The position numbers were made by a program, and so were the translations under genes. The notes under the pieces were generated by a model that saw nothing but the letters and a program-made list of their open reading frames with translations, ran no database searches and was not told the DNA's origin. A stretch of 64,000 nt of DNA. Source: a virus. Positions 1-64,000 of the stretch are shown here, in pieces (the first letter of the stretch is position 1; the number at the start of each line of letters is the position of its first letter). The stretch is from positions 25,573-89,572 of the IMG/VR virus record IMGVR_UViG_3300031787_000044; one strand, given 5' to 3'.

Positions 1-1623
1 AGAGACACCAGATACATTCTAGAGGGTGTAGGGAACGATCTCGTACTAGGAACAAACTATTGGGCGGTTGTAAATGGAATTTCTTATAGAAGAGCAAGTT
101 CTAGCATTGTAATTAGCAGCCAGCTCACAGAAACATCTGGAGCAATATCTTTTCTAAAATCTTCGGTTCAGAACCTTCTCGAGGATGCAACTAGCGTTTC
201 TAGAACAAACGCTGCTTTTGATGAAATTATAGATATCCTGACGAATGGAACCGGAAACGCGAATGCTCTTACATTCACGAATACCGGAGTCACAAACCAC
301 GCAATAGCCAGAGATCTGTTGGTAGCTAATAAAACTAAAATACAAAACGATCTGATTACTTGGATAAACACAAATTATCCTTCTCTTGTGTATAACCAAA
401 CGACTTGCAGAAGAGACACCGGGTACGTAATAGACGCGTTAACACACGATTTAAACTATAACACAAACACTGCTACTATACTCAATGCTGAGGCTTATTT
501 TGTTGGTACATCAAGCCAACTTCCTTTAAACCAAAGAGAACCAACCGCCGCGGCATGGAACAGACTTGGTGAGATATGCTCATCAATAATGTTGGGTACG
601 TATACAGGACAGAGCACGGCCCCAGGTATTGCTTCTCAGAACGAAGCAAACAGATGTATAGAACTAGCTAATATCTTAAGAAATGTTATAAAGTATAACT
701 CTCTTACTTATTTACCAGCTGCTGAGGAACCGGATCTGTCTTGGGTAAATAATACTTTCTCCAACAGCCGAGAAATAATAAACGATAATATCACAAATCT
801 GCAGAAAACCACGATCGCATATGTAAATTCTGAGTATGACTTTATCGATGAAAATCTTACAAGAAGAGACGCTCTGAACTTCTTACGTTCCATCACTAAT
901 GACTTTAGAGAAGGAACACAAACAGGTACTCGCATCTTTACAGCTGGGCTCTTTAATTATAGAGGAAGACATGTTTTCTCTGTATTTAATCCAACTACCA
1001 TTGGATTGAACTACATTGGAAGTGTGGCCGGGCCAAATACAACGAATTTACCGGCCGGATCTACAGTCGAGATTAATGACGCATATATCGTATATTCTAG
1101 CATAGCAAATATATACGATGGAACCATTTACTATTGGAACGGTTCTGCTTGGACTTCTGATGGTGCAAATGATATATCTCTCTTAAACGCTTTCACAAAT
1201 TCGTGGGATCGTATGAGAGATACTATTAAGAGCCAGTTCTCTCTAACTGCTGGCGAAGAAGCGATGCTTGACGGTCTTATCGATGATGTTCTAATAGCAA
1301 GTGTAAGAAATCCTCTTATCATTAACTTTGGAAGCTTAGTAGAAAGTCTATCTCACCAGTTTAACCTTGCTAGCGCTGGTGTTAACGTAAACGCGCTTCC
1401 TCTAAACTTTAGAAGACTAGGACAGCCGATATCTGCTGCTGCGTCCGTTCTCCAAGAAGACGGAGGACGAGTAAGATGGTCCGGCGCGGACGAGTTGAAC
1501 AACCAGTATTTTGCAAGAGGTCTTAGAATCAACGGTAGAACCGGAAGAATCGAAGGTCGCCCATTTACATCTTCAGTTAGGAAATTAGCTCGCAGAGCCG
1601 CAAATAGTAGGACATCAACATGA
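1..1623 (+). CDS. large virion protein (tail-fibre/structural family), 5' partial
   Basis: The reading frame is open from the first base, so the start lies outside the window. An internal TTG at 319 is not needed as a start. The last ~100 residues include the stretch RINGRTGRIEGRP and end in a basic, Arg-rich tail. That tail matches the C-terminus of the protein at 21086-22708 (RIDADTGELSGPP and a similar basic end), so the two are paralogues. The family is common in marine T4-like phages as a structural protein, with no established biochemical role that I can name. It overlaps the next gene by ATGA, which suggests translational coupling within a fibre operon. Identity as a virion protein is inferred from context and paralogy. 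Confidence 0.7.
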   Translation, partial: RDTRYILEGVGNDLVLGTNYWAVVNGISYRRASSSIVISSQLTETSGAISFLKSSVQNLLEDATSVSRTNAAFDEIIDILTNGTGNANALTFTNTGVTNHAIARDLLVANKTKIQNDLITWINTNYPSLVYNQTTCRRDTGYVIDALTHDLNYNTNTATILNAEAYFVGTSSQLPLNQREPTAAAWNRLGEICSSIMLGTYTGQSTAPGIASQNEANRCIELANILRNVIKYNSLTYLPAAEEPDLSWVNNTFSNSREIINDNITNLQKTTIAYVNSEYDFIDENLTRRDALNFLRSITNDFREGTQTGTRIFTAGLFNYRGRHVFSVFNPTTIGLNYIGSVAGPNTTNLPAGSTVEINDAYIVYSSIANIYDGTIYYWNGSAWTSDGANDISLLNAFTNSWDRMRDTIKSQFSLTAGEEAMLDGLIDDVLIASVRNPLIINFGSLVESLSHQFNLASAGVNVNALPLNFRRLGQPISAAASVLQEDGGRVRWSGADELNNQYFARGLRINGRTGRIEGRPFTSSVRKLARRAANSRTST

Positions 1624-2042
1624 CAACTATCATATCAACAAGTCAAGCGCCTGACGCAAAACCAATAGGTCTTAGTGTTGCGTTGACAACGAACTGGCAA
1701 CCAATTATAGAAGTTCCTAGTTATGAAATACCAGAACTTGTCTTTGGAGGCAGCACGGTAGTAGTTCCAGGTGTTGCCGAGATCATAACTCCACTTCTTA
1801 TTGCAAACAGAGACATACAGACTGTAGACGTAAGTGTAAGGATATATCGCGCAAGTTCAAACACTACGTTCTGGCTAGCGAATGAAATTCCGGTGCCTAA
1901 ATTCGATGTCATTGCGTATCCTATGAATGGTCAGTTCATATATACTGGCGATATACTCGAAGTAAAAGCCACGACCAACAATACAGTCGATGTGACTATA
2001 TCATATACGTTGGGTCAGGCGGAGGAAGACGATGTCTCTTAA
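1620..2042 (+). CDS. small beta-rich virion protein
   Basis: This 140-aa protein starts in an ATGA overlap with the preceding virion gene and runs 11 bases into the collagen-like fibre gene. Composition suggests an all-beta fold: alternating hydrophobic strands, many Thr and Val, no membrane segment and no signal peptide. It holds the same position as the 154-aa protein at 22712-23176 in the second copy of the cassette. Both share a strand pattern ending in an N-N-(S/T)-x-D/V-T element, but sequence similarity is weak. I do not recognise a named family. A connector or adaptor role between the large virion protein and the fibre is a guess from gene order. Confidence 0.6.
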   Translation: MTTIISTSQAPDAKPIGLSVALTTNWQPIIEVPSYEIPELVFGGSTVVVPGVAEIITPLLIANRDIQTVDVSVRIYRASSNTTFWLANEIPVPKFDVIAYPMNGQFIYTGDILEVKATTNNTVDVTISYTLGQAEEDDVS

Positions 2043-4731
2043 AAGTATACGCGGAGCACAATTAACTCCGACTCGTTTATTTGACACTCCAGTCCCTATC
2101 ACACTGGATCCAGTTGCGTTCCAGTTTACGGTAGTATATGGGCAGGATGGAAATCTTTATACTTCTGATGGAATTACCTGGAACATAGCTACAGCCACGC
2201 AAGGTATTCAGGGTATTCAGGGTAGCCAAGGTGTTCAGGGTAACTATGGCCCATCTCTCGTTGTGATTGGGACGATCGCTACTGTAGGTGCAACACCTCA
2301 GACCGCGCTAAATGCTGCGTTTCCAGGAGCTGCAGTCGGTGAAGGTGTTATTGATGAAACTACTCAAGATTTTTGGGTATACAACGGTACAAATTGGATT
2401 AATGCAGGCCCAATCGCTGGTGTTCAAGGTGTTCAAGGTGTTCAGGGTGTTCAGGGTACGCAGGGAACGCAAGGCCGCCAAGGTATTCAGGGTATTCAAG
2501 GTACAGTTGGGCAGGGTACACAGGGTTTCCAAGGTATTCAGGGAAATCAAGGCGTTCAGGGTATTCAAGGTACTGCTATCCAAGGTATTCAGGGTATCCA
2601 AGGTATTCAGGGTAGCCAAGGTGTTCAAGGTATCCAAGGTATAGATGGAACTCTTGGCGCAAAAGGCGATCAGGGTATTCAAGGTATTACAGGATCACAA
2701 GGTATCCAAGGTAGCCAAGGCATTCAAGGTATTCAGGGTACTTCTATCCAAGGTATTCAGGGTATTCAAGGTAACCAAGGCGTTCAGGGCATTCAGGGTA
2801 CTGCCATCCAAGGTATTCAGGGTATCCAAGGTATTCAGGGTATCACTGGCGAACAAGGTATTCAGGGTGCGATGGCTGCTCGCGCATCTGTCGAAATTAG
2901 CGCTACTCCACCGTCTAGCCCAGGAATTGGTGACCTTTGGTGGGATCCGGAAAGCGGTGAACTCTATGTTTATTACGATGACGGCGATACTATTCAATGG
3001 GTAGAATCTACAAGCGTATTTGGCGTCCAAGGTAGTCAAGGTGTTCAGGGTATTCAGGGTACTGCCATCCAAGGTATTCAGGGTATAGCTGGAACTGGAT
3101 CGCAGGGCGTTCAAGGTAACGCAGGTTCTCAGGGTGTTCAGGGTATTACTGGAGCGCAGGGTATCCAAGGTATTACCGGATCGCAAGGTGTTCAGGGTAT
3201 CTCTGGATCGCAAGGTATCCAAGGTATCCAGGGTATTGAAGGAGAAGGTGTTCAGGGTATCCAAGGCATCGCTGGATCTCAAGGTGTTCAAGGTATTACT
3301 GGAGCACAGGGTATCCAAGGTATTGAAGGAGAAGGTGTTCAGGGTATCCAAGGCATCGCTGGATCACAAGGTGTTCAGGGTATCACTGGAGAAGGTACAC
3401 AAGGTTCTCAAGGTATCACTGGATCGCAAGGTGTTCAGGGTATCTCTGGATCGCAAGGTATCCAAGGTATTGAAGGAGAAGGTGTTCAAGGTATTCAGGG
3501 TATCGTTGGCGAACAAGGTGTTCAGGGTATCACTGGAGCAGGTACACAAGGTTCTCAAGGTATCACTGGATCGCAAGGTGTTCAAGGTATTCAGGGTATC
3601 GTTGGCGAACAAGGCGTTCAGGGTACTGGTGGCGCCGGTGAACAGGGCGTACAAGGTATTACCGGATCGCAAGGCATACAAGGTATCACTGGAGATCAAG
3701 GTGTTCAAGGTACAGGTGGCGCCGGCGAACAAGGCGTTCAAGGTATCACTGGCGAACAGGGTATCCAAGGTATTACTGGCGAACAGGGTGTTCAGGGTAT
3801 AACTGGATCTCAAGGCGTTCAAGGTATTACTGGAGAACAGGGTATCCAAGGTATCGCTGGAACTGGTTCTCAAGGTGTTCAGGGTATATCTGGTGAACAG
3901 GGAATACAGGGTATCACTGGTGAACAGGGCATCCAAGGTATCACTGGAGCACAAGGTGTTCAGGGTATCCAAGGTATCACTGGTGAACAGGGAATACAGG
4001 GTATCACTGGAGATCAAGGTGTTCAAGGTACTGGGGGTGCTGGAGAGCAAGGTGTCCAAGGTATCACTGGATCTCAAGGCATTCAGGGTATTACTGGCGC
4101 AGGATCACAAGGTGTTCAGGGTATCACTGGTGAACAAGGCATTCAGGGTATCACTGGTGAACAAGGTGTTCAGGGTATCACTGGTGAACAAGGCGTACAG
4201 GGTATCACCGGATCTCAAGGTACGCAAGGAACCGGAGCTCAAGGTATTCAGGGTATCACAGGCTCTCAAGGAGTTCAGGGTATTCAAGGCCCGGAGTCTG
4301 CTTCTGCTTCAGCAACAGATCTTCAAGCAACAAATGATACTTCGACGAACGCAAGCTTCTATCCTGTGTTTGTAGCTAACGTTGGCTCCGTTCAGACTGT
4401 TAATGCGGCCGATAGTAAGTTATATTTCAATCCAAGCACTGGAACACTCAACGCGACAAACTTTAACTCTCTTTCTGATATTGCGCATAAGAAGAATCTC
4501 AACCCAATTTCTGAAAGCCTGGACATCTTAAGTAAGATAAACACGTACGAATTTAATTGGAAGAGCAACGATATAAAGAGTTACGGTGTAATCGCTCAAG
4601 AGTTTGAAAAGATTATGCCTGAACTCGTAGAAACAAATGGAAATGGAGATAAGACGGTGGCTTATATACCGCTCATTGCTATCATGATTGATGCAATAAA
4701 GAAATTAGGAGAGAGAAATGGCAGCATTTGA
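2032..4731 (+). CDS. collagen-like tail fibre with C-terminal S74 intramolecular chaperone
   Basis: This 899-aa protein is mostly Gly-X-Y triplets of the GIQ/GVQ/GIT type from about residue 60 to 760, expected to form a trimeric collagen-like shaft. Two non-collagen inserts interrupt it: a ~55-aa knob near 75-130 (VIGTI..VID..FWVYNGTNWIN) and another near 280-333 (GDLWWDPESGELYVYYDD). The C-terminus is a Peptidase_S74 auto-processing chaperone: LSDIAHKKN places Ser815 and Lys820 five residues apart, the spacing of the known Ser-Lys dyad. The family trimerises fibres and then cleaves itself off just before that Ser. The gene is the third of a cassette repeated at 23179-25161. It is probably a receptor-binding or accessory fibre; the receptor is unknown. 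Confidence 0.85.
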   Translation: MSLKSIRGAQLTPTRLFDTPVPITLDPVAFQFTVVYGQDGNLYTSDGITWNIATATQGIQGIQGSQGVQGNYGPSLVVIGTIATVGATPQTALNAAFPGAAVGEGVIDETTQDFWVYNGTNWINAGPIAGVQGVQGVQGVQGTQGTQGRQGIQGIQGTVGQGTQGFQGIQGNQGVQGIQGTAIQGIQGIQGIQGSQGVQGIQGIDGTLGAKGDQGIQGITGSQGIQGSQGIQGIQGTSIQGIQGIQGNQGVQGIQGTAIQGIQGIQGIQGITGEQGIQGAMAARASVEISATPPSSPGIGDLWWDPESGELYVYYDDGDTIQWVESTSVFGVQGSQGVQGIQGTAIQGIQGIAGTGSQGVQGNAGSQGVQGITGAQGIQGITGSQGVQGISGSQGIQGIQGIEGEGVQGIQGIAGSQGVQGITGAQGIQGIEGEGVQGIQGIAGSQGVQGITGEGTQGSQGITGSQGVQGISGSQGIQGIEGEGVQGIQGIVGEQGVQGITGAGTQGSQGITGSQGVQGIQGIVGEQGVQGTGGAGEQGVQGITGSQGIQGITGDQGVQGTGGAGEQGVQGITGEQGIQGITGEQGVQGITGSQGVQGITGEQGIQGIAGTGSQGVQGISGEQGIQGITGEQGIQGITGAQGVQGIQGITGEQGIQGITGDQGVQGTGGAGEQGVQGITGSQGIQGITGAGSQGVQGITGEQGIQGITGEQGVQGITGEQGVQGITGSQGTQGTGAQGIQGITGSQGVQGIQGPESASASATDLQATNDTSTNASFYPVFVANVGSVQTVNAADSKLYFNPSTGTLNATNFNSLSDIAHKKNLNPISESLDILSKINTYEFNWKSNDIKSYGVIAQEFEKIMPELVETNGNGDKTVAYIPLIAIMIDAIKKLGERNGSI

Positions 4732-5554
4732 TTTTCCTACGTCTCCAACGAACGGCCAGCTCTATGCTTTAAACGGTAGAACCTATCAATACAACGCAGC
4801 TAAGCAAAGATGGGATGGTTTTACAGTAAATGGCGCGCAAGGTATCCAAGGTATCACTGGTGAGCAAGGCATCCAAGGCATTTCCGGAAATCAGGGCGTC
4901 CAAGGTATTCAGGGTACCGGGGGTGCAGGTGAACAGGGTGTTCAAGGCATTACTGGATCTCAAGGTATCCAAGGTATCGCCGGTTCTATAGCTTCGCAAG
5001 GCGTGCAAGGCATTCAGGGTATCGAAGGCGCGGGCGGGCAGGGTGTTCAAGGTACTACTGGATCTCAAGGTATCCAAGGCATCGCGGGTGCCGTAGCTTC
5101 ACAGGGTGTACAAGGTATTCAAGGAACCAGTGGGGCAGGATCTCAAGGCGTTCAGGGTATTACCGGATCTCAAGGTACGCAAGGAACCGGAGCTCAAGGT
5201 ATTCAGGGTATCACCGGATCTCAAGGTATAACTGGTGTATCCGGTGCAAACACGGTTCCTGCTGCAGGAACCAAGACGTCTTCTTACACATTAGCAGCTG
5301 GAGATGTAGGAGATTTTGTTGCTATAGGATCCGGCGGTAGCATCGTAATACCAAGCGGTGTGTTTTCAACTGGCGATATAATTTCAATTTTCAATAATAC
5401 TTCATCAAATGCGACAATTACTTCTTCTGCAGTAACTTCATATATTTCTGGTGCTGACACTGACGTTTCTAGTATCACCTTGTTTACAAGAGGTCTCTGC
5501 ACGATCTTGTTCGTAGGTACAAACATCTGTGTAGTCTCTGGTGCAGTTTCGTAA
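4718..5554 (+). CDS. short collagen-like tail fibre
   Basis: This 278-aa protein begins with a 40-residue adaptor (FPTSPTNGQLYALNG..YQYNAAKQRWDGF). Adaptors of the same kind start the 1860-aa fibre at 54234-59816 and the broken gene at 25161. A Gly-X-Y shaft of GIQ/GVQ triplets follows to about residue 170. The C-terminal ~100 residues are Ser/Thr/Ile-rich and probably a beta-structured tip. No S74 chaperone is present. The gene overlaps the preceding fibre by 14 bases and ends in TAATG with the next gene, so it belongs to the same operon. Adaptor, shaft and tip suggest a small tail fibre. Confidence 0.75.
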   Translation: MAAFDFPTSPTNGQLYALNGRTYQYNAAKQRWDGFTVNGAQGIQGITGEQGIQGISGNQGVQGIQGTGGAGEQGVQGITGSQGIQGIAGSIASQGVQGIQGIEGAGGQGVQGTTGSQGIQGIAGAVASQGVQGIQGTSGAGSQGVQGITGSQGTQGTGAQGIQGITGSQGITGVSGANTVPAAGTKTSSYTLAAGDVGDFVAIGSGGSIVIPSGVFSTGDIISIFNNTSSNATITSSAVTSYISGADTDVSSITLFTRGLCTILFVGTNICVVSGAVS

Positions 5555-7572
5555 TGTCAATTGGAAATCTAAATATGCTCTTGGGAACGACTGCTTATCT
5601 TAGTAGTTATAGTATTAGTTCCTCGGCCGCTTCTATCAATGAAGGAAATACCGTCACTGTTACCGTAAGCGCAAGGGTCCCGGATAGTACTACTGTAGGA
5701 TATACGGTCACTGGAGTAAATGCAGAAGATCTATCACGGAGTACAACAGGTACATTTACGCTTACAAGTAATCAAGGCATATTAGATTTCCCAACACTAA
5801 TAAACGACGATATGGAAATATTCCTAGCCGTTGAGCCACTCAGTGGTTCTAATCTTAGTGTTGTTAAGTATAGAACAACGGCAGATCTGCAAAGCCCAGT
5901 ACTTGAAGGGCAATACTTTTACCCGGTCGGTAGCAGTCAAAGAGCTAGTTCGATATTTTTTAAACCAGACGGTGAAAAATTTTGGTTACTAGACAATAAT
6001 AATGATGAAATTGCTGAGTTCAGTATGACACCCGAACCAAGCGTGGATCAATGGGATCTCAGCACGGTTGTTGCTGGACCAGTTGATCCCTACAGTACAC
6101 TTGGAACGAATCACCAAGGTCTTTGGATTTCGAGTAGCGGTACACAACTATTTCAAACTGATCGTGCTTTAAGCAGAATAATACAAGATACAATAACTGC
6201 GTGGAATCCAACCTTTTCACTTGGCCCACAGAGTCCAGAGAGAACCTTGGACATATCGGCAACCGCAAGCCTTCCTACTGGAATACACGTAAAACCGGAT
6301 GGAACGAAGGCATTCGTAGCAGACGTATCAAATCCGACACTAGGTTCTCCTGGTGCAATTTTAGCATACTCTGGTACTGCGTTTCAGTGTAACACTTGGA
6401 CATTTTCTACATCGTTAGCAGTAGGTTATTTTCCGCTTGATGTGCGCGTGAATGATACTGGTACTAAAATGTACACGGTTGGAGACAATAGAATAATATA
6501 TTACTATACGTTAAGTACTCCTTGGGACTTAAGCACGGCGACGTTAGTATCGTCTCTAAATCTATCCGCATCGTATAGTCTAATTCAAGGAATTTATATT
6601 GCAAATCCTGCATCAGAAACATTTAGACTTACACTCGACGCAACGGACAGTATAGGTAATCAAACCGGATCGAAGTTCGTAGATGTAGTCATAAATGATT
6701 ATGTTACGCCAGGATTTCAACTTTTTTCTACTCCTGGTACCACAACATTTACTGTCCCTAATGACGTTACTAGTGTAAACGTGGTTGCTATCGGTGGGGG
6801 CGGTGGCGGACAGATTAGCCGAGGAACATCTGGTGGTGGTGAAGTACCTGCTAGCGGCGGCGGCGGGGGCGGTCTCGGCTGGAAAAACAATATTGCTGTT
6901 ACACCTGGAAGTACTTATACAGTCCTCGTTGGGCAAGGTGGTGCTGGGGCCACTATAGTTGGAGACCAGCTTTCGACTACCGTAAACGGTAGTCCTGGAT
7001 TTGATAGTTATTTTATAAGCTCCGGCACGGTTAAGGGTGGATTCGGTGGCGGCGGCGATTCTGATGGAGGATCTGCCGGGACGTTTACTGGCGATGGGGG
7101 CGGGAATGGCGGTGTAGGGCAGACTCGATCTTCTGGTTATGATGGCGGGGGCGGCGGCGGGGCGGGCGGTTATTCTGGAAACGGCGGCGGCGCAACTAGC
7201 GGTCAAGGAAATAATCCAGCAACAAATTCTGGAGGAGGGGGTGCCGGTGCGAGTAGAGAATATAGCCCAGACATTTCCGGCGGATTTATTTCGGAAGGCG
7301 GTGACGGCGGCGGAGTAGGTGCTCACGGTAAGGGCTCTGACGGAGTAGGAGGCGGGGCGACACAGATTAGTGGAGGTACAACAGCTCCTAGCGGAACTGC
7401 CGGCAGTTTTGGTTCTAGTCAAACTTATGGGGGCGGCGGCGGCGGAGCTATGTACGCTTACTTTGACAGTGGTGCTACACGAACTGCTTCTTCAGGAAGC
7501 CCTGGCGCTGTTCTTATAAGATGGGGCACCGGCACGACGTTCCCTGATTATAAAAATCCTGCATCATACTAA
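5554..7572 (+). CDS. fibre/adhesin with propeller-like region and glycine-rich C-terminal domain
   Basis: This 672-aa protein has three visible parts. Residues ~1-100 look like an Ig/Calx-beta type beta domain (SINEGNTVTVTVSAR). Residues ~110-350 carry repeats of the type KPDG.KxxxxD and YTLSTPWDLSTA, seen in propeller-like proteins of marine phages. Residues ~405-655 are extremely Gly-rich with runs of GGGGG, like the receptor-contacting polyglycine loops of gp38-type adhesins. The ATG overlaps the previous stop (TAATG). The C-terminus ends in an aromatic strand (PGAVLIRWGTG), typical of glycine-rich fibre tips. A host-binding adhesin is the likely role. The receptor cannot be read from the sequence. 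Confidence 0.65.
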   Translation: MSIGNLNMLLGTTAYLSSYSISSSAASINEGNTVTVTVSARVPDSTTVGYTVTGVNAEDLSRSTTGTFTLTSNQGILDFPTLINDDMEIFLAVEPLSGSNLSVVKYRTTADLQSPVLEGQYFYPVGSSQRASSIFFKPDGEKFWLLDNNNDEIAEFSMTPEPSVDQWDLSTVVAGPVDPYSTLGTNHQGLWISSSGTQLFQTDRALSRIIQDTITAWNPTFSLGPQSPERTLDISATASLPTGIHVKPDGTKAFVADVSNPTLGSPGAILAYSGTAFQCNTWTFSTSLAVGYFPLDVRVNDTGTKMYTVGDNRIIYYYTLSTPWDLSTATLVSSLNLSASYSLIQGIYIANPASETFRLTLDATDSIGNQTGSKFVDVVINDYVTPGFQLFSTPGTTTFTVPNDVTSVNVVAIGGGGGGQISRGTSGGGEVPASGGGGGGLGWKNNIAVTPGSTYTVLVGQGGAGATIVGDQLSTTVNGSPGFDSYFISSGTVKGGFGGGGDSDGGSAGTFTGDGGGNGGVGQTRSSGYDGGGGGGAGGYSGNGGGATSGQGNNPATNSGGGGAGASREYSPDISGGFISEGGDGGGVGAHGKGSDGVGGGATQISGGTTAPSGTAGSFGSSQTYGGGGGGAMYAYFDSGATRTASSGSPGAVLIRWGTGTTFPDYKNPASY

Positions 7573-7598
7573 ATGGATTTAAGTATTCGAGATCAATT

Positions 7599-7606
7599 TA
7601 TAAATA
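7599..7606 (+). promoter_or_regulatory. T4-like late promoter
   Basis: The exact octamer TATAAATA lies 28 nt before the ATG at 7635, the usual place for the gp55-type late -10 element. It would drive the first kelch-like gene group. Confidence 0.75.
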
Positions 7607-7634
7607 GTTAAGATACACAAGGGAGATCTTGAGA

Positions 7635-7724
7635 ATGTTGTTTAATACGAACGGATCTGTTAACAAAACGCGCTTGTGTGATCTTACTCAAATAATAGGA
7701 CGCTCTGGCGAGCAACGGGTGTAA
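7635..7724 (+). pseudogene. 29-aa remnant or leader ORF resembling collapsed kelch-like gene
   Basis: An ATG follows a GGGAGAT ribosome-binding site at 7621-7627 and opens a 29-codon frame that stops 2 nt before the next gene's ATG. The peptide begins LFNTNGS, like the paralogues' first residues (FKINGS), and ends CDLTQIIGRSGEQRV. That end mirrors the common paralogue C-terminus GDLTQAR...AGQQV. It looks like an N-terminus joined directly to a last blade, with everything between deleted. It could still be translated and couple ribosomes into the kelch gene at 7727, which has no good ribosome-binding site of its own. Relic versus functional leader is undecided. Confidence 0.5.
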
Positions 7725-7726
7725 AC

Positions 7727-8734
7727 ATGGCATACATAATAAAAGGCACTACTGTTATAAGTGATGCGGGCGCGATTGATTCCGCACAGAGTAAGATAAT
7801 TGCAAACAGTTCGTTGGCGCTCGAAGAAGCTATAGTATATTCACCAGTGCAAGGTAGTACGAGTGGATATACATCAGGTGGAGAAATTGCAAGCCTTAAC
7901 TATGTGAATACTATCGACAAGTTTCCGTTTGCGGCAGACGGAAATGCTACCGATGTTGGTGATCTAACAGCACCAGCTCGTCGAGCAGCAGCAGGTCAAT
8001 CAAGCGCTGAGTCTGGGTATACTTCAGGCGGTCAATCGCCAATACTTAACACAATTGATAAGTTTCCGTTTGCAGCTAATGCTAATGCCACTGACGTCGG
8101 TGATCTTACACAAGCAAGAGCCGCCCCTGCCGGCCAATCTAGTGACGTAAGCGGTTATACATCTGGCGGAGTGACTGGGCCTACTTACGTTAACACTATA
8201 GATAAGTTTCCTTTTGCTGCAAATGCCAACGCAACAGACGTTGGTGATCTTACACAAGAAAGAGTAAACGTTGCCGGCCAATCTAGTGACGTAAGCGGTT
8301 ATACATCTGGGGGATTTAATCTTTCTACTCTTGTTAACACTATATTCAAGTTTCCTTTTGCATCTAACGGTAATGCCACAGACGTTGGTGATCTTACACA
8401 AGCAAGACTAAGCTCTGCCGGCCAATCTAGTGACGTAAGCGGTTATACTTCTGGAGGACTTGACCCAGGAATTACTCCTCCTCCTACTCTTGTTAACACT
8501 ATAGACAAGTTTCCCTTTGCGACAGACGCCAATGCTACTGACGTGGGTGATCTTACACAATCAAGGTTTGGCCCGGCAGGTCAATCAAGTACAGAATCTG
8601 GCTACAATTCAGGCGGGGTCTTGCCTGCGTACGCAAACACTATTGACAAATTTTCATTCGCGGCAAACGCCAATGCTACTGACGTAGGAGACCTTACACA
8701 AGCAAGACTTTACGCAGCAGGTCAACAGGTATAA
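7727..8734 (+). CDS. six-bladed kelch-like propeller protein, paralogue 1
   Basis: This 335-aa protein has a ~45-residue N-terminal segment followed by six copies of a ~44-residue unit: SGYTSGG, variable loop, NTIDKFPFA, NATDVGDLTQAR, variable turn, GQSS. Six blade-like units imply a closed six-bladed beta-propeller, with the last half-blade (AGQQV) completed by an N-terminal strand. It is the first of six paralogues in this window. Variation is concentrated in the loop after SGG and the turn after DLTQ.R, as expected for ligand-contacting surfaces. The stop codon overlaps a late promoter (TATAAATA at 8730). A secreted or virion-attached carbohydrate-binding role is plausible but not demonstrated. 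Confidence 0.7.
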   Translation: MAYIIKGTTVISDAGAIDSAQSKIIANSSLALEEAIVYSPVQGSTSGYTSGGEIASLNYVNTIDKFPFAADGNATDVGDLTAPARRAAAGQSSAESGYTSGGQSPILNTIDKFPFAANANATDVGDLTQARAAPAGQSSDVSGYTSGGVTGPTYVNTIDKFPFAANANATDVGDLTQERVNVAGQSSDVSGYTSGGFNLSTLVNTIFKFPFASNGNATDVGDLTQARLSSAGQSSDVSGYTSGGLDPGITPPPTLVNTIDKFPFATDANATDVGDLTQSRFGPAGQSSTESGYNSGGVLPAYANTIDKFSFAANANATDVGDLTQARLYAAGQQV

Positions 8735-8737
8735 ATA
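8730..8737 (+). promoter_or_regulatory. T4-like late promoter
   Basis: TATAAATA overlaps the stop codon of the preceding kelch-like gene and lies 29 nt before the ATG at 8767. Confidence 0.75.
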
Positions 8738-8766
8738 AACTAGAGTAGAGTTGGAGAAAGTAAGTC

Positions 8767-9867
8767 ATGGCATTTAAGATAAACGGATCTGATGTTATAG
8801 GTGCTGCTAGATCGTATGCCAGTACCGCAAACGTATCCGTCACAGATTCCATCATCATCGCAAATAACGATTCGTTGGATGCCGTGAGTGGATCGGCTGC
8901 CGGATATACTTTCTCGGATGGTACCGTTGTGATTGGAGAAGACGGTCTAGCGTTAAATGATATTACTCTACGAGATGCTTCGATAGAGGTGACTGGGCCG
9001 CTGTTTCAAGGAACGATAAGCGGATATGCTTCTGGGGGAGGCGACGGTCCCCCGGCGGGTCTCACAATAGAGAAGTTTTCATTTACGTCAGATGGAAATG
9101 CCACAGATGTTGGAGACTTAACTGTCCAAAGAGGATACGCCTCAGGTCAAAGCAGTTCTGTTTCAGGATACACTTCTGGAGGACTCGCCGGCGGTGCTCT
9201 CAATACGATCGACAAGTTTCCATTTGCTTCAAATGCGAATGCCACAGATGTAGGAGACTTAACGCAAGCTAGAAGGAGTATCGGCGGCGGGGGCCAGACT
9301 TCTACTGTAAGCGGTTATACTTCAGGAGGCTTTGTTCCTGCAGCTGTTAATACCATAGATAAATTTCCGTTTGCTGTAAATGCAAACGCCACAGATGTTG
9401 GGGACTTAACTGTAGGAAGGTATAACATTGCAGGACAATCGAGTACTGAATATGGTTATACCGCCGGTGGATCACCTTCGAATATAATTGACAAGTTTCC
9501 ATTCGCTGCCGATGGCAATGCTACAGATGTAGGCGATTTATCAATAGGAAAATTGGGGCCAGCTGGACAGTCTAGCACCGTGTCTGGCTATACTTCCGGA
9601 TCATTCCCAGGTAGCAACGTAATAGATAAATTTCCATTTGCTTCAAATGCTAACGCGACGGACGTGGGTGACCTTAGCCAAGCAAGAGGGTCTAACGCTG
9701 GACAGAGTTCTACTACGAATGGTTATACTTCTGGCGGGACGTACCAGTTCCTGCCTACTGCGGTCAAAAACACAATAGATAAGTTCCCATTTGCGGCGGA
9801 TGCTAACGCTACGGACGTAGGTGATCTTACGGTTACAAGATCCTCCCCGACAGGACAACAGGTATAA
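8767..9867 (+). CDS. six-bladed kelch-like propeller protein, paralogue 2
   Basis: At 366 aa this is the longest of the six paralogues. A ~75-residue N-terminal domain (MAFKINGSDVIGAARSY.. onward) precedes FQGTISGY and six kelch-like units ending GQQV. The N-terminal part differs from the sister proteins and is a candidate attachment domain. GGAG lies just upstream of the ATG as a ribosome-binding site. The unit consensus IDKFPFA..NATDVGDLT is kept in all six blades, and two blades carry a shortened SGG loop. The next gene starts 3 nt after the stop with only a degraded octamer (TATAAAAC), so the two are probably co-transcribed. Function is inferred only from the repeat fold. Confidence 0.7.
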   Translation: MAFKINGSDVIGAARSYASTANVSVTDSIIIANNDSLDAVSGSAAGYTFSDGTVVIGEDGLALNDITLRDASIEVTGPLFQGTISGYASGGGDGPPAGLTIEKFSFTSDGNATDVGDLTVQRGYASGQSSSVSGYTSGGLAGGALNTIDKFPFASNANATDVGDLTQARRSIGGGGQTSTVSGYTSGGFVPAAVNTIDKFPFAVNANATDVGDLTVGRYNIAGQSSTEYGYTAGGSPSNIIDKFPFAADGNATDVGDLSIGKLGPAGQSSTVSGYTSGSFPGSNVIDKFPFASNANATDVGDLSQARGSNAGQSSTTNGYTSGGTYQFLPTAVKNTIDKFPFAADANATDVGDLTVTRSSPTGQQV

Positions 9868-9870
9868 AAC

Positions 9871-10863
9871 ATGGCAAAAGTAATTACAGAAAATTTCGCG
9901 TTTACACAGTATGCTGATGGTATAGAATTTAACGGTAAAGCCGTTGCGACTGCGTTTGATGTTCCACCAATATTTCAAGGAACTGTAAGCGGTTACGCAA
10001 CGGGCGGGAGCTATCCTAGCGGAACAACTGCAATTAGAAAATTTTCCTTTGCGTCAAATGGAAATTCTGTAAGTGTAGGCAACTTGACGAACGCCCTGAG
10101 TGGAGGTGCAGGACAATCTAGTTCTACATCTGGTTATACAACAGGATCCGGCACCGGCTCTATCAATATGATTAATAAGTTTCCATTTTCTGTTGACGCA
10201 AACGCAACGGATGTTGGTGATCTTACACAATTAAGGGTAAATCCGGCCGGTCAATCGAGTCCCGTATCTGGTTATGGTTATTCGTCTGGCGGCACGGGCG
10301 GCTCACCTTATTCAAATGTAATAGATAAGTTTCCTTTTTCAGCAGACGCCAATGCAACAGATGTAGGAGATCTTACGCAATTAAGAGAGTATCCGGCTGG
10401 ACAATCTAGTGTTACATCAGGTTATTCTTCTGGTGGATATTCACCTCCATTTAGAAATACTATAGACAAGTTTCCGTTTGCTTCTGACGCAAACGCAACT
10501 GATGTTGGAGACCTTACTGTATCTAGGTCTAGAGCAGCAGGACAGTCTAGTGATGTGTCAGGATATTCGTCTGGAGGCAGAGAAATTCCTACTCTTCTAA
10601 ATGTAATAGACAAGTTTCCATTTGCCTCAAACGCAAACGCAACTGATGTCGGAGATCTTACACAGAGCCGTAACGCGGCTTCAGGTCAATCTAGTACTGT
10701 TTCAGGTTATTCGTCTGGAGGCGATGGCACCCCGTCCCCCGCCTTTTCAAATGTAATAGATAAGTTTCCTTTTGCCTCAAACGCAAACGCAACTGATGTA
10801 GGCGATTTAGCTCAAGGAAATGTAGGTGGGGTAACTGGACAAACCGCAGGCCAACAGGTATAA
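9871..10863 (+). CDS. six-bladed kelch-like propeller protein, paralogue 3
   Basis: This 330-aa paralogue has a ~35-residue leader, then FQGTVSGY and six units ending GQQV. The first blade is diverged (NSVSVGNLTNAL instead of NATDVGDLTQAR) and the last has AQGNVGG in place of TQAR. The start codon sits 3 nt after the previous stop without a strong ribosome-binding site, which suggests coupled translation. TATAAATA overlaps its own stop codon. The protein has no cysteine-rich, catalytic or membrane motif. I read it as a beta-propeller binding protein made late in infection. Confidence 0.7.
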   Translation: MAKVITENFAFTQYADGIEFNGKAVATAFDVPPIFQGTVSGYATGGSYPSGTTAIRKFSFASNGNSVSVGNLTNALSGGAGQSSSTSGYTTGSGTGSINMINKFPFSVDANATDVGDLTQLRVNPAGQSSPVSGYGYSSGGTGGSPYSNVIDKFPFSADANATDVGDLTQLREYPAGQSSVTSGYSSGGYSPPFRNTIDKFPFASDANATDVGDLTVSRSRAAGQSSDVSGYSSGGREIPTLLNVIDKFPFASNANATDVGDLTQSRNAASGQSSTVSGYSSGGDGTPSPAFSNVIDKFPFASNANATDVGDLAQGNVGGVTGQTAGQQV

Positions 10864-10866
10864 ATA
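10859..10866 (+). promoter_or_regulatory. T4-like late promoter
   Basis: TATAAATA overlaps the stop codon of kelch-like paralogue 3 and lies 23 nt before the ATG at 10890. Confidence 0.75.
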
Positions 10867-10889
10867 AATGAAAATGTCAAGGATTTAAT

Positions 10890-11855
10890 ATGCCTATTAC
10901 GTTAAACAAAGACTCGATTAACTTCGGTAACTACAGCATATCTCTGCATCCTAACGGCATTGAGATCGACGGTAAGTTTAAGTATGCGTCGAGTGATATA
11001 TACGTGAGACCATTTCAAGGTACGATAAGTGGATATACTTCTGGCGGAACAATACCACCAAATAATAGTACTAACACAATTGATAAGTTTCCATTCTCGT
11101 CCAATGCTAACGCAACTGACGTGGGTGATTTGACGCAAGCAAGGCGCGAGAGCGCAGGCCAATCAAGTGCCGAATCTGGTTATACTTCTGGTGGTTATGG
11201 ATCAGGAAACTCAAACGTAATAGATAAGTTTCCGTTTGCCGCGAATGGCAACGCAACGGATGTTGGCGATCTTACACAAGCAAGAAATTCGCTTTCCGGA
11301 ACTTCTAGTTCCGCATCAGGCTATTCAGCTGGAGGTTTTGGTCCTCTAAATACTGTTGACAAGTTTCCGTTTGCCGCGAATGGCAACGCAACGGATGTTG
11401 GCGATCTTACACAATCAAGGTATGGCCCGGCAGGTCAATCAAGTACATCATCAGGTTATGCGTCTGGTGGTTTTACAACTGCAAACTCTAATGTAATTGA
11501 TAAGTTTCCTTTTTCTTCTGATGCCAACGCGACGGACGTCGGTGATTTGACTCTGGCAAGAAACCTTGTAACTGGTCAATCTAGTTCTGAATCAGGTTAT
11601 GCGTCTGGAGGAGGAACCTCAAACGTAATAGACAAGTTTCCATTTGCATCTAATGCAAACGCAACAGACGTCGGAGATCTTACACAAGCAAGAACTGGAT
11701 CGGCGGGTCAAAGCTCTACAGAATCTGGTTACACTTCTGGTGGAAGCCCATTTCTTAACACAATCGACAAGTTTCCATTTGCTGCAAATGCTAACGCAAC
11801 AGACGTGGGTGATTTAACTCAAGGTAGACAATCTTCGGCTGGTCAACAGATATAA
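10890..11855 (+). CDS. six-bladed kelch-like propeller protein, paralogue 4
   Basis: This 321-aa protein has a ~50-residue N-terminal segment (ITLNKDSINFGNYSISL..GIEIDGKF) resembling that of the paralogue at 17379 (IQFNADGTINFGDYTLTF..GFEFDGAI). It then has FQGTISGY and six kelch-like units ending GQQI. The shared N-terminal pattern across the two clusters suggests a common attachment domain. Bases 11591-11711 are identical to 19135-19255 in paralogue 6. An AAGGA ribosome-binding site precedes the ATG. The gene is the last of the first kelch cluster, and the next transcript starts at its stop codon. Confidence 0.7.
   Translation: MPITLNKDSINFGNYSISLHPNGIEIDGKFKYASSDIYVRPFQGTISGYTSGGTIPPNNSTNTIDKFPFSSNANATDVGDLTQARRESAGQSSAESGYTSGGYGSGNSNVIDKFPFAANGNATDVGDLTQARNSLSGTSSSASGYSAGGFGPLNTVDKFPFAANGNATDVGDLTQSRYGPAGQSSTSSGYASGGFTTANSNVIDKFPFSSDANATDVGDLTLARNLVTGQSSSESGYASGGGTSNVIDKFPFASNANATDVGDLTQARTGSAGQSSTESGYTSGGSPFLNTIDKFPFAANANATDVGDLTQGRQSSAGQQI
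11591..11711 (+). repeat. 121-bp exact direct repeat, copy 1
   Basis: Read base by base, this segment is identical to 19135-19255. It covers one whole kelch blade plus the beginning of the next turn, and identity stops abruptly at both ends. It points to recent recombination or gene conversion between paralogues 4 and 6. Confidence 0.9.
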
Positions 11856-11858
11856 ATA
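11851..11858 (+). promoter_or_regulatory. T4-like late promoter
   Basis: TATAAATA overlaps the stop codon of kelch-like paralogue 4 and lies 27 nt before the sulfotransferase ATG at 11886. Confidence 0.75.
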
Positions 11859-11885
11859 ATCTTGTGAAACAACGAGAGTTATATT

Positions 11886-12713
11886 ATGAAACAATTGAAT
11901 TTTTGCGCAGGTCTTCCAAGAACCGGATCGACCGTGCTTATGAATATCCTACAACAGAACCCAGAAATCTTTACAACCGCCACGGATCCCTTTCCTGAGA
12001 TACTCAGCGAACAGATCCTCATTAAATCTCGTTATCGAGAATCCTTTCAGGCAATGAGCTGCGAACAAGCAGACGATGCCGTTTACGGAATGGCGATTGG
12101 TGCTACGAAGGGTTGGTACGAAGGACTCACAAAGAAACCAGTCGTGATCTCAAAGTCAAGAACTTGGTCGAACCTTCATCATCTCTTTCCAAACAACAAG
12201 ATACTCGTCACAGTAAGAGACCTTCGAGACATCGTCGAGAGTTTTGATCGTGTCAACGATAAGATTAAAGCCCTTCATACCTTCGGTGATGGTAACATTC
12301 TCTACGGCTCTATGACTGAGACCGAGAAGTATCACTATCACTTTAAAGAATCAAACGCGTTTTCAGGCAATCTGAGACACGAGATACTCAAGTACATTGA
12401 ACTCTTTAAGACCAATCCGGAAAGAGTTAAGTTTGTTCGATACGAGGATCTGCTTAAGGAACCAGTCTACATGCTTCGAAGAATATACGACTTCTTAGGT
12501 CTTGAATACTTTGAGCACGATTTGAACAACATAGAGCAGTCTGCATTATTCGAACACGACAACGCGTACTTTCGTGAGAAGACGGATCATCATACGAAGC
12601 CTTCTCTTCTACCTTGGAAGGAACCAAAGAGAGTACTCTCAGAAAGTTTTCACGAAAAAGTCGTGAGCGAAAACACCTGGTTCTATAAATCCTTTTATCC
12701 TGACGCGATATAA
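11886..12713 (+). CDS. PAPS-dependent sulfotransferase
   Basis: This 275-aa cytosolic protein fits the P-loop-like sulfotransferase family (Sulfotransfer_1/3), which moves sulfate from PAPS to a hydroxyl or amino group. The 5'-phosphosulfate loop is visible as GLPRTGST at residues 9-16. The 3'-phosphate motif is VRDLRDIVESF, with Arg111 and Ser119. The C-terminal LLKEPVYMLRRIYDFLGLEY is typical of the family. Its own late promoter and its position between kelch-like fibre genes and oxygenases suggest a role in modifying a virion or surface glycan late in infection. The acceptor cannot be identified. Length is normal for bacterial and phage members. Confidence 0.88.
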   Translation: MKQLNFCAGLPRTGSTVLMNILQQNPEIFTTATDPFPEILSEQILIKSRYRESFQAMSCEQADDAVYGMAIGATKGWYEGLTKKPVVISKSRTWSNLHHLFPNNKILVTVRDLRDIVESFDRVNDKIKALHTFGDGNILYGSMTETEKYHYHFKESNAFSGNLRHEILKYIELFKTNPERVKFVRYEDLLKEPVYMLRRIYDFLGLEYFEHDLNNIEQSALFEHDNAYFREKTDHHTKPSLLPWKEPKRVLSESFHEKVVSENTWFYKSFYPDAI

Positions 12714-12716
12714 ATA
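12709..12716 (+). promoter_or_regulatory. T4-like late promoter
   Basis: TATAAATA overlaps the sulfotransferase stop codon and lies 27 nt before the ATG at 12744. Confidence 0.75.
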
Positions 12717-12743
12717 ATACTATATGATGATACGGAGTACATT

Positions 12744-13301
12744 ATGAACGAACACGCGACTAACATTTTTAATGTTCCAATATGGGGATACGTTCTTACG
12801 AACGAAAAGTATCAAGCAGAAGATTATCTCGACAGAGTTCTAGAACTATACGCTCAGGAACCGTCGGTATCAAAGAGTAACTCGGGCGGTGCCTGGCAGT
12901 CGAGAGACGATCTTCACGAGGATCCGATCTTTCGAGAGTTTGTAAAAAACATTCTACTCAAATCGATCGCATCAAACATTCTCAAGGACTACGGCATCAC
13001 CGAGTTCAAGCTACAGAGCATGTGGGCAAACGTAAACGGTAAGCACTCTTTCAATCACCATCACACGCACGAGGGTTATCTCTCGGGTGTATTCTATCTT
13101 AGAGTACCGCAGAACTCTGGTCGTCTCGTATTTACGAACCCAGCCATTCGCAGCGAGAGACATCCAATTCGTGATAAGAACTATCCAATTCAACCACAAC
13201 CTCTTGCGTGTATTGTCTTTCCGAGTTGGCTCGAACACTATGTCGAACCAAATCAGTCGGACGATACGAGAGTAAGTATCAGCTTTAACATAGGTGTTTG
13301 A
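12744..13301 (+). CDS. 2OG-Fe(II) oxygenase family protein (TIGR02466-like)
   Basis: This 185-aa protein matches the pattern of the TIGR02466 putative 2-oxoglutarate/Fe(II) oxygenases frequent in marine phages. It has a His-rich strand (FNHHHTHEGYLSGVFYL, His105-His108 region), a central IVFPSWLEHYVEPN with His165, and RVSISFNI with Arg176 as the likely 2-oxoglutarate anchor. These place iron ligands and co-substrate Arg in the expected order, although the HxD motif is not canonical. GGAG precedes the ATG. It is followed within 2 nt by another oxygenase gene, so the pair is one operon. Members hydroxylate or oxidise undefined substrates; the substrate here is unknown. Confidence 0.8.
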   Translation: MNEHATNIFNVPIWGYVLTNEKYQAEDYLDRVLELYAQEPSVSKSNSGGAWQSRDDLHEDPIFREFVKNILLKSIASNILKDYGITEFKLQSMWANVNGKHSFNHHHTHEGYLSGVFYLRVPQNSGRLVFTNPAIRSERHPIRDKNYPIQPQPLACIVFPSWLEHYVEPNQSDDTRVSISFNIGV

Positions 13302-13303
13302 TT

Positions 13304-13876
13304 ATGAACCATAAAAAGTTACACATTAACGGCCGTGAAGTAGATATCTATGACGATCTGTTTACGTTTGAAGAGATCTCAAAGATGTTCATCGCGGTTC
13401 GTAATTTTCCCTACACAGCTACTAATTTTAGCGACGGGTTTAGATCGCACATCTACGGCGAAAAGCACAAGCTCAAGTACGTGTTTGGATCGCGTGAAGA
13501 AGCAACTAACTTTGGCATTATAAATAGACTCAATCAGGTCAATCCACATTTTGCTAAGAATTATATCGTTCACCGACAATATGTAAATCTTGCTACGACG
13601 AGCGACTTCGATACGATTCACATAGACGACAATCATCTAGAAAAGCCTAAGACGGCGCTATACTATCCTCACCCGGATTGGAACATTCATTGGGGAGGTC
13701 ATACATTCTTCTTCAACGAAAAGTTGGATAGTATAGAATACACAGCAGCGTATAAACCTGGAAGGCTTGTCATCTTTGATGGTTCGATACCTCACTGTGG
13801 TTCGCCGCCATACGCATCTGCTCAAGATAAAAGATACGTTGTGACCTGCAAGTTTCAATATACGAATGGAGAATAA
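13304..13876 (+). CDS. 2OG-Fe(II) oxygenase, prolyl-4-hydroxylase-like
   Basis: The ATG at 13304 is chosen over a TTG two codons upstream because AGGTG at 13292-13296 is well spaced from it. The 190-aa product shows HID (His106, Asp108), a distal His164 in GRLVIFDGSIPHCGSPP, and Arg177 in KRYVVTCKF. This is the full facial triad plus 2-oxoglutarate-binding Arg of the double-stranded beta-helix oxygenases. WGGHTFFFNEK just after the HxD motif is typical of the P4H-like group. It starts 2 nt after the preceding oxygenase and 3 nt before a third. The substrate is unknown. The collagen-like fibres in this window hold almost no proline in their triplets, so prolyl hydroxylation of them is not obvious. 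Confidence 0.82.
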   Translation: MNHKKLHINGREVDIYDDLFTFEEISKMFIAVRNFPYTATNFSDGFRSHIYGEKHKLKYVFGSREEATNFGIINRLNQVNPHFAKNYIVHRQYVNLATTSDFDTIHIDDNHLEKPKTALYYPHPDWNIHWGGHTFFFNEKLDSIEYTAAYKPGRLVIFDGSIPHCGSPPYASAQDKRYVVTCKFQYTNGE

Positions 13877-13879
13877 ATT

Positions 13880-15196
13880 ATGAAAGACACGGTAAGTTAC
13901 TTTGAAGAAAATGGTTATGTAGTTTTACAGAACGTCCTACCTAAAGAAAAGTGCGACGAATTAGTAGCGCATATGTTTAAGCTACACGAAGAAGGTAAAC
14001 TGGTTCAGGATGATCAGTGCCCTCTTTCTGATGCCATCTACGGAGATCCGGTTTTTGATAACCTTCTTCAGAACGTAGCAGAACCTCTCGGTAAAGCCGT
14101 TGGCAGAAAGCTGCTTCCTACGTATTCGTATGCAAGGATCTATCGTCCTGGCGACGTTTTAAAGAAACACCTCGATCGCCCTGCCTGTGAGATTAGTACA
14201 ACGCTTACTCTTGGATACGACGCAAAGGTCAACTGGCCAATTCATTTTGCAAACCAAGACGGAACGAAAGAAACAGCAGTGACTATGGAACCCGGTGAGA
14301 TGGCTGCGTATAAGGGAACCGAGATGGTTCACTGGAGAAAGCCGTTTAAGGGTAACTGGCACGTTCAGGTCTTCCTACACTTCGTAGATGCTAACGGTCC
14401 TCATGCAAACCAAGCAATGGATGGAAGACAGTCTCTTGGTGTTGACAAGACTGCGCAGACCATGACTCAAGCAGCGCAGCCGCCACAAAAGCAACAGGAA
14501 AATGTAGTAAACCAACCAAGAACGGACAACCTCAGTCTAAAGAAGAATAACGAGATGTTAATTCCGGATCCAATCTTTGGCGGTGTGATCCTACCGAGCA
14601 CTGATAATACTCTTCCTGGTTATTTTCCAGTCAATAGCGAAACGTTTCCTACGATGATGTTCACAAACCAGGAGTGTGATCGTATCATTCAGATCGCGAA
14701 GGACTCGTATTCTTCTGCTGCGAGCGTTGGTAGTGGAAAGAGCGGAAGTGTTGCGAAACAAATCAGATCTGCCGAGATCTATCCGATAGAGAACAACGAA
14801 GAGAATCGTTGGATCTTTAAAAAGATCGCGAGTGTTGTTTCAGTAGTAAACACCGTACACTTTGAATACGACATCTCGGCTATCGAGTACGCGCTTCAAC
14901 TCATTCACTATCCTTCGGATGCGGAAGTTCCTGGCCACTATAACTGGCACGTGGATGCCGGTCCTGGCGTAGTAGCAACGAGAAAGATCTCGTTTACTGC
15001 ACAGCTCTCGGACCCGAATAGTTATACCGGTTGCGATCTCATTGTAGACGATCACGGCAATAAAATTCAAGCATCTCGTGAGAGAGGATCGTTCTCGCTA
15101 TTTCCGAGTTATATGCCACACGTAGTTACTCCAATCGAGACGGGAGATCGTTATGCTCTCGTCATTTGGATACATGGATCAAGGAGGTTCAGATAA
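13880..15196 (+). CDS. two-domain 2OG-Fe(II) oxygenase fusion
   Basis: This 438-aa protein appears to be two dioxygenase domains in one chain. The N-terminal half (1-~175) has HLD (His97, Asp99) and a distal His151 in KGTEMVHWRKP, resembling PhyH-like enzymes. A Gln/Asn-rich linker (~190-225) follows. The C-terminal half has WHVDAGPG (His357, Asp359), FPSYMPHVV with His414, and DRYALVIWIHG with Arg424, matching PKHD/P4H-like hydroxylases. Both active sites look complete. The gene lies in an oxygenase run with 3-nt spacing, and an AGGAGG for the next gene overlaps its 3' end. The two domains may act in sequence on one substrate, which is an inference. Confidence 0.82.
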   Translation: MKDTVSYFEENGYVVLQNVLPKEKCDELVAHMFKLHEEGKLVQDDQCPLSDAIYGDPVFDNLLQNVAEPLGKAVGRKLLPTYSYARIYRPGDVLKKHLDRPACEISTTLTLGYDAKVNWPIHFANQDGTKETAVTMEPGEMAAYKGTEMVHWRKPFKGNWHVQVFLHFVDANGPHANQAMDGRQSLGVDKTAQTMTQAAQPPQKQQENVVNQPRTDNLSLKKNNEMLIPDPIFGGVILPSTDNTLPGYFPVNSETFPTMMFTNQECDRIIQIAKDSYSSAASVGSGKSGSVAKQIRSAEIYPIENNEENRWIFKKIASVVSVVNTVHFEYDISAIEYALQLIHYPSDAEVPGHYNWHVDAGPGVVATRKISFTAQLSDPNSYTGCDLIVDDHGNKIQASRERGSFSLFPSYMPHVVTPIETGDRYALVIWIHGSRRFR

Positions 15197-15197
15197 T

Positions 15198-16151
15198 ATG
15201 GAAGAAGAAAAGAAAACAACAGCGCGTGAACTCGCAGTATTCGAAGAGATCCGTAAGAGCGATATCGTAACAGCCGAGGATGCGGAGAGAATGAAGGTGC
15301 CTATGGCCATGGTCTTTGGTCATGGTACTACTGGAAATCTTCCTAGCTTTGGCGGTAAGACACTTAATGAAAACTCTCAGTTGGTAGACGTTGCTCTCAA
15401 GAACGTCGGCGAGCTACAGAATATTTGGAACCACAGCCACACTCAATGGATGTGGAAGCATATCAACTTTAGCTATCACAGCCCGCATAAAAATATGCGC
15501 CAGATTGCAGCAGAACTTGCGAAGAAAAAATCTGCTTTGAATGAAGCAAAGTGGCGTCATATCAAGAAGGAAGCAAGAATTCGTAAGATCCAAGAAGAAC
15601 TGCAAAACGCAGAAAATATGGATTACTGGCGTGAGGTCGACCTGAAGATTAAGCTTGCTGAGTATCAAGAAGGTGCGATCGAAGGCATGTCGTATATCGA
15701 AGGGGCCATGAAGGACGTTCTCGCACTTCAGGAAGTCTTTGAGGATCTAAAGAAAACAGTTAGCGATTTCAGTGAGCACGACATCGAGAAAGAGGAATCG
15801 ATATCACACCTAAAGAGAAGTATAGTCCAGTGTATTCGTGACGTTCGCCAATCTGGACGCATTACAAAGGGTGAGCAGGAGTATATGGAGCAGATCGGGG
15901 TGAACCCAGGTAAGATGCAACGTATCCTTCAGTTATACGTAGAAAAAGAGATCGAACAGGACTCTTGGGATAGCGAAGGCCTCTTTGAGTTTGTCGATGG
16001 ATTGGCTCGCGAACTCGTCGAGAAACATAAGGTCGACGTGAAGAGAATGGAACTACTCGGTTACGATCCAGAATCAAGAGAGGACATTACATACTCTACG
16101 AAGGTCGCTCTCTTAGATAACTTTATGGACGAGGAGTCGAATGAAGACTGA
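15198..16151 (+). CDS. conserved coiled-coil phage protein of unknown function
   Basis: The ATG at 15198 follows AGGAGG (15182-15187) and comes 1 nt after the previous stop. Longer upstream frames overlap the oxygenase and lack such a site. The 317-aa product is charged and largely alpha-helical, with coiled-coil-prone Glu/Lys stretches at about 105-170 and 190-230. It has no signal peptide, membrane segment or recognised catalytic motif. A His/Trp-rich patch (NHSHTQWMWKHINFSYHSPH) near residue 78 is the most distinctive feature. Similar helical proteins occur in marine T4-like phages without assigned function. It overlaps the following methyltransferase by 11 bases, so it belongs to the same modification operon. 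Confidence 0.65.
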   Translation: MEEEKKTTARELAVFEEIRKSDIVTAEDAERMKVPMAMVFGHGTTGNLPSFGGKTLNENSQLVDVALKNVGELQNIWNHSHTQWMWKHINFSYHSPHKNMRQIAAELAKKKSALNEAKWRHIKKEARIRKIQEELQNAENMDYWREVDLKIKLAEYQEGAIEGMSYIEGAMKDVLALQEVFEDLKKTVSDFSEHDIEKEESISHLKRSIVQCIRDVRQSGRITKGEQEYMEQIGVNPGKMQRILQLYVEKEIEQDSWDSEGLFEFVDGLARELVEKHKVDVKRMELLGYDPESREDITYSTKVALLDNFMDEESNED

Positions 16152-16884
16152 GTTCTATAACAGACTCATAGAAGCAAAGAAGTATACCGACAGGATTGGT
16201 TCTATCTACGGAACTGAGGATCTGTCGGTATACCTTTATTCCGTGATACGAATGATGAAGCCAAAGACCGTTGTAGAACTTGGTACGGGTCTCGGATCCA
16301 CGATGTTATGGAGTGCTCTTGCTCTTGAAGAGAACGATGAAGGAATGCTCTACACCGTTGATGACGGAAGCGAGTGGAAGAGAATTAGTACTGCGAAGGA
16401 AATGATCGGCGATCACTTTCGCATAGACTATGATCGATTTGTGAAGGATCTTATTCTAGAGTTTCAGATATACGAAAGAGTAGAGTTTATAAACGAGAAG
16501 ATCTCAATCGTTGATGTAAATGATATCGACATACTCTTTAGTGACTTTGCTCACGGAGTCTTCGATGTAACAAAGTTGCTCGCTGATTATCTACCAAAGA
16601 TGAACGAACACGCTAGGATCTACATCGACAGCGCGAGTACTCACTACGGATCCTACAGCACGATCGAGCGTATCGTTCAGATACTTAACAATGGAAAGAT
16701 ACCGCGATCTTTCGAAGAAATTTCAAATCTGGATTGCGACTCGTTCCTAAGAAAAGTGCAGAGAAGTTCTTTTTCGATAGAGCACATCATTGAGAATAAA
16801 GATCGTAATCAAAACAGCACGTGCTGTATCACAATCTCTCCAATTGATATTTTTCCGTATCCTAGGAAAAACATGAGAGTATAA
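16141..16884 (+). CDS. class I SAM-dependent methyltransferase (Methyltransf_24-like)
   Basis: This 247-aa protein has a clear SAM-binding motif I, VVELGTGLGSTMLW at residues ~44-57. The acidic motif II region is TVDDGSE (~77-83), and a later DIDILFSDFAHG strand would be motif IV. The fold is that of small-molecule or sugar O-methyltransferases rather than DNA methylases: no NPPY or Cys-loop motif is present. It overlaps the coiled-coil gene and its stop codon overlaps a late promoter. Position among sulfotransferase and oxygenase genes suggests methylation of a glycan or metabolite. The substrate is unresolved. Confidence 0.78.
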   Translation: MKTEFYNRLIEAKKYTDRIGSIYGTEDLSVYLYSVIRMMKPKTVVELGTGLGSTMLWSALALEENDEGMLYTVDDGSEWKRISTAKEMIGDHFRIDYDRFVKDLILEFQIYERVEFINEKISIVDVNDIDILFSDFAHGVFDVTKLLADYLPKMNEHARIYIDSASTHYGSYSTIERIVQILNNGKIPRSFEEISNLDCDSFLRKVQRSSFSIEHIIENKDRNQNSTCCITISPIDIFPYPRKNMRV

Positions 16885-16887
16885 ATA
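16880..16887 (+). promoter_or_regulatory. T4-like late promoter
   Basis: TATAAATA overlaps the methyltransferase stop codon and lies 25 nt before the ATG at 16913. Confidence 0.75.
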
Positions 16888-16912
16888 GAATAAACTAAAC
16901 TAGGAGGCAATC

Positions 16913-17245
16913 ATGGCAGTAATAGAATATATGCTACACAGAATCAACGGAAGTTCTCGCGCTGAGATACCAGGATGGGTTGGAGACCGCGGTCACTGGT
17001 TTAATTCTGCAGATAACACATTCATCGGATGGATTGACGACGTTCGCGACTACTACGTTCCAGACACCGTAGTTTCTCTGACGAAAGCAGATCTCGTTAC
17101 TCGTCAGCTCGCAATGCACGCCAACACTCCGTTCATGACAATGCAGGATGATCCAAGCGCAGAGCCGGTAGCAATGACCGACGCAGAAGTTACGACTATG
17201 ACCGAAGCATGGTATGATGATTTTGTTGCTAAGAATAGCGCGTAA
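16913..17245 (+). CDS. small conserved phage protein, unknown function
   Basis: This 110-aa acidic protein has a strong AGGAGG ribosome-binding site 6 nt upstream and its own late promoter, so it is probably made in quantity. It is rich in aromatic residues near the N-terminus (HWFNSADNTFIGWIDD) and in Met and Thr near the C-terminus. It has no signal peptide or membrane helix. I do not recognise the family. Late expression next to fibre genes makes a virion component or fibre-assembly factor possible. Confidence 0.6.
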   Translation: MAVIEYMLHRINGSSRAEIPGWVGDRGHWFNSADNTFIGWIDDVRDYYVPDTVVSLTKADLVTRQLAMHANTPFMTMQDDPSAEPVAMTDAEVTTMTEAWYDDFVAKNSA

Positions 17246-17250
17246 TAATC

Positions 17251-17379
17251 ATGGAATTAATTTTAGCGAAAAAGATCGAAGAACTCGAGTTTAACGAACT
17301 TCTTGAAGTACTTAGAAAGTTTCAGACGGAAGATCGTGACGCATTTCAATTGTTACAGGAATTGGTAGAAGATATCTGA
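17251..17379 (+). CDS. 42-aa helical small protein
   Basis: This short frame fills the gap between two genes: it begins 5 nt after the previous stop and ends in TGATG overlapping the next ATG. The peptide (MELILAKKIEELEFNELLE.. onward) is a strongly amphipathic, charged helix with heptad-like Leu/Phe spacing. Tight fit and coupling support it as a real gene. The function is unknown; a small assembly or regulatory factor for the kelch-like protein that follows is one possibility. Confidence 0.55.
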   Translation: MELILAKKIEELEFNELLEVLRKFQTEDRDAFQLLQELVEDI

Positions 17380-18356
17380 TGGCACAGATTCAGTTCAACG
17401 CGGATGGAACGATAAACTTTGGTGACTACACACTCACGTTTACGAACGATGGGTTTGAATTCGACGGTGCTATCTTGGCTACTGAGCATGTAGAAGCTTA
17501 TAGTTTTCAAGGAAGTGTGAGCGGATATACTTCTGGCGGGTTTTCTATGAACACGATTGATAAATTTCCTTTTTCTGCAAGTGCTAACGCGACGGATGTT
17601 GGCGATCTTACACAAGCAAGATATAAAACAGCGGGTCAATCGAGTTCTGAATCTGGCTACACATCTGGAGGAAATTACACCGTTAATATAATTGATAAAT
17701 TTCCGTTTGCTGTTGATGCTAATGCTACGGACGTTGGCGATTTAACTCAAGGGCGGCATATGGTGGCAGGGCAGTCAAATGCTGAGTCTGGTTATACTTC
17801 GGGGGGGAGTATATCAAATCCATCATATATCAATGTCATTGACAAGTTTCCCTTTTCGGCAAGCGCGAATGCAACCGATGTCGGCGATTTGACGCAAGCA
17901 AGGCGCGAGAGCGCAGGCCAAAGCTCTACTGTATCAGGTTATACTTCTGGCGGATTTGTCCCACCAGCAATTGATACAATTGACAAGTTTCCCTTTGCGA
18001 CTAATGCTAACGCAACTGACGTAGGCAATCTTACGCGTGGAAGATATAGAACTTCAGGACAATCAAGCGCAGATTCTGGTTATACTTCAGGCGGAAGCCC
18101 ACCGCTATTTGACACAATTGATAAATTTTCGTTTGCGTCTGACGCAAACGCAACAAACGTAGGACTATTATTTTCAGGAAGTAGAAATGGTGCGGGTCAG
18201 TCGAGTATGGAGTCTGGCTACGTTTCTGGCGGGGCAAATCCGGGAGGTAGTTATAGCGATGTTATACAAAAGTTTTCATTTGCATCTGATGGAAATGCAA
18301 CGGATGTCAGCAACTTGACACAAGCGCGGTTGCAGGCAGCAGGTCAACAGGTGTAA
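17379..18356 (+). CDS. six-bladed kelch-like propeller protein, paralogue 5
   Basis: This 325-aa protein has a ~45-aa N-terminal segment like that of paralogue 4, then FQGSVSGY and six units ending GQQV. The last three blades are the most diverged in the family: ATDVGNLTRGR, ATNVGLLFSGSR and ATDVSNLTQAR. About 35 bp around 17887-17921 are identical to 11127-11161 in paralogue 4, another sign of exchange between copies. The start overlaps the stop of the 42-aa gene, so translation is probably coupled. No late octamer lies directly upstream; it is likely transcribed from 16880. Confidence 0.7.
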   Translation: MAQIQFNADGTINFGDYTLTFTNDGFEFDGAILATEHVEAYSFQGSVSGYTSGGFSMNTIDKFPFSASANATDVGDLTQARYKTAGQSSSESGYTSGGNYTVNIIDKFPFAVDANATDVGDLTQGRHMVAGQSNAESGYTSGGSISNPSYINVIDKFPFSASANATDVGDLTQARRESAGQSSTVSGYTSGGFVPPAIDTIDKFPFATNANATDVGNLTRGRYRTSGQSSADSGYTSGGSPPLFDTIDKFSFASDANATNVGLLFSGSRNGAGQSSMESGYVSGGANPGGSYSDVIQKFSFASDGNATDVSNLTQARLQAAGQQV

Positions 18357-18358
18357 AC

Positions 18359-19264
18359 ATGGCAATACGTATAACAAAAGATAAACTTGAAAGTATTGAC
18401 ATTACAGACACGTTTCAAGGTGAAGTAAGCGGTTATACTTCAGGGGGAGCAGACCCCGGCAACGTTAATACAATTGATAAATTTTCTTTTTCCGCTGATG
18501 CTAATGCAACTGACGTAGGAGATCTCACGCAAGCTCGCCGAGGCCCCGGCGGCCAATCAAGTACCATATCTGGTTATACTTCTGGTGGTTATACACCGTC
18601 TCGCGTAAACACTATTGATAAATTTCCATTCGCAGCAGACGCAAATGCCACTGACGTCGGTGATCTTACACAAGCAAGAGATAGAGTGGTAGGTCAATCA
18701 AGTACCATATCAGGTTACTCTTCAGGGGGAACAAACCCCGCCGCTGTTAATACAATTGACAAATTTCCATTTGCATCTAATGCAAACGCCACTGACGTAG
18801 GCGATTTAACTCAAGCTAGGTCTAGAGCAGCAGGACAGTCAAGCGACGTATCAGGTTATACATCTGGAGATGGCGCAGCGCCGCTATATAACGTAATTGA
18901 TAAATTTCCCTTTGCTTCAAATGCAAATGCTACTGACGTAGGAGATCTCACACAAGGAAGATTTAATGGTATTGCAGGCCAATCAAGTACCATATCAGGT
19001 TACGCTTCAGGGGGAGGAAACCCCACCAACGTTAATACAATTGATAAATTTTCTTTTTCCGCTGATGCAAATGCCACTGACGTCGGTGATTTAACTCAAG
19101 CAAGAAGTTTTGTAGCAGGTCAATCAAGTACATCATCAGGTTATGCGTCTGGAGGAGGAACCTCAAACGTAATAGACAAGTTTCCATTTGCATCTAATGC
19201 AAACGCAACAGACGTCGGAGATCTTACACAAGCAAGAACTGGATCGGCGGGTCAACAGGTGTAA
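18359..19264 (+). CDS. six-bladed kelch-like propeller protein, paralogue 6
   Basis: At 301 aa this is the shortest paralogue: only ~18 residues precede the first FQGEVSGY strand, so it lacks the N-terminal attachment segment of the others. Six well-conserved units follow, ending GQQV. It starts 2 nt after the previous stop. Its last blade is encoded by the 121-bp block shared exactly with paralogue 4. Lack of the leader segment could mean that it pairs with paralogue 5 or that its 5' end was lost. No catalytic motif is seen. Confidence 0.7.
   Translation: MAIRITKDKLESIDITDTFQGEVSGYTSGGADPGNVNTIDKFSFSADANATDVGDLTQARRGPGGQSSTISGYTSGGYTPSRVNTIDKFPFAADANATDVGDLTQARDRVVGQSSTISGYSSGGTNPAAVNTIDKFPFASNANATDVGDLTQARSRAAGQSSDVSGYTSGDGAAPLYNVIDKFPFASNANATDVGDLTQGRFNGIAGQSSTISGYASGGGNPTNVNTIDKFSFSADANATDVGDLTQARSFVAGQSSTSSGYASGGGTSNVIDKFPFASNANATDVGDLTQARTGSAGQQV
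19135..19255 (+). repeat. 121-bp exact direct repeat, copy 2
   Basis: This is identical to 11591-11711, 7.5 kb upstream in the same orientation. It forms the terminal blade of kelch-like paralogue 6, whereas in paralogue 4 it is the fifth blade. Confidence 0.9.
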
Positions 19265-19334
19265 AACACCTACTACTTTCTTTTATGACAGCACGAGAGT
19301 ACTCAAACGATTACCAAGGAAGAGTACTCCGCAT

Positions 19335-19342
19335 TATAAATA
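19335..19342 (+). promoter_or_regulatory. T4-like late promoter
   Basis: TATAAATA lies 35 nt before the ATG at 19378. Just upstream, two copies of the self-complementary octamer GAGTACTC (19297-19304 and 19322-19329) could form a stem. Confidence 0.75.
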
Positions 19343-19377
19343 AATGTACTGAAACACTTTTATTATGAGGTTAAATT

Positions 19378-20403
19378 ATGAAAAGAATTTTGATTACCGG
19401 TGGTGCTGGGTTTATCGCACATCATCTTGTCAATAAGGTGCTGAAAGAGACTGATTGGGAGGTCGTGACTCTCGATAGATTGGACTACAGCGGAAACCTT
19501 AACCGCCTCCACGACTCACTACAGGAGTTCGACGCAGAGACTCGTAAGAGAGTAAAGGTAGTCTTTCACGACCTAAAGGCGGACATGAATCCGCTCGTTC
19601 GAGCCGAAGTAGGGCGCGTGGACTACATTGCCCATCTTGCTGCTGGATCTCACGTGGATCGTTCGATAGATTATCCTATGGAATTTGTCCTTGACAATGT
19701 TGTAGGAACCTGCAATATTCTCGAATTCGCAAGGTCACAGAAGGATCATCTTGCTCGCTTTATCTACTTTAGTACGGATGAGGTCTTTGGACCAGCACCC
19801 GATGGTATTAAGTATAAAGAGAACGATCGTTACAACTCAACGAATCCTTACAGTGCGTCAAAAGCCGGTGGTGAAGAACTCGCTGTAGCCTACGAGAACA
19901 CATACGGTCTTCCTATCTATATCACACATACGATGAACGTGTTTGGCCAGAGACAGCATCCTGAGAAGTACATTCCCATGTGTATTAAGAGAGCGAGGGA
20001 TGGAGAAAGGATCACCATTCACAGCGATAGAACAAAGACGATCGCCGGATCTCGTCACTATATACACGCAGAGGACGTAGCAGACGCAGTTCTATTCCTA
20101 CTCAATAACGAGTTTGATCTAAAGAGCGAGTGGGGTGGAGCTAAGTGCCCAAAGTTCAATATCGTTGGAGCAGAAGAGATCGACAACTACGAGCTCGCAA
20201 AGATCATCGCTGATGCGCAGGGTAAGGAATTGGTCTACGAGTTTGTTGATTTTCACTCGAGCCGACCAGGACACGATCTTCGTTATGCGTTGGATGGAAA
20301 TAAGATGAAGGAACTTGGTTGGGAACCATCAAAGTCCGTTCGTGAAAGAATTGCAGAAGTTGTAAACTGGACTCTCGAGAACGATAGATGGCTCGTGTCT
20401 TAA
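19378..20403 (+). CDS. dTDP-glucose 4,6-dehydratase-like extended SDR
   Basis: This 341-aa protein is an NAD(P)-dependent extended short-chain dehydrogenase of the NDP-sugar dehydratase/epimerase group. It has the Rossmann motif TGGAGFIAHHL at residues 7-17, active-site STDEVFG (Ser132-Thr133-Asp134-Glu135), and the Tyr158-x3-Lys162 pair in YSASKAG. The Thr-Asp-Glu triplet is characteristic of dTDP-glucose 4,6-dehydratases, which make the 4-keto-6-deoxy sugar precursor of rhamnose and other deoxysugars. Assignment to that reaction rather than an epimerase rests on this triplet. It has its own late promoter and lies between fibre genes, supplying a sugar nucleotide for the modification genes nearby. 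Confidence 0.85.
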   Translation: MKRILITGGAGFIAHHLVNKVLKETDWEVVTLDRLDYSGNLNRLHDSLQEFDAETRKRVKVVFHDLKADMNPLVRAEVGRVDYIAHLAAGSHVDRSIDYPMEFVLDNVVGTCNILEFARSQKDHLARFIYFSTDEVFGPAPDGIKYKENDRYNSTNPYSASKAGGEELAVAYENTYGLPIYITHTMNVFGQRQHPEKYIPMCIKRARDGERITIHSDRTKTIAGSRHYIHAEDVADAVLFLLNNEFDLKSEWGGAKCPKFNIVGAEEIDNYELAKIIADAQGKELVYEFVDFHSSRPGHDLRYALDGNKMKELGWEPSKSVRERIAEVVNWTLENDRWLVS

Positions 20404-20453
20404 CGCATTAAAATATTACCGACTCTATATGAAAGTTGAGGACTTATTTTTTT

Positions 20454-20461
20454 TATAAATA
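20454..20461 (+). promoter_or_regulatory. T4-like late promoter
   Basis: TATAAATA lies 29 nt before the ATG at 20491, directly after a run of eight T. Confidence 0.75.
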
Positions 20462-20490
20462 AGGTAAACAACAGTTAGAGCTCGGTTAGT

Positions 20491-20832
20491 ATGCCTACGC
20501 AAGCAAACTTATATGTAGATCATGGAACAGATTTTGGAATAAATCTAGAATTAACTGCTGAAGTTAATCAAGGTGATGTGTTTGTTATAAACGACAAATC
20601 TTTCTTCTGCAATATCAGAAAGCATTATTCTACGAGTATCGTGGCAAATGCTGAGATAACGATACTCGAATCTGCAACGAACTCTATAGAATTCTTTTTA
20701 TCCGGCGAGTCGACTAGCAACCTGGATACTGGAAATTATGTTTATGATGTTATGATGGTAAGTCCATCTGGTGCAAGAACAAAAATTCTTGAAAGTCTAT
20801 TAAAGATAGTTCCAACGGTAACAGAAACATGA
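20491..20832 (+). CDS. small conserved virion-associated protein
   Basis: This 113-aa beta-rich protein (QANLYVDHGTDFGINLEL.. onward) is of the type found next to tail-fibre genes in marine T4-like phages. Alternating polar and hydrophobic strands and a final SGNYVYDVMMVSPSG-like hairpin suggest a compact beta domain; no signal peptide or membrane segment is present. It overlaps the 70-aa gene by ATGA and precedes the second copy of the fibre cassette. It may be a baseplate or fibre-attachment component. That role is inferred from position only. Confidence 0.6.
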   Translation: MPTQANLYVDHGTDFGINLELTAEVNQGDVFVINDKSFFCNIRKHYSTSIVANAEITILESATNSIEFFLSGESTSNLDTGNYVYDVMMVSPSGARTKILESLLKIVPTVTET

Positions 20833-21041
20833 TCACGAACAGAGAAGACATAAAGATTTTTGTAAACCAAAAGACAGGTATTGTTACTAGGTCTATATTT
20901 GATCTCGCGGACGTGAATTTAATAGGCATAGCAAACAATGAAGTATTAGTTTACGATGGTGCTTCAGGAAAAATAGTTCCTTCGGATATATCCACAATTC
21001 TGTCTGTCGGTTTAGAACAAGTTGATGGCGGTGTATTTTAA
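20829..21041 (+). CDS. 70-aa protein of fibre operon, unknown function
   Basis: This small protein overlaps the preceding gene by four bases (ATGA). It contains an IFDLADVNLIGIANNEVLVYDG motif-like segment, resembling the short beta-turn adaptor segments that begin phage fibres (NEVLVYDGASGKIVP). It may be a free-standing fibre adaptor. There is no membrane or signal sequence. Confidence 0.55.
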   Translation: MITNREDIKIFVNQKTGIVTRSIFDLADVNLIGIANNEVLVYDGASGKIVPSDISTILSVGLEQVDGGVF

Positions 21042-21043
21042 TT

Positions 21044-21051
21044 TATAAATA
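21044..21051 (+). promoter_or_regulatory. T4-like late promoter
   Basis: TATAAATA lies 34 nt before the GTG start at 21086. Confidence 0.75.
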
Positions 21052-21085
21052 TCAGAGTATTTAAAAACTTCGAGGTATAAGAACA

Positions 21086-22708
21086 GTGGCTACAATAAAG
21101 CACAAAAGATCTAGTGAACCAGGTAGAGTTCCTACGCTAAATCAACTCGAGTTTGGTGAACTTGCGATCAATACCTATGACGGTAATATCTACACCAAGA
21201 TAGAGCGCGAAGGTGTAGCTGAAATAGTAAAGTACACCTCGACAAATCCAGTCGAAAACGTGTACTATGTTCAAAAGAACGGAAGCGACGCGAATAATGT
21301 AACTGGTACGACTTGGGATGACGCATTTCTTACGGTAGAAAGAGCTATTGAAGCTGCTAACGAAAGAGACGGAGCTTTAACTCTCATTGACGTTGGTCCA
21401 GGCGAGTACATAACTCAAGGTCATATCGACGTTCCTGATAACTGCTTACTACGCACCGTTCACAGGGCTGCTATTTTTAAGCCAGCATCAGGATACGAAG
21501 AAAGAAACGTTCTCAGATTAGGATCTGGCTGTTTCATTGAAGGATTCGTCTTTGAAGGTTGGAGACTCAACAGCCTCGACAACCCAACTGAAGGATTTGC
21601 AGTATCATTTAGACCAGGTGCGGTCATTCGTAGAGCTCCATACGTCCATAAGTGCGTGGTTAGAACCACACCTTTCTGGGATACTGTAGCACCACCGTTG
21701 GATAGAGATAACGCTAACCCGCTCGTTGGAAGAGGAGCTGGAGTTATCCTAGCTGACGGTTCGGTTTGTTCTCAGTACAGCATATATCCAAACATCATGG
21801 CATGGGGTGCAACACCAGTTTCTCACAACGGTATTGGATACTGTGCTAAAAATGGCGCGCTAATTAACGCGGTAAACGCGATTAGTCTCTGGGCTCATAA
21901 ACATTTTCTCGCTCTTGCTGGCGGACAGATCATTCTGTCTGCGTGCTCCACGCAGTTTGGTGATTATACGATGGTCGCAAGCGGAACTAGAAATATTGTA
22001 GTTCCAACTGAAGTAGCTGATGGAACTCTATCGATACAGACCGCTGCGTATCAAGCTATCGACGCTTCGGCTAATACTATCATTGATGCGATGTGGACAG
22101 ATCTACAGTCAAACGGGTACACTACTGGGTGGAACGCAGAAGATGAAGTATTTACAAGAAGAGACGCGAGAAACGTTCTTCAATCTGTAGAGTGGGTTCT
22201 ACAAACAGCAAACGAAAAGCCTATGCTCGACTTTGCTAAAGGATTATTTACAACAACTGGAACGAAAGCATATTCTATCGATAAAGAACCAGCATTCATA
22301 CGTTCGTTTCAGTTCATGAGAGATGCAATCATCGCACTTCCTAATGTGAATTCTACTGCGGATGGTATTGTTTCAGCATTGTTCGCAGCATTAATTAATA
22401 CGATTCAAAATACCGTTACAATCGCAGAACCTTCTACGATTACTGCGATAGGTCATACGTGGTCTGCTCTTATGTCCGGTGTTGCTTTGACTAAGATACC
22501 ACCAGCAAGAAACGCAACTACGATAGAAGAAAGCATATTAGAATTAAATAACGGTCAAGTTATTGCATCGGGGCAAGACGACCAGGGTTCAGCATTGTTC
22601 GTTGGAGGAATGAGAATCGACGCAGACACTGGAGAGCTATCGGGCCCGCCATTCGATCAAGCAGTAAATAGAATTGCCACAAGAGCAGCAATCGCAAGGA
22701 GTTTTTAA
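21086..22708 (+). CDS. large virion protein with Mtd-like N-terminus and beta-helix region
   Basis: This 540-aa protein is read from GTG at 21086 with a GAGG site upstream. Residues 1-45 (IKHKRSSEPGRVPTLNQLEFG.LAINTYDGNIY.K) match the short tail-fibre N-terminal domain also found at the start of the major tropism determinant. Residues ~60-310 look like a right-handed parallel beta-helix (GPGEYITQGHIDVPDNC, VLRLGSGCFIEGFVFEG), common in polysaccharide-binding or -degrading fibres. The C-terminal ~200 residues parallel the protein at 1-1623, including RIDADTGELSGPP and the basic tail. A tail fibre or lyase-like role is possible, but no catalytic site was identified. Confidence 0.75.
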   Translation: MATIKHKRSSEPGRVPTLNQLEFGELAINTYDGNIYTKIEREGVAEIVKYTSTNPVENVYYVQKNGSDANNVTGTTWDDAFLTVERAIEAANERDGALTLIDVGPGEYITQGHIDVPDNCLLRTVHRAAIFKPASGYEERNVLRLGSGCFIEGFVFEGWRLNSLDNPTEGFAVSFRPGAVIRRAPYVHKCVVRTTPFWDTVAPPLDRDNANPLVGRGAGVILADGSVCSQYSIYPNIMAWGATPVSHNGIGYCAKNGALINAVNAISLWAHKHFLALAGGQIILSACSTQFGDYTMVASGTRNIVVPTEVADGTLSIQTAAYQAIDASANTIIDAMWTDLQSNGYTTGWNAEDEVFTRRDARNVLQSVEWVLQTANEKPMLDFAKGLFTTTGTKAYSIDKEPAFIRSFQFMRDAIIALPNVNSTADGIVSALFAALINTIQNTVTIAEPSTITAIGHTWSALMSGVALTKIPPARNATTIEESILELNNGQVIASGQDDQGSALFVGGMRIDADTGELSGPPFDQAVNRIATRAAIARSF

Positions 22709-22711
22709 ATA

Positions 22712-23176
22712 ATGGCACGCATTACATGTAGAACACCGTCTACAGGAAAACCATTAAGAATTATTCAGAGTAACGTATCAAATACGTATATAACGATAGC
22801 CGAAGCACCCGACTTTTCAGTTCCAGACGCTTCGAGTAAGTTTCCTGACCGCGACCCAACGAATGCAACACGAGCAATACGCCCAGGAGAAATATTTTTC
22901 TTAACGCCAATGGCCGCAAAAAATAAAGACACCGAGGACAGATGGATCGAAACCATTCTTGTCACCGAGGATGACGAAACAATAGAAGTTGCAACGGTTA
23001 CGGTTCCAGCTGGTGATACCGCTCTTATTCCACTACAAGGTAGAAGCCTACTTAAAAGGACGGCAAACAACTCATCTGGTGATACACTGCAGATAAGAGC
23101 AGAGATCTCAGGCGTATTCGATATATGGATATCTGCAGAAGAAAAACTATCAAACGAACACGTTGGGGTTGAATAA
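22712..23176 (+). CDS. small beta-rich virion protein, cassette copy 2
   Basis: This 154-aa protein sits between the large virion protein and the collagen-like fibre, 3 nt after the former and 2 nt before the latter, as the 140-aa protein does in the first cassette. Strand pattern and hydrophilic loops ([33 protein letters not shown]) suggest a beta-barrel or sandwich with a trimerising edge. It has no cysteine apart from one near the N-terminus, and no membrane segment. An adaptor role is inferred from conserved gene order. Confidence 0.6.
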
Positions 23177-23178
23177 AA

Positions 23179-25161
23179 ATGGTAAAATTAGTATCCGATT
23201 ATACCGTATCTAATAGGATAGTAAAAACTCCTTCTACTGAAGTGTCTCCTGAAAGATATAGGTACGTTAATTTAGCTGAAACGGAGCCGGATCTTGGTGT
23301 TCCTCAGGCAAACGGATATATTCTTACATCGAATACTATTGGAACCAGAGCTTGGATAGACGGTTCTACAATATTTGGGCAACAGGGTATTCAGGGTATA
23401 CAGGGTATTCAAGGAAGCTTTGGTCAGCAAGGTATACAAGGTCTTCAGGGTACAAAGGGAGATCCATTTAAGGTTCTTGGATCCGTTCCTGACGTAAATG
23501 TGAATCCACCAAACAATCCTCAGACTACATTAAGCGCGGCCTTTCCAAGTCCATCTCTTGCAGATGGTGTTATTGATGAGGCGACATTTGATCTTTGGGT
23601 TTGGAATGGTACATCTTGGATAAACACAGGAGATATCGTTGGACCTCAGGGTATTCAAGGTATTCAGGGTCGTCAAGGTATCACCGGATCTCAAGGTGTA
23701 CAAGGTATTCAGGGATCTCAGGGTGATCAGGGTATTCAAGGTACTACTGGTGACCAAGGTATTCAAGGTACTGGAGGACTCGGTACACAGGGTGTTCAGG
23801 GTATCACTGGATCTCAAGGTGTTCAGGGTATTACCGGCGAACAAGGTATACAAGGCACTCAAGGTGCTCAGGGCACTACTGGTGAACAAGGTATACAAGG
23901 TATTAGTGGTACTGGGAACCAAGGGCCACAGGGCACTCAAGGCACTACTGGTGAACAGGGTATACAAGGTGTTCAGGGCGTCCAGGGTATTCAGGGTACT
24001 TCAATCCAGGGTATCCAGGGTATCGCTGGATCTCAAGGCGTTCAAGGTATCCAAGGTATAGACGGTACACTAGGATCTCAAGGCGAGCAGGGTATCCAGG
24101 GTATTCAGGGTATCACTGGTTCGCAAGGTATACAAGGTATTCAGGGTACTGCTATTCAGGGCATTCAAGGTATCCAGGGTATCACTGGATCTCAAGGCGT
24201 TCAAGGTATCCAAGGTATAGACGGTACACTAGGATCTCAAGGCGAGCAGGGTATCCAGGGTATCACCGGATCTCAAGGTGTACAAGGTATCCAAGGTATA
24301 GACGGTACACTAGGATCTCAAGGTGTTCAAGGTATCCAAGGTATAGACGGTACACTAGGATCTCAAGGCGTTCAAGGTATTCAGGGTATTCAGGGTACTG
24401 CTATTCAAGGTATTCAGGGTATCCAGGGTATCACTGGATCTCAAGGTGTTCAAGGTATTCAAGGTATAGACGGTACGCTTGGTTCTCAAGGCATTCAAGG
24501 TATCCAGGGTATCACTGGATCTCAAGGCGAGCAGGGTATCCAGGGTATCACTGGATCTCAAGGCGTTCAAGGCATTCAAGGTATCCAGGGTATCACTGGA
24601 TCTCAAGGTGTTCAAGGTATTCAAGGAACCCAAGGTATCCAAGGTATTCAAGGTATTCAGGGTCGTCAAGGTATCACCGGATCTCAAGGCGTTCAAGGTA
24701 TTCAAGGTATTCAAGGGCCGGCGTCTGCTTCTGCTTCAGCAACAGATCTTCAAGCAACAAATAATACTTCTACGAACGCAAGCTTCTACCCAGTCTTCGT
24801 TGCAAACGTTGGATCTGTTCAAACAGTCAATGCTGCCGATACAAAACTTTATTTCAATCCAAGTACCGGAACACTCAACGCGACAAACTTTAACTCTCTA
24901 TCAGACATTACTTATAAAGAAAATATCGAAAAGATACCAAACAGTATAGAGATGCTAAATGCAATACAGACATATTCGTTCAACTGGAAAGATAATAAGA
25001 ACAAGAGCTACGGGGTAATCGCGCAAGAGTTAGAAAAGGTTATGCCAGAACTCGTAGAAAAAAACGCTAACGGCGATAAGACAGTTTCTTATATGCCTTT
25101 GATCGCAATCGTTATTGAAGCAATAAAGAAGTTAGATGATAAGATCGAAGGTAAAATATAA
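23179..25161 (+). CDS. collagen-like tail fibre with C-terminal S74 chaperone, copy 2
   Basis: This 660-aa protein begins with ~60 non-collagen residues, then short GIQ triplets, then a ~60-aa knob ([40 protein letters not shown]). A long Gly-X-Y shaft runs to about residue 515. The linker [13 protein letters not shown](D/N)TSTN and the S74 chaperone domain closely match the fibre at 2032-4731. LSDITYKEN gives Ser575 and Lys580 as the presumed self-cleavage dyad. Several internal blocks of the shaft are near-perfect DNA repeats (around 24040-24500), so copy number may vary by slippage or recombination. The stop overlaps the ATG of a short fibre-adaptor ORF. Confidence 0.85.
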
Positions 25162-25292
25162 TGGCGCTTAACTTTTCAACATCTCAGAGTTTAGATCTAA
25201 TACACCACCAAGATGGCACGTCCTATGAGTGGACCGGTTCAAAGTGGCGTAGAATCGATACTTTTGAAACGCGATATACAGACAAGCTCTGA
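25161..25292 (+). pseudogene. orphan fibre-adaptor ORF, apparently frameshifted
   Basis: A 43-aa frame ([19 protein letters not shown].. SYEWTGSKWRRIDT) begins in TAATG overlap with the collagen fibre. Its pattern matches the adaptor that opens the fibres at 4718 and 54234. It stops at 25290, but a second frame from about 25286 continues with ordinary codons (DVTTQDGFSYTVTWPTKP) to a TAA at 25349-25351. A single-base shift would join them into a ~60-aa product, still far too short for a fibre. It is either a decayed fibre gene or a free adaptor. Only the N-terminal part has a credible start. Confidence 0.5.
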
Positions 25293-25365
25293 GAGACGTT
25301 ACAACTCAAGATGGATTTTCTTACACTGTTACTTGGCCTACGAAACCTTAACACTGTTCTAAACG

Positions 25366-25373
25366 TATAAATA
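25366..25373 (+). promoter_or_regulatory. T4-like late promoter
   Basis: TATAAATA lies 46 nt before the ATG at 25420 and probably drives the second carbohydrate-modification operon. Confidence 0.72.
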
Positions 25374-25419
25374 ATATTAAGAAAGATGATGATAATTTGA
25401 AGTGAGGTGAAACTATATA

Positions 25420-26490
25420 ATGTCTTTTTTTGAAAACACCAAGAACGGAACAGAAGTAGAAAATATATACAATTACGAAAACGATCGTAGTTTTGCAAAA
25501 ACAGTACTAGAGGATGGTGGAGACATACATCCTCTTATAATTCCATCAAATCTTACGAATGGTACAGGGTTGATGAATCCGTCTATATTGAATATAGACG
25601 GCAAACTCATTGTCAACATTCGTCACGTGAACTATACGTTCTATCACTCAGAGAGAAAACTATTTCAGCACCCTTGGGGTCCTCTTACTTATCTGCATCC
25701 TGAAAACGATATGCATTTAAGAACTGAAAACTATTACTGCGAACTAAACGATTCCTTTGAGATCTCTCGGTTTAATAAGATAGACACAAGTAAGTTTGAC
25801 ACATACTCACCTATGTGGGACTTCGTTGGTCTTGAGGATGCTCGTCTAATGCATTGGAATGGTAAGATCTTTACTTCTGGAGTTCGTAGAGATACGACGA
25901 CGAACGGCCAGGGTAGAATGGAACTCTGTGAGATAGAAGTTCGTAACGACTCAGTAGTAGAAGTAGCGCGCTGGAGAATTCATCCACCGAAGGATAGAAA
26001 TTCTTATTGCGAAAAGAACTGGATGCCGGTTCTAGATCAACCTTACACATACGTAAAGTGGTGTAACCCAGTTGAGATCGTAAAGGTTGACGAAACGCCG
26101 TTGGACGATAAAGTATTCGAGTCAAATTGGGTAGACTCAAAAACGATCCACCTCGGAGAACGTTTAAACTTTTCTCACAAGGATCCACGCGGTGGATCGC
26201 AACTCATACCTTTCGGAGATAACTATCTCGCGCTTACTCACGAGGTCGATCTATTTAAGAGCGAAGTTGGTAGAAAGGATGGGGTGTATCGTCATAGATT
26301 CGTTCTGTTCGATAAAGATTGGAACGTGCTAAAATCTTCAAAAGACTTTTCATTAATGAATGGACATACGGAATTTGCATGCGGTATGTGCCACTATAAA
26401 GATAAGATACTTATTACATTTGGATTTCAGGACAATGCTGCGTACATACTCGAAGTAAATCCTAAATCTATTGAAGACCTATTACTGTGA
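25420..26490 (+). CDS. GH130-like five-bladed propeller glycosidase/phosphorylase family protein
   Basis: This 356-aa protein shows the GLEDARL element near residue 136, characteristic of the GH130/GH43-like propeller enzymes (mannosyl phosphorylases and relatives have GxEDPR). NPSILNIDGKLIVNIRHVNY near residue 54 is a typical first blade. RGGSQLIPFGDNYLALTHEV and a late MCHYKDKILITFGFQDNAAY resemble later blades. Family members cleave or phosphorolyse mannosides; some phage and bacterial members are of unproven activity. AGGTGA precedes the ATG. It heads a run of glycosyl and methyl transferases, so it may trim or remodel a glycan. Substrate and catalytic competence are not established. Confidence 0.7.
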   Translation: MSFFENTKNGTEVENIYNYENDRSFAKTVLEDGGDIHPLIIPSNLTNGTGLMNPSILNIDGKLIVNIRHVNYTFYHSERKLFQHPWGPLTYLHPENDMHLRTENYYCELNDSFEISRFNKIDTSKFDTYSPMWDFVGLEDARLMHWNGKIFTSGVRRDTTTNGQGRMELCEIEVRNDSVVEVARWRIHPPKDRNSYCEKNWMPVLDQPYTYVKWCNPVEIVKVDETPLDDKVFESNWVDSKTIHLGERLNFSHKDPRGGSQLIPFGDNYLALTHEVDLFKSEVGRKDGVYRHRFVLFDKDWNVLKSSKDFSLMNGHTEFACGMCHYKDKILITFGFQDNAAYILEVNPKSIEDLLL

Positions 26491-26505
26491 GAGGACGCAT
26501 ACATT

Positions 26506-28359
26506 ATGAACAGAACTGAAATTATTCAAACTCTCATCGATAAGATAGATGCGAAGAGCTATCTTGAAATTGGAATTTCCGCTGGAGACAACTGGAAAAA
26601 GATACGCTGCGATCGCAAGTTGAGCGTAGATCCAGAACCTCTATCAAAGGCAGATCGCGTTCTTACTTCAGACGAGTTCTTTGAAAAGAACGAAGAAACG
26701 TTTGACGTCATATTCATAGACGGCCTTCATCACGCGGATCAAGTACACAGAGACATAAAGAACTCGCTAGATGTGTTAAACGATGGCGGTTACATCGTAT
26801 GTCACGATTTAAATCCACAGAAGAAGGAACATCAGGTCATACCGTTTACTGGCGGTACTTGGAACGGAGACTGTTGGAGATCCTTCGTAAGCTTGCGTCG
26901 AGATCGAGAAGATCTAGAAATGTTTACTATTGACACCGACCACGGATGTGGCGTTATACGTAAGGGTACTCAAGAAACGTTGGATATACATCCTAGCACC
27001 GACGTAACATATGAAGACTTTGATAAGAATCGTAAAGAATGGTTAAACCTAATTAGCCCAGGTCAATTTAGAAAGATGTTTGGTATGAAAGATCTCAAGT
27101 CTATGATTAAGACATACATCATGGATCCTAGCAATCCCGAGAATAACTGGGACCTTGCTCTACACTACGATGGTCTAGGACAGACAGCATCAGCAGTTTC
27201 ATTCTATATTCGCACGGCCGAAAGAACGAAAGACGATCTGCTAAAGTACGAGTGTTTAATTCGCGCGGCAATGTGTTTTGAAAAGCAAGGGACGCGCAGG
27301 TTTACCGTGAAGGGTATCATACAGCACGCGATCGCAACGAAGCCGCATCGCCCAGAAGGGTACTACCTCCTGAGCCGTTTACACGAAAACGATCCTGGAG
27401 ATGGAAAGTGGTTCGATTCGTTTACGATGGCCTCTATCGGCTATTCATTTGCCGATGGCGAACTCGAACCTCTTAGAACTGAGATAGACTATCCTGGAAA
27501 ATACGCGCTTCTTTTCCAAAAAGCTCATTCTGCATGGTGGTGTGGCCTCGGCGAAGATTCAAGAAGTATTCTAATGGATCTATATCAAAACTATGATCTA
27601 AATGAATACTATCGCAATGCAGTATACCAAAATCTCCTAAGACTCGGTGCGTTTTCTTCTAAGAGTCTTACTCTATACAAGAAAGAGAAACATAAAGATC
27701 TTGCAGTTCAATTCGATGGTTCTGAAAAAATTAGCCAAAATTATTCCGAGGCGTATCAGGATATGTTCGTTCTTACTCTGTTAAAAGGTAAGAGAAACGG
27801 ATCGTATGTTGAGGTTGGATCTGGCCACCCAACTTATGGAAACAACACGTACCTCTTGGAAAAAGACTTTGGCTGGAACGGTGTATCGCTAGATATTAGT
27901 GAGGAGTTCGTAGCGGCGCATAATCAAGAAAGAAAGCATACTTGTGTACTTAAGGACGCAACGACTGTTAACTACGACAAGTTTTTAAACGGTCTTGGAT
28001 TTGGTAAGGACATAGACTACCTTCAGATAGATTGCGATCCTCCTGAGATAAGCTTTAAGGTTCTTCTTTCGATACCATTCGACTCAAGAAGATTTGGTGT
28101 CATTACGTTTGAACACGATCACTACGCGGATCCAACCGGTGGATATAGAGAGAAGGCTAGAAAATACTTAGAGTCATACGGCTACGTTTTGTTCGCGAGT
28201 AATATTTCTCCAGATGAAGATAGACCATATGAAGATTGGTTCGTTCACCCAGATATGATAAATATTAATGAATTTAGTATTCTAATGGATCAAACTGATT
28301 CTACGAAAAAAGCTGAAGATTATATAATGGGTAAGATCAAGAATGGTGAAGCAGCTTAA
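26506..28359 (+). CDS. methyltransferase - TPR - FkbM methyltransferase fusion
   Basis: This 617-aa protein joins three modules. Residues 1-~165 are a Methyltransf_24 domain with YLEIGISAGDNW (19-30) and VIFIDGLHHADQVHRDI (68-84). Residues ~205-365 form TPR-like helical hairpins (NPENNWDLALHYDGLGQ, LLKYECLIRAAMCFEK, PHRPEGYYLLSRLHE), usual in glycan-modifying or protein-binding modules. Residues ~408-600 are an FkbM-type methyltransferase with YSEAYQDMFVLTLL and GSYVEVGSGHPTYGNNTYLLE. The two catalytic ends differ in type, so two methylations on one glycan are possible. It overlaps the next gene by 17 bases. Domain boundaries are approximate. Confidence 0.82.
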   Translation: MNRTEIIQTLIDKIDAKSYLEIGISAGDNWKKIRCDRKLSVDPEPLSKADRVLTSDEFFEKNEETFDVIFIDGLHHADQVHRDIKNSLDVLNDGGYIVCHDLNPQKKEHQVIPFTGGTWNGDCWRSFVSLRRDREDLEMFTIDTDHGCGVIRKGTQETLDIHPSTDVTYEDFDKNRKEWLNLISPGQFRKMFGMKDLKSMIKTYIMDPSNPENNWDLALHYDGLGQTASAVSFYIRTAERTKDDLLKYECLIRAAMCFEKQGTRRFTVKGIIQHAIATKPHRPEGYYLLSRLHENDPGDGKWFDSFTMASIGYSFADGELEPLRTEIDYPGKYALLFQKAHSAWWCGLGEDSRSILMDLYQNYDLNEYYRNAVYQNLLRLGAFSSKSLTLYKKEKHKDLAVQFDGSEKISQNYSEAYQDMFVLTLLKGKRNGSYVEVGSGHPTYGNNTYLLEKDFGWNGVSLDISEEFVAAHNQERKHTCVLKDATTVNYDKFLNGLGFGKDIDYLQIDCDPPEISFKVLLSIPFDSRRFGVITFEHDHYADPTGGYREKARKYLESYGYVLFASNISPDEDRPYEDWFVHPDMININEFSILMDQTDSTKKAEDYIMGKIKNGEAA

Positions 28360-29902
28360 TAACTTTCCTACTGTATACTACCTTTCTCTAAAGGATTCAA
28401 CAGGTAGACAGCGCGACATTGAGTCTCAGCTCTGTGCGCGCGGCGTAAACTTTCGTATGATAGAAGGATACGACGGCAGAAGAGTTGATATTCGCGATCA
28501 GCTAAACATATCTGGGCCGCACATAGGATCGAACCAAATTACGTCTGAAGTTCTTTCCGTTGCAGTATCTCACATAAATATGATACGCCAATGGTATAAA
28601 GACACAGACGAAGAGATTGGATTCTTTTGTGAGGACGATATCAATTTTTCTCTCGTTGATTATTGGAATTTTAACTTTCAAGATTTTATCTCAGAACTAC
28701 CATCGGATTGGAAAGTAATTCAGCTATCTCTCATAAAAGAAACTCCTGTGAATTGGAGTGACATGAGAATGCGAAGAAAGAGATGGAACGATTGGTCGTG
28801 CTGTGCTTATATCGTTAATAGAAAGTATGCAAAGCAGATAGTAGAAGATTACTATGATGAAGAAAAGAATGAATTCACACTAGACATTAAGGGTACCGTT
28901 CATCACCCATTACCAGAAAACGTTGTGTATCCCTCAAATTATAAACAGTGTTATGTGTTTCCTTTCTTTACAGAAAACAGAGACCACGTTTCAACTCTTA
29001 TGAGAGAAACGAATAAAGAAACGATAGATAACATTCAGAATCAAAGCAGTAATTTCATAACAAATTGGTGGAAAGAAAATGGCCACAAAGTTAACATAAA
29101 GGAGTTAGTAAGTATGATAGATAAAATACCAGTGATTGGAGCTCCAGTAGTAAATAGCACGTACTGGATATCCAGACTTATTATGAGTGTTGATTATCCA
29201 GTCGAGAACTTCGTCATTATTAATAACAACGGGCGCGGAGAGTTGGACGAAGAACTGGACCGTCTTGCGAAAATGAATCACAAGTTCATTGATAACATCA
29301 AGGTAGTTCATATGCCAGCAAACATTGGTTGCGCCGGTGCATGGAACCTTATCATTAAGTGTTACATGTTAGCACCGTACTGGATTATCGCGAACGACGA
29401 TGTTGCATTTGGTCCTGGCCTCTTAAAAGAGATGGCAGATAATATAAACTCAGATCCAATGCTTGGTATGATTCATCCAAACGCTGGTGACTTTGGAATC
29501 GGCGCGTGGGACTTATTCCTCATTCGCGAAAACGTAGTAAAGATCTTTGGTCTGTTTGACGAAAACACGTATCCAGCATACTGCGAAGATGCAGACTATA
29601 TCATGAGAATGCATCATAGACCAATTCGCAAGATCATTGGTCTAGAGTCTAAGTATATGCATGGCCACGGTGATAGTACGATGTATTATGAAACCGGCAG
29701 TCAGACAGAGAAAAATGAAGCTGGTTTGAAAGTAAAATTGGATCATGCAAACAACCTAAATATAGAGTATCTTAGCAAAAAGTGGGGAGCTGGCTGGAGA
29801 AAAATTTCTCCGAATAAGGATCCCTTTGCAGGACAAGAAACACCAATTTCAATCACAACATATGATCTCGAATTCGTGAGACAGAAACACCTGGGGTTTT
29901 GA
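28343..29902 (+). CDS. two-domain glycosyltransferase (GT25-like + GT2-like)
   Basis: The N-terminal ~215 residues of this 519-aa protein look like GT25 LPS-type glycosyltransferases: VYYLSLKDSTGRQRDIESQL opening, SVAVSHINMIRQW, and FFCEDDINFS as the acidic metal-binding motif. From about residue 262 a GT2-type domain follows: IPVIGAPVVN, VVHMPANIGCAGAWNLIIK, and IIANDDVAFGPG with its Asp-Asp pair, then AYCEDADYIMRM. Both domains keep their metal-coordinating acidic motif, so both are probably active. The enzyme would add two sugars to a lipid-, LPS- or protein-linked glycan in the cytoplasm. No membrane segment is present. Confidence 0.85.
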   Translation: MVKQLNNFPTVYYLSLKDSTGRQRDIESQLCARGVNFRMIEGYDGRRVDIRDQLNISGPHIGSNQITSEVLSVAVSHINMIRQWYKDTDEEIGFFCEDDINFSLVDYWNFNFQDFISELPSDWKVIQLSLIKETPVNWSDMRMRRKRWNDWSCCAYIVNRKYAKQIVEDYYDEEKNEFTLDIKGTVHHPLPENVVYPSNYKQCYVFPFFTENRDHVSTLMRETNKETIDNIQNQSSNFITNWWKENGHKVNIKELVSMIDKIPVIGAPVVNSTYWISRLIMSVDYPVENFVIINNNGRGELDEELDRLAKMNHKFIDNIKVVHMPANIGCAGAWNLIIKCYMLAPYWIIANDDVAFGPGLLKEMADNINSDPMLGMIHPNAGDFGIGAWDLFLIRENVVKIFGLFDENTYPAYCEDADYIMRMHHRPIRKIIGLESKYMHGHGDSTMYYETGSQTEKNEAGLKVKLDHANNLNIEYLSKKWGAGWRKISPNKDPFAGQETPISITTYDLEFVRQKHLGF

Positions 29903-29903
29903 T

Positions 29904-30596
29904 ATGAAGAACTGGATTGTAAATGAAGAAGAACACGTAGAACAAACCTACGTTCAGGATAAGATTGACGAAGGAAGAATTAGAATAAATCCTTCCTTAC
30001 AAAAAAACAAGAGAGCATTCGTAATTGATAATTTCTATGAGGATCCATATGCAGTGCGAGAATTCGCATTACAGCAAGAATTCTTTGACGATCCTGGATA
30101 CATAGGAAGAAGAACGCGAACTCAGCATCTCTTTCCTGGCCTAAAAGAAACTTTCGAAAGCATAATCGGAGAAAAGATAAGCGAGTGGGAAACCTACGGA
30201 ATGAACGGAAGGTTTCAGCACAATTGGGCCGGAGAAAAATTAGTCTATCACTGCGATCAACAGAGATGGGCAGGCATGATTTATCTGTCTCCTGATGCAC
30301 CACCTGAAACTGGAACAACGATGTATCGTCACAAAGAGACTAAAATACATCACAACACTCAGATTGATTGGAATTCCGGTCAAGGTATGAAGGTATTCAA
30401 TCAAAAGACATTCCTTGATAGAACTCCATACGAACCGGTTGATGTGTTTGGAAATATATTCAATAGACTCGTGATTTTTGACGGCGGCTGTATTCACGCA
30501 GCATCTGAATACTTTGGTAGCGACATTAACGATTGCAGACTGTGGCAAATGTTCTTCTTTGACGGAGAAAAATCAAACATTCATCTTGGGAGTTAA
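29904..30596 (+). CDS. DUF6445-like 2OG-Fe(II) oxygenase family protein
   Basis: This 230-aa protein carries YHCD (His116, Asp118) followed by RWAGMIYLSPDAPPETGTTMYRH. NRLVIFDGGCIHAASEYFG supplies a distal His198, and CRLWQMFFFD the Arg212. This spacing is that of a 2-oxoglutarate oxygenase facial triad in the DUF6445-type group found in phages and bacteria. It starts 1 nt after the glycosyltransferase stop (ATATG context), placing it firmly in the same operon. The substrate is unknown; hydroxylation of a sugar, amino sugar or peptide is possible. Confidence 0.75.
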   Translation: MKNWIVNEEEHVEQTYVQDKIDEGRIRINPSLQKNKRAFVIDNFYEDPYAVREFALQQEFFDDPGYIGRRTRTQHLFPGLKETFESIIGEKISEWETYGMNGRFQHNWAGEKLVYHCDQQRWAGMIYLSPDAPPETGTTMYRHKETKIHHNTQIDWNSGQGMKVFNQKTFLDRTPYEPVDVFGNIFNRLVIFDGGCIHAASEYFGSDINDCRLWQMFFFDGEKSNIHLGS

Positions 30597-30597
30597 A

Positions 30598-31356
30598 ATG
30601 AAAATAGTTTTGGTTACTGGTGGTTTTGATCCAATTCATTCTGGTCATATCGCATACTTTAAGGAAGCAAAGAAACTTGGAGATATGTTAGTCGTTGGAG
30701 TAAACAGCAACGAGTGGCTTACTCGTAAAAAAGGACAACCCTTTATGGATGTCAACGAGAGAGTAGAGATAGTGAAGAACTTATCCATGGTGGACTCAGT
30801 GATCGTGTTTGATGATAGTGATGGAGGGGCATCTCAGGCGATCTATCACTGCCTTAACGCGTATCCAGACTCGGAAGTTATTTTCGCGAATGGTGGCGAT
30901 AGAACAAACGATAATATCCCTGAGATGTCAATCCAAAACGAAAGACTATCCTTTGTGTTCGGCGTTGGTGGTACTCATAAGATGAACTCAAGCAGTAAGA
31001 TTCTTACAGAGTGGAAGACACCAAAGACTGAGAGAAAATGGGGATACTATCGTATCCTCCATTCCGATGGACCTTCTACCAAAGTAAAGGAACTCGTAGT
31101 CGAACCAGGAAAGTCTCTTAGTCTACAAAGACACGAACTTCGTAGTGAGTACTGGATCGTAAGCTATGGTGTAGCAACTGTCAATCATGGAGACAGTATA
31201 GAAAACATTCAAACTTCAGTACTTGAAAAACACGAGGAGATTGATATTCCAGTCGGTACTTGGCATCAACTTGTAAATTACACGAGTGATGAGCTACGTA
31301 TCGTAGAAGTACAATACGGTAAGAACTGCATTGAAGAGGATATTGAAAGAATCTAG
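30598..31356 (+). CDS. cytidylyltransferase-cupin fusion (sugar nucleotide synthesis)
   Basis: The ATG at 30598, just after the previous stop, is used; upstream ATGs overlap the oxygenase. Residues 1-~135 are a nucleotidyltransferase of the RfaE/TagD type with GGFDPIHSGH (HxGH at 14-17) and VGVNSNEWLTRKKG. Residues ~145-252 are a cupin like the C-terminal domain of mannose-6-phosphate isomerase/ManC: VEPGKSLSLQRHELRSEYW, then EIDIPVGTWHQLVN. Together they would activate a sugar phosphate and isomerise or bind a related sugar. This is the last gene of the modification operon before an intergenic region and the late promoter of gp13. The exact sugar is unknown. Confidence 0.82.
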   Translation: MKIVLVTGGFDPIHSGHIAYFKEAKKLGDMLVVGVNSNEWLTRKKGQPFMDVNERVEIVKNLSMVDSVIVFDDSDGGASQAIYHCLNAYPDSEVIFANGGDRTNDNIPEMSIQNERLSFVFGVGGTHKMNSSSKILTEWKTPKTERKWGYYRILHSDGPSTKVKELVVEPGKSLSLQRHELRSEYWIVSYGVATVNHGDSIENIQTSVLEKHEEIDIPVGTWHQLVNYTSDELRIVEVQYGKNCIEEDIERI

Positions 31357-31369
31357 ATTCCACCACTGC

Positions 31370-31385
31370 AAGAATATTAATTCTT
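31370..31385. other. short AT-rich inverted repeat
   Basis: AAGAAT and ATTCTT flank a 4-nt loop (ATTA) 14 nt after the cytidylyltransferase stop. The stem is weak and has no T-run, so it is at best a poor terminator or processing site. It lies at the expected start of the leftward transcript from 31386-31413. Confidence 0.35.
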
Positions 31386-31413
31386 ATTATATCAGCGCTA
31401 CAAGAAATGTCAA
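31386..31413 (-). promoter_or_regulatory. consensus sigma70-type promoter, antisense to surrounding genes
   Basis: On the minus strand TTGACA (31413-31408) and TATAAT (31391-31386) are separated by 16 nt. Both hexamers match the bacterial consensus exactly. Transcription would run left into the 3' end of the cytidylyltransferase-cupin gene, where no convincing minus-strand gene is seen. Confidence 0.6.
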
Positions 31414-31438
31414 CAAAAAAATGATAGTTGCATGTTTT

Positions 31439-31446
31439 TATAAATA
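31439..31446 (+). promoter_or_regulatory. T4-like late promoter for the neck/terminase block
   Basis: TATAAATA lies 24 nt before the gp13 ATG. It is the only late octamer upstream of gp13-gp17 and is likely the main late start for them. Confidence 0.78.
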
Positions 31447-31470
31447 GAAATAAAAATAAAGGGTTTTCTT

Positions 31471-32214
31471 ATGGCGTTACCAACTACAAGAGAAGAGTTC
31501 AAAGATTATGTTCTTCGCAAGATAGGAGCCCCGGTTATCCAGATCAACGTCTCGGAAGAACAAGTGGATGACCGTATCGATGAAGCTATATCTTTTTGGC
31601 GAGACTATCACTATGATGGGAGCCAGATGGTATATCTCAAGCACGCTCTAACTCAAGAAGAGATTGATGATGGGTACATAGAAGTACCAGACAGCCTTCT
31701 AGGTATCACTCGTATTTTTGATCTGAGTTCATCTATCTCTACCGGAACTGGTTTCTTTAACGTCCAGTATCAGTTCGTTCTCAACAACCTAGAGGACATT
31801 ACTGGTTATAACATTCAACACTATTACATGGCACTGTCACATCTTCAGTTTCTACAAGAGATCCTTGTAGGTCGACCTCTTATAAGATACAATCGTCATA
31901 TAAACCGTCTCTATCTTGATGTTACGAAATCAATTCTAAATCCTGGATCATACATTATCATCGAGGGATACGATATCATAGATGGTGAAACATACTCGGA
32001 CGTGTGGCAGGATCGTTTTCTTCAGAACTATGCATCCGCTCTCATTCGTGAGCAGTGGGGTATGAATCTTACGAAGTTTACAAATATGCAACTCGTTGGC
32101 GGGGTTCAATTCAATGGAGAACAGATCCTCTCTGAAGCTAAGAACGATCGTAAAGAGATGGAAGACACCGCAAAGACGTCTCTTCAACCGCTCGTATATA
32201 ACTGGATTGGATAA
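31471..32214 (+). CDS. 13: neck protein gp13
   Basis: This 247-aa protein matches T4 gp13-type neck proteins of marine T4-like phages. It opens ALPTTREEFKDYVLRKIGAPVI, has the helical VDDRIDEAISFWRDYHYDG segment, and ends in a conserved LQPLVYNWIG. gp13 with gp14 closes the DNA-filled head and forms the site where the tail joins. A late promoter and AAGGG site lie upstream. In T4-like genomes gene 14 follows directly; here a homing endonuclease gene is inserted, beginning on the base after the gp13 stop. Confidence 0.9.
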   Translation: MALPTTREEFKDYVLRKIGAPVIQINVSEEQVDDRIDEAISFWRDYHYDGSQMVYLKHALTQEEIDDGYIEVPDSLLGITRIFDLSSSISTGTGFFNVQYQFVLNNLEDITGYNIQHYYMALSHLQFLQEILVGRPLIRYNRHINRLYLDVTKSILNPGSYIIIEGYDIIDGETYSDVWQDRFLQNYASALIREQWGMNLTKFTNMQLVGGVQFNGEQILSEAKNDRKEMEDTAKTSLQPLVYNWIG

Positions 32215-32883
32215 ATGTTTATAGAAAACAAATATACTAGATGGTATTATTCTATAATCAATAATAGGATGAATAACCCGCACGATAAAGGGTCTTACAC
32301 TGAAAGGCATCACATAATACCAAAATCGTTTGGCGGTCCTAATAAAAATGAAAACTTAGTAAGACTCAGCGCAAGAGAACATTTCTTAGTGCACTGGTTA
32401 TTAACAAAAATGTGCAAATCTTTAGATCATAAAATAAAAATGAATCACGCTCTGCTAAGATTAATGAGCGCTTCAGAGTCGTTAGAATTGTACAAATGGT
32501 CTAAATGGCAATATGAAATCGCAAAAAACAAAAAAACAGTAGCACTTAAAGAAGCAAGAATGAATGGTAAAGATCCGAGATTGGGCAAAAAACATTCTTT
32601 AGAAGCAAAAGAAAAAATGAGAAAGGCAAAACTTGGAGTTAAAAGGGATCCTTCCAAAATAAGCTATCTAAAAGAAAGAAGACACACAGAAGAAACAAAA
32701 CAAAAAATAAGTGCATCTTTATATGGAAGATTTTTTTCTGAAGAATCTAGAAAAAAATCTAGTGAAACACAAAAGGGAAAATCGCAAAATAAAACTGTAT
32801 TAGTTTGTGATAAGTGTGGCCATGAAAATTATGCAACACAAATAAAAAGATATCACAATGATAATTGCAGATTGGCAGGATGA
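32215..32883 (+). CDS. HNH homing endonuclease (NUMOD3, zinc-finger end), inserted between gp13 and gp14
   Basis: This 222-aa protein has an HNH core, ERHHIIPKSFGGPNKNENLVRLSAREHF.. at residues ~30-57. NUMOD3-like DNA-binding repeats follow (GKKHSLEAKEKMRKAKLG at ~123, HTEETKQKISASL at ~157), and a C-terminal zinc-finger-like C-x2-C...C element (CDKCGHENYATQ..) completes it. Free-standing HNH endonucleases of this design cut a cognate gene and spread by repair. The gene is much richer in A and uses AAA/ATA codons more than gp13 and gp14, a sign of separate origin. The start adjoins the gp13 stop, and its 3' end carries the gp14 ribosome-binding site (AGGA), so it probably inserted without breaking either gene. 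Confidence 0.88.
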   Translation: MFIENKYTRWYYSIINNRMNNPHDKGSYTERHHIIPKSFGGPNKNENLVRLSAREHFLVHWLLTKMCKSLDHKIKMNHALLRLMSASESLELYKWSKWQYEIAKNKKTVALKEARMNGKDPRLGKKHSLEAKEKMRKAKLGVKRDPSKISYLKERRHTEETKQKISASLYGRFFSEESRKKSSETQKGKSQNKTVLVCDKCGHENYATQIKRYHNDNCRLAG

Positions 32884-32886
32884 TTG

Positions 32887-33561
32887 ATGGCGACAAATGT
32901 CTTCTTTAACAACTATGACTATATAAACGAACAGCGACTGATTGACGATCTCGTCATTGAGTCCATTCAGATGTATGGTCTAGACACCTTTTATCTCACG
33001 CGTAGTTTACAAGCGGTGGATAACATACTCAACGAGGATGATCTTTCGATCTTTAATACAGCGTATGAGATGGAAGTATATGTTAAGAGCGTGGATGGAT
33101 TTCAAGGAGAGGGCGACTTTCTTAGCAGATTCGGTCTTCAGATTCGTGATCAAGCTGTCTTTACAGTGGCTATTCGAACCTTTGAGAGAAACGTTACAAA
33201 TATAAATCCAAGTATCTTAAGACCAAAAGAAGGCGATCTTATTTACTTTCCTTTAAACAACAAGTTCTTTAAGATAATGCACGTTGAACACGAGAGTGTT
33301 TTCTATCAAAGTGGTGCATTACAAGTATTCGATCTTAAGACAGAACTATTTGAATACTCGAATGAAAGATTCAATACAGGAGTAATTGATATTGATACTT
33401 TCTTTGACTCATATAAAACTTCTAACGTAACATCTCTTACAACTCTTAAGGCTAGGGATCCTATTGCTAAGAACATAGACTTTGAAGATGAAAAGACCGA
33501 CATTATAGACTTCACAGAGATAGATCCGTTTAGCGAGACTATCACGAACCCAACGGATTAA
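32887..33561 (+). CDS. 14: neck protein gp14
   Basis: The ATG at 32887 is preferred to a TTG one codon earlier, with AGGA at 32877 as ribosome-binding site. The 224-aa product begins MATNVFFNNYDYINEQRLIDDLVIE and matches gp14 neck proteins, including the RLIDDLVIESIQMYG region and the central GDLIYFPLNNKFFKI beta segment. gp14 assembles on gp13 at the head-tail junction. The gene runs 2 nt into gp15's start region, as usual in T4-like late operons. Confidence 0.9.
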   Translation: MATNVFFNNYDYINEQRLIDDLVIESIQMYGLDTFYLTRSLQAVDNILNEDDLSIFNTAYEMEVYVKSVDGFQGEGDFLSRFGLQIRDQAVFTVAIRTFERNVTNINPSILRPKEGDLIYFPLNNKFFKIMHVEHESVFYQSGALQVFDLKTELFEYSNERFNTGVIDIDTFFDSYKTSNVTSLTTLKARDPIAKNIDFEDEKTDIIDFTEIDPFSETITNPTD

Positions 33562-33563
33562 TC

Positions 33564-34382
33564 ATGGCATTTGTAAATCATTTTTATAACGCTAGCACTA
33601 GAAAATATGTTGCTCTCTTTGGCATGCTGTTTAATAAGATAAGAATTACACGCAACGCTAACAATGGAACTCAAGTTCAAAGTATCATTGTTCCAATAGC
33701 ATACGGACCGTTTCAGAAATTCTTAGCTAGAATTACACAAGACCCAAACTTAAGTAATCCGTCAGCAATCACTCTTCCAAGAATGTCTTTTGAAATGACA
33801 AACATGGTATACGATGGCACCAGAAAATTTTTGTCAAAACAAAAGGTTGTTAAGAATACAGATGAATCTAACGATCAAAGATTTTATGCTTGGTCTGCGG
33901 CACCGTATAATATAGACTTTTCTCTTTACATCATGACAAAATATTCAGAAGATGCTACAAAAATTGTAGAACAAATTATTCCGTTCTTTAAACCAGAATG
34001 GACGTCTACTGTTAAGTTAATAGACGGCATAGAACCAATAGACATACCGCTGATCCTAAATGGAATTACGAATGAAGAGTTATACGAAGGCGCTTTTGAA
34101 GAAAGAAGATCTGTCCTATGGACTCTTAATTTTACAATGAAAGTATGGTACTTTGGGCCAGAGCAAGCAAAACCAGTGATTAAGCTTATTGACACCGACC
34201 TATGGACCAGTTCAGATACTTCAAAGGATCCTGAAGTAGGTGTAAATGTATATCCAGGACTAAGCGCAAATGGTACGCCTGAAACTGACCCAGATCTAAC
34301 TATCCCATACTCGGATATTGAATATAACGATGATTGGGGAGTTGTAAAGGTAGTCACTGAAGATCCAGAGGCAGAAGTATGA
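33564..34382 (+). CDS. 15: tail sheath stabiliser/completion protein gp15
   Basis: This 272-aa protein opens AFVNHFYNASTRKYVALFG and contains QKVVKNTDESNDQRFYAWSAAPYNIDF, both typical of gp15. In T4, gp15 caps the contracted or extended tail at its head-proximal end and binds sheath and tube so that the head can join. It overlaps gp16 by ATGA (34379-34382). Length matches the family. Confidence 0.92.
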   Translation: MAFVNHFYNASTRKYVALFGMLFNKIRITRNANNGTQVQSIIVPIAYGPFQKFLARITQDPNLSNPSAITLPRMSFEMTNMVYDGTRKFLSKQKVVKNTDESNDQRFYAWSAAPYNIDFSLYIMTKYSEDATKIVEQIIPFFKPEWTSTVKLIDGIEPIDIPLILNGITNEELYEGAFEERRSVLWTLNFTMKVWYFGPEQAKPVIKLIDTDLWTSSDTSKDPEVGVNVYPGLSANGTPETDPDLTIPYSDIEYNDDWGVVKVVTEDPEAEV

Positions 34383-34810
34383 ATGATGATAAATTATCAG
34401 AAGCTCTTGGCCTAAGGACATTGCTCGAAGCTAAAAAAGACGAACTCCCTGTGGTTGTCGAAGAAATAGAAGTTCTTCCTGTGCAAGTGACTGCTGAAGA
34501 AGATGATACTATACGCGACATAGAACAGGCTCGTGGAAACATTAAAAACATTATTGAACAAGGTGATGACGCTCTTAAAGAAATGATCTCTCTTGCAAAA
34601 CAATCTGAGTCACCTCGAGCATTTGAGGTTGCTTCTACACTAATGAAGACTCTTCTTGACGCAAATAAAGATTTTGTTGAGATGTCGACTAAAAAGAAGT
34701 ACGCGAAAGAAGAACTTATGGGTCCTAAAGAAGCGGCACAGACTAACATAACTAATAATAATCTAATACTTTCCACGGCAGATCTTCTTAAAATGATAAA
34801 GGGTGAATGA
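34379..34810 (+). CDS. 16: terminase small subunit gp16
   Basis: This 143-aa, highly acidic and helical protein occupies the gp16 position between gp15 and the large terminase. It has the expected long coiled-coil (DDTIRDIEQARGNIKNIIEQG) and a C-terminal NNNLILSTADLLKMIKG tail. gp16 oligomers load DNA and stimulate the gp17 motor. ATGA overlaps on both sides tie it to gp15 and gp17. Identification rests on position, size and helical pattern, which together are diagnostic in this phage group. Confidence 0.9.
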   Translation: MNDDKLSEALGLRTLLEAKKDELPVVVEEIEVLPVQVTAEEDDTIRDIEQARGNIKNIIEQGDDALKEMISLAKQSESPRAFEVASTLMKTLLDANKDFVEMSTKKKYAKEELMGPKEAAQTNITNNNLILSTADLLKMIKGE

Positions 34811-36408
34811 TGGGCGATGGGTATCTTGGTAATATTCATTTAAAGAAAACTGGAGAACCTATAGAGTGGAGTCCAGAACTCATTCGTGAGTATCTCAAGT
34901 GTGCAGAAGATCCTGTCTATTTTGCAAAGAAGTATATTAAGATCGTTCACGTCGATCATGGTCTTATACCTCTAGATATGTACGAGTATCAGAAAGAGAT
35001 CGTTGAAAAGATAACGAACAACCGTCGACTCGCTGTTCTGACCGCTCGCCAGTCCGGTAAGACTACGACTGCGGTTGCCGTGATCCTCCACTATATTCTC
35101 TTTAACGAGTTTAAGACTGTTGCGATCCTTGCAAATAAAGGTGATGCCGCAAGAGAAGTTCTTGCTCGTATAAAGCTAGCATACGAAGCTCTACCTAAGT
35201 GGCTTCAGCAGGGTATTGAGGAATGGAACAAAGGTAACATTGCATTGGAAAATGGATGCAACGTTCTTGCTGGTACAACATCTTCTTCCGCTATTCGTGG
35301 TAAGTCTGTGAACTTCCTCTATCTAGACGAAGTTGCGTTCATCGAGGGATACGACGAGTTCTTCGCGTCGGTATATCCTACCATCTCGTCGGGCGAGTCT
35401 ACAAAGCTTCTCATGACCTCTACACCAAACGGATTGAACCACTTTTGGAAGACGTGTAAGGGAGCCGAAGAACAAACTAACGGTTACGAATTTGTTAAGG
35501 TTATGTGGTATGACGTTCCTGGAAGAGATGAAAAGTGGAGACAAGAAACTATCGAGTCGTTGGATCACGATGAAGAGAAGTTCAACCAGGAATATTGCTG
35601 TCAGTTCCTTGGTTCTTCAGGTACTCTCATATCCGGCGCAAAACTAAAGGATCTTGCTTACTCAATACCACTATATGCAAACGAAGGTCTATATCAATAC
35701 GAAAAGCCGATTGAAAACCACATATACATAATGACGGTCGACGTATCGCGTGGTAAGGGTCTTGACTACTCTACGTTTAATATGATAGACGTTACATCCA
35801 TGCCTTATAAACAGGTGTGTACCTTTAGAGATAACTATATATCTCCGGTTGACTTCGCTGCCGTCATATATAGAGTTGGAACTGCATATAACGGTGCGCT
35901 GTGTCTTACTGAAATTAATGACATCGGCGCTCAAGTATCTGACACGCTCGTCATGGATTTTGGTTATGAAAATATGCTATACACAGAGAATAATGGCCGT
36001 GAAGGAAAGAGAATTTCTAACGGCTTTGGAAAAGTAACCGACACCGGAATTAGAACTACAAAATCTGTAAAATCGGTTGGGTGTTCTATGCTTAAACTTT
36101 TAATTGAGCAGGATCAGTTACTCATTAGCGATTTCGAGACAATACAAGAGTTGTCGCGTTTCTCTAAGAAACGCAACTCATACGAAGCAGAACCTGGGGC
36201 TCACGACGACTTGGTTATGAACCTTGTTCTTTTTGCATGGTTAACGAGTCAGGGATACTTTAAAGAAGTCACAGATATAAATACACTGAGTAAGCTGAGA
36301 GATAAGACAGAAGAACAACTCAACGACGATCTTCTTCCGTTCGGCTTTATTGACATCGGTGATGAACTGCAAACTTCTCAGTGGAACCCAGTGAAGAGTT
36401 GGATGTAA
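34807..36408 (+). CDS. 17: terminase large subunit gp17 (packaging ATPase-nuclease)
   Basis: This 533-aa motor shows Walker A TARQSGKTTT (79-88) and Walker B FLYLDEVAFI with Asp174-Glu175. A coupling motif LLMTSTPNG lies at ~201-209, and the RNase H-like nuclease has Asp312 in MTVDVSRGKG. It packages concatemeric DNA into the prohead through the portal and cuts it when the head is full. Start ATGATG overlaps gp16; either ATG is possible. A TATAAATA inside the gene (36276) has no gene start at the right distance and is not counted as a promoter. Confidence 0.96.
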   Translation: MMGDGYLGNIHLKKTGEPIEWSPELIREYLKCAEDPVYFAKKYIKIVHVDHGLIPLDMYEYQKEIVEKITNNRRLAVLTARQSGKTTTAVAVILHYILFNEFKTVAILANKGDAAREVLARIKLAYEALPKWLQQGIEEWNKGNIALENGCNVLAGTTSSSAIRGKSVNFLYLDEVAFIEGYDEFFASVYPTISSGESTKLLMTSTPNGLNHFWKTCKGAEEQTNGYEFVKVMWYDVPGRDEKWRQETIESLDHDEEKFNQEYCCQFLGSSGTLISGAKLKDLAYSIPLYANEGLYQYEKPIENHIYIMTVDVSRGKGLDYSTFNMIDVTSMPYKQVCTFRDNYISPVDFAAVIYRVGTAYNGALCLTEINDIGAQVSDTLVMDFGYENMLYTENNGREGKRISNGFGKVTDTGIRTTKSVKSVGCSMLKLLIEQDQLLISDFETIQELSRFSKKRNSYEAEPGAHDDLVMNLVLFAWLTSQGYFKEVTDINTLSKLRDKTEEQLNDDLLPFGFIDIGDELQTSQWNPVKSWM

Positions 36409-36419
36409 ATCATTGTTTT

Positions 36420-36427
36420 TATAAATA
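36420..36427 (+). promoter_or_regulatory. T4-like late promoter for gp18
   Basis: TATAAATA lies 46 nt before the tail sheath ATG, with AAAGGAGA as ribosome-binding site. Confidence 0.75.
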
Positions 36428-36473
36428 GACTAAGAACCTGATTGAAACATCTAATCACACAAAGGAGAAAAAT

Positions 36474-38333
36474 ATGGTTTTTTCTGTAAGTCCATCTGTC
36501 ATAGTTAGAGAAGTGGACGCCACCGCAGTAATTCCAGCAGTTGCGACTCCTCCTGCCGCAATCGCTGGTGTATTTCGCTGGGGTCCAACTAACGAACGCA
36601 TCTTAGTTACATCAGAAGACGAGCTTGCTGCTCGTTTTGGAAAACCTTTCGCAAACACAACGTGGCAGAACCACGAAACATTTTTTGCCGCAGCTGACTT
36701 CCTATCATATTCGAACGCGCTCTATGTGACTCGCGTATCTTCGGTGTCAGCGGCCACAGCAACTGATACTTACTTCTCCGCGAAACACGCCGGCGAAATT
36801 GGTAACAGCATTGAAGTTGCTATTACTTCATCAGCTTCTTTTTCTGACGTGCTTGCAGAAGTTGGCGACGCAACTGGTACATTTGCGTTTAATTCGAACT
36901 CATTAAATCTATCACTCAATCTTGCAATTACGACAGCTCCACAAATAAATGACATCATTCGTGTTGGTAATCCTACGATAGGTTATCAAGATCTCGTCGT
37001 GTCTAACTATGTGGACAACGCCGCGAATAGCGCTCCATTTACTTACGATATAAGTTTTGAAAACAGATATACTCTAGCTGAAACTGATATGGAAGAACTT
37101 AGCTTTGAAAGAAGATGGGGATATTCTAATCAAGTAAGCGCGGCACCTGCAAACAACACTCTTGTTCATATCGCAGTTGTTGATAGGCTAGGCGGGTTTA
37201 GCGGTACCGTAGGATCTATTCTTGAACTATACGAGAACGTATCAATTTCTCCATCCGCAAAACTTCCAGACGGAACTACAAACTACTACGTTGACATATT
37301 GGCAAACCGTTCCGCATATATCAAAGCAATTGGGACCGATGCTGCACTAGGTGATAACATCCCATCCGCTGCGCTCACAGGAACGTTTGCATCTCCAATA
37401 TATGAAGAATTCGCTGGCGGTAATGACGGCGATGGAGAAGCAGCAATTTCTCTTGGAAGAATTAGCCAAGGTTATGATCTTTACAAGGATCCTAATGAAG
37501 TTGATATCTCCGCACTTATAACAGGTAAGTCAACAAGTTCTAACCTTGCAAACTATCTAACGCAGAACATAGCAGAGTCACGTAAAGACTGTGTCGTGTA
37601 TGCATCTCCAACCTATGCCAACGTCGTAACTCCTGCCAATCCAACGGATAAGATGAATAACGCTATTACATTTAGAAATAGCTGCACATCGTCATCCTAT
37701 CTTGTGATTGATACTGGATATAAGTATCGTTACGACAAGTATAACGATACATACCGCTGGGTTCCGCTTAACGGTGACATCGCAGGTCTTTCAGCACGTA
37801 TAGAATCTTGGGAATCTCCAGCAGGATACAAACGTGGTGTTATCAAGAATGTTGTAAAGCTTGCGTTCAATCCAAATAAAGCACAGAGAGATCAGCTATA
37901 CGGAAACGACATCAATCCAGTTATTTCTCAGGTTGGCCAAGGTGTTCTTCTATTCGGTGATAAGACTGCTCTTGGAACTGCAACAGGAAGCGCATTCACT
38001 CGCATCAACGTTCGTAGACTCTTTATCACCGTTGAGAAAGCAATCGCAACTGTGGCTGCTTCGTTCCTCTTTGACTTCAACGACGAATTCACTCAGACTC
38101 AGTTTAAAAACTTGGTCGAGCCATTCCTTCGTGACATTCAAGGAAGAAGAGGTATCATAGACTTTAGAGTCGTCTCTGATGCTACAGTAAATACACCAGA
38201 CGTAATCGACCGTAACATCTTTAGAGGCAACATCTTCATTAAGCCAGCGCGTTCAATCAACGTTATCGAGCTTACATTTGTTGCAACTAGAACTGGTGTA
38301 GAATTCGATGAAATCGTTGGTCAGCCACTCTAA
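36474..38333 (+). CDS. 18: contractile tail sheath protein gp18
   Basis: This 619-aa protein begins FSVSPSVIVREVDATAVIPA and has AAIAGVFRWGPTNERILV, the standard sheath opening. LITGKSTSSNLANYL and the C-terminal NIFIKPARSINVIELTFVATRTGVEF are also typical. gp18 rings surround the tail tube and contract to drive it through the host envelope. Its own late promoter and strong AAAGGAG site fit a highly abundant protein. Length is close to that of marine T4-like sheaths. Confidence 0.95.
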   Translation: MVFSVSPSVIVREVDATAVIPAVATPPAAIAGVFRWGPTNERILVTSEDELAARFGKPFANTTWQNHETFFAAADFLSYSNALYVTRVSSVSAATATDTYFSAKHAGEIGNSIEVAITSSASFSDVLAEVGDATGTFAFNSNSLNLSLNLAITTAPQINDIIRVGNPTIGYQDLVVSNYVDNAANSAPFTYDISFENRYTLAETDMEELSFERRWGYSNQVSAAPANNTLVHIAVVDRLGGFSGTVGSILELYENVSISPSAKLPDGTTNYYVDILANRSAYIKAIGTDAALGDNIPSAALTGTFASPIYEEFAGGNDGDGEAAISLGRISQGYDLYKDPNEVDISALITGKSTSSNLANYLTQNIAESRKDCVVYASPTYANVVTPANPTDKMNNAITFRNSCTSSSYLVIDTGYKYRYDKYNDTYRWVPLNGDIAGLSARIESWESPAGYKRGVIKNVVKLAFNPNKAQRDQLYGNDINPVISQVGQGVLLFGDKTALGTATGSAFTRINVRRLFITVEKAIATVAASFLFDFNDEFTQTQFKNLVEPFLRDIQGRRGIIDFRVVSDATVNTPDVIDRNIFRGNIFIKPARSINVIELTFVATRTGVEFDEIVGQPL

Positions 38334-38339
38334 TAAATA
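38332..38339 (+). promoter_or_regulatory. variant late promoter for gp19
   Basis: AATAAATA differs from the octamer at its first base. It overlaps the gp18 stop codon and lies 19 nt before the gp19 ATG. Confidence 0.5.
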
Positions 38340-38358
38340 AAGAAAAAGGAGTATAAAC

Positions 38359-38892
38359 ATGGCCTTCAATATAAACGAATTCAAATCACAACTAGTAGGA
38401 GGAGGAGCGAGACCATCGCTCTTCCAAGTCCAAATTACAAACCCAATCAATGCTATCGCTGACTTTAAAGTTCCTTTCATGGTAAGAGCAGCTGCTCTTC
38501 CTGAATCTAACGTAGGATCGTATCAGATACCATACTTTGGCCGTTTCATAAAGTATGCAGGTGACAGAACATTCGCAGACTGGACAGTATCCATCATTAA
38601 CGACGAAGACTTCCTTATTCGCAATGCAATGGAAGCTTGGTCGAACGCGATTAACTCTCACGACTCAAATTCGAGAGCTCTTCCGCAGACATATAAGTCA
38701 AACGCGATCATAACACAGTACAGCAAAGATGGTAGACCTCTTCGTACATACGTGTTCGAAGGAATATATCCTATTGCCATCGGAGCGATACCAATGGCGT
38801 GGGAATCAACCGACCAGATTGAAAACTTTGATGTTACTTTCCAGTACGACATGTGGAGAGTTGAGGGCGCTACTGGCATTTCAACTACTTAA
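38359..38892 (+). CDS. 19: tail tube protein gp19
   Basis: This 177-aa protein begins AFNINEFKSQLVGGGARPSLFQV and continues with the tube-domain strands FKVPFMVRAAALPESNVGSYQIPYFGR and DRTFADWTVSIINDEDF. gp19 hexamers stack into the rigid tube inside the sheath. A strong AAAAAGGAG site precedes the ATG, fitting a major structural protein. Order gp18-gp19-gp20 is as in T4. Confidence 0.95.
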   Translation: MAFNINEFKSQLVGGGARPSLFQVQITNPINAIADFKVPFMVRAAALPESNVGSYQIPYFGRFIKYAGDRTFADWTVSIINDEDFLIRNAMEAWSNAINSHDSNSRALPQTYKSNAIITQYSKDGRPLRTYVFEGIYPIAIGAIPMAWESTDQIENFDVTFQYDMWRVEGATGISTT

Positions 38893-38908
38893 TTATAGGA
38901 TGTAAAAT

Positions 38909-40573
38909 TTGCGTATCTTTGGCTTTGAGATAAAGAGAGACATCGGCGGTGCCGAAGAAGAAAAAGCTGTCTCCTTTGTAGAACCTAATAACGACGAAGG
39001 TGCGATCACCATAGGAAACTCTTTAGGAGGATCCTATGGTATCGCCATCAACATGGAAGGCGACGCCAAAACAGAAGGCGAACTCGTCACCAAGTATCGT
39101 GGAATGATGATGCAGCCAGAGATAGGTCAGGCAGTTGATGAGGTAGTTAACGAGGCGATCAATATTGATACGCACGAAAACGCTGTAGAGGTAGTTCTAG
39201 ACGACACTGAACTTCCTGATAAAGTAAAGGATCGAATCGTCGAAGAGTTTGAAGAAGTACTTCGTCTTCTTGACTTTTCGAACTATGGGTACGATATCTT
39301 TCAGAAGTTCTACGTAGACGGTCGTCTTAACTATCATATCATTATCGATAATGAAAACATTAAAGACGGTATTAAAGAAATACGATACATCGATCCTCGC
39401 AAACTTCGTCTCGTAAAAGAAATGGACGAGAAGGCGAAAGATCCACATTCAGGTATTCCTCTTAAAAAGATTAAGAAAGAGTACTATCTCTATTCAGATG
39501 CTGGCTTTGGTTCGAAGTCAGTTTCAAACAACATTCATTCTGGGCAAACGGTACAAGGCTATCGCATTGCGAAGGATTCCGTTGCTAGAGTAACGTCAGG
39601 ACTAATGAATGAAACGAACTCATTGGTCCTATCGTATCTTCATCCTGCGATCAAACCGTTAAACCAACTTCGTATGCTAGAAGATGCTACGGTTATCTAT
39701 ACGATCACCCGTGCTCCAGAAAGAAGAATATTCTATATCGACGTAGGACAACTTCCTAAAGCAAAGGCCGAGCAGTACCTACACGATATGATGACTCGTC
39801 ATAAGAATAAACTTCAGTATGACTCTGATAGCGGCGACATTACAGACGGTCGCAAGTTTATGACTATGACTGAAGACTTTTGGTTTCCTCGTAGAGGTGG
39901 CGAGAGATCAACTGAAGTTGATATTCTTGCGGGAGGAAGCGCACAGGCTCTTAGCCAAGATGAAAACCTTCAGTACTTCCAAAGAAAACTGTATAAGTCT
40001 CTAAAGGTTCCGATATCTCGTCTAGAACCAGAAACTATGTATAGCTTTGGAAGAGTCTCAGAAACTACACGTGACGAACTCAAGTTTGGCAAATTCATTC
40101 GCCGTCTAAGAGCTCGTTTCTCTGGTCTATTTGATCTTCTTCTAGAAAAGCAACTCATACTTAAAGGTATCCTAGATCCTGAAGAATGGGCTGAAGTTAA
40201 AGATAAGATCCGCTATGACTTTATGAAGGACAACTACTTTGAGGAACTCAAGCAGACTGAAATTCTTCGTGAAAAAGTCAATATGCTAAAGGATATAGAA
40301 GAGCAGATCGGTAAGTATTACTCTCGTGAGTGGGTCGTTAAGAATGTTCTGTTCATGACTGACGACGAAATGAGAGAGATGCAGAAACAGATGGATAAAG
40401 AGAAAGCAGCTGGTCTATACGATATAGAAATGCCTGGCGATCAACCACCTGACCAAGATCAACAGCCTCCTGCAGATCAACAGCAGCCTCCACAGGACGA
40501 TCTAGAGGCAGAAGAATCATTAAAAGTTATAAATAACAGAATAAAACCATTCAAAAGAGGGCTCAACAAATGA
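38909..40573 (+). CDS. 20: portal vertex protein gp20
   Basis: This 554-aa protein is read from TTG at 38909, with AGGATG at 38897-38902. No ATG is available before the conserved region, so a TTG start is likely. Visible portal features include the MMMQPEIGQAVDEVVNEAI helix, NYHIIIDNENIKDGIKEIRYIDPRKLR, and ETMYSFGRVSETTRDELKFGKFI. The Pro/Gln-rich C-terminus (GDQPPDQDQQPPADQQQ) is probably disordered. gp20 forms the dodecameric portal, nucleates the prohead and anchors the terminase. A late promoter within its last codons serves the next gene. Confidence 0.95.
   Translation: MRIFGFEIKRDIGGAEEEKAVSFVEPNNDEGAITIGNSLGGSYGIAINMEGDAKTEGELVTKYRGMMMQPEIGQAVDEVVNEAINIDTHENAVEVVLDDTELPDKVKDRIVEEFEEVLRLLDFSNYGYDIFQKFYVDGRLNYHIIIDNENIKDGIKEIRYIDPRKLRLVKEMDEKAKDPHSGIPLKKIKKEYYLYSDAGFGSKSVSNNIHSGQTVQGYRIAKDSVARVTSGLMNETNSLVLSYLHPAIKPLNQLRMLEDATVIYTITRAPERRIFYIDVGQLPKAKAEQYLHDMMTRHKNKLQYDSDSGDITDGRKFMTMTEDFWFPRRGGERSTEVDILAGGSAQALSQDENLQYFQRKLYKSLKVPISRLEPETMYSFGRVSETTRDELKFGKFIRRLRARFSGLFDLLLEKQLILKGILDPEEWAEVKDKIRYDFMKDNYFEELKQTEILREKVNMLKDIEEQIGKYYSREWVVKNVLFMTDDEMREMQKQMDKEKAAGLYDIEMPGDQPPDQDQQPPADQQQPPQDDLEAEESLKVINNRIKPFKRGLNK
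40528..40535 (+). promoter_or_regulatory. T4-like late promoter inside 3' end of gp20
   Basis: TATAAATA lies within the gp20 coding region 34 nt before the ATG at 40570. That is the same distance range as the intergenic late promoters. Confidence 0.65.
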
Positions 40574-42885
40574 AGACTCTACGTCAGATAATATCAGAGG
40601 TCGCGCAGCCAAAGGCCGGTGACGAGAAAGATTTCAAAGATAAACATATCATTGATAAGGTAGATCATCCTGTTGCCCCTGATCACGCGTTTACTGGAAA
40701 TACAAAAAAGGCGCCTAAGCGCAGAGCAGACTACGATAAGGGCGAAGATGAGACTGTCTACGAAGGTAGCTTTGATGTTCCTACCGCTGAAGGTGGTGAG
40801 CACGATACCGAGGACAGCCATGTAAAGTATAAGAAGGGAAATAAGCCTTCTAAATCTGTTAACGAAGCAGTGTTTGTAATTCCTGAAGAAATCCTTGCAA
40901 CTGAAAAGAATGCGTTCCACACCGCTGCTGCAAACGCTCACAAGTCAGGTGCAAAGCACTTTGCCTTTGGTGGCAAGAAGTATCCAGTCACGATGTCGAA
41001 GGATGCTGCTAGCACATTCGCTGGTAAGGGTTCCATGAAGAAGGAAGCAATGGATCCGGTCGGCAAAGAAGATGGTGACATTGATAACGACGGTGATAAG
41101 GATAAATCAGATAAGTATCTTCACAATCGTCGTAAAGCGATTGGCAAAGCTATTCGTAAAGAAGAAGTTGAACTCGACGAAGCAACCTTCTCTATGGATA
41201 TCGATGGCAATTATAAGAAAAACGCCGCCTCAGGTGCGTTAAATGCAGGTCTTAAGATTAATTTTAAGCAGCACGGCGGTGCCACAGAAATGATTCTTAT
41301 GGGTGATAAAGATAAGATTACAAAATTCTTAAAAGCTCGTAAGGTTCCATCTGCAGAAATAAACAACGGTTTTGTAAAAGAAGAAGCCGAAGAACTCGAT
41401 GAGATCTCTCGCGACCTTGCTCGTAGATATATTCGTAAAGTTGCTGACAAAACCAACACAGGCGAATTAAGCACTAAGGAAGTCATGAAGCGTAGACCTG
41501 GTGTAAATCTTGCTGGCAAAAAAGCATACCCTGGGGTTGCTGGTGAACCAAAGGTTCGCGCTACCGAGAGTGTAGAGCTGGATGAAATTAGTAAGAAGAC
41601 TCTTGGTTCATATATCAAGAAAGCTAATATAAGCGCTATGGATCAGGCTAGAAAGTCTGGAGAATATAATAACCCAGATCAACCAAAGAATTTTAGCAAA
41701 GCTATGGACAGAATGCGCGGTATTAAAAAGGCAACTGATAAACTCGTTGCTAAAGAAGAAGTCGAACAACTCGACGAGCTTTCTCCAAACACTCTACATA
41801 GCTACATCAAGAAAGCTGCTGGTAATATGGCAGGTAATGCTGCTGTTGCTGCTGCTCAGGCATCTTCATCGATGAAGAAGTCAAGTCCAGATGTAAAGCG
41901 TAAGATCAAGAACCGTATGATGGGTATATCTGGCGCTTCTGGTCGTCTCGCTGATAAAGCAAACATGGCAGAAGACGCATACGAAGAAATTCCGATGATG
42001 ATGAGCCAACTTGAGTTCATTTGCTACGCAGCGGAAGAGATCATGGACTACCTCGATATGGGGATAGACCCAGAAGAGTGGTATCAAAACAAGCTATCAA
42101 ATGCTTATCAGACAATGATGTCTCTATACTCTTATGCTCGTGGCGAGATGAGAATGACATCTAGATCTGGCGGAAGCGGATACTATGACGACATGTATGG
42201 AGAAGAAGTCGAGCAGATTGATGAGATTTCGCAAGACAAACTTCGCGACTATCACGCTGCGGCTGCTTTAGATCTTAAGAAGAAAAGAGAGAAGCTAGAT
42301 AAAGGCACTCTAACTTCTAAAGACTATAAGCAAGGACAGAACCGTGTAACTGGCCTAAACAGATCCGCAAACAAGATGGAAGAAGTTGAACTCGAAGAAG
42401 ATATAACAAAAATGTCTCACGGGCGTCTTAAGTGGCATATGAATAGTGGCGTACCACATGGTAGCTACACTAAAGACGAAATGAAAAAAGAAAGAGATCG
42501 TCGTTTAAAGACAGATCCTATGGGCTATCGCTCAGCAAAGGCTGGTCTTAACGAAGTAACACATACTGCTCTTAAAAAGACTATTTCTTATACGGACTCA
42601 CAAGGAAAGAGCAGAACGAGAAACGTTCCGATCTCAAACGTAGATCGCGATGCAGACGGTGAAGAAAAGATCCGAGAGTCTGTAGAACTTACAGAAGTAT
42701 TCAACCAAGGTATCGTAAAACTTAAGGACGGATCATCTGTAATACTTAAGAAGGAAGACGCCGATCTTCTAAATCAAATGCTTAAGGATCTTTCTTCCGC
42801 AAATCGTAAAAAAATGGAAGAAGTCGCAATGAAAGATAAGACTGGATTTAACGAAATCCTTAGCTTTGCGAGGGAAGCACTATGA
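40570..42885 (+). CDS. large repeat-containing putative prohead-core/internal head protein
   Basis: This 771-aa protein lies between portal gp20 and protease gp21, where T4 has the small core genes 67 and 68. It is highly charged and helical. A motif of the form E-(V/E)-(E)-L-D-E-(I/L)-S...L..YI.K occurs at about residues 273, 335, 399 and 548. A Ca-binding-like acidic run (GDIDNDGDKDKSDKYL) is near 175. The repeated L/I-D-E sites resemble the (L/I)-x-E consensus cut by gp21-type proteases, so it may be packed in the core and cleaved into peptides. Function is inferred from position and motif. It overlaps gp20 and the 79-aa gene by ATGA. Confidence 0.65.
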   Translation: MKTLRQIISEVAQPKAGDEKDFKDKHIIDKVDHPVAPDHAFTGNTKKAPKRRADYDKGEDETVYEGSFDVPTAEGGEHDTEDSHVKYKKGNKPSKSVNEAVFVIPEEILATEKNAFHTAAANAHKSGAKHFAFGGKKYPVTMSKDAASTFAGKGSMKKEAMDPVGKEDGDIDNDGDKDKSDKYLHNRRKAIGKAIRKEEVELDEATFSMDIDGNYKKNAASGALNAGLKINFKQHGGATEMILMGDKDKITKFLKARKVPSAEINNGFVKEEAEELDEISRDLARRYIRKVADKTNTGELSTKEVMKRRPGVNLAGKKAYPGVAGEPKVRATESVELDEISKKTLGSYIKKANISAMDQARKSGEYNNPDQPKNFSKAMDRMRGIKKATDKLVAKEEVEQLDELSPNTLHSYIKKAAGNMAGNAAVAAAQASSSMKKSSPDVKRKIKNRMMGISGASGRLADKANMAEDAYEEIPMMMSQLEFICYAAEEIMDYLDMGIDPEEWYQNKLSNAYQTMMSLYSYARGEMRMTSRSGGSGYYDDMYGEEVEQIDEISQDKLRDYHAAAALDLKKKREKLDKGTLTSKDYKQGQNRVTGLNRSANKMEEVELEEDITKMSHGRLKWHMNSGVPHGSYTKDEMKKERDRRLKTDPMGYRSAKAGLNEVTHTALKKTISYTDSQGKSRTRNVPISNVDRDADGEEKIRESVELTEVFNQGIVKLKDGSSVILKKEDADLLNQMLKDLSSANRKKMEEVAMKDKTGFNEILSFAREAL

Positions 42886-43121
42886 TACTTAAAGCTTTAA
42901 ACACTGAACTATCATTCACATCTGCAAACACCGTATACGACTCAAAACTAGTTCGTATCTATGCGGCTGCAAATTCAGTCATCACAGTTACTAGTGCGAC
43001 GAATCCAACAGCAACGTTCACGATGCCGCAAGGGACGATAGAAATTCTAGAAAAACTTTCTACAGATACGATTGCAGGATCGACCACCATTAAATGCACT
43101 CCAGTTTCATATAAGAATTAA
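42882..43121 (+). CDS. 79-aa beta-rich protein in head gene block
   Basis: This small protein overlaps the preceding gene by ATGA and precedes gp21. Sequence (LSFTSANTVYDSKLVRIYAA.. TATFTMPQGTIEILEK) suggests a compact beta-sandwich, rich in Thr and Ser, with one Cys and no signal or membrane segment. Position in the head-assembly block suggests a core, decoration or assembly factor. I do not recognise a named family. Confidence 0.65.
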   Translation: MILKALNTELSFTSANTVYDSKLVRIYAAANSVITVTSATNPTATFTMPQGTIEILEKLSTDTIAGSTTIKCTPVSYKN

Positions 43122-43124
43122 AAT

Positions 43125-43132
43125 TATAAATA
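43125..43132 (+). promoter_or_regulatory. T4-like late promoter for gp21
   Basis: TATAAATA lies 18 nt before the gp21 ATG, with AAAGGAG between. Spacing is at the short end for this window. Confidence 0.65.
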
Positions 43133-43150
43133 AAATAAAGGAGATTAGAT

Positions 43151-43825
43151 ATGAAACTGATTACAGAAACAATCGAAGAAGTTCAAGTTGTCACTGAGGC
43201 AAACGAGAACGAGCCAAAGCAGTACTTCATCGAAGGTATCTTCATGCAGGGCGATATCAAGAATCGCAACGGACGCATATACCCTTCAACAATTCTTGAA
43301 AAAGAAATGATGAGATATGAGGATCAGTTCATCAAGACAAAGAGAGCTCTTGGCGAACTTGGACACCCAGACGGACCGCAGATAAACGGTGATCGTGTCT
43401 CTCACCTCATCACAGATATGAAGCGTGACGGATCGAACTTCGTTGGTAAAGCAAAGATACTTAGCACACCAATGGGTAACATCGTAAAAACTTTTATCGA
43501 TGAAGGTGTAAAGGTTGGTGTATCTACTCGTGGTCTTGGTTCTGTTAAACCAACTAAAGAAGGTATCATGGAAGTTCAGAACGACTTCCATCTTGCTACT
43601 GTAGATATCGTTACGGATCCTTCGGGTCCAAACTGTTTTGTTAACGGAATCATGGAAAATACAGAGTATTTCTACGACATAGTTTCCGGAACTTGGAGAG
43701 CCCAGCAGATGATCGAAGAGGCCGTGAAGGAAGTGAAGAAAACGTATAAGAGAACTGAAAGAAAGATTGACGAAGCGTTTGCTGCTCGTCTCTTTGAAAA
43801 CTTCGTTCGTTCTCTGAAGAAATAA
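43151..43825 (+). CDS. 21: prohead core protease gp21
   Basis: This 224-aa protein has the T4 gp21/herpes-like protease signature. FIEGIFMQGDIKNRNGRIYP is followed by the His in ALGELGHPDGPQI and the Ser in VKVGVSTRGLGSV. gp21 sits in the prohead core and cleaves core and capsid proteins after glutamate in (L/I)-x-E contexts, making room for DNA. Length matches the family. Late promoter and AAAGGAG precede it. Its likely substrates gp22, gp23 and the 771-aa protein flank it. Confidence 0.95.
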   Translation: MKLITETIEEVQVVTEANENEPKQYFIEGIFMQGDIKNRNGRIYPSTILEKEMMRYEDQFIKTKRALGELGHPDGPQINGDRVSHLITDMKRDGSNFVGKAKILSTPMGNIVKTFIDEGVKVGVSTRGLGSVKPTKEGIMEVQNDFHLATVDIVTDPSGPNCFVNGIMENTEYFYDIVSGTWRAQQMIEEAVKEVKKTYKRTERKIDEAFAARLFENFVRSLKK

Positions 43826-43829
43826 GTTT

Positions 43830-43837
43830 TATAAATA
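43830..43837 (+). promoter_or_regulatory. T4-like late promoter for gp22
   Basis: TATAAATA lies 38 nt before the gp22 ATG chosen at 43876. Confidence 0.72.
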
Positions 43838-43875
43838 TGGATATGAAACACGAATCCATTAAAAGGAGAGTAAAT

Positions 43876-44820
43876 ATGTCAAAGTTAGAAGAAAAATTTG
43901 TAAGCGATGACGGTGTCTCTACGGTTCCTGATGCTGTTACACCAGAAGGTGGAGAAGTTAAGGCACGTAGAGGAGACGTAAAGAAAGCTGTCGATCCAAA
44001 GGCAGGTTCTGTTGCAAAGCCTCCAGTTTCCGAGTCAGAAGAAACTGAAGAAGAAGTAATCGAAGAAGAAGTTGTTTCTATTGAAGAATCAATTTCTAGC
44101 ATGTTCGAAGGTATCGATCTTTCAGAAGAATTCAGATCAAAGGTAACGCTCGTATTCGAAGCAGCTGTAAATGAAGCAGCTCAGATTCGTATAAACGAAG
44201 CAACCGCAGCTCTTGAAGAAGAATTCGAACAAAAGCTTACAGAATCCGTTAGCGAAGCTATGGATGAAATCGTAGAGAATCTAGACTCATACCTCGACTA
44301 TGTAGTAGAAGAGTGGATGAAAGAGAACGAAGTTGCTATCGAAGCTGGTATCAAAGTTGAGATGGCTGAGTCCCTAATGAGTGGACTTAAAGAACTATTC
44401 ACTGAGCACAACATCGATATCGACGATGAGACTCTAGATGTAGTTGCTGGCCTAGAAGAGCACAACGCTTCTCTAGCGGATCAGGCAAACGAAGTGATCA
44501 ACGAAAACATCGAGCTTAAGAAGACTATTGTTGCTCTTAAGGCTGATAAAGTTTTTGAAGAAGTTTCAGAAGGACTCACCGTTTCTCAGAAAGAAAGACT
44601 AAGAGTTCTATCAGAAAAGCTTGACGCTGATAACGTCGATGGCTATAAGTCAGATCTTGAAACTCTTAAGGAATCTTTCTTTAAGACTAAGAAATCTCAA
44701 GTGATCAACGAAGAAGCAGAAGAAGTTCTTACTGAAGAAGTGGCAGTTAAAAAGCCAGCATCTTCGTATTCAACCGTCAATGCCATCGTTGAAGCACTAA
44801 ACAAGAAAACTGTTAAGTGA
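43876..44820 (+). CDS. 22: prohead scaffold (core) protein gp22
   Basis: The ATG at 43876 follows AAAAGGAGAG at 43861-43870. An earlier in-frame ATG at 43837 overlaps the late promoter and would lie at or before the transcript start. The 314-aa product is very acidic, with long helices and coiled-coil propensity, as expected of gp22 scaffolds. Examples are ISSMFEGIDLSEEFRSKVTLVFEAAV, ELKKTIVALKADK and a C-terminal TVNAIVEALNKK. The scaffold fills the prohead and is degraded by gp21. Position between gp21 and gp23 is canonical. Confidence 0.92.
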   Translation: MSKLEEKFVSDDGVSTVPDAVTPEGGEVKARRGDVKKAVDPKAGSVAKPPVSESEETEEEVIEEEVVSIEESISSMFEGIDLSEEFRSKVTLVFEAAVNEAAQIRINEATAALEEEFEQKLTESVSEAMDEIVENLDSYLDYVVEEWMKENEVAIEAGIKVEMAESLMSGLKELFTEHNIDIDDETLDVVAGLEEHNASLADQANEVINENIELKKTIVALKADKVFEEVSEGLTVSQKERLRVLSEKLDADNVDGYKSDLETLKESFFKTKKSQVINEEAEEVLTEEVAVKKPASSYSTVNAIVEALNKKTVK

Positions 44821-44832
44821 AAAAAACAAAAT

Positions 44833-44840
44833 TATAAATA
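44833..44840 (+). promoter_or_regulatory. T4-like late promoter for gp23
   Basis: TATAAATA lies 38 nt before the major capsid ATG, with AAAGGAGA as ribosome-binding site. Confidence 0.78.
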
Positions 44841-44878
44841 AAACCAGAAAATAACAACAGCCAAAGGAGAGACAGCAA

Positions 44879-46189
44879 ATGAGTCAATCTAATAGAACTT
44901 TAGTCGAAAAGTGGGGTCCTCTTCTTGAGCACTCTTCATTCTCGCCAATCAAAGACGAGCACAGAAAAGCAGTAACTGCTACTCTACTCGAAAACACAGA
45001 AAAGGCACTTCTTGAGTCCGGCGACCAGTCAATCAACATGACTTCGCTCCTTCAAGAAGCTCCAACCAACTTCGCCGGAACCGGCGGTTTTGGTTCAAGC
45101 GCAGCTACACCACAAGCTGGTTACGACCCAATCCTCATCAGCCTAGTTCGTCGTTCCATGCCAAACCTAATGGCATACGACATTGCTGGTGTTCAGCCAA
45201 TGACCGGCCCAACTGGTCTTATCTTCGCAATGCGTTCTAACTACAACGCAATGTCAGGTAACACCGCAGTAGAAGCTTTCTACGGCGAAGCTGACTCCGA
45301 CTTCTCCGGTACAGGCACAATGGCTGGTACAACCGGTGGCGCTGCTACCGCAAACACCGGTACTGGTATGACCACTGCAGCTGCTGAAGCTCTTGGCGAC
45401 GGAAACGGAACCAACTTCGCACAGATGGCTCTTGCTATCGAAAAAGTTACCGTATCTGCAAAGAGCCGCGCGCTAAAAGCAGAATACACCACTGAACTTG
45501 CACAAGACCTTCGTGCTGTTCATGGTCTTGACGCAGAGTCCGAACTTGCTAACATTCTTCAGTCTGAAATCCTCGCAGAAATCAACCGTGAAGTTGTTCG
45601 CACAATCTATACCTCTGCTGTAACCGGTGCTGCAAACACTGCTGCTGCTGGCGTATTCGACCTTGACGTTGACTCAAACGGCCGTTGGTCAGTTGAGAAG
45701 TTCAAGGGACTTATGTTCCAGATCGAACTTGAAGCTAATGCAATTGCAAAAGCTACTCGTAGAGGCAAGGGTAACATCGTGGTCTGTTCTTCTGACGTAG
45801 CTTCCGCTCTTCAGATGGCAGGTGTCCTCGATTATACACCAGCTCTCAACAGCAACGCTCTTAACGTAGACGATACCGGAAACACCTTCGCCGGTGTTCT
45901 AAACGGTCGCTACAGAGTTTATGTAGATCCATACGCTGGTGCAAACTACATGGTCGTAGGTTACAAGGGTGCATCTGCTTTCGACGCAGGTATCTTCTAC
46001 TGCCCATACGTTCCACTACAGATGTACCGCGCTGTTGGTGAAGACAGCTTCCAGCCAAAGATCGGCTTCAAAACCCGCTACGGCATGGTTGCTAACCCAT
46101 TCGCTTTCGGCCCAACCCGTAGCGAAGGTGCTCTTACTGCAAACAGCAACGTCTACTACAGACGCGTTAGAGTATCTAACCTATTCTAA
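44879..46189 (+). CDS. 23: major capsid protein gp23
   Basis: This 436-aa protein begins SQSNRTLVEKWGPLLEH and has the conserved DPILISLVRRSMPNLMAYDIAGVQPMTGPTGLIFAMRS block. The end is FGPTRSEGALTANSNVYYRRVRVSNLF. A likely gp21 cleavage site is LLQE-APTNF, which would remove the first 60 residues during maturation. Codons are more uniform and C-ending than in neighbours, as expected for the most abundant virion protein. Two back-to-back terminators follow immediately. No separate gp24 vertex gene is seen in the window. Confidence 0.97.
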   Translation: MSQSNRTLVEKWGPLLEHSSFSPIKDEHRKAVTATLLENTEKALLESGDQSINMTSLLQEAPTNFAGTGGFGSSAATPQAGYDPILISLVRRSMPNLMAYDIAGVQPMTGPTGLIFAMRSNYNAMSGNTAVEAFYGEADSDFSGTGTMAGTTGGAATANTGTGMTTAAAEALGDGNGTNFAQMALAIEKVTVSAKSRALKAEYTTELAQDLRAVHGLDAESELANILQSEILAEINREVVRTIYTSAVTGAANTAAAGVFDLDVDSNGRWSVEKFKGLMFQIELEANAIAKATRRGKGNIVVCSSDVASALQMAGVLDYTPALNSNALNVDDTGNTFAGVLNGRYRVYVDPYAGANYMVVGYKGASAFDAGIFYCPYVPLQMYRAVGEDSFQPKIGFKTRYGMVANPFAFGPTRSEGALTANSNVYYRRVRVSNLF

Positions 46190-46216
46190 TATAAAAGAGG
46201 CCGGAAACAACCGGCC
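46190..46216 (-). terminator. rho-independent terminator for minus-strand operon
   Basis: On the minus strand GGCCGG, a 6-nt loop and CCGGCC (46216-46199) are followed by TCTTTTATA. It would end leftward transcription just before gp23. Confidence 0.7.
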
Positions 46217-46229
46217 CCTTCTAAAGCTT

Positions 46230-46256
46230 GGGTGGATCTTCGGATCCACCCTTTTT
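46230..46256 (+). terminator. rho-independent terminator after gp23
   Basis: A 9-bp stem GGGTGGATC/GATCCACCC closes a TTCG tetraloop and is followed by TTTTT. The T-run overlaps the stop codon of the convergent methyltransferase gene. Confidence 0.88.
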
Positions 46257-46890
46257 ATTTAATAGAAGTACGCTTAAAGATGATCGCGCCGTCGATCCAA
46301 CGCTGCTCTTCAAAGCCAATAGCTTTTAGAGCATCAGGAACTAGAGAAACATCTCCCCAGTTAATATCGTCAGCGATACAGTAACCACCGAGTTTAACTT
46401 GGCGCGCGTACTTTTCTACGTCACGAATTGCTTGTACCGTATGTTGACCATCGATGTACAGGAAGTCGATATCATAGATCACAGGCGCATCATCGCTAGC
46501 CTTTCGAATGATCTCTACATATTCAGAACAACCGTTTTCTTCGATCAAAGTAGTAAAGACTTCATAGATCCAAGGCATGTTAACCTTAGTCCAGAACTCG
46601 TAATGCTCGCCATCATATCCCTTTGTAGCTTCTCCGTTATCCCAGGGATCGATCGCGTAGACCTTTCCAGAGTTCATTCGCTTAAGCTCTAGAGCTACTG
46701 GAATGACACTCTTTCCGCCATAGACGCCGATCTCTACGCAAATTGGATCATTAACTCGTGTAAAGATATCATCAATGCAGTCGATAATACATCCTGCTTT
46801 ATCTAGCGAACACCATCCCCATACTCCGTATCGGCTATCGAAGTCGGGATAGATCTTTTCAATAGCTCGTTTGCTTTGTTCCTTGCTCAT
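46255..46890 (-). CDS. class I SAM-dependent methyltransferase (Methyltransf_24-like)
   Basis: This 211-aa protein has motif I ICVEIGVYGGKSVIP (50-64), an acidic AIDPWDNGEA (79-88), and IDFLYIDGQHTVQAIRDVEKY (141-161), which is the hallmark of Methyltransf_24. These enzymes often methylate sugars or small metabolites. Its ATG overlaps the stop of the GapR-like gene (TAATG). It is last in the leftward operon starting at 48418, and so is probably expressed early, unlike the late methyltransferases at 16141 and 26506. The substrate is unknown. Confidence 0.8.
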   Translation of the reverse strand: MSKEQSKRAIEKIYPDFDSRYGVWGWCSLDKAGCIIDCIDDIFTRVNDPICVEIGVYGGKSVIPVALELKRMNSGKVYAIDPWDNGEATKGYDGEHYEFWTKVNMPWIYEVFTTLIEENGCSEYVEIIRKASDDAPVIYDIDFLYIDGQHTVQAIRDVEKYARQVKLGGYCIADDINWGDVSLVPDALKAIGFEEQRWIDGAIIFKRTSIK

Positions 46891-47135
46891 TAAGCCATGC
46901 CCAACGCGGACTTGTACATCTCAAGAACAGCTTCTTCTTCGGCGATTGCATCGGCCTTGCGCTTACGAATAGCAATAATCTTCTTCATTACCTTGGTGTC
47001 GTATCCACGACCCTTAGCTTCTGCCATGACTTCTTTCTGAGAACTAGTCACGTCTTTCTTTTCTTCTTCGAGGCGTTCGTAGCGCTCGATGAACTGACGA
47101 AGTTCTTCTGCGGTTACGTTATATGCGTCATTCAT
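46890..47135 (-). CDS. DUF2312/GapR-like DNA-binding protein
   Basis: This 81-aa protein closely follows the DUF2312 (UPF0335, GapR) pattern: AEELRQFIERYERLEEEKKDV, KEVMAEAKGRGYDTKVMKKIIAIRKRK, and a C-terminal EEEAVLEMYKSALGM. GapR of Caulobacter is a nucleoid protein that encircles overtwisted DNA and assists topoisomerases during replication. The family is essentially alphaproteobacterial with phage relatives. A strong AGGAGA precedes the ATG. The phage copy could help replication fork progress or interfere with host chromosome organisation; this is an inference. Confidence 0.88.
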   Translation of the reverse strand: MNDAYNVTAEELRQFIERYERLEEEKKDVTSSQKEVMAEAKGRGYDTKVMKKIIAIRKRKADAIAEEEAVLEMYKSALGMA

Positions 47136-47156
47136 AGTATATTCTCCTGTGTTATG

Positions 47157-47243
47157 TTAAAGTAAGTATAGGCTCATACCAAGCGGTACACCTACAATCA
47201 AAATCATTACGATAAAAAGTGAAAGTCCTAGACCTTTAAACAT
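47157..47243 (-). CDS. 28-aa single-membrane-span peptide
   Basis: An ATG at 47243 with AAGGAG 11 nt upstream opens a 28-codon frame. The peptide is almost one hydrophobic helix (LGLSLFIVMILIVGVPLGMSLYLL) after a short MFKG start. It overlaps the end of the 51-aa gene by 16 bases. Such peptides in phage early operons may act on host membranes or as holin-like or exclusion factors. No specific function can be assigned, but gene spacing and ribosome-binding site support it. Confidence 0.5.
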   Translation of the reverse strand: MFKGLGLSLFIVMILIVGVPLGMSLYLL

Positions 47244-47383
47244 TTTCGCAGCTCAGCTCCTTCAAAATTGCTCATCTTCAAATATTTTTCCAAGACTGCG
47301 TTGCTAGGATCGAGTCGCAAGATTTCTTTTGCGAACTGCTCGATCATATCATAGTCCAACTGGGTTTTGATGTGTTTTCCCAT
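47228..47383 (-). CDS. 51-aa small hypothetical protein
   Basis: The ATG at 47383 (AGGTGG 8 nt upstream) is chosen over upstream codons that overlap the DUF932 gene. The peptide (MGKHIKTQLDYDMIEQFAKEI.. onward) is charged and helical, with no signal sequence. It lies between DUF932 and the membrane peptide in one operon. The family is not recognised. Confidence 0.55.
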   Translation of the reverse strand: MGKHIKTQLDYDMIEQFAKEILRLDPSNAVLEKYLKMSNFEGAELRKCLKV

Positions 47384-47423
47384 TACAGATCCACCTATTA
47401 TATATTGTGTAAAGAGAGGCAGC

Positions 47424-48380
47424 TTACGCTGCCTCTGCCATCTCAACTGCGAGATTGAGAGCATCAACCTTTCGCTTTGCGTTAACGCCGAACCAAGCCG
47501 ACGAAAGGCGAGTGTCGTTGGAACGACCGAGTTCGTGGTCAGTCATGTAGGTAACTGCGTTGAACATCTGCCAGAACGAACCCTTTTTGAACTCTGCACC
47601 GGGCTGGCTTTCGACAACTTCGAGAGCGCGTTCGGCGGTCGGCGACAGAAGTTTGCCTTCTTTGGTGGACTCACCGAAGATCTGACCGAAGTACTTCTCG
47701 AGGTCTTTCTGACCGTACTGCTTCGAACCAAGAAGTTCTGCAGCCGATTTAAAGGTTTCAACCTTACGGTGAGACAGACCGAGCAGTTCTTTAACGCGGT
47801 TGGCGTCGAAGACGGAACGGTGGTTCACGCGAACAGCAGCCTGGCCGCTTTCAGCAAGCGCGACAGTAAGAGTGTTGTTGCAGACGACGCGCTCAAGAAC
47901 GAAGCGAACGTCGATCGACTTGCCGTACTGATGAGGGTTGGAGAAGAGGAGGTAACCTTTAACCTCATCACCACCGAACAGAGTGAAACCGTCGCGAACG
48001 TCTGCGAGAGCCCAGATGATACGACCGTCGCGAAGCGAACCAGCAGTATCCATTACCATATCGCCTTTGGAGACGAAGTCAGCAAAGAACTCAAAAGCTT
48101 CGGAGTTCTGCACAGGGTTCCAACCAGGACCGACTTGAGTCAAGATCTTGCCATCGGTTTCGCGGATCAGCGACTGCTGCCCGGTCGGAATGCGATTGCC
48201 GTTGAACTCGATAAAGGAGTCAACCTTCTGAACGTTCCAGTTGAGACCGGCAGCATTCATCATTTCGGAGGGAGTCATATCGTCGCCAACCGGAGTACCG
48301 AGGCCATGCCACGGTTTACCTTTCGACGAGCGGTAAGCCATCTGAGCAACGCCGTCGATCATTTCAATCATATGAGCCAT
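47424..48380 (-). CDS. DUF932 phage/plasmid-like protein (TIGR03299 type)
   Basis: This 318-aa protein has the DUF932 layout: PWHGLGTPVGDDMTPSEMMNAAGL near residue 23, and a central GDMVMDTAGSLRDGRIIWALADV. RFVLERVVCNNTLTVAL and VNHRSVFDANRVKE follow, with a C-terminal WQMFNAVTYMTDHEL. Such proteins are widespread in phages and plasmids and are of unknown function, sometimes linked to recombination or anti-restriction neighbourhoods. Its base composition is visibly richer in G and C than neighbouring genes, so it may be a recent acquisition. It is the first gene behind the promoter at 48418-48446. Confidence 0.85.
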   Translation of the reverse strand: MAHMIEMIDGVAQMAYRSSKGKPWHGLGTPVGDDMTPSEMMNAAGLNWNVQKVDSFIEFNGNRIPTGQQSLIRETDGKILTQVGPGWNPVQNSEAFEFFADFVSKGDMVMDTAGSLRDGRIIWALADVRDGFTLFGGDEVKGYLLFSNPHQYGKSIDVRFVLERVVCNNTLTVALAESGQAAVRVNHRSVFDANRVKELLGLSHRKVETFKSAAELLGSKQYGQKDLEKYFGQIFGESTKEGKLLSPTAERALEVVESQPGAEFKKGSFWQMFNAVTYMTDHELGRSNDTRLSSAWFGVNAKRKVDALNLAVEMAEAA

Positions 48381-48417
48381 TCTGTAGACCTTTTCAGTTT
48401 TCGTTTCCTATATTGTT

Positions 48418-48446
48418 AGAATACACTGATTCTAAACGAATGTCAA
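48418..48446 (-). promoter_or_regulatory. sigma70-like early promoter with shared 22-bp box
   Basis: On the minus strand TTGACA (48446-48441) and TATTCT (48423-48418) are 17 nt apart. It lies 38 nt before the DUF932 ATG. Bases 48425-48446 are identical to those of two other promoters (50723-50744 and 51129-51150). Confidence 0.8.
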
Positions 48447-48454
48447 CCATTATC

Positions 48455-48754
48455 TTAGTGAATAAGTGTAGAAGTCATTGGGAGCGCGTCCATCATCTTA
48501 TGTGTATACCGATGGTATCCATTCTTAATGAGATAGATAGCGTCTATATATTCGCCCTTCGTCTCTACTGGAACTATATTCCAATCACCGCGATCTCTTC
48601 CTAAGTATTCGTCTATGTAGTCGTTTGCTTCCTCTTTCGTATCAAAAGCAATCGCTTTCGAAAGACCAAGAACATCATTCTTGGCAAAGATGCCAAACTT
48701 CTGAAAGGCACCAAGAAAGAAGCCAAGTTCTTCTTCAGCGATTGCGTACTTCAT
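48455..48754 (-). CDS. 99-aa hypothetical protein
   Basis: This protein (MKYAIAEEELGFFLGAFQKF.. onward) is a small mixed alpha-beta protein. FDTKEEANDYIDEYLG in the middle resembles short phage domains of unknown role. It has no signal peptide or membrane segment. It overlaps the preceding beta-helix gene by 20 bases and ends just before the DUF932 promoter, so it is the last gene of its unit. Confidence 0.6.
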   Translation of the reverse strand: MKYAIAEEELGFFLGAFQKFGIFAKNDVLGLSKAIAFDTKEEANDYIDEYLGRDRGDWNIVPVETKGEYIDAIYLIKNGYHRYTHKMMDALPMTSTLIH

Positions 48755-49274
48755 GATCTTCGCTTTCTTCTATGAAGAGATTAAAGTGAACTTCTGCAAT
48801 ACTGCTAACTATCTCGTGAATACGATTCGCAGTCTTAGTAGGATACCCATTTACACGAATGATCGGTGCTGCTCGCTTCCACTGTTCCTTATCAAACATG
48901 TGACAGCCCATAGTGATATGTTCGTCGGTAATAATCACCTTATGATCGAAGCCTAGAACGACCTTTGGAGGAACCGAAACCTTCGCCTTTTCAAAGATGA
49001 CGATTCCATACCTTACTTCAGCCTTTCCATATACTTCAACGTCATCCTCAAGAGTAACGCCATCAGATATGTACGCATTTCCGTAAACTCTTACGCGATT
49101 GAGTATCTTAGAACCATTCATAACCATAGCATTTCCGCCAACTTCTGCTTGAGGATCTACTATACTATCGTCTGACACCGTCGCGGTATTCGCAACTATG
49201 CCTCCGCCGTTCTTATGATGATGAGATGGAACAGGGCCGTTTCCATCTCTAAAGTCGTGTAAAAATGTTTCCAT
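48735..49274 (-). CDS. left-handed beta-helix (hexapeptide-repeat-like) protein
   Basis: This 179-aa protein has a run of short repeats (VANTATVSDDSIVDPQAEVG, VRVYGNAYISDGVTLEDDVEVYGKAEV) like the left-handed beta-helix of hexapeptide acyltransferases. A His-rich start (PVPSHHHKNGGG) and a C-terminal alpha/beta tail follow. It lacks an obvious acyl-CoA site, and its N-terminal HDFRDGNGPVPSHHH pattern is seen in phage proteins of unknown function. It overlaps the next upstream gene by one base. Catalysis is not supported; it may be a trimeric binding or scaffold protein. Confidence 0.65.
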   Translation of the reverse strand: METFLHDFRDGNGPVPSHHHKNGGGIVANTATVSDDSIVDPQAEVGGNAMVMNGSKILNRVRVYGNAYISDGVTLEDDVEVYGKAEVRYGIVIFEKAKVSVPPKVVLGFDHKVIITDEHITMGCHMFDKEQWKRAAPIIRVNGYPTKTANRIHEIVSSIAEVHFNLFIEESEDHEVRNR

Positions 49275-49831
49275 TAAGTAGTTACCTCAAACCATTCTGG
49301 GATATCGCGTTTTGTCCACACCATCTTAAAACGATGTTGCTTTGTCTGATAAAACTTACGATAAGATCCCACTACGTCGTTTGGATCCATACACTCTGGG
49401 TTAGCCTTCATAGCGAGTGGCTGCTGTGTTAGATAACCGATAGGAATGTTTTTTGGAAGACTGTAGAGCGCTTCTCTTAGGAGTTTATCGGTGCCGTGAA
49501 CTTTACCATAACGATATTTATACTCGTCACAGAGAGCAGCGAAGTGTACCCAATGCCACGTATAGTTGTTGTTTGACTTCGTAGTCCATACGGTACAAGG
49601 ATGGTTCATATGCACCGCTTTGTAGAAGATGTTTTCGCGCTCGTCTGGCATTGTCCAGTATTTAACGGTGGTCTTACCTGACTTTGAGGCTCTCCTCTCT
49701 AGAGTGCCATCGAGCATTCTATGGGCAGTGGAAAGCATCTGAGCAGATTCCACAATCATTTTAACCACATGCTTATCGCATTGCAGTTGCGCAGCTTTTA
49801 CTGGGTCTTTATTAAGAACGAATAGATTCAT
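49274..49831 (-). CDS. conserved phage protein, unknown function
   Basis: The ATG at 49831 gives a 185-aa protein beginning MNLFVLNKDPVKAAQLQCDKHV. This opening is shared by many phage proteins without assigned function. A longer frame back to 49891 would run into the promoter at 49873-49901. It is rich in His and Trp (NHPCTVWTTKSNNNYTWHWVH), with several Cys and His that could bind metal. The C-terminus is KHRFKMVWTKRDIPEWF. A DNA-repair role has been suggested for distant relatives, but I see no diagnostic motif. Confidence 0.65.
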   Translation of the reverse strand: MNLFVLNKDPVKAAQLQCDKHVVKMIVESAQMLSTAHRMLDGTLERRASKSGKTTVKYWTMPDERENIFYKAVHMNHPCTVWTTKSNNNYTWHWVHFAALCDEYKYRYGKVHGTDKLLREALYSLPKNIPIGYLTQQPLAMKANPECMDPNDVVGSYRKFYQTKQHRFKMVWTKRDIPEWFEVTT

Positions 49832-50028
49832 TTGCGATATGTTTGTCCTACACCTAGAATACCTAATTCTACAGATATAATATGGTTGCACTTATATGTC
49901 AACCTTTTCTTACACGTACAGGATAGTCCATCTTCGTGCATCTCTACATGACAGCCGCGAAACGGCCATGTAGTTCCGACGAGATAATTACCCTTTGTGT
50001 TGATTGCTCTGTGTTGAAAGAAAGTCAT
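49828..50028 (-). CDS. 66-aa SWIM-zinc-finger-like small protein
   Basis: This short protein contains CTCKKRLTYKCNH, which fits the SWIM zinc-finger pattern CxCx(n)CxH with n = 7. SWIM domains bind DNA or protein in prokaryotes and eukaryotes. The ATG is 3 nt after the lipoprotein-gene stop. The downstream end overlaps the start of the 185-aa gene by 4 bases, and an additional promoter lies inside its last third. No other domain is present; function is unproven. Confidence 0.6.
   Translation of the reverse strand: MTFFQHRAINTKGNYLVGTTWPFRGCHVEMHEDGLSCTCKKRLTYKCNHIISVELGILGVGQTYRK
49873..49901 (-). promoter_or_regulatory. sigma70-like promoter inside SWIM-like gene
   Basis: Minus-strand TTGACA (49901-49896) and TATATC (49878-49873) are 17 nt apart. 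It lies 42 nt before the ATG at 49831 and would give the 185-aa gene and followers their own start. It lacks the shared 22-bp box. Confidence 0.6.
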
Positions 50029-50031
50029 GTC

Positions 50032-50226
50032 TTACTCGAACTCGCAGACAAGTTCCTCGTAGTAGTAGCAGTCATCAACATATTCAGGATCGTACTGCTT
50101 TTCGTGAGCTTGCTGAGTGTGATACTGATGACGAGCAAAATCACTCTCTGCTTCCAAATGAGCTTGGAGTTCGCTGTCAACAGTTGCGCATGCTGAAAGA
50201 GCTACGAGGATAACAAGATATTTCAT
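50032..50226 (-). CDS. small lipoprotein
   Basis: This 64-aa protein has a short hydrophobic leader and a lipobox, LVALSAC, with the lipidated Cys at residue 13. The mature part is acidic, with Tyr-rich VDDCYYYEELVCEF near the end. It is expected to anchor in the inner leaflet of the outer membrane or in the inner membrane. Small phage lipoproteins act as outer-membrane spanins or superinfection-exclusion factors; early expression here favours the latter, but that is only inference. Confidence 0.65.
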   Translation of the reverse strand: MKYLVILVALSACATVDSELQAHLEAESDFARHQYHTQQAHEKQYDPEYVDDCYYYEELVCEFE

Positions 50227-50456
50227 AGAGGCTGTCCTTCTCCAACGCCATCTTCAATTTCTTTTGCCCAAGCAAGAATGCGAGCATCAGACTCTTTCTG
50301 CTCGAGTTCTTCTTCAATACTCCAGGAGCGAACTACTGCCCACTCTCCAGAGTTAGTCAGATCGCCGTGAATCTTGCGAGACACTTTTTCAGAGACCGGT
50401 CCATAGCGAAAGAACTGAGCGTCTTCACCAAATGTTCTAGCTTCAACCATCCACAT
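50223..50456 (-). CDS. 77-aa hypothetical protein
   Basis: This acidic protein (MWMVEARTFGEDAQFFRYGP.. onward) overlaps the lipoprotein gene by four bases and follows the 76-aa gene by 2 nt. It has a Trp-containing start and a Glu-rich helical end, with no signal or membrane segment. The family is not recognised; tight operon packing supports it. Confidence 0.55.
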   Translation of the reverse strand: MWMVEARTFGEDAQFFRYGPVSEKVSRKIHGDLTNSGEWAVVRSWSIEEELEQKESDARILAWAKEIEDGVGEGQPL

Positions 50457-50458
50457 TT

Positions 50459-50689
50459 TTAAATCTCCTGGATCGTGGCAGACATATGTTCTTGGTCAAT
50501 GTCGCCAAGAACTTGAGAGACGAGTTCCTCAAGACAATCTTTACTATCAGAAGAGAATTGATAGAGAGGATTTCCGCCGGCAGGGCCATACTCAGCAATA
50601 AGTTCAGCAGTGCAACCGTGTTCAGTTGCGAACTGATGGACTGACTCTTGAGAGGCTTCGGCGGAGATGTCAAGTTCAGCGATGTACAT
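50459..50689 (-). CDS. 76-aa hypothetical protein
   Basis: This small acidic protein (MYIAELDISAEASQESVHQF.. onward) has a ferredoxin-like alternation of strand and helix. It is the first gene behind the promoter at 50716-50744, with AAGGATCC upstream of the ATG. A competing frame on the same strand gives a Leu/Ser-rich product and is rejected. Function is unknown. Confidence 0.6.
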   Translation of the reverse strand: MYIAELDISAEASQESVHQFATEHGCTAELIAEYGPAGGNPLYQFSSDSKDCLEELVSQVLGDIDQEHMSATIQEI

Positions 50690-50715
50690 AGTGGATCCTT
50701 TCGTTTGATATAAAC

Positions 50716-50744
50716 AGTTTATACTGATTCTAAACGAATGTCAA
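50716..50744 (-). promoter_or_regulatory. sigma70-like early promoter with shared 22-bp box
   Basis: Minus-strand TTGACA at 50744-50739 is followed by TATAAA after 15 nt or TAAACT after 17 nt. Bases 50723-50744 form the shared box. It lies 27-29 nt before the ATG at 50689. Confidence 0.75.
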
Positions 50745-50762
50745 TAGACTTAGCACACTTTT

Positions 50763-51095
50763 TCATTTTTTGTCGAAAGGAAGTTCCCAAAGGTTATGAG
50801 GAACATCATTATCGGTGTATGGCAATTGTTTCAAAGATTGTTTGAAAGCTTTTTTGATTTTTCCAGTAGGAGTCCAAATGTCGTGAGGGAATGCGATCAC
50901 GGGATACTTGTATTTTCCGTCGATTGTATATTCCGCGATGATGATATTTCCCTCGATATCAAATTGTTCCCTGTCAGTTGTAGAGATGTAGTCGAGAATC
51001 TGTTGAGAGTTGAGAGGGATGTTGTCAGTATTGAGTTGAAGTCCATAAGGGTTTTCGATGAAAAAGCGATCGGTAGGAGTGTAGGTATAAGACAT
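50763..51095 (-). CDS. 110-aa hypothetical protein
   Basis: The ATG at 51095 follows AAGGAA with good spacing; an ATG five codons upstream overlaps that site. The product (MSYTYTPTDRFFIENPYGLQ.. onward) is basic near its C-terminus (GKIKKAFKQSLKQLP) and contains YPVIAFPHDIWTPTGK. It has no signal sequence. It is the sole gene behind the promoter at 51122-51150. The family is not recognised. Confidence 0.6.
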   Translation of the reverse strand: MSYTYTPTDRFFIENPYGLQLNTDNIPLNSQQILDYISTTDREQFDIEGNIIIAEYTIDGKYKYPVIAFPHDIWTPTGKIKKAFKQSLKQLPYTDNDVPHNLWELPFDKK

Positions 51096-51121
51096 GCGAT
51101 TTCCTTTCACGCTATAGTATA

Positions 51122-51150
51122 CCTATATACTGATTCTAAACGAATGTCAA
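51122..51150 (-). promoter_or_regulatory. sigma70-like early promoter with shared 22-bp box
   Basis: Minus-strand TTGACA at 51150-51145 is followed by TATATA after 15 nt or TATAGG after 17 nt. Bases 51129-51150 form the shared box. It overlaps the last codons of the nuclease gene. Confidence 0.75.
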
Positions 51151-51818
51151 CCGTTTTCGTGAATTTGTTTGTACTTTTTTCGAACTGAAAGGAAATGTGT
51201 TAGATAGTCATATGTGTTGATCTTAAACACTTGAGGTTCGTCTCCGTCGACCATGATGACGATGACTCCTTGCTTGATAGGAATACCAGTTCTCTCAAAG
51301 AATGCAGCAGCATAGAACGAAGCCTGAATAAAGTAGTTAGTGATCCACTCGGCGTTCTTTGGTTTCCTCGACGTCTTGAAGTCTATGATCGAGAGCTCGC
51401 CGTCAAACTCAGCGATGCAGTCAACCTGTCCTGCGCATTTTAGATGATCGCTATACAGAAAGGACTCTTGGAACCATACGTTGTTGACTCTCTCGTCTAG
51501 TATCTTTTTGATCTGAGCAAACGAGAAGAGGTTCGAAGGCATGTGCCCTTTCTGCCAATCCGGTTCGTTATTTAGATAGTCTTCGGCTAACTTGTGTACC
51601 GCAGTACCACGAGTCGCCGCTTGAACCGATATGCGGTTCGCTTCTTCTTCGCCAACTCTTTTACGCCACTCTAGAAGACCGCCTTTGTCCATGACGGATA
51701 GAACTGTCGTGATGGATGGATAAGCATTACCTTCAGGAGTATAGTACTTCCTTCCAGTCTCGGTAGTCTGTCTCGTAATGACTGGAAGCACTACACCATG
51801 ATTGACGTGATTAAACAT
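51147..51818 (-). CDS. PD-(D/E)XK (RecB-like) exonuclease
   Basis: This 223-aa protein shows the PD-(D/E)XK nuclease core: GTAVHKLAEDYL (71-82), then AGQVDCIAEF with Asp133. SIIDFKTS follows with Asp146 and Lys148, and IQASFYAAAF supplies the QxxxY motif (Gln165, Tyr169). The order matches RecB-family single-domain nucleases found in T4-like marine phages, thought to process DNA ends or recycle host DNA. A near-perfect promoter precedes it. The N-terminal ITRQTTETGRKYYTPEGNAYPSITTVL is also typical. Confidence 0.88.
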   Translation of the reverse strand: MFNHVNHGVVLPVITRQTTETGRKYYTPEGNAYPSITTVLSVMDKGGLLEWRKRVGEEEANRISVQAATRGTAVHKLAEDYLNNEPDWQKGHMPSNLFSFAQIKKILDERVNNVWFQESFLYSDHLKCAGQVDCIAEFDGELSIIDFKTSRKPKNAEWITNYFIQASFYAAAFFERTGIPIKQGVIVIMVDGDEPQVFKINTYDYLTHFLSVRKKYKQIHENG

Positions 51819-51841
51819 ATTAGTTCCTTCGTGTTTGTTCT

Positions 51842-51870
51842 ATTATACATTAACACCGAAGAAATGTCAA
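51842..51870 (-). promoter_or_regulatory. consensus sigma70 promoter for the PD-(D/E)XK nuclease gene
   Basis: Minus-strand TTGACA (51870-51865), 17 nt, TATAAT (51847-51842): both hexamers and the spacer length match the consensus. It lies 23 nt before the ATG at 51818. Confidence 0.85.
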
Positions 51871-51875
51871 CCTTT

Positions 51876-54233
51876 TTAGCCGCGCCGTCTTATTCTTGGG
51901 CGAGGCCAAAGCCTCCTTCCATAGTAGACGAAACTTCCGTTTACCGTCCTAGGTCTAAAGTTCGTTTGTGGAAAAATTCCACCTTCAATTAGTCTTTGAT
52001 TAAACCATCTAGCGAATCTATTCGGCGCGCCTTGAAGACTTAGCGTTTGCATTGCGCTATCTTCACCAGTGTCACCCATCTGATCTTTATTTGAAAAATC
52101 TATTAACCATCGAGATGCTTCTTGCTGTTTTATGTTTGGCCAATGTTCCGCAAGACACGCAATCATGCCAGTTACTTGAGGCGCAGCCATGCTCGTACCT
52201 TGCTGCTTGCCTAAGAAGTAGTTCGAGTTTCTAGGATCGAGTACGGATGAGCTCACAGCTCCATATGCAGTATGCGTACTACTCTGTATTTGACGCCCTG
52301 CTGCAAAAATATCAACTTGGTTTCCACAGTTACTAAACGTTGCTTTGTATTCCGCAGAATCGCTTCCTACTGCGCCTACTGTTATAACCGGAGCATATCC
52401 TTGCCCAGCAGCCCCAGTCCCACGATTTAGATACAAAACAAAGTTTGTACCTGAGACCGTAGCATAGAATATATTATTGTAATCCTGATCAATATTATTT
52501 ACAACTTTCCAATATTCATTTCCTGCAGCAGCTATTACTATTATTCCATCATTTATTGCATCTTGTATATCAGCATCGCGTGATGTAGAATAAAACGGAA
52601 CTTCTGGAGTCGTCCCGGTAGTATAGAACCCGCGTGCTTGTAATTCTGCAACTGTAAGAGATCTTCCAGGATTAAAATCTACACCGCGATAAACAACTCT
52701 AGTGACTGGCCCAAAACTGCCAGTGTTCCATATAATACTGCTTCCATAACTATGATTTGATATCGTAGGATTTCTTCTTCCAGTATTCGTGTTAATTGGC
52801 TTGTTATTATGCCAAGCTCGTACATAATCCCAGTATGTTGTAGAATCTAATCCAAGAGTTCCAAAGTTTTGATTTGATGAATAGATGCTAATATTATAAA
52901 TGTTTGCATCTCGAGCCCAACCTTGAGTATTACCAGCTGCGGTTCCTGCGACATGCACGCCGTGATTGTTTTGAGAAGTTCTGTTTGAGCTGTTTGGATC
53001 AACATACGGAGTATACACATAAGTTCCAGTGCCGAAACCAACATCGTTTTGAAACCAATTGTACTGAACTATTCTAGAACCGCCGGTGCCATCAGAATTT
53101 ACAGCAAACTCCGGATGAGACGGATCTACGTGTCCGTCAAAGATTACAACATCAACGTTTCTTCCTGACGCTGTTATAGTTAAGTCTGAAGAAATATTAG
53201 AGGTGTTGTTATCGCCCCAGTTTGTTCTATTCGCAGTGTTGTTTACTAATTGATATATTGAAGGCTCGCTTCCATCACATAAATCAATGCGAGGTTCGGC
53301 AAATTGTAATCTTGTGGTATTATCGTTGCAGTAGTAATGATAGCATCTATGTTGCCCTGTTGTACTAGTTGGGCCCCATTTTAGATCACTAACTATGTTG
53401 CAATAACTAATATTTCTTACTTTTGTTGTACTACCCGGTGTGTAATAACCGGAATCTGGATGATTTCCTGTATGCGTTGTGTTTGATGGGTATATAAATC
53501 CACACACTAGATACCATTGATTCTGTGTTAGAATGCTTGTGCTAGAACATTCCCAATATGGATTACTTTTTTGACTTCCGTCGGACGTAGAAAATACACC
53601 ACCATCCGAATTAGTACCAAGATAAAATGTTCCGCCACTGGTAGACGATGTTCTCCGAACCCATACAGAGAATCTGTAAAGTTTTGATCTATCGATAGCT
53701 AGGTAACTAGTATTCCATCCGCCATCGGCCTCATTGTTTCCGCTTGCCCGCGTTTCCCAAACAACACTCGTATTTCCCCAAGGATCTGTAGCTGATACTC
53801 TCGCGTTTTCAGTAGTGTCACCGTTTTGATTATAATACACGATACTCCCGGTTTGCCCTGCACGCCAATCAGTAGTGTCAATCAAAGATGGTCTAATAGA
53901 CTCTGACTGTCTTAAAAGACCCCAATTTATATCGTTTGCATCGGCGCCCCAATCTTTAGCAAAGCTACCTGATGTAATTTTATATCCTAATGGTCGCGTC
54001 GAGATCTCCAACAATTCTAAGAGTTCAACACCCCAAACTCTCTCGTCTTGACGCAACAGTTCTGCCTCTTCAAAGGTAAGCATATAATGAGTGTTACGGC
54101 TCATTGGTCTTCTTTTTGCTAAAACAACAGCCCTATCTGGAATGTAAAGACTTCCCCCAGGAGTCTCCATGTCTTCGTAGAAACTTTCAAGATCTTCGTG
54201 ATTGTAGAGAGTAACTATCCACTCTTTTAGCAT
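51876..54233 (-). CDS. subtilisin-like (S8) serine protease with inserted binding domain
   Basis: This 785-aa protein has a ~75-residue N-terminal domain (LKEWIVTLYNHEDLESFYEDM..) and a subtilase fold. The presumed catalytic triad is Asp366 (VVIFDGHVDPSH), His424 (NNHGVHVAGTAAG) and Ser681 (QGTSMAAPQVTG), with oxyanion Asn572 (AAAGNEYW). Between NDINWGLLRQ (~100) and the Asp motif lie ~220 residues of beta-rich, Thr/Ser/Trp-rich sequence resembling a jelly-roll carbohydrate-binding module. The stop of the giant fibre gene directly adjoins the ATG, so it is a late protein. No signal peptide is present. It may be virion-borne, processing fibres or degrading host surface protein. Confidence 0.85.
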   Translation of the reverse strand: MLKEWIVTLYNHEDLESFYEDMETPGGSLYIPDRAVVLAKRRPMSRNTHYMLTFEEAELLRQDERVWGVELLELLEISTRPLGYKITSGSFAKDWGADANDINWGLLRQSESIRPSLIDTTDWRAGQTGSIVYYNQNGDTTENARVSATDPWGNTSVVWETRASGNNEADGGWNTSYLAIDRSKLYRFSVWVRRTSSTSGGTFYLGTNSDGGVFSTSDGSQKSNPYWECSSTSILTQNQWYLVCGFIYPSNTTHTGNHPDSGYYTPGSTTKVRNISYCNIVSDLKWGPTSTTGQHRCYHYYCNDNTTRLQFAEPRIDLCDGSEPSIYQLVNNTANRTNWGDNNTSNISSDLTITASGRNVDVVIFDGHVDPSHPEFAVNSDGTGGSRIVQYNWFQNDVGFGTGTYVYTPYVDPNSSNRTSQNNHGVHVAGTAAGNTQGWARDANIYNISIYSSNQNFGTLGLDSTTYWDYVRAWHNNKPINTNTGRRNPTISNHSYGSSIIWNTGSFGPVTRVVYRGVDFNPGRSLTVAELQARGFYTTGTTPEVPFYSTSRDADIQDAINDGIIVIAAAGNEYWKVVNNIDQDYNNIFYATVSGTNFVLYLNRGTGAAGQGYAPVITVGAVGSDSAEYKATFSNCGNQVDIFAAGRQIQSSTHTAYGAVSSSVLDPRNSNYFLGKQQGTSMAAPQVTGMIACLAEHWPNIKQQEASRWLIDFSNKDQMGDTGEDSAMQTLSLQGAPNRFARWFNQRLIEGGIFPQTNFRPRTVNGSFVYYGRRLWPRPRIRRRG

Positions 54234-57200
54234 TTAGGATGCCTCTATCTGTACTAGAGAAAGTGTAACTGTTACAGTTGACGTTCCTTCACCCTGATAT
54301 GTTACTTTACACGGAATGTTAGTTGTTGGAGTCGTTTCATAATTATATCCGAAAACAGCAGGAGAGATTAAAACAGTTTCAGAACCACCTGTTACAACTT
54401 CAACAATAACTCCAGCATCTGGATCCGGATCTGTGTATTGATTTCTTGATGCATCTGCTGTTCTACTCGCACCATTTACATATAGTCTCACCCAAGCAGC
54501 TGCGCTAGTGGTGATAGCCATTAGAGAATATCCTTTGAACCCGGTAATATTTAGATCTGCAGTACTAAAGCTTGCTAAAGAAGAAGTTGTTCCGGCCACT
54601 GTTGTTCTAGCAGCCATGCCAGATCCACCTTCGCCTCCACTGGTACCTTGAATACCTTGCGGGCCAGTTATACCCTGAACCCCTTGAGACCCAGCCCCAC
54701 CAGTACCCTGAATACCCTGAACACCTTGAGACCCAGCACCACCAGTACCCTGAATACCTTGGACGCCTTGATTTCCAGAAATGCCTTGGATGCCCTGTTC
54801 ACCGGTAATACCTTGTTGACCGGTGATACCCTGAATACCTTGGACGCCTTGATTTCCAGAAATGCCTTGGATGCCCTGTTCACCGGTAATACCTTGTTGA
54901 CCGGTGATACCCTGAATACCTTGGATACCTTGCGATGCAATTCCTTGCACACCCTGTAAATTTCCGGTGTGATAAACAGTATAATCGTTTATCTTTACAC
55001 CATTTATACTTGGAACTCTAAAGTGGATTTCGTCATCTGCGTCATTTGTCATTTGTAGTGTAAGCTGTGTGGCTTCACCGGATGAAGCTGTAAGATACAT
55101 AGATGCGGTATCACCGCCTCCACCAAACGCATCGTTAGGGAATCTTATTCCACTCGCACTAGCGTGAATTGTGTTAGTCGTATGCACAGTGCCATCTTCA
55201 TTTATTCTAAAGATCGTATTTGTGCTATTAACAGTATCTATATAAGGGCGCGTGTTATTGTAGAAACCGAAATAATTACTAGCTTCTGTATTGTTATCAT
55301 CTATAAAGAAGTGCATAGACTGTCTAGAATAAGCGGCCCAGGCGTTTTCTCTATCGGTCGGTTCGTCATAATCTGGATCTATTCTAAGACTCGCCTCACT
55401 CGCAGCTGCCCCAGAAGTACCTTGAATACCTTGAATACCTTGAATACCTTGACGACCTTGAATACCCTGAATACCTTGCGAACCCGATCCACCACCTCCA
55501 ATTACGTATGTTTCAGAGTCGAATGAAGATCTCCAAACTGTAGTCCCGCTATCTGGGTTGTGATAGAACCTTCCAGGCTCAGAAATTTCACTAAACGGAC
55601 TTACAACATCCGTAACATCTTGGTAATACGGAGCAGTTGACGATGGGCCGTAGACTCTGCCTGTCTCTACATCATATACAAGACCATCGTCATCCGAAAC
55701 ACCGCCAAACGTCGCGTTCGTAAAAAACGACGATGCCTGACTATGGACCAAATAACCGTACTGTTTAGAGCCTTGGAATTTTGCCAAATATGCTGCACTA
55801 GTTAGATTAACTGTGAGTGCCGAGGCGCTAAGAAGAGTTGTGCTGCCGAATGCCGATGTTTTCGCGGTAATGCTATTCCCGCTTCTAACTATTTCTACTC
55901 TAGTAGATCCAAGCGCAGCCCAACCACCGGTTGCTGGAACCGAAGAAGACCCGTTACTAATAACAACTTGGTCAGATTGTAAAAGATTATAAACTAACGA
56001 CCAAGTCCCGACCGCCGCGCCCGACCCTCCACCGGTTCTAATTGCTGATAGCGTATGTTCTCTATAGCCAGCTTGACCAAACGTTCCTTCGGTTGCGAAT
56101 GCAATCACTACACCAATCGTGTCATTGTCACCAGCAGAGCTAGAAAGGTCAACCGTGTGAGTATACGTTAAGTATCTTTTCTCAGAAACAAACCCGGCTG
56201 CAGTTCCAGTATTCAATGAGCCAAGGATTCTTTGGTTGCCTGCGTCATAAGACCATTGCGACGGTCCTACGTCTGCAGCACTAGCTGGATATACTAGAGA
56301 AGAATTATGTGAAAACCTATACCAAGTGTTAAAGATTTCTTGTTGACTAACTACCGGTGGAGGACCGGTAAAGTAAGTAGGTAATTCACTCACATTAGTG
56401 ATGATAGTTGGTTCTATGTTAAGAAGATCGTCGAATTCCGCGTTGTTTGTGCCGCTCTGTGAATTATATAAGACCTCGCCTTCTTGACCGATAGGCAGTG
56501 TTGAGCCTCCGCCTGCGCCAGCGTTACCTTGAACTCCTTGAATACCCTGTGAGGTTCCGGCTTGTCCTTGAAGACCCTGTTCTCCAGCACCCGTAATTCC
56601 TTGAATGCCAACACTTCCTTGAATACCTTGGATACCCTGTACACCTTGGTCTCCTGTACCTTGGATACCCTGAATACCTTGTCTACCCTGAATACCCTGA
56701 ATACCTTGACGACCCTGAATACCTTGGATTCCTAGAATACCCTGAGTACCTTGTTCACCACGAATACCTTGGAAACCTTGCCTTCCTTGTACGCCTTGTG
56801 CGCCAGTCGTTCCTTGTCTTCCCTGAAAACCTACACTGCCTTGGACTCCTTGACGCCCTGTAGTACCTTGAGTACCTTGACGTCCTTGGACTCCTTGGCT
56901 GCCTTGTGTTCCCTGCGTTCCTTGCGTTCCTTGAATACCTTGTACACCTTGGTTTCCTTGAATACCCTGGATACCTTGACGACCCTGGATACCTTGAATA
57001 CCCTGAATACCTTGACGACCCTGAATACCCTGAATGCCTTGGATACCTTGAATACCCTGGATACCTTGGATACCCTGTACGCCTTGAATACCTTGAATAC
57101 CCTGGATACCTTGGCGACCTTGAGTACCTTGCATGCCCTGGATACCTTGACGGCCCTGGCTACCTTGGATACCTTGAACACCTTGACGGCCCTGAATACC

Positions 57201-59816
57201 CTGGCGTCCCTGAACGCCCTGAATACCTTGGCGGCCTTGGGTTCCTTGCGTTCCTTGAATACCCTGAGTACCAAAGCCTCCCTGAACACCTTGCACACCT
57301 TGGCCTGGACCCCTTAGGCCTTGAATACCTTGTATGCCTTGATCTCCAATAGTTCCTTGCGATCCGGTATTTCCAGTACCTTGAATACCTTGAGGACCGA
57401 CGCGACCCTGAACACCCTGAACACCCTGCTCGCCTTGAATACCTTGTCGGCCTTGTGTTCCCTGCGTTCCTTGCACGCCTTGGATACCTTGCGGCCCAAC
57501 AACATTTCCTACATTTATCCACTCTCCGCCAGCATCAGGCGTGAACACCCACAAATCGAGCGTAGCTTCATCGATAACCGCTTCACCAGGAGTCGCACCA
57601 GGAAACGCAGATTCTAATATGATTTGCGGATCAAATGTTGGCGCTTGATTTACATCTTGAATAGAACCGAGTATTCTAAATGGACTTCCAACTGTACCTT
57701 GGATACCCTGAATACCCTGCTCGCCTTGAATACCCTGAACGCCTTGGATAGAAGTTCCTTGAATACCTTGGCGGCCTTGATTGCCTTGAATACCCATGTT
57801 TCCAATAATGCCTTGGAAACCCTGAGGTCCTTGCATACCTTGGTTACCCTGAATACCCTGTTCACCTTGAATACCCTGAATACCCTGTTCACCTTGAATA
57901 CCTTGGATACCCTGAATACCTTGGCGTCCTTGGATACCTTGGATACCTTGAGGACCTACTATGTCACCAGTGTTAATCCATTCCGTACCATTCCATAACC
58001 ATAACTCATTTAGCATTTCGTCAATAACGCCGTCCGACAAGTCCGGGCTGGCTATGGCAGGTCTTTGAGTTGGCGGTTGCCCATCGAGCGTCGGACCAAA
58101 CGCTTCTCTTATTATTTCTTCTGGAGTTCTAGCAGGAAAATTAACATTTACGTCTTCGATAGATCCTATTATCCTAAACGGATCGCCAACCTTCCCTTGG
58201 ATACCTTGGATACCCTGTAAACCTTGACTACCCTGGATGCCTTGACCACCTTCACCACCTTGGATACCCTGAACACCCTGTTCGCCCTGAATACCTTGAA
58301 GACCTTGATGTCCGCCTCCACCCTGGATACCTTGAACGCCCTGATCCCCTTGAACACCTTGGTTGCCCTGAACGCCCTGAATACCTTGGAAACCTTGAAT
58401 ACCCTGTACACCTATATTACCAGCAACGCCTTGGTTACCTTGAATACCTTGAGTACCTTGGATACCCTGCAGTCCTTGTAGACCTTGAACTCCTTGAGTA
58501 CCTTGGCTACCTTGAGTACCTAAGTTCCCTTGTACACCTTGAACCCCTTGAAAGCCCTGAATGCCTTGAAATCCACGGATACCTTGAATACCCTGCATAC
58601 CTTGGAAACCTCGTGGACCTTGGATAGGCCCAACATTTATCCAAACTCCGCCACCGGTATATGCCCAAAGCTCAACCTCGCGTGGTGGGACTGCCAGTTC
58701 TGCGCTATCTATTACGGTATCTCCAATTACCGCAGAAGGAAATTCAGAATTTAATAAACCGTTGGGATCTCCAGTGGCATATACATCGTCTACGGAGCCA
58801 ATGATTTTGAGAGCTGGACCAAAATTTCCTTGAATGCCTTGGAAACCTTGGAAACCTTGATTGCCAGTAATTCCTTGAACTCCTTGAGTACCTTGGAAAC
58901 CTTGCGATCCTTGAGTACCTTGGAAACCTTGAACGCCCTGCTGGCCGGTGATACCTTGGACACCTTGATTTGCAGTACCTTGGATACCTTGTATACCCTG
59001 TTCGCCTTGAATACCTTGGAAACCTTGGAATCCTTGAGTACCCTGCTCACCTTGAATACCCTGGATACCCTGAATACCTTGCTCACCTTGGATACCCTGC
59101 TCGCCTTGTACACCCTGGATACCTTGACCACCAACAAACCCTGCAGTACCCTGTGTACCTTGCTCGCCCGTGTTACCTTGAAGACCCTGAACACCTAAAC
59201 CGCCGGTGCCTTGAATACCTTGGAAACCTTGCAGTCCTTGAAATCCCTGAAAACCCTGGATACCTTGCATACCCTGGACGCCTTGATCACCCTGAAGACC
59301 CTGAACGCCTTGAACACCCTGAACACCCTGCTCACCTTGGATACCCTGCATTCCTTGGAAGCCTTGAATACCTTGGAAACCACGGATACCTTGGATACCT
59401 TGATCTCCAGTACCCTGAACGCCCTGTTCACCAGTAACACCCTGAACGCCCTGTTCACCTTGGATACCCTGAACACCTTGCTCTCCAGTAGTACCCTGAA
59501 CACCCTGTTCACCCATTATACCTTGTAAACCCTGAAAGCCAACTTCTCCGCGGCCGTCAATTCCTTGGATACCTTGCTCACCTTGGACACCTTGGATACC
59601 TTGGATACCCTGAATACCTTGGATACCCTGAATACCTTGAGTTCCTTGTATACCTTGAACGCCTTGAACACCCTGATAGCCCTGAATACCCTGGGTGCCT
59701 TGCCCATTCGTTCCAGGATTAAGTCTTAGCCAGATATTGGTCCCAGCGTTGTAAATAAACGTGGACCCGCCGATAACGTGAGTATCTCCATCAGATGGTG
59801 ATGCAGGAAATGACAT
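54234..59816 (-). CDS. giant collagen-like tail fibre (1860 aa)
   Basis: The first ~40 residues are a fibre adaptor ([30 protein letters not shown]). Gly-X-Y triplets (mostly GIQ, GVQ, GFQ) then fill most of residues 40-1095. They are broken by three ~60-aa knobs at about 332-400, 543-625 and 708-770, each with a VIGS/ILGS..DV opening and an ELW/LWV...WIN.G closing. A beta domain (~1100-1440), a short shaft, a second domain ending YHTGN (~1470-1610), another shaft and a ~115-residue tip (~1745-1860) follow. No S74 chaperone is present. It is a long adhesive fibre; its length would make the collagen part alone several hundred nanometres if fully extended, an estimate from triplet rise. Confidence 0.85.
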
Positions 59817-59899
59817 TATGATGTTCCTTCTGGGTCGTGTATGAAGACTTCAACAATTTGGCTGTCTTCTTCACGTGTTATAAAATATACATACATCAT
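59816..59899 (-). CDS. 27-aa leader/small protein before giant fibre
   Basis: An ATGATG at 59899-59894, 3 nt after the preceding stop, opens a frame ending in TAATG that overlaps the giant-fibre start. The peptide ([20 protein letters not shown].. onward) is plausible as a short beta strand pair. The tight coupling suggests that its translation feeds ribosomes into the fibre gene. Size makes this tentative. Confidence 0.45.
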
Positions 59900-59902
59900 A
59901 TA

Positions 59903-60136
59903 TCAACCAATCACTTGGATCCATGCGGTGCCGACCCAAAGTAATAGCGTTCCTGTGCCAAAAACTGGTGAAGTATTAAACCACATATCACCAGTCTGTG
60001 GATCAACAGGTTCAACGTCAGAAACTGTAGTTCCAGCAGCATCTTCTATCTGACCTGACAGCAGAGCAAAGTTGTCGTCCATCTCGTCAAACGTAAGAGC
60101 AAATCCTTTATCGCGGCGTAAAGTTAAAACTGTCAT
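59903..60136 (-). CDS. small tail-fibre-associated protein
   Basis: This 77-aa protein begins TVLTLRRDKGFALTFDEMDDNFALL, a short helical adaptor seen at the N-terminus of phage fibres. It ends DPQTGDMWFNTS..LLLWVGTAWIQV, the same knob-like closing (LWV.. WI.V) as the inserts in the collagen-like fibres. It overlaps the next upstream gene by ATGA. It is probably a free adaptor or attachment protein for the giant fibre. Confidence 0.65.
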   Translation of the reverse strand: MTVLTLRRDKGFALTFDEMDDNFALLSGQIEDAAGTTVSDVEPVDPQTGDMWFNTSPVFGTGTLLLWVGTAWIQVIG

Positions 60137-60378
60137 GTAGTTTCACCATCGTCGCTGTAGTACAACCCAACATAGGCAACAAACTCGCCATTCGCAGAAT
60201 CTCCTGGGTTTGGCACTACGTAATTGTCTTTCGTATACGCAAAGAGTTCATTTTCCTCTTCAGTAATATCATCGAAAACAAACTGATAACAAAGATTAAT
60301 AAGACGCTGCTTTTCAACAGGATCTGTTTCCGCTGCTATCTGAGCTAGTAGCTGTCTATAATTTGGTTTAGTGCTCAA
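60133..60378 (-). CDS. 81-aa conserved small late protein
   Basis: This small acidic protein (MSTKPNYRQLLAQIAAETDP.. onward) has a helical N-terminal half and a beta C-terminal half (GEFVAYVGLYYSDDGE). It lies 6 nt after the PAAR gene and overlaps the next by four bases. There is no signal or membrane segment. Late-operon position suggests a tail component or assembly factor. Family is not identified. Confidence 0.6.
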   Translation of the reverse strand: MSTKPNYRQLLAQIAAETDPVEKQRLINLCYQFVFDDITEEENELFAYTKDNYVVPNPGDSANGEFVAYVGLYYSDDGETT

Positions 60379-60384
60379 TGTTTA

Positions 60385-60690
60385 TCACCCAGCTAAAACT
60401 TTAGAAGATCCGGTTTGAGCTGCGTTTGGCACCCAGCTTCCATGGCCGCCGGTGCTATCTAATCTTCTGTGGACGCCTATTCCTTTTATGAAAACTTTGG
60501 AAGAACAACCAACGGCCGGATCTCCACAGGCAGTCTCATCACCTTGCACAATAGCCTTTCTTCCTTCAACAAATACTTTGTCTTGAAGGCTAGATACGTA
60601 TGGAGTTTTGTGCTTTGGGTTAGGAGTAGGAGACGCATGACCGTAGTGTCGGTCTGTCCTATCTCTTACTATTCCTTTTCCTGCGCTCAT
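60385..60690 (-). CDS. PAAR-like spike-tip protein (T4 gp5.4 analogue)
   Basis: This 101-aa protein fits the PAAR group: short loops with regularly spaced Gly, Ser and Cys/His residues (KGIVRDRTDRHYGHASPTPNP, VQGDETACGDPAVGCSSKVFIKGIG, RLDSTGGHGSWVP). PAAR proteins cap the gp5 needle at the baseplate with a sharp metal-binding cone and help pierce the outer membrane. It is first in the late fibre unit behind tandem late promoters. Length matches T4 gp5.4. Confidence 0.85.
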   Translation of the reverse strand: MSAGKGIVRDRTDRHYGHASPTPNPKHKTPYVSSLQDKVFVEGRKAIVQGDETACGDPAVGCSSKVFIKGIGVHRRLDSTGGHGSWVPNAAQTGSSKVLAG

Positions 60691-60713
60691 AACACGAGTA
60701 CCCCTTTTAGATA

Positions 60714-60721
60714 TATTTATA
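60714..60721 (-). promoter_or_regulatory. T4-like late promoter (proximal)
   Basis: TATAAATA on the minus strand lies 23 nt before the PAAR-gene ATG at 60690. Confidence 0.75.
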
Positions 60722-60751
60722 AAGAAAAGGTATGCATCTTTCTTTTAATTA

Positions 60752-60759
60752 TATTTATA
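60752..60759 (-). promoter_or_regulatory. T4-like late promoter (distal)
   Basis: This is a second minus-strand TATAAATA, 38 nt upstream of the proximal one and 61 nt before the PAAR ATG. It may add to expression of the long fibre unit. Confidence 0.65.
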
Positions 60760-60784
60760 AAGAAAAGAGGTACTCGCTTATAAG

Positions 60785-61537
60785 TTAGGCTGCTTCTAAA
60801 AATCGCTCTTTTGCGATTATGTATTCTTTTACAAGTCCTGAGCGAACTATGTCTTCGATTCCAAATCTAACTGTGTTAAAGGACTCTATGCTGTCTAGCA
60901 CTTTTAGAAACGTTGAAAGACCGGATATATCAGCCCTGTTCTTAGACTGCTTTAGATCGTCTTGAGCTGTGTCTCCGCAGAATATAATCTTTGAAGATTC
61001 TCCCACGCGTGTAATGATAGTATCGAGCTCGTGATACGTCATAGACTGACATTCGTCAACGATGATGACAGAATTATCAAATGTAAGACCTCTTATATTC
61101 GAAGAAGTTGTAAACCTAATCATACTCTTTGTCTTAAGTATTTGATAAGCATCTCCTCTTTCGAATAGATCGTTTACTATGTCAACATATGGTGCTTCGA
61201 ATATGGCCTCTTTCTGTTGTAGAGTGCCTGGAACAAATCCCTGTTCGCGCGTCTGAACTGCAGATCTTATAATGACGATTCTCTCGTACTCTCCTTTCTC
61301 TAACACGTCTTGTAGAGCAAGATATGTTGCGCACATAGTCTTACCTGTACCTGCTGTTCCGATGGCCGCGAGATTATACCCTTCTTTATAAGATTGAAAT
61401 AGGTCAGATTGAGCTGGTGTTAGTGGTTTGATCTGACGCATTGAGAACTTTTGGTTCAGTATGCCGACCATATGGTCCACTTCTCTCTCTTGTCTAAGCT
61501 TCTCTCTTCTGGATAGTCTACGCTGTTTTATCGCCAT
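60785..61537 (-). CDS. phoH: PhoH-like ATPase
   Basis: This 250-aa protein has Walker A GTAGTGKT (60-67), Walker B VIIVDECQ with Asp161-Glu162, and the PhoH-typical RSAVQTREQGFVPGTLQQKEA and IIFCGDTAQDDL segments. PhoH proteins are RNA/DNA-dependent ATPases with helicase-like cores; phoH is common in marine phages, where its role is still unclear. AAGGAGG precedes the ATG. An inverted repeat (TTAGGAG/CTCCTAA, 61557-61579) lies between this gene and the FmdB-like gene. The N-terminal 30 residues are basic. Confidence 0.93.
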   Translation of the reverse strand: MAIKQRRLSRREKLRQEREVDHMVGILNQKFSMRQIKPLTPAQSDLFQSYKEGYNLAAIGTAGTGKTMCATYLALQDVLEKGEYERIVIIRSAVQTREQGFVPGTLQQKEAIFEAPYVDIVNDLFERGDAYQILKTKSMIRFTTSSNIRGLTFDNSVIIVDECQSMTYHELDTIITRVGESSKIIFCGDTAQDDLKQSKNRADISGLSTFLKVLDSIESFNTVRFGIEDIVRSGLVKEYIIAKERFLEAA

Positions 61538-61575
61538 GAAACCTCCTTATGACTTCTTAGGAGAATAGCATACTC

Positions 61576-61809
61576 CTAAAAATCATTAATTGTGTTATGT
61601 TTATGAATTTTTGCTTTTTTTAACACATCACGAAAATTATCATCTGGCCTGCGAATGCCGATGCGCACCGAGTCAACCGTTCCCGGAAATCTTGTAAATA
61701 TTTGTTTGATATGAGAGTTAGCTTTTAGATACTCTTCAAGCTCAGAGTATCGCATTGTAGCTTCAAATTCTTCGTGCGTATCAGTGTCTCTAAAACTGTA
61801 TACCGGCAT
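61576..61809 (-). CDS. FmdB-like small protein without zinc ribbon
   Basis: This 77-aa protein opens PVYSFRDTDTHEEFEATMRYSELEEYLKANSH, the N-terminal pattern of FmdB-type small proteins (MPxYxFRDxxTxEEFE). The CxxC zinc-ribbon cysteines of bacterial FmdB are missing. Similar truncated forms occur in T4-like marine phages next to phoH. The C-terminus is basic (RDVLKKAKIHKHN). A regulatory role is possible but unproven. An AGGAG site precedes the ATG. Confidence 0.7.
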   Translation of the reverse strand: MPVYSFRDTDTHEEFEATMRYSELEEYLKANSHIKQIFTRFPGTVDSVRIGIRRPDDNFRDVLKKAKIHKHNTINDF

Positions 61810-61828
61810 CTATGCTCCTGTTAATAAC

Positions 61829-61860
61829 AAAAAATGGCGGTCTTGCTAAGCAGACCGCCA
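61829..61860 (-). terminator. rho-independent terminator for the exonuclease/HAD operon
   Basis: On the minus strand a 9-bp stem TGGCGGTCT/AGACCGCCA with an 8-nt loop is followed by six T. It ends the unit coming from 63937 and separates it from the FmdB-like gene. Confidence 0.88.
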
Positions 61861-61896
61861 AGTCATAATATGATCTGCTTACTGTTATTTATTACA

Positions 61897-62486
61897 TCAC
61901 AGGGCTTGATCTACAACGATTTCATATATTTCTTTCCACTTATTTACTCGAATAAAGTCGCCTTCATATTTAAGGTTATAGTCGTGGTTAATCACTATCG
62001 GCTTAAGACCAAGATCAGCTCCCATGATCGCATTCGAGACCTTGTCCTCGACCCAAAAAAGACCGGAGTCTTTGTATTCACGAAGGATCGGTTCTTTATC
62101 CTTGCTGGATGCCGTGCATACCAAGCGCTCCACTACACTATCACCAAAGACTCTGTTTAGGTTCTCTTGGCGAAGTTTATGAACGAGCGGATGAGTGCCA
62201 ACTGCGGTGATGCAGTGGAATACAAAGCCATGTTCTTCGTGGAGTTTGCGAATGTACTTAATGGCATCTCGCAGAGGCGGGAGCTGACCCATATGAATAC
62301 TCTCGTTAAAGAAGTTTACCATCTCGTCGGATCTTTCTTTGGAGATGCCGTATAGATCTTCTATCTCGTAGATGTCTGAGTCTTCCTCATTCTTTCGTTC
62401 ATATCCGTGGCGCGACATCCAATTCATAAACGCACTCTTCCACAAAAGCATGCAGCCGTCAACGTCTGCGAGGATCACTTTTTCCA
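61897..62486 (-). CDS. HAD-family phosphatase/nucleotidase
   Basis: The ATG at 62486 gives a 196-aa protein opening MEKVILADVDGCMLLWKSAF. DVDG at 8-11 is the HAD nucleophile motif (Asp8, Asp10). FHCITAVGTHPLVHKLRQENL carries the motif II Thr, and GLFWVEDKVSNAIMGADLG the acidic motif IV. Longer upstream frames overlap the 51-aa gene and are rejected. Phage HAD proteins of this kind are often 5'(3')-deoxynucleotidases; the exact substrate is not evident. It is last in an operon ending at the hairpin at 61829-61860. Confidence 0.8.
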
Positions 62487-62491
62487 TATTA

Positions 62492-62647
62492 TTAATCGTC
62501 AACCTTTTCGTTAAATCTAGATAATTTTTCAGCGGACTTCTTGCGACGCTGGTCACGTCTACTCTGAAGTTTTCGATCCTTGTCACTAACGTCATCTTCC
62601 CACTCATCATCCCATTCTTCACGAAATTTCTTAAACGACTTAGCCAT
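62492..62647 (-). CDS. 51-aa highly charged small protein
   Basis: This frame opens 8 bases inside the end of the DUF6433 gene and stops 5 nt before the HAD ATG. The peptide (MAKSFKKFREEWDDEWEDDV.. onward) has an acidic first half and a basic second half (RKLQSRRDQRRKKSAEKL). Such charged short proteins sit beside exonuclease genes in T4-like marine phages. Operon fit supports it; function is unknown. Confidence 0.6.
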   Translation of the reverse strand: MAKSFKKFREEWDDEWEDDVSDKDRKLQSRRDQRRKKSAEKLSRFNEKVDD

Positions 62648-63077
62648 TTTGTTCCTCTTTTACTCCTTCGATAAGACCTGGGAACGCTTGTACGATAACA
62701 TCGCGAGCAAGACCCGCGAGTGGTTTCTGAGCAATCATCTTGCAGAGTAGCTCAGCATCATTATTGTCGATATCCTCAAGTAGACTAATAAAGAGGTTCT
62801 CTCTCTTTACTTGATTAAGGTTATCATAACCGCCCCCTTCTACAAAGATACGAAGACGACGAGCTTCTTTTAGCAGCATACCCTCTACACCAATGTAGCT
62901 ATTCTTTTTCCACGGCGGCGGAGTATTTGGAATAAGAAACTTTACGCTCTTATCGTAAGTAAACTTAAGAACTGTTCTGAGCGGCTGAGAGTCATTCTTT
63001 CGCAGCCAGTCAATCTTTTCTTGAACCGTTTTAAGCTCGGCTGCTTTGTTTACGATTTCGGATAGTGAGAGTATCAT
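62640..63077 (-). CDS. DUF6433-like conserved phage protein
   Basis: This 145-aa helical protein has the conserved opening ILSLSEIVNKAAELKTVQEKIDWLRKNDS. LRTVLKFTYDKSVKFLIPNTPPPWKKN and a C-terminal LLCKMIAQKPLAGLARDVIVQAFPGLI follow. The family is found beside RNase H and recombination genes in T4-like phages and has no proven function. It overlaps the exonuclease stop by one base, so they are coupled. A replication-associated role is inferred from neighbourhood. Confidence 0.75.
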   Translation of the reverse strand: MILSLSEIVNKAAELKTVQEKIDWLRKNDSQPLRTVLKFTYDKSVKFLIPNTPPPWKKNSYIGVEGMLLKEARRLRIFVEGGGYDNLNQVKRENLFISLLEDIDNNDAELLCKMIAQKPLAGLARDVIVQAFPGLIEGVKEEQNG

Positions 63078-63937
63078 TAAAAATCCTGTAGGTCAGTGAT
63101 GAGGTTTTTGAGTTTCTTTTCAACAAAATAGTTAAACAGTTGCGATCTTCCAACGTCTTTTTCTTTGCTGTATTCTTCTAGTATCTTAGTCTTATAGTTC
63201 TCAGGGATTTCTCCTAGATCAATCATCATCTTATTGCGATGGTAGTTTCTAAGAGTCGCTTCATCCATACTCTGCGGACCCTTTAAAAGGTCAGCAAGGC
63301 GCTTTGCAGTCATCATCTTTTGACGTTCGCCAATAGCAAGACAGTTATCAGCAGAGAGAATGTTTGGCACACCATCTCCCCCGTCACCTTTTAGAATATG
63401 TTCCATGAGGTATTTATCAGGATCCGAGTTTTGAACCCACTTCTTACGAACAGGATCGTACTGCTTTACGTTTGCATACTTGTGAAGTTGGATATAGTCC
63501 TTATCACCAGAAAGAATAAGGAATTGATCGTTACCGATATTTAGTTCTGTCCCAAACTCATGTACGACAGCTCCGATGATATCATCGGCTTCACAATGGT
63601 CGATATGAATTACTTTGTAGGGAAAGTGATCTTTGATCTCTGCACGGATCGTATTGATGATACGAAACAGCTCGTTCCAATCGAGTTCAGACTCTTCACG
63701 AGACTTGCGACGCGCAGCTTTGTAGTAAGGAAAGATTTCTCGACGCCATGAATTCTTGCCGTCGGCGCAGATTACGATTTCACCAAACTCTTGGTGAAAC
63801 TTTTTTCGATTATAGCGCAGTGAGTTTAGGAACATGTGACGAAGCAGATTCTCGTCTACGTCAATGTTATGGTGGTTGCCGATGCCAGCAAATAGAGACG
63901 CTAGCATCACTTGGTTAAAGTCAATCAAAATTGGCAT
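63077..63937 (-). CDS. rnh: T4 RNase H-type 5'-3' exonuclease (FEN family)
   Basis: This 286-aa protein keeps the acidic residues of the flap-nuclease family: Asp6 (LIDFNQV), Asp59 (ICADGKNSWR), Glu116/Asp118/Asp119 (CEADDI), Asp145/Asp147 (SGDKDY) and Asp185/Asp188 in KGDGGDGVPN. The helical arch KAARRKSREESE lies at 73-84. T4 RNase H removes RNA primers and flaps from lagging-strand fragments. Its ATG is 26 nt from the first base after the coding region's 5' flank at 63964. It heads the operon ending at 61829. Confidence 0.9.
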   Translation of the reverse strand: MPILIDFNQVMLASLFAGIGNHHNIDVDENLLRHMFLNSLRYNRKKFHQEFGEIVICADGKNSWRREIFPYYKAARRKSREESELDWNELFRIINTIRAEIKDHFPYKVIHIDHCEADDIIGAVVHEFGTELNIGNDQFLILSGDKDYIQLHKYANVKQYDPVRKKWVQNSDPDKYLMEHILKGDGGDGVPNILSADNCLAIGERQKMMTAKRLADLLKGPQSMDEATLRNYHRNKMMIDLGEIPENYKTKILEEYSKEKDVGRSQLFNYFVEKKLKNLITDLQDF

Positions 63938-64000
63938 GTTATATGTTTCTCTTATATTTGGATCTTACAGATTAGATATTACTCTAGTAATTCACCAATG

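Follow-up and report, generated by a model that had tools for sequence, protein, structure and literature searches.

The internal head proteins of bacteriophage T4 are injected, and one of them, IPI, blocks a restriction enzyme; to our knowledge, the diversification of internal-protein cargo among related phages is largely unstudied. T4 gp67, gp68 and most of gp22 help to build the prohead core and are chopped by the prohead protease gp21, and the pieces leave the head. The specificity of gp21 in T4 is L/I-x-E, residues 4 and 7 of the capsid-targeting sequence serve targeting and residues 8 and 10 serve processing (PMC9026906), and the T4 internal proteins are diverse defence proteins with only their targeting sequence in common (PMC3012670). 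Polyvalent proteins, known from phages and conjugative elements, join several small domains in one mosaic chain; the authors who described them, and who liken them to polyproteins, suppose that they are delivered along with DNA and that a protease separates the domains (PMC5512222). The ejection proteins of giant phages (phiKZ, SPN3US gp53) are cut by a prohead protease after Glu in a three-residue motif, at several sites per protein (PMC10052503), and phage P1 DarB is a large head-carried protein with an N-terminal signal (PMC9024508).

The window analyzed here comprises 64,000 nt of IMG/VR record IMGVR_UViG_3300031787_000044 (positions 25,573 to 89,572) and contains, on the + strand, an open reading frame of 771 codons (40570..42885) that has relatives in other phages and no Pfam family at E≤0.01. 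It starts with ATG and overlaps by 4 nt the stop codon of the gene immediately upstream, which codes for the portal protein gp20 (38909..40573, +; PF07230, 5e-155). Downstream follow a 79-aa ORF, the prohead protease gp21, which is the proposed cutter (43151..43825, +; Peptidase_S77, PF03420, 9.5e-36; phrog_207, 6e-73), the scaffold protein gp22 (43837..44820, +; PF25623, 7e-64) and the major capsid precursor gp23 (44879..46189, +; PF07068). The gene thus lies between portal and protease, exactly where a preliminary description of this sequence had placed it. No Pfam or PHROG family suggested a function for its product; Foldseek returned no PDB match at E≤0.001 and two viral matches at that threshold, to phage proteins that are uncharacterised or named for an EF-hand. 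A literature search, with subscription journals mostly outside its reach, found no account of this protein or of any T4-type internal-protein polyprotein. We propose that the 771-aa protein is probably an internal-head-protein polyprotein that would be targeted once to the prohead and cut there by gp21, making it a candidate modular prohead polyprotein and a variation on the internal proteins of T4.

The slot between portal and protease is that of T4 gp67 and gp68, both presumed gp21 substrates, and it raises the alternative that the chain merely assists in prohead core assembly, whereupon gp21 chops it and the pieces exit the head, its units being filler without a cargo function. We consider this alternative unlikely, though it deserves to be weighed. 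The putative polyprotein is up to ten times longer than gp67 or gp68 and contains folded, exchangeable units. HHalign comparison of its conserved ends with both T4 proteins gave probabilities of ≤0.2%, with power limited by single-sequence templates, and the end domains were rejected as gp67/gp68 homologues on this result. The earlier statement that the gene replaces gp67/68 is therefore right about the position it occupies and finds no backing as a statement of kinship.

The first ten residues, MKTLRQIISE (40570..40599, +), resemble a capsid-targeting sequence with a predicted cut after Glu10. As judged by sequence register, they align with the start of T4 IPII and IPIII, MKTYQEFIAE, at both the targeting residues (4 and 7) and the processing residues (8 and 10); in all three proteins the signal is ten residues long, with hydrophobic residues at positions 4 and 7 and (L/I)-x-E at positions 8-10. 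When every start codon in the window was compared with the targeting pattern, a single one matched, that of the 771-aa ORF. Across 75 loci it matched 66 of 13241 start codons; a matching start lay directly 3′ of the portal gene in all 51 of the protease-selected loci in which that gene is visible, and the six matches located elsewhere belonged to one antisense frame in three contigs. Glu10 was present in 31 of the 39 family ORFs that start with MK and in 14/14 of a second set, whose starts were chosen by the pattern without requiring Glu10; the protein of the Sinorhizobium phage phiM12 and one other relative (L020) have Glu at position 9 instead. In T4, the pattern found only ipII and ipIII in the 55-76 kb region and nothing in the 98-106 kb region, while it returned only the cytidyltransferase gene in 49 kb of S-SM2, and the cytidyltransferase gene plus one 61-aa frame starting with GTG in about 158 kb of P-SSM4. 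This cyanophage cytidyltransferase (T4-GC190) has the targeting-like start MKSFFQFLSE/A, and purified virions of S-SM1 contained it (PMC3037559). The gene adjoining it carries units of the 771-aa protein family, and the cytidyltransferase itself differs from the putative polyprotein in having one enzyme domain plus flanks, a different locus and few seams. Cyanophage genes close to primase and nrd genes also contain similar units, as would be expected of an early host-takeover or DNA-binding protein that sits in the head block by chance. That reading is highly improbable given the 4-nt overlap with the portal stop codon, the targeting-like start in 51/51 loci and the virion location of the product of a neighbouring cyanophage gene with the same type of start (PMC3037559).

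The 771-aa protein contains eleven [LI]xE sites in total, five of which are [LI]DE, with the P1 Glu at residues 204, 278, 339, 403 and 552. The sequence (L/I)DE(I/L)S occurs at 278, 339, 403 and 552, which bears out the four motif copies counted in the preliminary description, although VELDEIS is literally present once and one copy has IDE. The basic stretch YIRKV or YIKKA said to follow the motif is found after three copies, but the fourth continues as DKLRDYHAAA. That description had missed the N-terminal ISE at 10 and LEE 610, LNE 662 and LTE 709 among others, as well as the exchangeable nature of the stretches between sites. In 47 non-redundant homologues, [LI]DE occurred 111 times compared to a mean of 12.7 and a maximum of 23 in 300 shuffles, and in 14 further proteins 36 times compared to 4.9 expected (maximum 10), counts that are not independent within the family since the homologues are kin to one another; enrichment in both sets ruled out a chance motif. 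The Glu of [LI]xE was also more conserved than other Glu residues (0.77 versus 0.59). In gp23 of the window, LQE/AP stands at residue 60, where 33/34 distinct relatives have [LI]xE; gp23 sites lack Asp at P2, whereas many polyprotein seams have it.

These sites divide the protein into a conserved N-terminal piece, about nine exchangeable units and a conserved C-terminal piece, all on the + strand. The N-terminal domain (residues 11-66; 40600..40767) corresponds to phrog_26626 and is related to the 135-aa protein of phiM12 and to an 85-aa protein of DLP_6 (HHalign 92%). Between the sites at 106 and 204 lie units that include an EF-hand-like DIDNDGDKDKSD (40888..41181), and cyanophage proteins encoded beside the cytidyltransferase gene have this unit too. 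Unit 205-278 (41182..41403) is missing as a block from an 858-aa relative (L009). It is followed by unit 279-339, which begins ISRDLARRYIRKV (41404..41586), by unit 340-403, which begins ISKKTLGSYIKKA (41587..41778) and has a similar unit in P-TIM68 and S-SKS1, and by unit 404-468, which begins LSPNTLHSYIKKA and has MAE at its end (41779..41973) and also occurs in two relatives (L012 and L126). Next come a helical EEIPMMM unit (469-552; 41974..42225) and units 553-610, beginning ISQDKLRDYHAAA (42226..42399), and 611-662 (42400..42555), the last two missing together as a block from a 377-aa relative (L013) that has zero [LI]DE. A unit of the T..A.KK..TGPDGK.RTV type (663-709; 42556..42696) precedes the C-terminal domain (residues 710-771; 42697..42882), which is modelled with a pLDDT of about 96. 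Family members in viral contigs range from 200 to 898 aa, and the phiM12 protein consists of the two conserved ends only, so some phages can dispense with the middle.

When seams were anchored on the neighbouring unit, [LIVM]xE was found in 11/11 copies of the helical unit, in 15/15 copies of unit 663-709 and before the C-terminal domain in 26/33 homologues (10/14 in a second set). Two unit types depart from this pattern, with [LIVM]xE at the assumed seam in 1/5 for the EF-hand unit and 0/4 for the LDHNKNGKID unit. In the AlphaFold model the protein forms folded beads joined by low-confidence seams, and 10/10 inner sites lie ≤5 residues from stretches of pLDDT<50, compared to 49% of residues. 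It is conceivable that the chain stays whole and that EEVELDE acts as a flexible, recombination-prone linker or a scaffold docking motif, given that the linker exceeds what a gp21 site needs in both length and acidity (P4-P8 are rich in Glu and Val) and that recombination is favoured by repeats of whatever kind. We judge such an uncut multidomain internal protein improbable, given that anchored seams retain hydrophobic-x-Glu while P2 varies freely, that seam codons differ synonymously, and that the gene stands beside gp21 and its seams have the gp23 motif in common; the variable P2 and differing codons also ruled out a simple repeated linker. Because the sites carry the gp21 motif, fall at unit boundaries and accompany a targeting-like N-terminus, prohead processing is the best reading. 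The preliminary proposal of protease sites agrees with all three features, and the cleavage itself we infer from them.

The seams also mark where relatives differ in length. Both ends of 12/33 insertions or deletions lay ≤6 aa from [LI]xE, compared to a mean of 1.21 and a maximum of 5 in 1000 null draws; this was not so for the remaining 21/33. Controls with [LI]xD and [LI]xK were flat, but at 6 aa single ends were also raised for [KR]xE (19/66, null 8.5) and [AG]xE (17/66, null 7.6), probably because the linkers are rich in Glu and Lys. An ungapped diagonal scan revealed tandem duplications in two relatives (L139 and L135), with unit ends at seams, while self-BLAST returned no internal repeats, possibly since BLAST drops contained alignments.

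Cyanophages and Melnitz also have units in genes of other kinds, and there are units that match free-standing families, namely HNH in pelagiphages and DUF3008 (2.8e-22). A Pfam scan of 38 members found HNH_3 (6, under the cut-off in the cases seen) and DUF3008, besides a weak EF-hand and further single matches. This recurrence, together with the conservation of units and the predicted folding of many of them, argues against mere core filler, a reading otherwise favoured by the two-domain phiM12 protein and by the density of [LI]xE in the gp22 of the window (16 in 327 aa); sites are about 70 aa apart in the family compared to about 20 in gp22. The pieces are less uniformly charged than the basic peptides first envisaged: among the ten pieces of at least 40 aa in the window protein, four carry a clear positive charge (+2 to +5), three a charge of only +1 and three a negative one (−1, −5 and −7), and of 194 inner pieces in the family 70% are positive and 26% negative.

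Like T4 IPI, IPII, IPIII and Alt, the putative polyprotein combines an N-terminal signal, proposed gp21 processing and hypervariable cargo; T4 internal proteins, however, are separate genes with a signal each, whereas here one head-block gene holds about ten units behind one signal. Polyvalent proteins embed metallopeptidases (PMC5512222), while the same Pfam scan found no peptidase domain in the 38 members, gp21 is proposed to act in trans and the signal is of T4 type. In giant-phage ejection proteins multiple cuts trim propeptides (PMC10052503); here they would separate units. DarB is described as a 250-kDa antirestriction protein rather than a string of short swappable units joined by L/I-x-E seams (PMC9024508).

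In the mechanism that we favour, the complete chain would enter the prohead core in one piece by virtue of its capsid-targeting sequence. In vivo, gp21 would then cut behind (L/I)-x-E, both in the targeting sequence and at the seams, and set free in the head about ten small units, the majority of which are predicted to fold. The freed units would be retained in the mature head and packed with DNA; the host would probably receive them on ejection, and there they may exert an effect, and seams would delimit what is gained, lost, duplicated or swapped among phages of the group. Since seams coincide with unit borders, cargo can change while the single targeting signal and both end domains are kept. 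More tentatively, with slightly less than even confidence, we suggest a cassette polyprotein in which one signal and a trans-acting protease deliver and set free a changeable set of small proteins, the cleavage sites doubling as insertion joints. The targeting pattern, which found ipII, ipIII and the virion cytidyltransferase, flags candidate packaged proteins in other T4-like genomes, which would open what these phages inject to direct testing, and candidate cargo can be read from sequence as the units between sites, each small enough for expression and testing. If the cassette proposal is true, an injected arsenal, for example of anti-restriction or takeover peptides, would be reshuffled without every item needing its own new promoter, gene or signal.

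The 771-aa ORF (40570-42885, + strand) shares a 4-nt overlap with the stop of a T4-type portal gene and is followed, in order, by a 79-aa ORF (42882-43121) with a match to phrog_19805, a family without known function, the prohead protease gp21 (Peptidase_S77), the scaffold gp22 and the major capsid protein gp23, in a virus record of 89.6 kb. Similar small ORFs come after the chain in most relatives. Just past gp23, an antisense ORF (46255-46890, minus strand) resembles by eye a SAM-dependent methyltransferase. Also on the minus strand, a 785-aa subtilase-domain protein (51876-54233) adjoins a 1860-aa collagen-repeat tail-fibre-like protein (54234-59816), and the pair may represent a fibre and the protease that processes it.

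Scans of viral contigs using the 771-aa protein, the protease (a query whose hits are not chosen for the presence of the 771-aa protein) and the C-terminal domain yielded 21, 80 and 55 loci, respectively. Proteins in the portal-protease gap share an N-terminal piece (MK[ST]F..I(L/I)SEVAQPK..E..FKD.H...HPVA.) and a C-terminal piece (G..KLKDG....K.DA.LLN......GF.EI..FA.EA), between which the number of units varies among relatives. The longest gap ORF ranged from 200 to 771 aa in the 51 loci from the protease scan whose portal is visible, the C-domain set included a protein of 898 aa at most, and the 135-aa protein of Sinorhizobium phage phiM12 has the two end pieces only. Six loci (L057, L073, L087, L093, L094 and L100) carry a tandem pair of such ORFs. 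One otherwise near-identical gene copy (L005:667-2881) is broken into two frames, by a sequencing error or a real frameshift. Two contigs with family members, L168 and L169, were binned as a Rhodobacteraceae metagenome genome, which weakly hints that part of the group infects Alphaproteobacteria. HHalign (92%) relates an 85-aa DLP_6 protein annotated as a holin (contig L026:5864-6121) to the conserved N-terminal domain of the family; this protein probably belongs to the head core.

The T4 internal proteins IPII and IPIII begin with MKTYQEFIAE|A, and the first ten residues of such a signal are enough for targeting, residues 4 and 7 weighing most for targeting and 8 and 10 for processing (PMC9026906). 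The 771-aa protein begins with MKTLRQIISE|V, which by register is a predicted capsid-targeting sequence. Glu occupies position 10 in 31 of 39 non-redundant ORFs with an MK start; the other eight are five second ORFs, two ORFs with Glu at position 9 and one truncated frame. All six second ORFs of the tandem loci have an MK start, and in five of them LDE or LGE lies around residues 14-16, replacing Glu10 or, in L057, accompanying it. Within the window, the targeting-register pattern matched one start codon, that of the 771-aa ORF. The 75 protease-selected loci examined contain 13241 start codons, of which 66 matched: 60 lie between portal and protease, and the remaining six represent a single antisense frame present in three contigs. 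As controls, the pattern picked only ipII and ipIII in T4 55-76 kb, where ipI, without a site at that place, was unmatched, and had zero matches in T4 98-106 kb. The sole match in S-SM2 (49 kb) was the cytidyltransferase gene; in P-SSM4 (about 158 kb), the matches were this gene and one 61-aa GTG frame. The cytidyltransferase, T4-GC190, was found in purified S-SM1 virions (PMC3037559), and in several cyanophages the adjoining gene bears units of the 771-aa protein family, a combination that we regard as the independent evidence that best supports targeting to the head. T4-type capsid-targeting-like starts occur in the cyanophage cytidyltransferases at L109:3712-4863, L111:15762-16988, L107:3802-4986, L027:2623-3828 and L106:3053-4270; these starts read MKSFFQFLSE|A and similar, with two extra residues in ACG-2014f. 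The cyanophage enzyme may be injected.

Cleavage by gp21 occurs after L/I-x-E (PMC9026906). The 771-aa protein contains eleven [LI]xE sites, including five [LI]DE, and four of these five read (L/I)DE(I/L)S, confirming the four repeated sites of the preliminary description. Counted over 47 non-redundant proteins with 19,932 residues, [LI]DE occurred 111 times, whereas shuffled sequences averaged 12.7 (at most 23 in any of 300 shuffles); the controls [LI]xD (144 against 158) and [LI]xK (375 against 269.5) were unenriched and mildly enriched, respectively. A second set of 14 further proteins, retained from 28 new ones after redundancy removal, gave 36 against 4.9 for [LI]DE. Since motif-based selection would be circular, the seams between units were anchored on conserved unit cores and read at fixed distances. 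[LIVM]xE was present at 26 of 33 C-domain seams, at 15/15 seams of TGPDGK units (one residue off the first placement) and at 11/11 seams of EIPMMM units, with many different residues at P2. Two unit types broke this rule, the EF-hand unit (1/5) and the LDHNKNGKID unit (0/4). The second set gave an exact C-seam in 10/14 proteins and a near one in 13/14, for a background [LIVM]xE frequency of 0.024. Within this lineage, 33 of 34 distinct relatives carry [LI]xE where processing of the gp23 precursor is expected; the one exception is a truncated contig. Judged from sequence, the seams look like gp21 sites.

Comparison of close relatives revealed 33 merged indels of at least 20 aa (66 before merging). 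Half of the indel ends (33/66) lay within 6 aa of [LI]xE (null 9.8, maximum 19), as did both ends of 12/33 indels (null 1.21, maximum 5); at 9 aa these counts were 49/66 and 19/33. The controls [LI]xD and [LI]xK were at or below their nulls at 6 aa, whereas [AG]xE and [KR]xE were raised (17 and 19 of 66 ends, nulls 7.6 and 8.5), probably because of Glu- and Lys-rich linkers. [LI]xE also lay within 8 aa of 174/440 HSP starts and 96/273 HSP ends (null 18% for both), and tandem duplications of 74 aa (locus L139) and 41 aa (L135) have unit ends at such sites. Units of the family thus appear to shift as whole units between relatives. Synonymous differences among the seam codons of the window favour selection acting at the protein level.

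AlphaFold2 (33 rows) modelled the 771-aa protein as locally confident stretches without global arrangement (pTM 0.26, mean pLDDT 65.5); all ten inner [LI]xE sites fall within 5 residues of a stretch with pLDDT<50, against 49% of residues. A Foldseek search of the PDB gave no match at E<=0.001. Among 38 members, Pfam identified HNH_3 in six and DUF3008 in one (2.8e-22), besides weak matches to EF-hand and single ones to other families; most units lack a known function. Pelagibacter phages HTVC025P and HTVC041P encode free-standing HNH proteins that match the HNH unit. Outside the head block, Methylophilales phage Melnitz has two neighbouring genes made of family units (L108:3261-5405). The release of basic peptides, as first proposed, was only partly right because piece charges are mixed: 70% of 194 inner pieces across the family are positive, and those of the window protein range from -7 to +5.

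We propose that the targeting sequence would carry the chain into the prohead core, where gp21 would cleave it at the seams, and that the released units would remain with the DNA and be ejected. Prohead entry and cutting are the steps to which the sequence evidence and the established biology of gp21 lead; retention of the units with the DNA and their ejection are what we infer. Under the main rival reading, the pieces would be disposable filler of the core, comparable to gp67, gp68 and gp22; most fragments of those proteins are lost from the T4 head (PMC9026906). The conservation of the units, many of which are predicted to fold and some of which have free-standing relatives, argues to some extent against such filler. 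A literature search found no earlier description of a targeted, gp21-cut internal-protein chain. The proposed delivery of units follows a logic similar to that of polyvalent proteins (PMC5512222), although the 771-aa family has no embedded peptidase. The chain would work like the T4 internal-protein system, in which the proteins come from separate genes, but with its units fused into one.

Follow-up and report, generated by a model that had tools for sequence, protein, structure and literature searches.

A subtilase gene directly follows a collagen-like fibre gene

The window, i.e., the whole stretch of 64,000 nucleotides analyzed here, belongs to a T4-like virus of bacteria. Its major head protein was nearest to those of Sinorhizobium and Methylophilales phages (65–66%), with cyanophages at about 61%. 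A subtilase gene was found at 51876–54233 (stop codon included) on the minus strand, which carries all features described below unless stated otherwise. Its open reading frame extends from an ATG at 54233 to a stop codon ending at 51876 and translates into 785 aa (P0001). The original prediction had placed this reading frame correctly and had left its strand unstated.

The identity of the product as a subtilisin-like protease, as originally proposed, was strongly supported at three levels. First, Pfam Peptidase_S8 (PF00082) matched residues 357–715 with 94.6 bits (cut-off of 21.8; 8.6e-27). Second, comparison with the PDB by sequence returned Aqualysin-1 as the best match (5.2e-9), with proteinase K-like enzymes also among the best. 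Third, the AF2 model of the protein (mean pLDDT of 75.9) was matched by Foldseek first to proteinase K-like enzymes and aqualysin in the PDB (E of 2.5e-14; TM of 0.78 on the target). A chance resemblance to subtilases was excluded by these three values. The catalytic domain, delimited by the Pfam envelope and the Foldseek matches to proteinase K-type enzymes, comprises residues 357–715 (52089–53165).

Within this domain, the residues named in the original prediction were found at their claimed positions: Asp366 (codon 53136–53138; VIFDGHVD), His424 (52962–52964; NNHGVHVAG), the oxyanion Asn572 (52518–52520; AAAGN) and Ser681 (52191–52193; GTSMAAPQ). Conservation was counted across 79 distinct near-complete relatives, using filled alignment columns only. 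The aspartate was present in 76/79 relatives and replaced by glutamate in the other 3/79, while His424 (78/78), Asn572 (77/77) and Ser681 (77/77) were invariant. Membership in S8 is reflected in the Asp-His-Ser order, the oxyanion Asn and the match of the predicted model to the subtilase fold. Since the structural match spans about 400 columns, a broken catalytic site appears unlikely from the model.

The gene directly upstream (54234–59816) encodes a fibre of 1860 aa with a collagen-like shaft (PF01391 Collagen, 5.7e-123; 266 G-x-Q triplets). Its last 128 aa (54237–54620) form a conserved C-terminal tip domain, the partner of the protease gene. This domain of about 125 aa contains many near-constant residues and is conserved whatever the shaft. 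A search for a second tip domain across the 89.6-kb record found none, and the sole copy precedes the protease. Two more collagen-like fibre genes are located in the window on the plus strand (2032–4731 and 23179–25161), neither with a tip domain.

Fibre and protease genes are separated by 0 nt, and a Shine-Dalgarno-like site for the protease, AGAGG (54242–54246), lies within the last codons of the fibre gene; the same arrangement was found in relatives. A docking role of the fibre's conserved LEA ending was considered, and this idea was weakened by the codons concerned (TTA GAG GCN), which in part serve to bind the ribosome for the protease gene. A fusion of the two proteins by stop-codon readthrough was rejected as a general explanation: the two reading frames agree here, but gaps of 1, 4 or 7 nt put them out of frame elsewhere.

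The original prediction had located the protease at the end of a late fibre unit. In agreement, two T4 late-promoter-like TATAAATA motifs (60714–60721 and 60752–60759) were found by pattern search upstream of small genes, the fibre and the protease. The motif occurs 21 times in the window, compared to 3.0 expected copies.

A propeptide-like N-terminus and a conserved basic tail

Residues 1–82 (53988–54233) were predicted in the AF2 model to adopt a beta-alpha-beta-beta-alpha-beta order and are probably an I9-type propeptide. Such propeptides are common in S8A enzymes, yet not universal. An hhalign comparison with a profile of four I9 propeptides gave a weak match (score of 22.9 and a probability of only 20; 30 column shuffles reached at most 16.5). 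In relatives of the protease, the Pfam I9 match was below the cut-off, and no propeptide was found when the N-terminal profile was compared with the PDB by sequence.

The segment NWGLLR (residues 103–108; 53910–53927) is probably an N-terminal segment of the mature enzyme. It is conserved in relatives, resembles PWGLDRI of aqualysin and contains a helix in the AF2 model (residues 104–108). At the other end, a basic tail (residues 750–785; 51879–51986) ending in RPRIRRRG is conserved in relatives and predicted to be disordered (pLDDT of 31–36). This tail is a candidate attachment peptide, and a better candidate for a docking signal than the LEA end of the fibre.

A CBM-like module is inserted in the protease

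Residues 113–333 (53235–53897) constitute an insert of 221 aa that is absent from relatives, as the aligned proteins of about 550 aa pass from residue 112 directly to residue 334. An assembly artefact was ruled out by the presence of the same insert-bearing protease in three further IMG/VR contigs, with a nucleotide-identical gene in two of them (L001 and L002) and a protein identical across the 303 aa present in the third (L003). Copies of this one phage differ in the fibre, with 1833 aa (L002) versus 1860 aa (window) alongside an identical protease gene, and an Ala/Thr difference from the window at fibre residue 1192 occurs in L002 and L003.

Since distant relatives of the insert were scattered by MAFFT in the full-length alignment, the insert was modelled separately (pLDDT of 79.3; pTM of 0.80). 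Structures of CBM4, CBM16 and CBM22 were among the best Foldseek matches of this model in the PDB (E of 5.9e-5 and up), and are thus among the solved structures nearest to the predicted beta-sandwich, with TM values mostly of 0.5–0.69 on the target and 0.34–0.49 on the query and 6–15% identity. Pfam gave no family match on the insert, with CBM_4_9 appearing at 0.037 in one of 13 relatives, and family libraries including Pfam and PHROGs gave no assignment and reached no CBM cut-off. The insert is CBM4/16/22-like by its predicted fold and lies outside the CBM families by sequence.

The original prediction of a jelly-roll-like domain of about 220 residues was borne out by the predicted fold. However, the insert probably does not separate a propeptide from the enzyme: the conserved NWGLLR lies upstream of it and argues against such a border position. 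Because the insert follows this segment, which is like the beginning of mature enzymes of the proteinase K type, it most likely stays within the mature, active enzyme.

The insert is a member of a module family found in phage tail and fibre proteins. Its closest relatives were a phage protein of 438 aa (75%), two similar proteins of 447 and 460 aa (59 and 51%), giant fibre-like proteins, tail-tip J-like proteins and Vibrio T4-like proteins located between tail-fibre genes. Among viral proteins, the insert model was matched best by a phage protein (54% identity) whose name refers to an SGNH esterase domain. The J-like tip protein, the Vibrio phage tail protein and the SGNH-esterase-named protein share the module with the window protease at 25–54% identity, but carry it in fibre or tail proteins or beside another enzyme name and not inside a protease.

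Other modules were observed in relatives of 856–930 aa, inserted at the same or at other sites; their names were given by eye, and Pfam reported S8 only. In one relative (L148), the site of the window insert is taken by a domain of some 310 aa (EHIMHTLHMHG), and L148-like domains are located after HPEF in three others (L110, L090, L122). L085, L087 and L149 have, near core residue 301, about 330 aa that look rich in beta-strands, and L126 has a LamG-like stretch near the C-terminus. In S-RIM2 phages, the baseplate gene region encodes a protein of 1713 aa, part of which shares 75% identity with the L148 domain. The sharing of modules with tail-region proteins speaks in favour of a function at the surface of the virion.

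The EHxMHTxH domain of about 300 aa (L148:1168–2109; L153:6001–6918) was also observed in 85 cyanophage records and, in some proteases, inserted at two different sites. It had no match in Pfam or PHROGs.

The protease belongs to a known but unstudied family

A first IMG/VR search yielded 44 loci, of which 43 contained protease sequence; in the remaining one, L041, just the insert module was present. The window protein matched phrog_9158 at 5.5e-105 in two stretches parted by the insert. This family is annotated as 'unknown function' in PHROG. Its members are named 'subtilisin-like serine protease' in Synechococcus phages S-H38, Sf-FR1 and S-WAM2, 'peptidase' in S-CREM1 and hypothetical protein in S-RSM4. 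An S8 peptidase is mentioned in P-HM1/P-HM2 (Sullivan 2010, PMC3037559), and a literature search found no study on a protease family of the phrog_9158 type; the family is known already but unstudied. Like the window protease, these members have a tip-domain fibre directly upstream, a propeptide-like N-terminus, the core and the tail. Unlike it, they lack the CBM-like insert, comprise about 550–570 aa and are only 35–45% identical by pieces. A search of isolates with an insert-free relative returned 41 records, exclusively Synechococcus and Prochlorococcus phages, other cyanophages and unassigned marine viruses.

In comparison with S8A enzymes of the proteinase K/aqualysin type, the window protease has the fold, the Asp-His-Ser order, the oxyanion Asn and probably the N-terminal propeptide in common. 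It differs by its position as a phage gene after a fibre gene, by long loops, by the inserted module and by the conserved basic C-terminal tail.

Fibre tip and subtilase form a two-gene cassette

In the first locus set, the tip domain was found directly upstream of the protease in every complete locus. A tip-profile search of IMG/VR yielded at least 588 relatives. In the best 80 of these, which represent 40 protease clusters, a subtilase gene was present 0–7 nt downstream in 80/80 cases; this sample was picked by similarity to tips from protease loci, and the true paired fraction may be lower. In a set of 87 distinct tip genes combining the best IMG/VR matches, isolates and a second search, the next gene encoded a subtilase in 77/87 cases (counting L024 and L037, where the protease has a GTG start codon), a member of a non-protease family starting with MAVT or similarly in 8/87, and another protein in 2/87. 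Since tip genes also precede genes other than a subtilase, the tip domain is not exclusive to the protease. On the tip tree, partner type changed 3 times, compared to a mean of 9.6 after shuffling, a clustering which is favoured by the kinship of copies.

The tip is also retained next to a diverged partner. The tip of L093 groups among close relatives, yet the downstream subtilase is very divergent, and in S-CAM1 the tip is kept and the subtilase is likewise very divergent. The S-CAM1 product (L054:5317–7572; AOV57849), named 'putative proximal tail fiber', matched Peptidase_S8 at 3.5e-10 and is encoded 1 nt after a tip-domain gene; its name is probably a misnomer.

Shafts upstream of the tip were unrelated between loci and ranged from about 190 to 1860 aa. 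Collagen-like shafts were present in the window (1860 aa), L019 (1738 aa) and L101/L123 (about 1460 aa), while most others were short and unrelated. The protease is one half of a two-gene cassette with a tip-domain fibre, an arrangement that is new in this analysis.

Two further arrangements were observed. In some cyanophages, large MAVT-type proteins replace the subtilase after the tip (L053:5380–7206, L055:8882–11185 and L058:12388–14358); the S-H9-1 member had no Pfam match and the S-BM3 member no PHROG match. Two neighbouring subtilase paralogues with a tip-domain gene between them are present in L024 (185–1804 and 2519–4189) and L037 (1257–2876 and 3588–4670), with identities of about 29% and 50% to the window protein.

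Proposed role of the protease

Location of the protease on the tail, as suggested originally, is supported by comparison, namely by the conserved fibre tip upstream, by the insert shared with tail proteins and by the label of a relative in phage S-SCSM1. This relative (QFG06492) matched phrog_9158 at 3.9e-116, and its record gives it the label 'virion protein'; it is distant from the window protease, larger and preceded by a different gene. For S-SCSM1 virions, 45 proteins are reported by mass spectrometry (PMC9602691).

On balance, the gene arrangement and domain content point to a subtilase borne on the fibre tip that acts on a host surface protein, with the insert adding binding, and we consider this role somewhat probable. 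Expression of the two genes would be coupled and late, and the protease would sit on the fibre, at its conserved C-terminal tip domain or close to it. The protease would be synthesized as a zymogen, from which the I9-type propeptide may be cut off near residues 83–102, probably by self-processing, while the CBM-like insert would remain in the mature form. During adsorption, the CBM-like module may help to tether the virion to sugars or glycoproteins on the cell surface, and the protease may trim a host surface protein, clearing the way to the injection receptor. Since insert-free proteases are the majority of relatives, the binding module would be dispensable for the basic function.

Phage-tail enzymes are known mostly as sugar cutters. 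Sugar-cutting tailspikes place an enzyme on a tail appendage, where it clears the path to the receptor. The window enzyme would work alike, but it is a serine protease encoded by a separate gene and has no homology to them.

The main rival is a fibre maturase, which would act inside the cell during assembly, cutting the neighbouring fibre (e.g., where shaft and tip meet) or a different tail protein, and would not need to be present in the virion. The strict pairing of the protease gene with the tip domain would be expected of such an enzyme, and a glycine-rich stretch ahead of the tip domain offers a possible cleavage site. However, as different loci have unrelated shafts, a common cut site would be possible only at the tip; the tip domain is also found elsewhere beside non-protease genes; and binding-type inserts would make little sense in an intracellular enzyme. 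Of the two functions proposed originally, surface cutting fits better because the shafts are unrelated, their lengths are very different and the tip alone is shared, and we regard fibre maturation as unlikely.

More doubtful still is a non-virion late protein that acts on the host, e.g., in lysis or in receptor shaving for progeny release or superinfection block, and lies beside the fibre only for co-expression. The protease is indeed a separate gene, and one could imagine the release of an enzyme that bears a sugar-binding-like module. Against this, no secretion signal was noted and the N-terminus is a propeptide-like domain, the association with a single tip domain in 77/87 tip genes is tighter than co-expression requires, and the S-SCSM1 relative bears its virion protein label.

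An enzyme that cuts only its own propeptide and then serves as a stable fold presenting binding modules for adhesion would accommodate the different modules at several insertion sites and the appearance among the structural matches of the window model of PCSK9, a subtilase known to cut itself only, but it is equally improbable, as the majority of relatives lack any insert that could be presented and still keep the active site.

Beyond the window, the tip-borne subtilase may be an example of a widespread enzymatic receptor-binding device of T4-like aquatic phages, in which a protease on a dedicated fibre-tip domain takes up exchangeable modules in its surface loops (CBM-like, EHxMHTxH-type, LamG-like or other beta-rich ones) and the host is changed by a module swap. 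We put this generalization forward tentatively, as less probable than the role proposed for the protease itself.

The points of interest are the fibre-tip/protease gene pair and the swapping of modules. The pair is common in aquatic T4-like phages, with isolates confined to picocyanobacterial phages and unassigned marine viruses. If the proposed role is true, the cutting of surface proteins would be part of adsorption in a major group of aquatic phages, and genes now annotated as hypothetical or under a wrong name ('baseplate wedge subunit', 'putative proximal tail fiber') would gain a role. Members bearing inserts represent a natural experiment on the acquisition of host specificity.
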